Below are positions 1 to 7,179 of a stretch of DNA of 7,179 bases, piece after piece. Source of the stretch: an uncultured delta proteobacterium (GTDB taxonomy: Bacteria > RBG-13-61-14 > DRUE01); the NCBI GenBank assembly GCA_903930515.1, contig CAIYYW010000260.1, positions 1 to 7,179 on the forward strand. Reading direction: 5' to 3'. A model generated the notes under the pieces. It searched no databases, was not told the DNA's origin, and saw only the letters and a list, made by a program, of their open reading frames with translations. The stretch's first letter is position 1, and the number at the start of each line of letters is the position of its first letter. A program made the translations under genes and the position numbers.

Positions 1-683
1 AAAAGCAGGTCCTGATCCCGGAGCGCGGTTCCAGGCGCCGCGTCCAATCCCGCGTATTCATCCGCGAAATTGGTTCCGCCCACAAAGCCGATCCGGTCGT
101 CCACGATCAGATACTTTTCGTGATAGCGCATATTCAATTCGTTTAAAGTCGGCAGGTAATTTTCATTTAGAAAAGAGAATTTCAAACCCTCAAACCCGCC
201 AACCTTGATCCCGGCCTCCCCCATCTCCCTTAACAGCTCCCGGTCCTTTTGATTGAACTTGTTATAGGCATCCACGATCAGGCGAACCCCAGCCCCTTCC
301 CCCAGCCGCTCTTTTAACAGCCGGCAAGTTTCCCTCCCGGTCCGGTCATTCATAAAAATATAGGTTTGGAGGTCAATTGATTGACGCGCCTGCTTGATCG
401 CCTCAAGCCTCAACCTGAAATTTTCCGGGCCGTCGCCCAGAACCTTGACCCCGCAATGCTTGCGCGCAAGAGGGATAACCGTGCCCGGATCCGGGGTTTT
501 GGGGGAGAGGAAAAAGGGGAAATCATCCTTGAAAACCGCGGCCGGGCCCTGTGCGATTATATCAGAGGCGGGAAAAGCGATGATCGGGTGATGGACGCAC
601 CCGGATAAAACGCTGAGCAGGATGATCAGGGCCGGGAGGGCTTTTGAGCGGGGATATATCCTGTTTACCCGGAAAATTTTCAT
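1..683 (-). CDS. Phospholipase D superfamily lipoprotein, N-terminal part
   Basis: The frame is open from an ATG at 681-683 to the left edge, giving 227 codons with the C-terminus outside the window. Residues 1-29 look like a lipoprotein signal peptide: basic start, hydrophobic core, and lipobox L26-S27-G28-C29. Val at +2 does not suggest inner-membrane retention. From about residue 82 the sequence follows the phospholipase D fold. Its first half ends in a complete HxKxxxxD motif (H188, K190, D195), followed by the usual GG-T-N (202-205). Family members include cardiolipin synthases, phosphatidyltransferases and nucleases; they normally carry two such motifs, and the second would lie beyond the edge. 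A lipid-anchored, envelope-facing enzyme acting on phosphodiesters is inferred; the substrate is unknown. An in-frame TGA at 717-719 leaves this ATG as the first normal start. There is no Shine-Dalgarno sequence at normal spacing. Confidence 0.88.
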   Translation of the reverse strand, partial: MKIFRVNRIYPRSKALPALIILLSVLSGCVHHPIIAFPASDIIAQGPAAVFKDDFPFFLSPKTPDPGTVIPLARKHCGVKVLGDGPENFRLRLEAIKQARQSIDLQTYIFMNDRTGRETCRLLKERLGEGAGVRLIVDAYNKFNQKDRELLREMGEAGIKVGGFEGLKFSFLNENYLPTLNELNMRYHEKYLIVDDRIGFVGGTNFADEYAGLDAAPGTALRDQDLL

Positions 684-691
684 CAGAATAA

Positions 692-720
692 AATATAAGG
701 ATTTCTCCCAAAATAGTCAA
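692..720 (-). promoter_or_regulatory. Sigma70-like promoter of the phospholipase D gene
   Basis: Reading the minus strand, TTGACT (720-715) and TATATT (697-692) are separated by exactly 17 bases. Each matches the housekeeping consensus at five of six positions. The -10 element ends 8 bases before the ATG, so the predicted transcript would begin at or within a base or two of the start codon. The promoter sits in the 45-base gap after the creatininase-like gene, just past a T-rich run (728-719), so the gene can be expressed independently of its upstream neighbours. Confidence 0.6.
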
Positions 721-728
721 AAAGAAAA

Positions 729-1565
729 TCACGGGCGGTTGCGAAGGGTCCAATAACCATAACCGACCAGCTCCCGAAAAGAATGAACATCCAGGGCGTC
801 CCGGATCAGGTAAAATATTTTGGGAGACAAAATTTTCAAGGCGTCGTCATATTTGCGATAGGCTTCTTTAATGGCCGAATCATTTTTATCCCGGAGCGTT
901 TGCTCAACCACTTCGGTCAAATTCTTTACGATTTCAAGAACCGCCTTTTGCCCCAGTTCCGCACTCGCCTTTTTCCGGGGGTCCTGCCCCATTACCCCGA
1001 ACTTTTTCAAGCGCTCCAAGGTTGACAGCCCCTCGGGCATCAGCTCCAGCTTCACCAGCTCCGGCTGAAGCGCCATCATTATTGAGGTTTCCCACATTCC
1101 AGCGTGGTCTCCGTAGTATTGCAGATCAAGGGCGAAGACCTGCTCGGGCGCGCCGATGGCGAAGGGGGGGCCTTTCCGGTTGAAGCGTTCGCATTCCTTC
1201 CGGAGCAGCTTGATCAGGGAGGGCGGATAGTGGCCGGTGAGCAGGACGATGGTTTGGAAACCGAAGCCCTTGAGTTGTTCCAAGGTCTGCCGGACCAGCA
1301 CTTTGATCAGCTTGCGCCGAAAATGGAAGGTGAAGGGAAAGGGCATGGTGTCGGAGGCGGCCCAGAACATAGGCGGGAACAGCACTCCCCCGGTTTTTTC
1401 CGCGCATTTCTCGCAGAGCGCATAGGCCTTAAGCCCGTCCAGACCGAGCGGGTTATGCTCGCCGTGCCATTCCAAAGCCCCGATCGGGACATAGGCCGCC
1501 GGGGCTTTCCCCAACATCCCCCGGATCGGTCCGGGACGGCTGGTTTCAAATTTTATGTAATCCAT
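729..1565 (-). CDS. Creatininase-family metal-dependent hydrolase
   Basis: This 278-residue protein has the family's N-terminal metal motif, PIGALEWHGEHNPLGLD (27-43), supplying E32, H34 and D43. The second motif reads GHYPP (111-115), so H112 is present, but the residue matching Glu122 of Pseudomonas creatininase (GHYEN) is Pro114. A third motif, DHAGMWETS (153-161), supplies H154 and E159, matching His178 and Glu183. Family members hydrolyse cyclic or linear amides and related C-N bonds (creatinine, formamidopyrimidines, the mycofactocin peptide) and one opens an inositol-derived ring. The substrate here is unknown. Residues from about 215 form a charged, partly helical tail that seems longer than usual. 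No signal peptide is seen, so it is cytoplasmic. It starts 30 bases after the glycyl radical enzyme stop. An in-frame TGA five codons upstream fixes the ATG; only a weak GAG precedes it, so co-transcription with the upstream gene is likely. Confidence 0.88.
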   Translation of the reverse strand: MDYIKFETSRPGPIRGMLGKAPAAYVPIGALEWHGEHNPLGLDGLKAYALCEKCAEKTGGVLFPPMFWAASDTMPFPFTFHFRRKLIKVLVRQTLEQLKGFGFQTIVLLTGHYPPSLIKLLRKECERFNRKGPPFAIGAPEQVFALDLQYYGDHAGMWETSIMMALQPELVKLELMPEGLSTLERLKKFGVMGQDPRKKASAELGQKAVLEIVKNLTEVVEQTLRDKNDSAIKEAYRKYDDALKILSPKIFYLIRDALDVHSFRELVGYGYWTLRNRP

Positions 1566-1595
1566 CTTACAAATAACTCATTGCGAATTTTTTCC

Positions 1596-4121
1596 CTATC
1601 CCCGCGGGGAGTCCAGGCCGTGGCTGGTCCGGCAGATGATATCGTTCTGGGTGGAGAGGTCGAGCACGGTGAACAGACCGCTGTATCCCGCGACCCGGAC
1701 CACCAGTCCGCGGTATTGGTCCGGATGCCTTTGGGCGTCTCTCAGGGTGTCGGCGCTGATGATATTATATTGGATATGAGACCCTCCCATCCGGAAGTAT
1801 GCGCGGTTGAGGTCCACAAACTTTTTCAGGTTTTCCCCGCCTTGCAGCAGGTCCGGGTTGAAGGACATATTGAGCACATAGCCGTTGGTGACCTTTTTCC
1901 CGTCCACAGCGGCCACCGAGCGCATCACCGCGGTCGGGCCTTTATTTTCCCTTCCCCGTCCGGGCGAGACCCCGGCGGAGAGGGTTTCTCCGAGCATCCT
2001 TCCGTCCGGGGTGGCCCCGGTCAGGATTCCGAAAACCAGGTGGCTGCTCATAGAATAAATACCCGGCCGGAATTTGCCGTCCCGGAAATTGGGATGGCTG
2101 GAGACTTCCTCGCAATAAATACGCGCGGCCGATGCCGCCATCCGGTCCGGGAGTTGATCATCATTCCCATATTTGGGCGCGCGATGGATCAGCATTTGCC
2201 GGAGATGCTCCGCGTCCTTGAAATTTCCGCGCAAAGCAACCAGCAGCTCGGGCAGGGGGATTTGCTTTTGCTCAAACACCAGGGATTGCACCGCGCAAAG
2301 GGAGTCCGCGACTTCGGCCAACCCCACGGCCTGGGGCCCGGTGAAATTGTAGCGCGCTCCACCGGCGGTGACATCCCTGCCTTTCGCGACGCAGTCGTCA
2401 ATGGTTGACGAGATCAGGGGGGTGGGTTTCAATTCGGCGTGCGCCTGATCCACGAATGACATCGCCTTGGCCATCCGGCCGACAAAAAAGCTCACCTGTT
2501 CCTGATAGGCCTTGAGGATTTCGTCCATACCTTGGAACCGAGCCGCGTCCCCGGTTTTCTTCCCGAGATTCCTGCCGCGCAGGATCGGATAGATTTCCGA
2601 AAGGCCTATTCCGCCGGCTTTGCCGGTTGCCCAAAGATAGTTGAGCATCATCCGGTAATGGCGCAATCGGCCCTTGCCAGAGGCGCCCCGTCGCGGAAGC
2701 AGGTAAGGCCCGAACCGCCGCGCCAGCATTTTCCGGTTCGCGATCAAATCCATCCCGTCTCCGTTATTGAGCGCGAGTTCCAGGCAGCGCGCGATATTCA
2801 CCAGGTTGGAATCGGTGGACCCGAATGAGCTCCCGGAAGTGGTCGGCTCCACGCACCCGACAATGGCGTAATCCCGCGCTTCCGGGGAGGAGATTCCGCT
2901 TTCAATCAGGCCGGGAACAATCACTTGATCGTTGAAAAGCGACATCATCGCCCCGCGGCGGACGGCGTCATAAACCTGGGTGGAGAATTCGGCCGGGGTG
3001 TCGGGATGAAACCTCACTGCGAGATTGGGCGAGACCGCGCGTATATTATCCAGGGCAAAGAGGAAAAGGGAACTGAGCGGATTGGTGGCGTCATTCCCTT
3101 GCCGGTCGGTCCCGCCGATGGTCAGGCTCTGGGCGATGGGCGGTCCGGAGGTGACCGATAGCACCAAGGAATCCAGGACATTGACCACCTCGCTCATCTT
3201 GAGATAGAGGCATTCAATCAACTCTTGCGCCTGGTCCGGGGTGATCTTGCCTTGAGCCAGGTCCTGCCGATAAAAGGGATAGAGGATTTGATCCAGCCGT
3301 CCCGGGCTTATGGCAAAACCGCCGCATTCCAGTTGGCAGATCAGTTGATGGAACCAGACCGACTGGAGCGCCTGATAGAAATCCAGGGGAGGATTTGCCG
3401 GAACCTTTTCGCAATTCCGCGCGATCCGGATCAGTTCCTGCCTTCTTGCCGGATCGTTTTCCAGCTCAGCCAGCCTGCGCGCCTCTTCCGAGAACCGACC
3501 CGAGAAATTGATCGCGGCCTCCGAGGTGATGACCACGGCCTGCCAGAATTCTTTTTGCGCATCCGACCCGGCCCCGGCCGCGAGCCTCTGCTCGGCCTCG
3601 GCGCGGATCCCGGCAAAGCCTTTGGCCAGCAGGTTTGGGTTGCCGACGATGAAATGACCGATGCCGTTTTGAAACTCGGCCTCCACCGTAAAGACCAGCT
3701 TGAACACATCCCGCTTCAGCTCCTTGGGCATCAGGCCGAAGGCGCGCTCCCATAAGGATTTGCCGCGCCAATAAGGAAGCACTTTTTTGATCGCGGCCCG
3801 GTCCGGGCCGCTGATCTGGAACGGCTGGATCGGCCGGTCGGGATAGGTGTCCAACTGGGCTTCCAGGGCAAAGGCCTTGATCTCCGGGAAAAGCGGGGAG
3901 CCTTTGGGCTTGGAAGACCGGTTGCCCACGATCAACTCCTCCGCCCGAATCGCGATGCTGATCTTTTCCAAAAGATGCTTCAGGGCCAATGCGTTCCGGA
4001 TCACCCGGGGCTTTCCCTCGGTCTGCCGGATGGATTCGGTCCAGAGAACCGCGCGCTCCGGGCAGATTTCAAATGGGGCATTGAGGTAGTTTTGTTTCAG
4101 CAACTGGGTGCGGCCGCTCAT
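1596..4121 (-). CDS. Glycyl radical enzyme, pyruvate formate-lyase-like family
   Basis: This 841-residue cytoplasmic protein is full length for the family. The N-terminal PFL-like domain occupies roughly residues 1-690. Its active-site loop reads GCVEP (422-426), giving thiyl-radical Cys423 and general-base candidate Glu425. The C-terminal glycyl radical loop reads RVAGYS (809-814), with Gly812 as radical carrier. Cys-x-Glu is found in eliminases and decarboxylases (glycerol/propanediol dehydratases, choline lyase, hydroxyproline dehydratase, hydroxyphenylacetate decarboxylase), not in formate-lyase itself, which uses Cys-Cys. Asp437 lies 14 residues after the Cys, as does Asp447 of Clostridium glycerol dehydratase. 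The position near that enzyme's His281-Ser282 appears to be Phe269-Ala270, which argues against a plain glycerol dehydratase. The substrate is not assignable. An activating radical-SAM partner is needed and is not in the window. An in-frame TAA directly precedes the ATG, fixing the start. Confidence 0.95.
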   Translation of the reverse strand: MSGRTQLLKQNYLNAPFEICPERAVLWTESIRQTEGKPRVIRNALALKHLLEKISIAIRAEELIVGNRSSKPKGSPLFPEIKAFALEAQLDTYPDRPIQPFQISGPDRAAIKKVLPYWRGKSLWERAFGLMPKELKRDVFKLVFTVEAEFQNGIGHFIVGNPNLLAKGFAGIRAEAEQRLAAGAGSDAQKEFWQAVVITSEAAINFSGRFSEEARRLAELENDPARRQELIRIARNCEKVPANPPLDFYQALQSVWFHQLICQLECGGFAISPGRLDQILYPFYRQDLAQGKITPDQAQELIECLYLKMSEVVNVLDSLVLSVTSGPPIAQSLTIGGTDRQGNDATNPLSSLFLFALDNIRAVSPNLAVRFHPDTPAEFSTQVYDAVRRGAMMSLFNDQVIVPGLIESGISSPEARDYAIVGCVEPTTSGSSFGSTDSNLVNIARCLELALNNGDGMDLIANRKMLARRFGPYLLPRRGASGKGRLRHYRMMLNYLWATGKAGGIGLSEIYPILRGRNLGKKTGDAARFQGMDEILKAYQEQVSFFVGRMAKAMSFVDQAHAELKPTPLISSTIDDCVAKGRDVTAGGARYNFTGPQAVGLAEVADSLCAVQSLVFEQKQIPLPELLVALRGNFKDAEHLRQMLIHRAPKYGNDDQLPDRMAASAARIYCEEVSSHPNFRDGKFRPGIYSMSSHLVFGILTGATPDGRMLGETLSAGVSPGRGRENKGPTAVMRSVAAVDGKKVTNGYVLNMSFNPDLLQGGENLKKFVDLNRAYFRMGGSHIQYNIISADTLRDAQRHPDQYRGLVVRVAGYSGLFTVLDLSTQNDIICRTSHGLDSPRG

Positions 4122-4127
4122 TTAATG

Positions 4128-4157
4128 ATTATATCGCGATTTACTTTGCCGGCGCAA
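4128..4157 (-). promoter_or_regulatory. Promoter with perfect -10 box before the glycyl radical enzyme gene
   Basis: On the minus strand a perfect TATAAT (4133-4128) ends 6 bases before the ATG of the glycyl radical enzyme gene. A weak -35 candidate, TTGCGC (4157-4152), lies 18 bases upstream and matches only at TTG. No Shine-Dalgarno sequence fits between the -10 box and the start. If the box is used, the mRNA is leaderless. The gap to the upstream glycosyltransferase gene is 61 bases, with no convincing terminator in it. Confidence 0.5.
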
Positions 4158-4182
4158 TTTTTTTCGGGTGATGGGATATTGG

Positions 4183-6273
4183 TCAATCCGGAAGGGGGAT
4201 TGGGGAAAAAATCAGGGAATCCAGTTGGAACCATCCGGGAAAGCTGATCGGGTCCAGCCGGATTCCGGTGATTTTAAGGCTGCGCAGCCAGGAAAGGTTT
4301 TGGTCCACCCGAATCCGGTAGGTATGGAATCGGCCGTCGGCGCGGACCGGGAAGCAGATCTGGTTCTGGGCCTGCCATTGCATCTCCTGCTGATCTTTGG
4401 AGCTGGTCCAGAACAGGCACCCTTGCTGCTGCGGGGCAGGCAGGTAATCTTTTTTCTCAATCCGCATCCTGAATTTCAGCTCCGAAACCGAAAGCGCCAG
4501 GGTTGAAAGCGGGAGCGAGATCAGATAGGGATCATCGTTATGGGAGTGGAAGGTATAAAAGTCGGCCAAATGCGCCGGGGAGTTCAGCTCAAGCCCGGGA
4601 GAAAGCTTCCAGTCCAAGGGATAGTTCCGCTTTCGGAACTCATAGCTCGGGAACAGCATCGGCCTCTGCTGATGGTTTTCCTGCAAAAACCTCCGGTCTT
4701 GCGCCAGCCGAATCACCTGGTTGGTAATGTCCTCCAGTTTCCCTTCCCTCCATTCCAAGACCTGCGATTGCTGGTCGTGGGTGACGGCAAGGGGAAGATC
4801 CGCGGGCGGGGACACCGTAACCATAGCTTTTTTCGGCTCGGAATATTGCAGTTCCAGCTCCGGCCACCAGGGCTTCCGTTCCTGGTAGAGCAACACGGTT
4901 TCCGGGCTGACCCAGGCCAGCGAGGGCCTCTCGGATGGAATAATAATCATCCGGTCCAGAAGGGAAGGCTGATATACCTTGAACATAGTGTCTAAATAAT
5001 AAAACTCAAAGCTCAGGCCGGTAATATAAATCCTGGCCGGCGATCCGGCTCCCGGCTCCTCGCCCACGGCCTTGAGGGTTGCCTCCCGGACTTTTTGGTA
5101 TTCCCGGCATCGGTCCGAGAAACTTTTCAGTTCGGAGAAATCGGTCCTTCCGTAAGAAACCAGGATCAGGCCGAAGAGGGAGAGGCTGATTGCCGATAGA
5201 TAGCGGTTCCTGATTTGAGAGAAAATACCCGCGAAGACCATCGCCATTCCGGCCAGGCCGAAATAAAACAGCCTCGCTTCCAGGAAGTAGAGCATCTGGG
5301 AAAGGTTCCAGAGCGGGACCAGCGCCAGGGCCATCCAGCCGATGCCGAGCAGGAGCAGACGCGGACGCCGGAAGATTGAGACCAGGGCGAGGATACCGAA
5401 GCCGAGGAAAGCCCCGAACAAAAGCCAGAACCAGACGGTTTTAATTCCAAGATGCCAGAACAGGTAATCGTTGAAGGCGCGGGACAATACTTTGGGCAGA
5501 TGATAGCTCAGGCGGGGAATGATAAACGACCAGGATACTTCCAAAGGCTCGTATCCGCCGATGAACCCGATCCGCCTGACCCGGAACCAGAGATAAAGGG
5601 CGAGCGCGGATATAAACAGGCTTCCGATCAGACCGGCGTCCAGGAACCGCTTGAGGGTTGACCTGGGCCCGGGCTGGAACAGGGCCAGCAGGAAGATGAA
5701 TCCGGGAAGGAGGAACGCGGTTTCCTTGGAGAGATAGGCCAGGAAACTTAAGGCCAATGCGATCAGTATTTTCAGCCACCATAGTTTCCGGAAAACGATG
5801 GCGTGGAGGGCGAGGACCAGGGAGAGGGTTCCGAAAAATACCATCAGCAAATCCGCGCGGCAGGAAATCCAGGACGGGGTGAGAATGGAGATCGGATGCA
5901 GGGCATAGAACACCCCGGCCAGAACACTGATCCATTTCTTATGCGGTTCCTCGTCCAGCATCAGGTGGATTAAATAGCTGACCAGCAGGCAGTTCAGGGA
6001 ATGGAGCAAAAGGTCCGCCAAGTGGTAGCCGAATGGGTTAAGGTTGAAGAGTCTGAAATAAACCGTATCCGTGAGCATCACCATTGGCCGCCAGAACACC
6101 TTTCCGAAAAATAAATGCCAGGTCGCGGCAAAAGGGTCGCTTAACAGATTGGCAAAGGCGAGATGGAGGAAATCGTCGGCGTAGAAAAAATTCTTGAGTT
6201 GCGGGGCCAGCAAGATTAAAGTGATCGCCAGTAACAAGCTCCAGACCAGAAACCATTGACTGATCTTTTTCAC
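4183..6273 (-). CDS. GT-C membrane glycosyltransferase with C-terminal beta-rich domain
   Basis: This 696-residue protein has about ten or more hydrophobic segments in residues 5-375, then a soluble tail. The membrane part shows the GT-C pattern: an Asp pair in the first external loop (D33-D34), WRP (61-63), NPFGYH (79-84), CRAD (138-141), LSKE (181-184) and LEARLFYF (331-338). These match the family that uses polyprenyl-phosphate sugars to glycosylate proteins or envelope glycans outside the membrane, related to GT39/TMTC-type mannosyltransferases but without their TPR repeats. Donor and acceptor are unknown. Residues about 570-696 resemble a beta-sandwich found in many polysaccharide-related proteins (DGRFHTYRI at 646-654, IRLDP at 671-675, a closing LDSL at 684-687), possibly glycan-binding. 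Translation begins at GTG; an in-frame TAA five codons upstream (6288-6286) and a membrane segment right after it support this start. Confidence 0.85.
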   Translation of the reverse strand: MKKISQWFLVWSLLLAITLILLAPQLKNFFYADDFLHLAFANLLSDPFAATWHLFFGKVFWRPMVMLTDTVYFRLFNLNPFGYHLADLLLHSLNCLLVSYLIHLMLDEEPHKKWISVLAGVFYALHPISILTPSWISCRADLLMVFFGTLSLVLALHAIVFRKLWWLKILIALALSFLAYLSKETAFLLPGFIFLLALFQPGPRSTLKRFLDAGLIGSLFISALALYLWFRVRRIGFIGGYEPLEVSWSFIIPRLSYHLPKVLSRAFNDYLFWHLGIKTVWFWLLFGAFLGFGILALVSIFRRPRLLLLGIGWMALALVPLWNLSQMLYFLEARLFYFGLAGMAMVFAGIFSQIRNRYLSAISLSLFGLILVSYGRTDFSELKSFSDRCREYQKVREATLKAVGEEPGAGSPARIYITGLSFEFYYLDTMFKVYQPSLLDRMIIIPSERPSLAWVSPETVLLYQERKPWWPELELQYSEPKKAMVTVSPPADLPLAVTHDQQSQVLEWREGKLEDITNQVIRLAQDRRFLQENHQQRPMLFPSYEFRKRNYPLDWKLSPGLELNSPAHLADFYTFHSHNDDPYLISLPLSTLALSVSELKFRMRIEKKDYLPAPQQQGCLFWTSSKDQQEMQWQAQNQICFPVRADGRFHTYRIRVDQNLSWLRSLKITGIRLDPISFPGWFQLDSLIFSPIPLPD

Positions 6274-6537
6274 CGGGGAATCATTTTATCCCAGGCGGAT
6301 TTAGGGAGCAAGCGAAATAAAAATCACACTTGCCACCGATTTCTTGGGACACCCAATAGGGGTAGTCGCTGGAATGAACAGGAAATAAAGGAAGGAAAGA
6401 GCCGCAGAAAGACGCAAGCCAGGGTTGCTCCTCGGGCAAGATTGCCCTGCCCGATTTCGGGTGCGCAAAGCCGCGCCCTGACTAAGCCCAAACCGGGTGC
6501 GATTCAGCTTGTCAACCCACTGTTCCCATAATTGAAT
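6274..6537. other. Intergenic region with small inverted repeats, no supported gene
   Basis: This 264-base gap between the RCC1 protein stop and the glycosyltransferase start contains the promoter described separately and three small inverted repeats. They are TTGGG/CCCAA around ACA (6344-6356), GGGCAA/TTGCCC (6434-6447) and CCCGA/TCGGG (6450-6461). The last two stand back to back and could fold in the 3' end of the RCC1 mRNA. Neither is followed by a T-run on the minus strand, so an intrinsic terminator is not supported. The eight-base word CGGGTGCG occurs twice (6458-6465, 6494-6501). No coding sequence with recognisable features is seen on either strand. Confidence 0.5.
6283..6311 (-). promoter_or_regulatory. 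Candidate promoter of the glycosyltransferase gene
   Basis: The minus strand carries TAAAAT (6288-6283), five of six matches to the -10 consensus, 17 bases after a weak -35 candidate TTGCTC (6311-6306). The -10 box ends 9 bases before the GTG start, so the expected transcript start is within two or three bases of the start codon. No Shine-Dalgarno sequence is present between them. The weak -35 keeps confidence moderate. Confidence 0.4.
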
Positions 6538-7179
6538 TCACAGGCCAAATCCGAACACATCCGCCGGAACATTGTAATTAGTCCCAATCCCAGTCCCAAT
6601 CTGACCAAAATAATTACCGCCCCAGCACTTTACTCCACCGCCGGACATAAGGGCGCAGGTATGGAACATACCAGCCGAGATTGCGCTTACCCCTGAAGCC
6701 AGGCCGTAAACATTAACCGGGACATTGCTATCAGAAGTTGTTCCATTTCCAAGTTCACCAAAATAATTCTCCCCCCAGCACTTAACTCCACCGCTTATGG
6801 TAAGGGCACAGGTATGGCTAGACCCACCCGAGATTGCGCTTACGCCTGAAGCCAGGCCGGAAACATCCACCGAAACATTACTATCAGCAGTTGTCCCATT
6901 CCCAAGTTGACCATAATCGTTCCACCCCCAGCACTTTATTCCACCGCCGGAGGTAAGGGCACAGGTATGAATTTCACCAGCCGAGATTGCAGATCCTTTG
7001 CTCAATCCACAATCACAATCCTCCGGACAGCTATCTCCATCCTCAAAGTAAGGATTGCAAACCGTATCCGGGCAAGCGCCGGGACAATCTTGCGCACAGG
7101 TATTTACATCCTCTCCCGCATAATAATTGCAAACCATATCTCCGCAAGTTCCGGGACAATCCTGGCCACAGGTATCTGG
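6538..7179 (-). CDS. RCC1-repeat protein with Cys-rich repeats, C-terminal part
   Basis: The frame is open from the right edge to a TGA at 6538-6540, giving 213 codons; the N-terminus, with any signal peptide, lies outside. Two consecutive modules are visible. The first (about 55 residues) is Cys- and Asp-rich, with repeated TCxQDCPG and VCN words. The second is three tandem 51-residue RCC1-type units, each with HTCAL, KCWG and GQLGNGT-like words, ending exactly at the third unit boundary. RCC1 units form beta-propeller blades; bacterial versions are often exported and thought to serve in adhesion or binding. The many conserved Cys (in HTC and KCW of each unit) suggest disulphides and hence an extracytoplasmic location; this is inference. 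The function is unknown. Base composition is somewhat less G+C-rich than in the enzyme genes downstream. A 264-base gap separates it from the glycosyltransferase gene, so it is probably a separate unit. Confidence 0.82.
6541..6999 (-). repeat. Three tandem 153-base RCC1-encoding repeats
   Basis: The units are 6999-6847, 6846-6694 and 6693-6541, each exactly 153 bases (51 codons). The shared word CAGCACTT recurs on the plus strand at 6623, 6776 and 6929, confirming the period. Units are strongly similar at the DNA level as well as in protein. The unit nearest the stop is the most diverged, reading [11 protein letters not shown] where the others read LGNGTT-DSNV. Confidence 0.9.
7015..7173 (-). 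repeat. Cys/Asp-rich tandem repeats, about 24 residues each
   Basis: Two near-identical units (7173-7102, 24 codons; 7101-7033, 23 codons) and a partial third (7032-7015) encode TCxQDCPGxCxDxVCN followed by an acidic stretch (GEDVN or EDGD). This resembles the Cys-rich, acidic repeats common in bacterial surface proteins. Disulphide formation and calcium binding by the acidic residues are possible but inferred. The array probably continues beyond the right edge. Confidence 0.75.

What the first reader, a model, noticed from the sequence alone, without database searches (positions are those of the whole stretch)
729..4121. Glycyl radical enzyme paired with a creatininase-like hydrolase, without an activase
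The two genes are 30 bases apart on the same strand, and the second has no good promoter of its own, so they are probably co-transcribed. Glycyl radical enzymes usually sit beside their radical-SAM activating enzyme; here both flanks in this window are other genes. A hydrolase of C-N or ring bonds next to a radical C-X lyase suggests a two-step anaerobic degradation of a nitrogen-containing or cyclic compound that I cannot match to a described pathway.
Basis: partly seen in the sequence, partly recalled or inferred. Interest (0 to 1): 0.6.

Follow-up and report, generated by a model that had tools for sequence, protein, structure and literature searches.

The report
Orphan radical enzyme beside a hydrolase
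A bacterium from a scarcely sampled phylum carries an uncharacterised oxygen-sensitive radical enzyme gene directly followed by a metal-dependent hydrolase gene; the pair is real and shared with a sister species, but I saw it nowhere else, and the proposed new degradation pathway is not shown.

Summary
A complete glycyl radical enzyme (GRE, 841 aa, 4121-1596, minus strand) is followed after 30 nt by a creatininase-superfamily protein (278 aa, 1565-729). The GRE has the eliminase CXE motif (C423-V424-E425) and the radical glycine G812. It is 42% identical to glycerol dehydratase, its best solved relative, but lacks several of that enzyme's substrate-pocket residues and carries a ~55-residue insert after the Cys loop. 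It clears no specific NCBIfam model, and nothing found outside its genus exceeds 45% identity: an unassigned eliminase cluster. The phylum has only three held genomes. The genus-mate keeps the pair (70/71% identity, dN/dS ~0.20 for both), and there both lie in one open frame of 1130 codons. That join may be a real fusion or a one-base indel. The third genome keeps the hydrolase alone and only a 118-residue broken GRE remnant elsewhere, so the hydrolase does not need the GRE. I saw no GRE-creatininase adjacency in 383 further genomes. No activase is visible on the short contig; two occur elsewhere in the genome beside other GREs. The 'two-step pathway' is possible but unsupported. A modest find: a new GRE subfamily with a genus-level partner.

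The parts
1596..4121 (-). glycyl radical enzyme, eliminase type, 841 aa; CXE motif C423-V424-E425, radical glycine G812
   Evidence: Pfam PFL-like and Gly_radical; NCBIfam TIGR01774 788 bits, above its 678 cut-off, no specific equivalog above cut-off; residue map to 1r8w; 70% identical in G001
2577..2750 (-). insert of about 55-57 codons (residues ~458-515) after the Cys loop, also in G001 and absent from the other 23 compared GREs (one has an unrelated shorter insert)
   Evidence: alignments; coordinates follow from residue numbers
729..1565 (-). creatininase-superfamily hydrolase, 278 aa, with a C-terminal extension shared in this phylum
   Evidence: Pfam PF02633 2.7e-33; motif residues E32, H34, D43, H112 and DHAGMWETS aligned with creatininase; 71% in G001, 62% in G002
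1566..1598 (-). TAG stop plus 30-nt gap, in frame with the hydrolase, with a second in-frame stop TGA; in G001 the equivalent stretch has no stop
4128..4133 (-). perfect TATAAT, 6 nt upstream of the GRE ATG; the same hexamer lies 5 or 8 nt upstream of the two possible G001 starts; candidate -10 box, possibly leaderless
   Evidence: function is inference
692..720 (-). promoter-like site TTGACT-17-TATATT before the downstream PLD-domain gene, suggesting the unit ends after the hydrolase
   Evidence: 10 of 12 matches

Best explanation
A two-gene unit of one bacterial genus. Gene 1 is a GRE eliminase of unassigned substrate: an activase supplied in trans puts a radical on G812, it moves to C423, the thiyl radical abstracts H from a small hydroxylated substrate held by E425, and a vicinal leaving group (OH, amine or similar) is eliminated to give a carbonyl product. 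Gene 2 is a metal-dependent creatininase-superfamily hydrolase that is co-expressed but can also work without the GRE, as its lone retention in G002 shows. The two may act on the same compound (hydrolase releasing the GRE substrate, or opening its product), but that link is inference. Shown by sequence: the families, catalytic motifs, conservation and adjacency. Inferred: activity, activation in trans, promoter, shared pathway.
For: CXE is the conserved eliminase motif (PMC8473560 and PMC7077986), and the window has C423-V424-E425 and G812 aligned with glycerol dehydratase C433, E435 and G763. A single Cys in the loop argues against PFL chemistry. Pocket residues differ (H281 to F, S282 to A, Y339 to A), arguing against glycerol. 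NCBIfam specific models all fall far below cut-off: sulfopropanediol dehydratase 591 of 1000, Hyp dehydratase 548 of 1100, CutC 466 of 1050. Nearest outside relatives 41-45%, below the ~60% edge used to separate GRE functions (PMC6453916). dN/dS about 0.20 for both genes. Same order and strand in G001. Two activases in the genome: C211, with CxxxCxxC and ferredoxin clusters, and C117. No BMC shell genes in the three genomes.
Against: Activation in trans is untested and GREs usually have a dedicated activase; one could lie beyond the contig edge. The G002 remnant shows the GRE is dispensable in the phylum. No transporter, dehydrogenase or regulator joins the unit, so no substrate clue exists.
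Confidence: 0.55

Rival explanations
1. The two enzymes are consecutive steps of one anaerobic degradation route.
For: Adjacency with a 30-nt gap or joined frames in both genomes of the genus, similar selective constraint.
Against: The hydrolase persists alone in G002 with a broken GRE elsewhere; its nearest outside relatives (36-41% identity) have no GRE beside them; the GRE's nearest relatives have no creatininase beside them.
Confidence: 0.3
2. The pair is one bifunctional protein, as in the G001 open frame of 1130 codons, and the window's copy has been split by stops.
For: G001 reads through a 19-residue linker without a stop.
Against: G001 has a TAA one base out of frame where the window has its TAG, so a single indel, natural or an assembly error, explains the join; G001 has AAGGTG 8 nt before the hydrolase ATG, a plausible separate ribosome site; a 19-codon stretch is stop-free by chance about 40% of the time; no other compared GRE carries a C-terminal domain.
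Confidence: 0.15
3. The GRE is a decaying gene in this phylum and the pair is a passing neighbourhood.
For: Broken 118-residue remnant in G002; no adjacent activase.
Against: Intact catalytic motifs and dN/dS about 0.20 between window and G001.
Confidence: 0.12

Closest known systems
B12-independent glycerol dehydratase (PDB 1r8w)
   Same: 42% identity over 766 aligned positions; Cys433, Glu435, Asp447, His164 and radical Gly763 equivalents kept
   Different: H281, S282 and Y339 equivalents replaced by F, A and A, F333 equivalent by T; ~55-residue insert; no adjacent activase on this contig
Uncharacterised GREs of the G026/G173/G311 family
   Same: closest held sequences outside the genus, 44-45% identity; no activase among the adjacent genes examined
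   Different: no insert, lack the Asp437 equivalent, no creatininase neighbour
Creatininase superfamily (creatininase, MftE, IolN)
   Same: Pfam family and metal-motif positions
   Different: 64, 48 and 37 bits against cut-offs of 235, 172 and 245; Pro where creatininase has Glu122

Membership tests
glycyl radical enzyme superfamily | C-terminal glycyl radical domain with RVxGYx motif and catalytic Cys loop | tested here: met
GRE eliminase class | CXE motif in the Cys loop | tested here: met
   C423-V424-E425; definition from PMC8473560 and PMC7077986
glycyl radical enzyme superfamily | activation by a cognate radical-SAM activase | tested here: inconclusive
   none on the contig; two activases elsewhere sharing contigs with other GREs
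glycerol dehydratase | substrate-pocket residues H281 and S282 (roles from memory) | tested here: not met
   F269 and A270
pyruvate formate-lyase | two adjacent catalytic cysteines (from memory) | tested here: not met
   GCVEP, single Cys; TIGR01255 148 bits against 994
HpfG/HpsG, HypD, CutC, indoleacetate and hydroxyphenylacetate decarboxylases | NCBIfam equivalog cut-off | tested here: not met
   all below cut-off
creatininase superfamily | PF02633 above gathering score | tested here: met
   115.8 bits against 31.3
creatinine amidohydrolase, MftE, IolN | NCBIfam equivalog cut-offs | tested here: not met
GRE microcompartment loci | BMC shell proteins in the genome | tested here: not met
   no PF00936 match in G000, G001 or G002

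The most novel reading that the evidence does not exclude
In this genus a GRE eliminase is naturally fused, or translationally locked, at its C-terminus to a creatininase-type hydrolase. This would be the first GRE I know of with an enzymatic domain behind its glycyl radical loop, channelling a radical elimination into a hydrolysis and activated in trans.
Probability: 0.15. Interest if true: 0.6.

Novelty: new member of a known kind. Interest (0 to 1): 0.3.

Why it matters
If active, it adds an eliminase cluster with a changed pocket and a unique insert to the GRE family, from a phylum represented here by three genomes. The joined frame in the sister species, if real, would test whether the glycyl radical domain tolerates a C-terminal fusion and still reaches its activase. 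If neither holds, it is an ordinary orphan GRE with a hydrolase neighbour.

Tried and rejected
Structure prediction of the hydrolase from a single sequence gave pLDDT 40 and was not used. A genome-contig scan found only one distant GRE (30%). A literature search for GRE together with creatininase found no paper; searches for creatininase-family mechanism papers found none in the library. Stop-codon readthrough or recoding in the window was rejected because two different stops (TAG, TGA) lie in the linker.

Full report
OBSERVATION. The window is a complete 7179-bp contig (C260) of a draft genome of 3.65 Mb in 401 contigs, 93% complete. All main genes are on the minus strand. A GRE of 841 aa (4121-1596) is followed after a TAG stop and 30 nt by a 278-aa creatininase-superfamily protein (1565-729). 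No activase is in the window, but only 728 bp lie downstream of the pair.

THE GRE. It clears the general model TIGR01774 (788 bits, cut-off 678) and none of the specific models. Its best solved relative is B12-independent glycerol dehydratase 1r8w, 42% identical over 766 aligned positions. Mapping residues: C433, E435, D447, H164 and G763 correspond to C423, E425, D437, H156 and G812, all kept; H281, S282 and Y339 correspond to F269, A270 and A330, changed; F333 falls at T324, counted by hand on the same alignment. The CXE motif is the conserved feature of GRE eliminases (PMC8473560, PMC7077986). The site of GD Phe333 is Ser334 in HypD, where it helps bind a carboxylate; a Thr here hints at a polar or acidic substrate, which is speculation. 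An insert of about 55 residues after the Cys loop is shared with the genus-mate and absent from the other GREs compared, one of which has an unrelated shorter insert. The nearest GREs outside the genus are 44-45% identical, and in a tree the window and G001 form their own pair with 100/100 support, with no resolved sister group. GRE functions were separated in a published network at an edge of about 60% identity (PMC6453916), so this is an unassigned cluster.

THE HYDROLASE. PF02633 at 2.7e-33. E32, H34, D43 and H112 align with the creatininase motif, and DHAGMWETS matches creatininase EHGGVFETS; the position of creatininase Glu122 is Pro (the metal roles are from memory). Specific models for creatininase, MftE and IolN are far below cut-off. 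The genome has two further superfamily members.

COMPARATIVE EVIDENCE. The phylum has three held genomes. In the genus-mate G001 both genes are present (70% and 71% identity) in the same order. Both show dN/dS near 0.20 by NG86 (0.229/1.142 and 0.237/1.157); dS above 1 is near saturation, so the ratio is approximate. In G002 (same order) the hydrolase stands alone at 61-66% identity behind a NYN-domain gene, and the GRE survives only as about 118 N-terminal residues at 57% identity on another contig, followed by stops. So the hydrolase is retained without this GRE. In 386 genomes including these three, 7 others had a hydrolase match at E 1e-25 or better; the regions fetched around 6 of them contained no GRE, and the regions around the GRE's nearest relatives contained no creatininase. 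A joint query over the same 386 genomes showed the two families on one contig only in the window's genome and G001. Limits: at most four candidates per genome were scored and the list was cut near E 5e-12.

THE JOINED FRAME. In G001 the GRE and hydrolase lie in one open frame of 1130 codons with a 19-residue linker. The window keeps the same frame but has TAG and TGA in it. Aligning the junctions shows that G001 has a TAA one base out of frame just where the window has TAG. A one-base indel, natural or from assembly, therefore suffices to explain the join. A stop-free stretch of 19 codons is also expected about 40% of the time by chance ((61/64)^19), and an AAGGTG lies just upstream of the hydrolase ATG in G001. 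I give a true fusion or obligate coupling about 15%.

EXPRESSION. A perfect TATAAT lies 6 nt before the GRE ATG and 5 or 8 nt before the alternative G001 starts. TATAAT occurs 3 times in the window against 1.3 expected, so the window alone is weak evidence; the shared position is the better argument. This suggests a leaderless or near-leaderless GRE message. The downstream PLD gene has its own promoter-like site.

ACTIVATION. The genome has five GRE loci and two activases above the TIGR02494 cut-off. Each activase shares a contig with another GRE: on C211 about 30 bp away, on C117 about 1.8 kb away. G001 likewise has two. Activation in trans is the simplest reading but is untested. No microcompartment genes occur.

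VERDICT. Real, modestly unusual, not a demonstrated pathway. The GRE cluster and its insert are new members of a known kind; the pairing is a genus-level feature; the function of both proteins is inferred from family.

Noticed in passing
L055:8193-8555 (G002:C34): Truncated GRE remnant of about 118 residues, 57% identical to the window's GRE N-terminus, followed by stops; the rest was not found in that genome.
   Followed up: yes
window 6538-7179 (minus): RCC1-repeat protein with a Cys-rich repeat region, cut by the contig end.
   Followed up: no
window 4183-6273 (minus): 696-aa multi-spanning membrane protein with no Pfam match; looks like a glycosyltransferase-type membrane protein by eye.
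   Followed up: no
L027 (G000:C377) 5456-7345: Another GRE in this genome whose open frame (645 aa) lacks the N-terminal ~150 residues seen in its G001 counterpart (L059, 799 aa), with no activase found on its contig.
   Followed up: partly
L078:8134-10311 (G258): A creatininase relative sits directly downstream of a radical SAM/SPASM gene, loosely recalling mycofactocin-type pairings.
   Followed up: partly
genomes G026, G173, G311: One rare phylum with three held genomes carries many GRE genes per genome (up to 16 matching pieces in one genome).
   Followed up: partly
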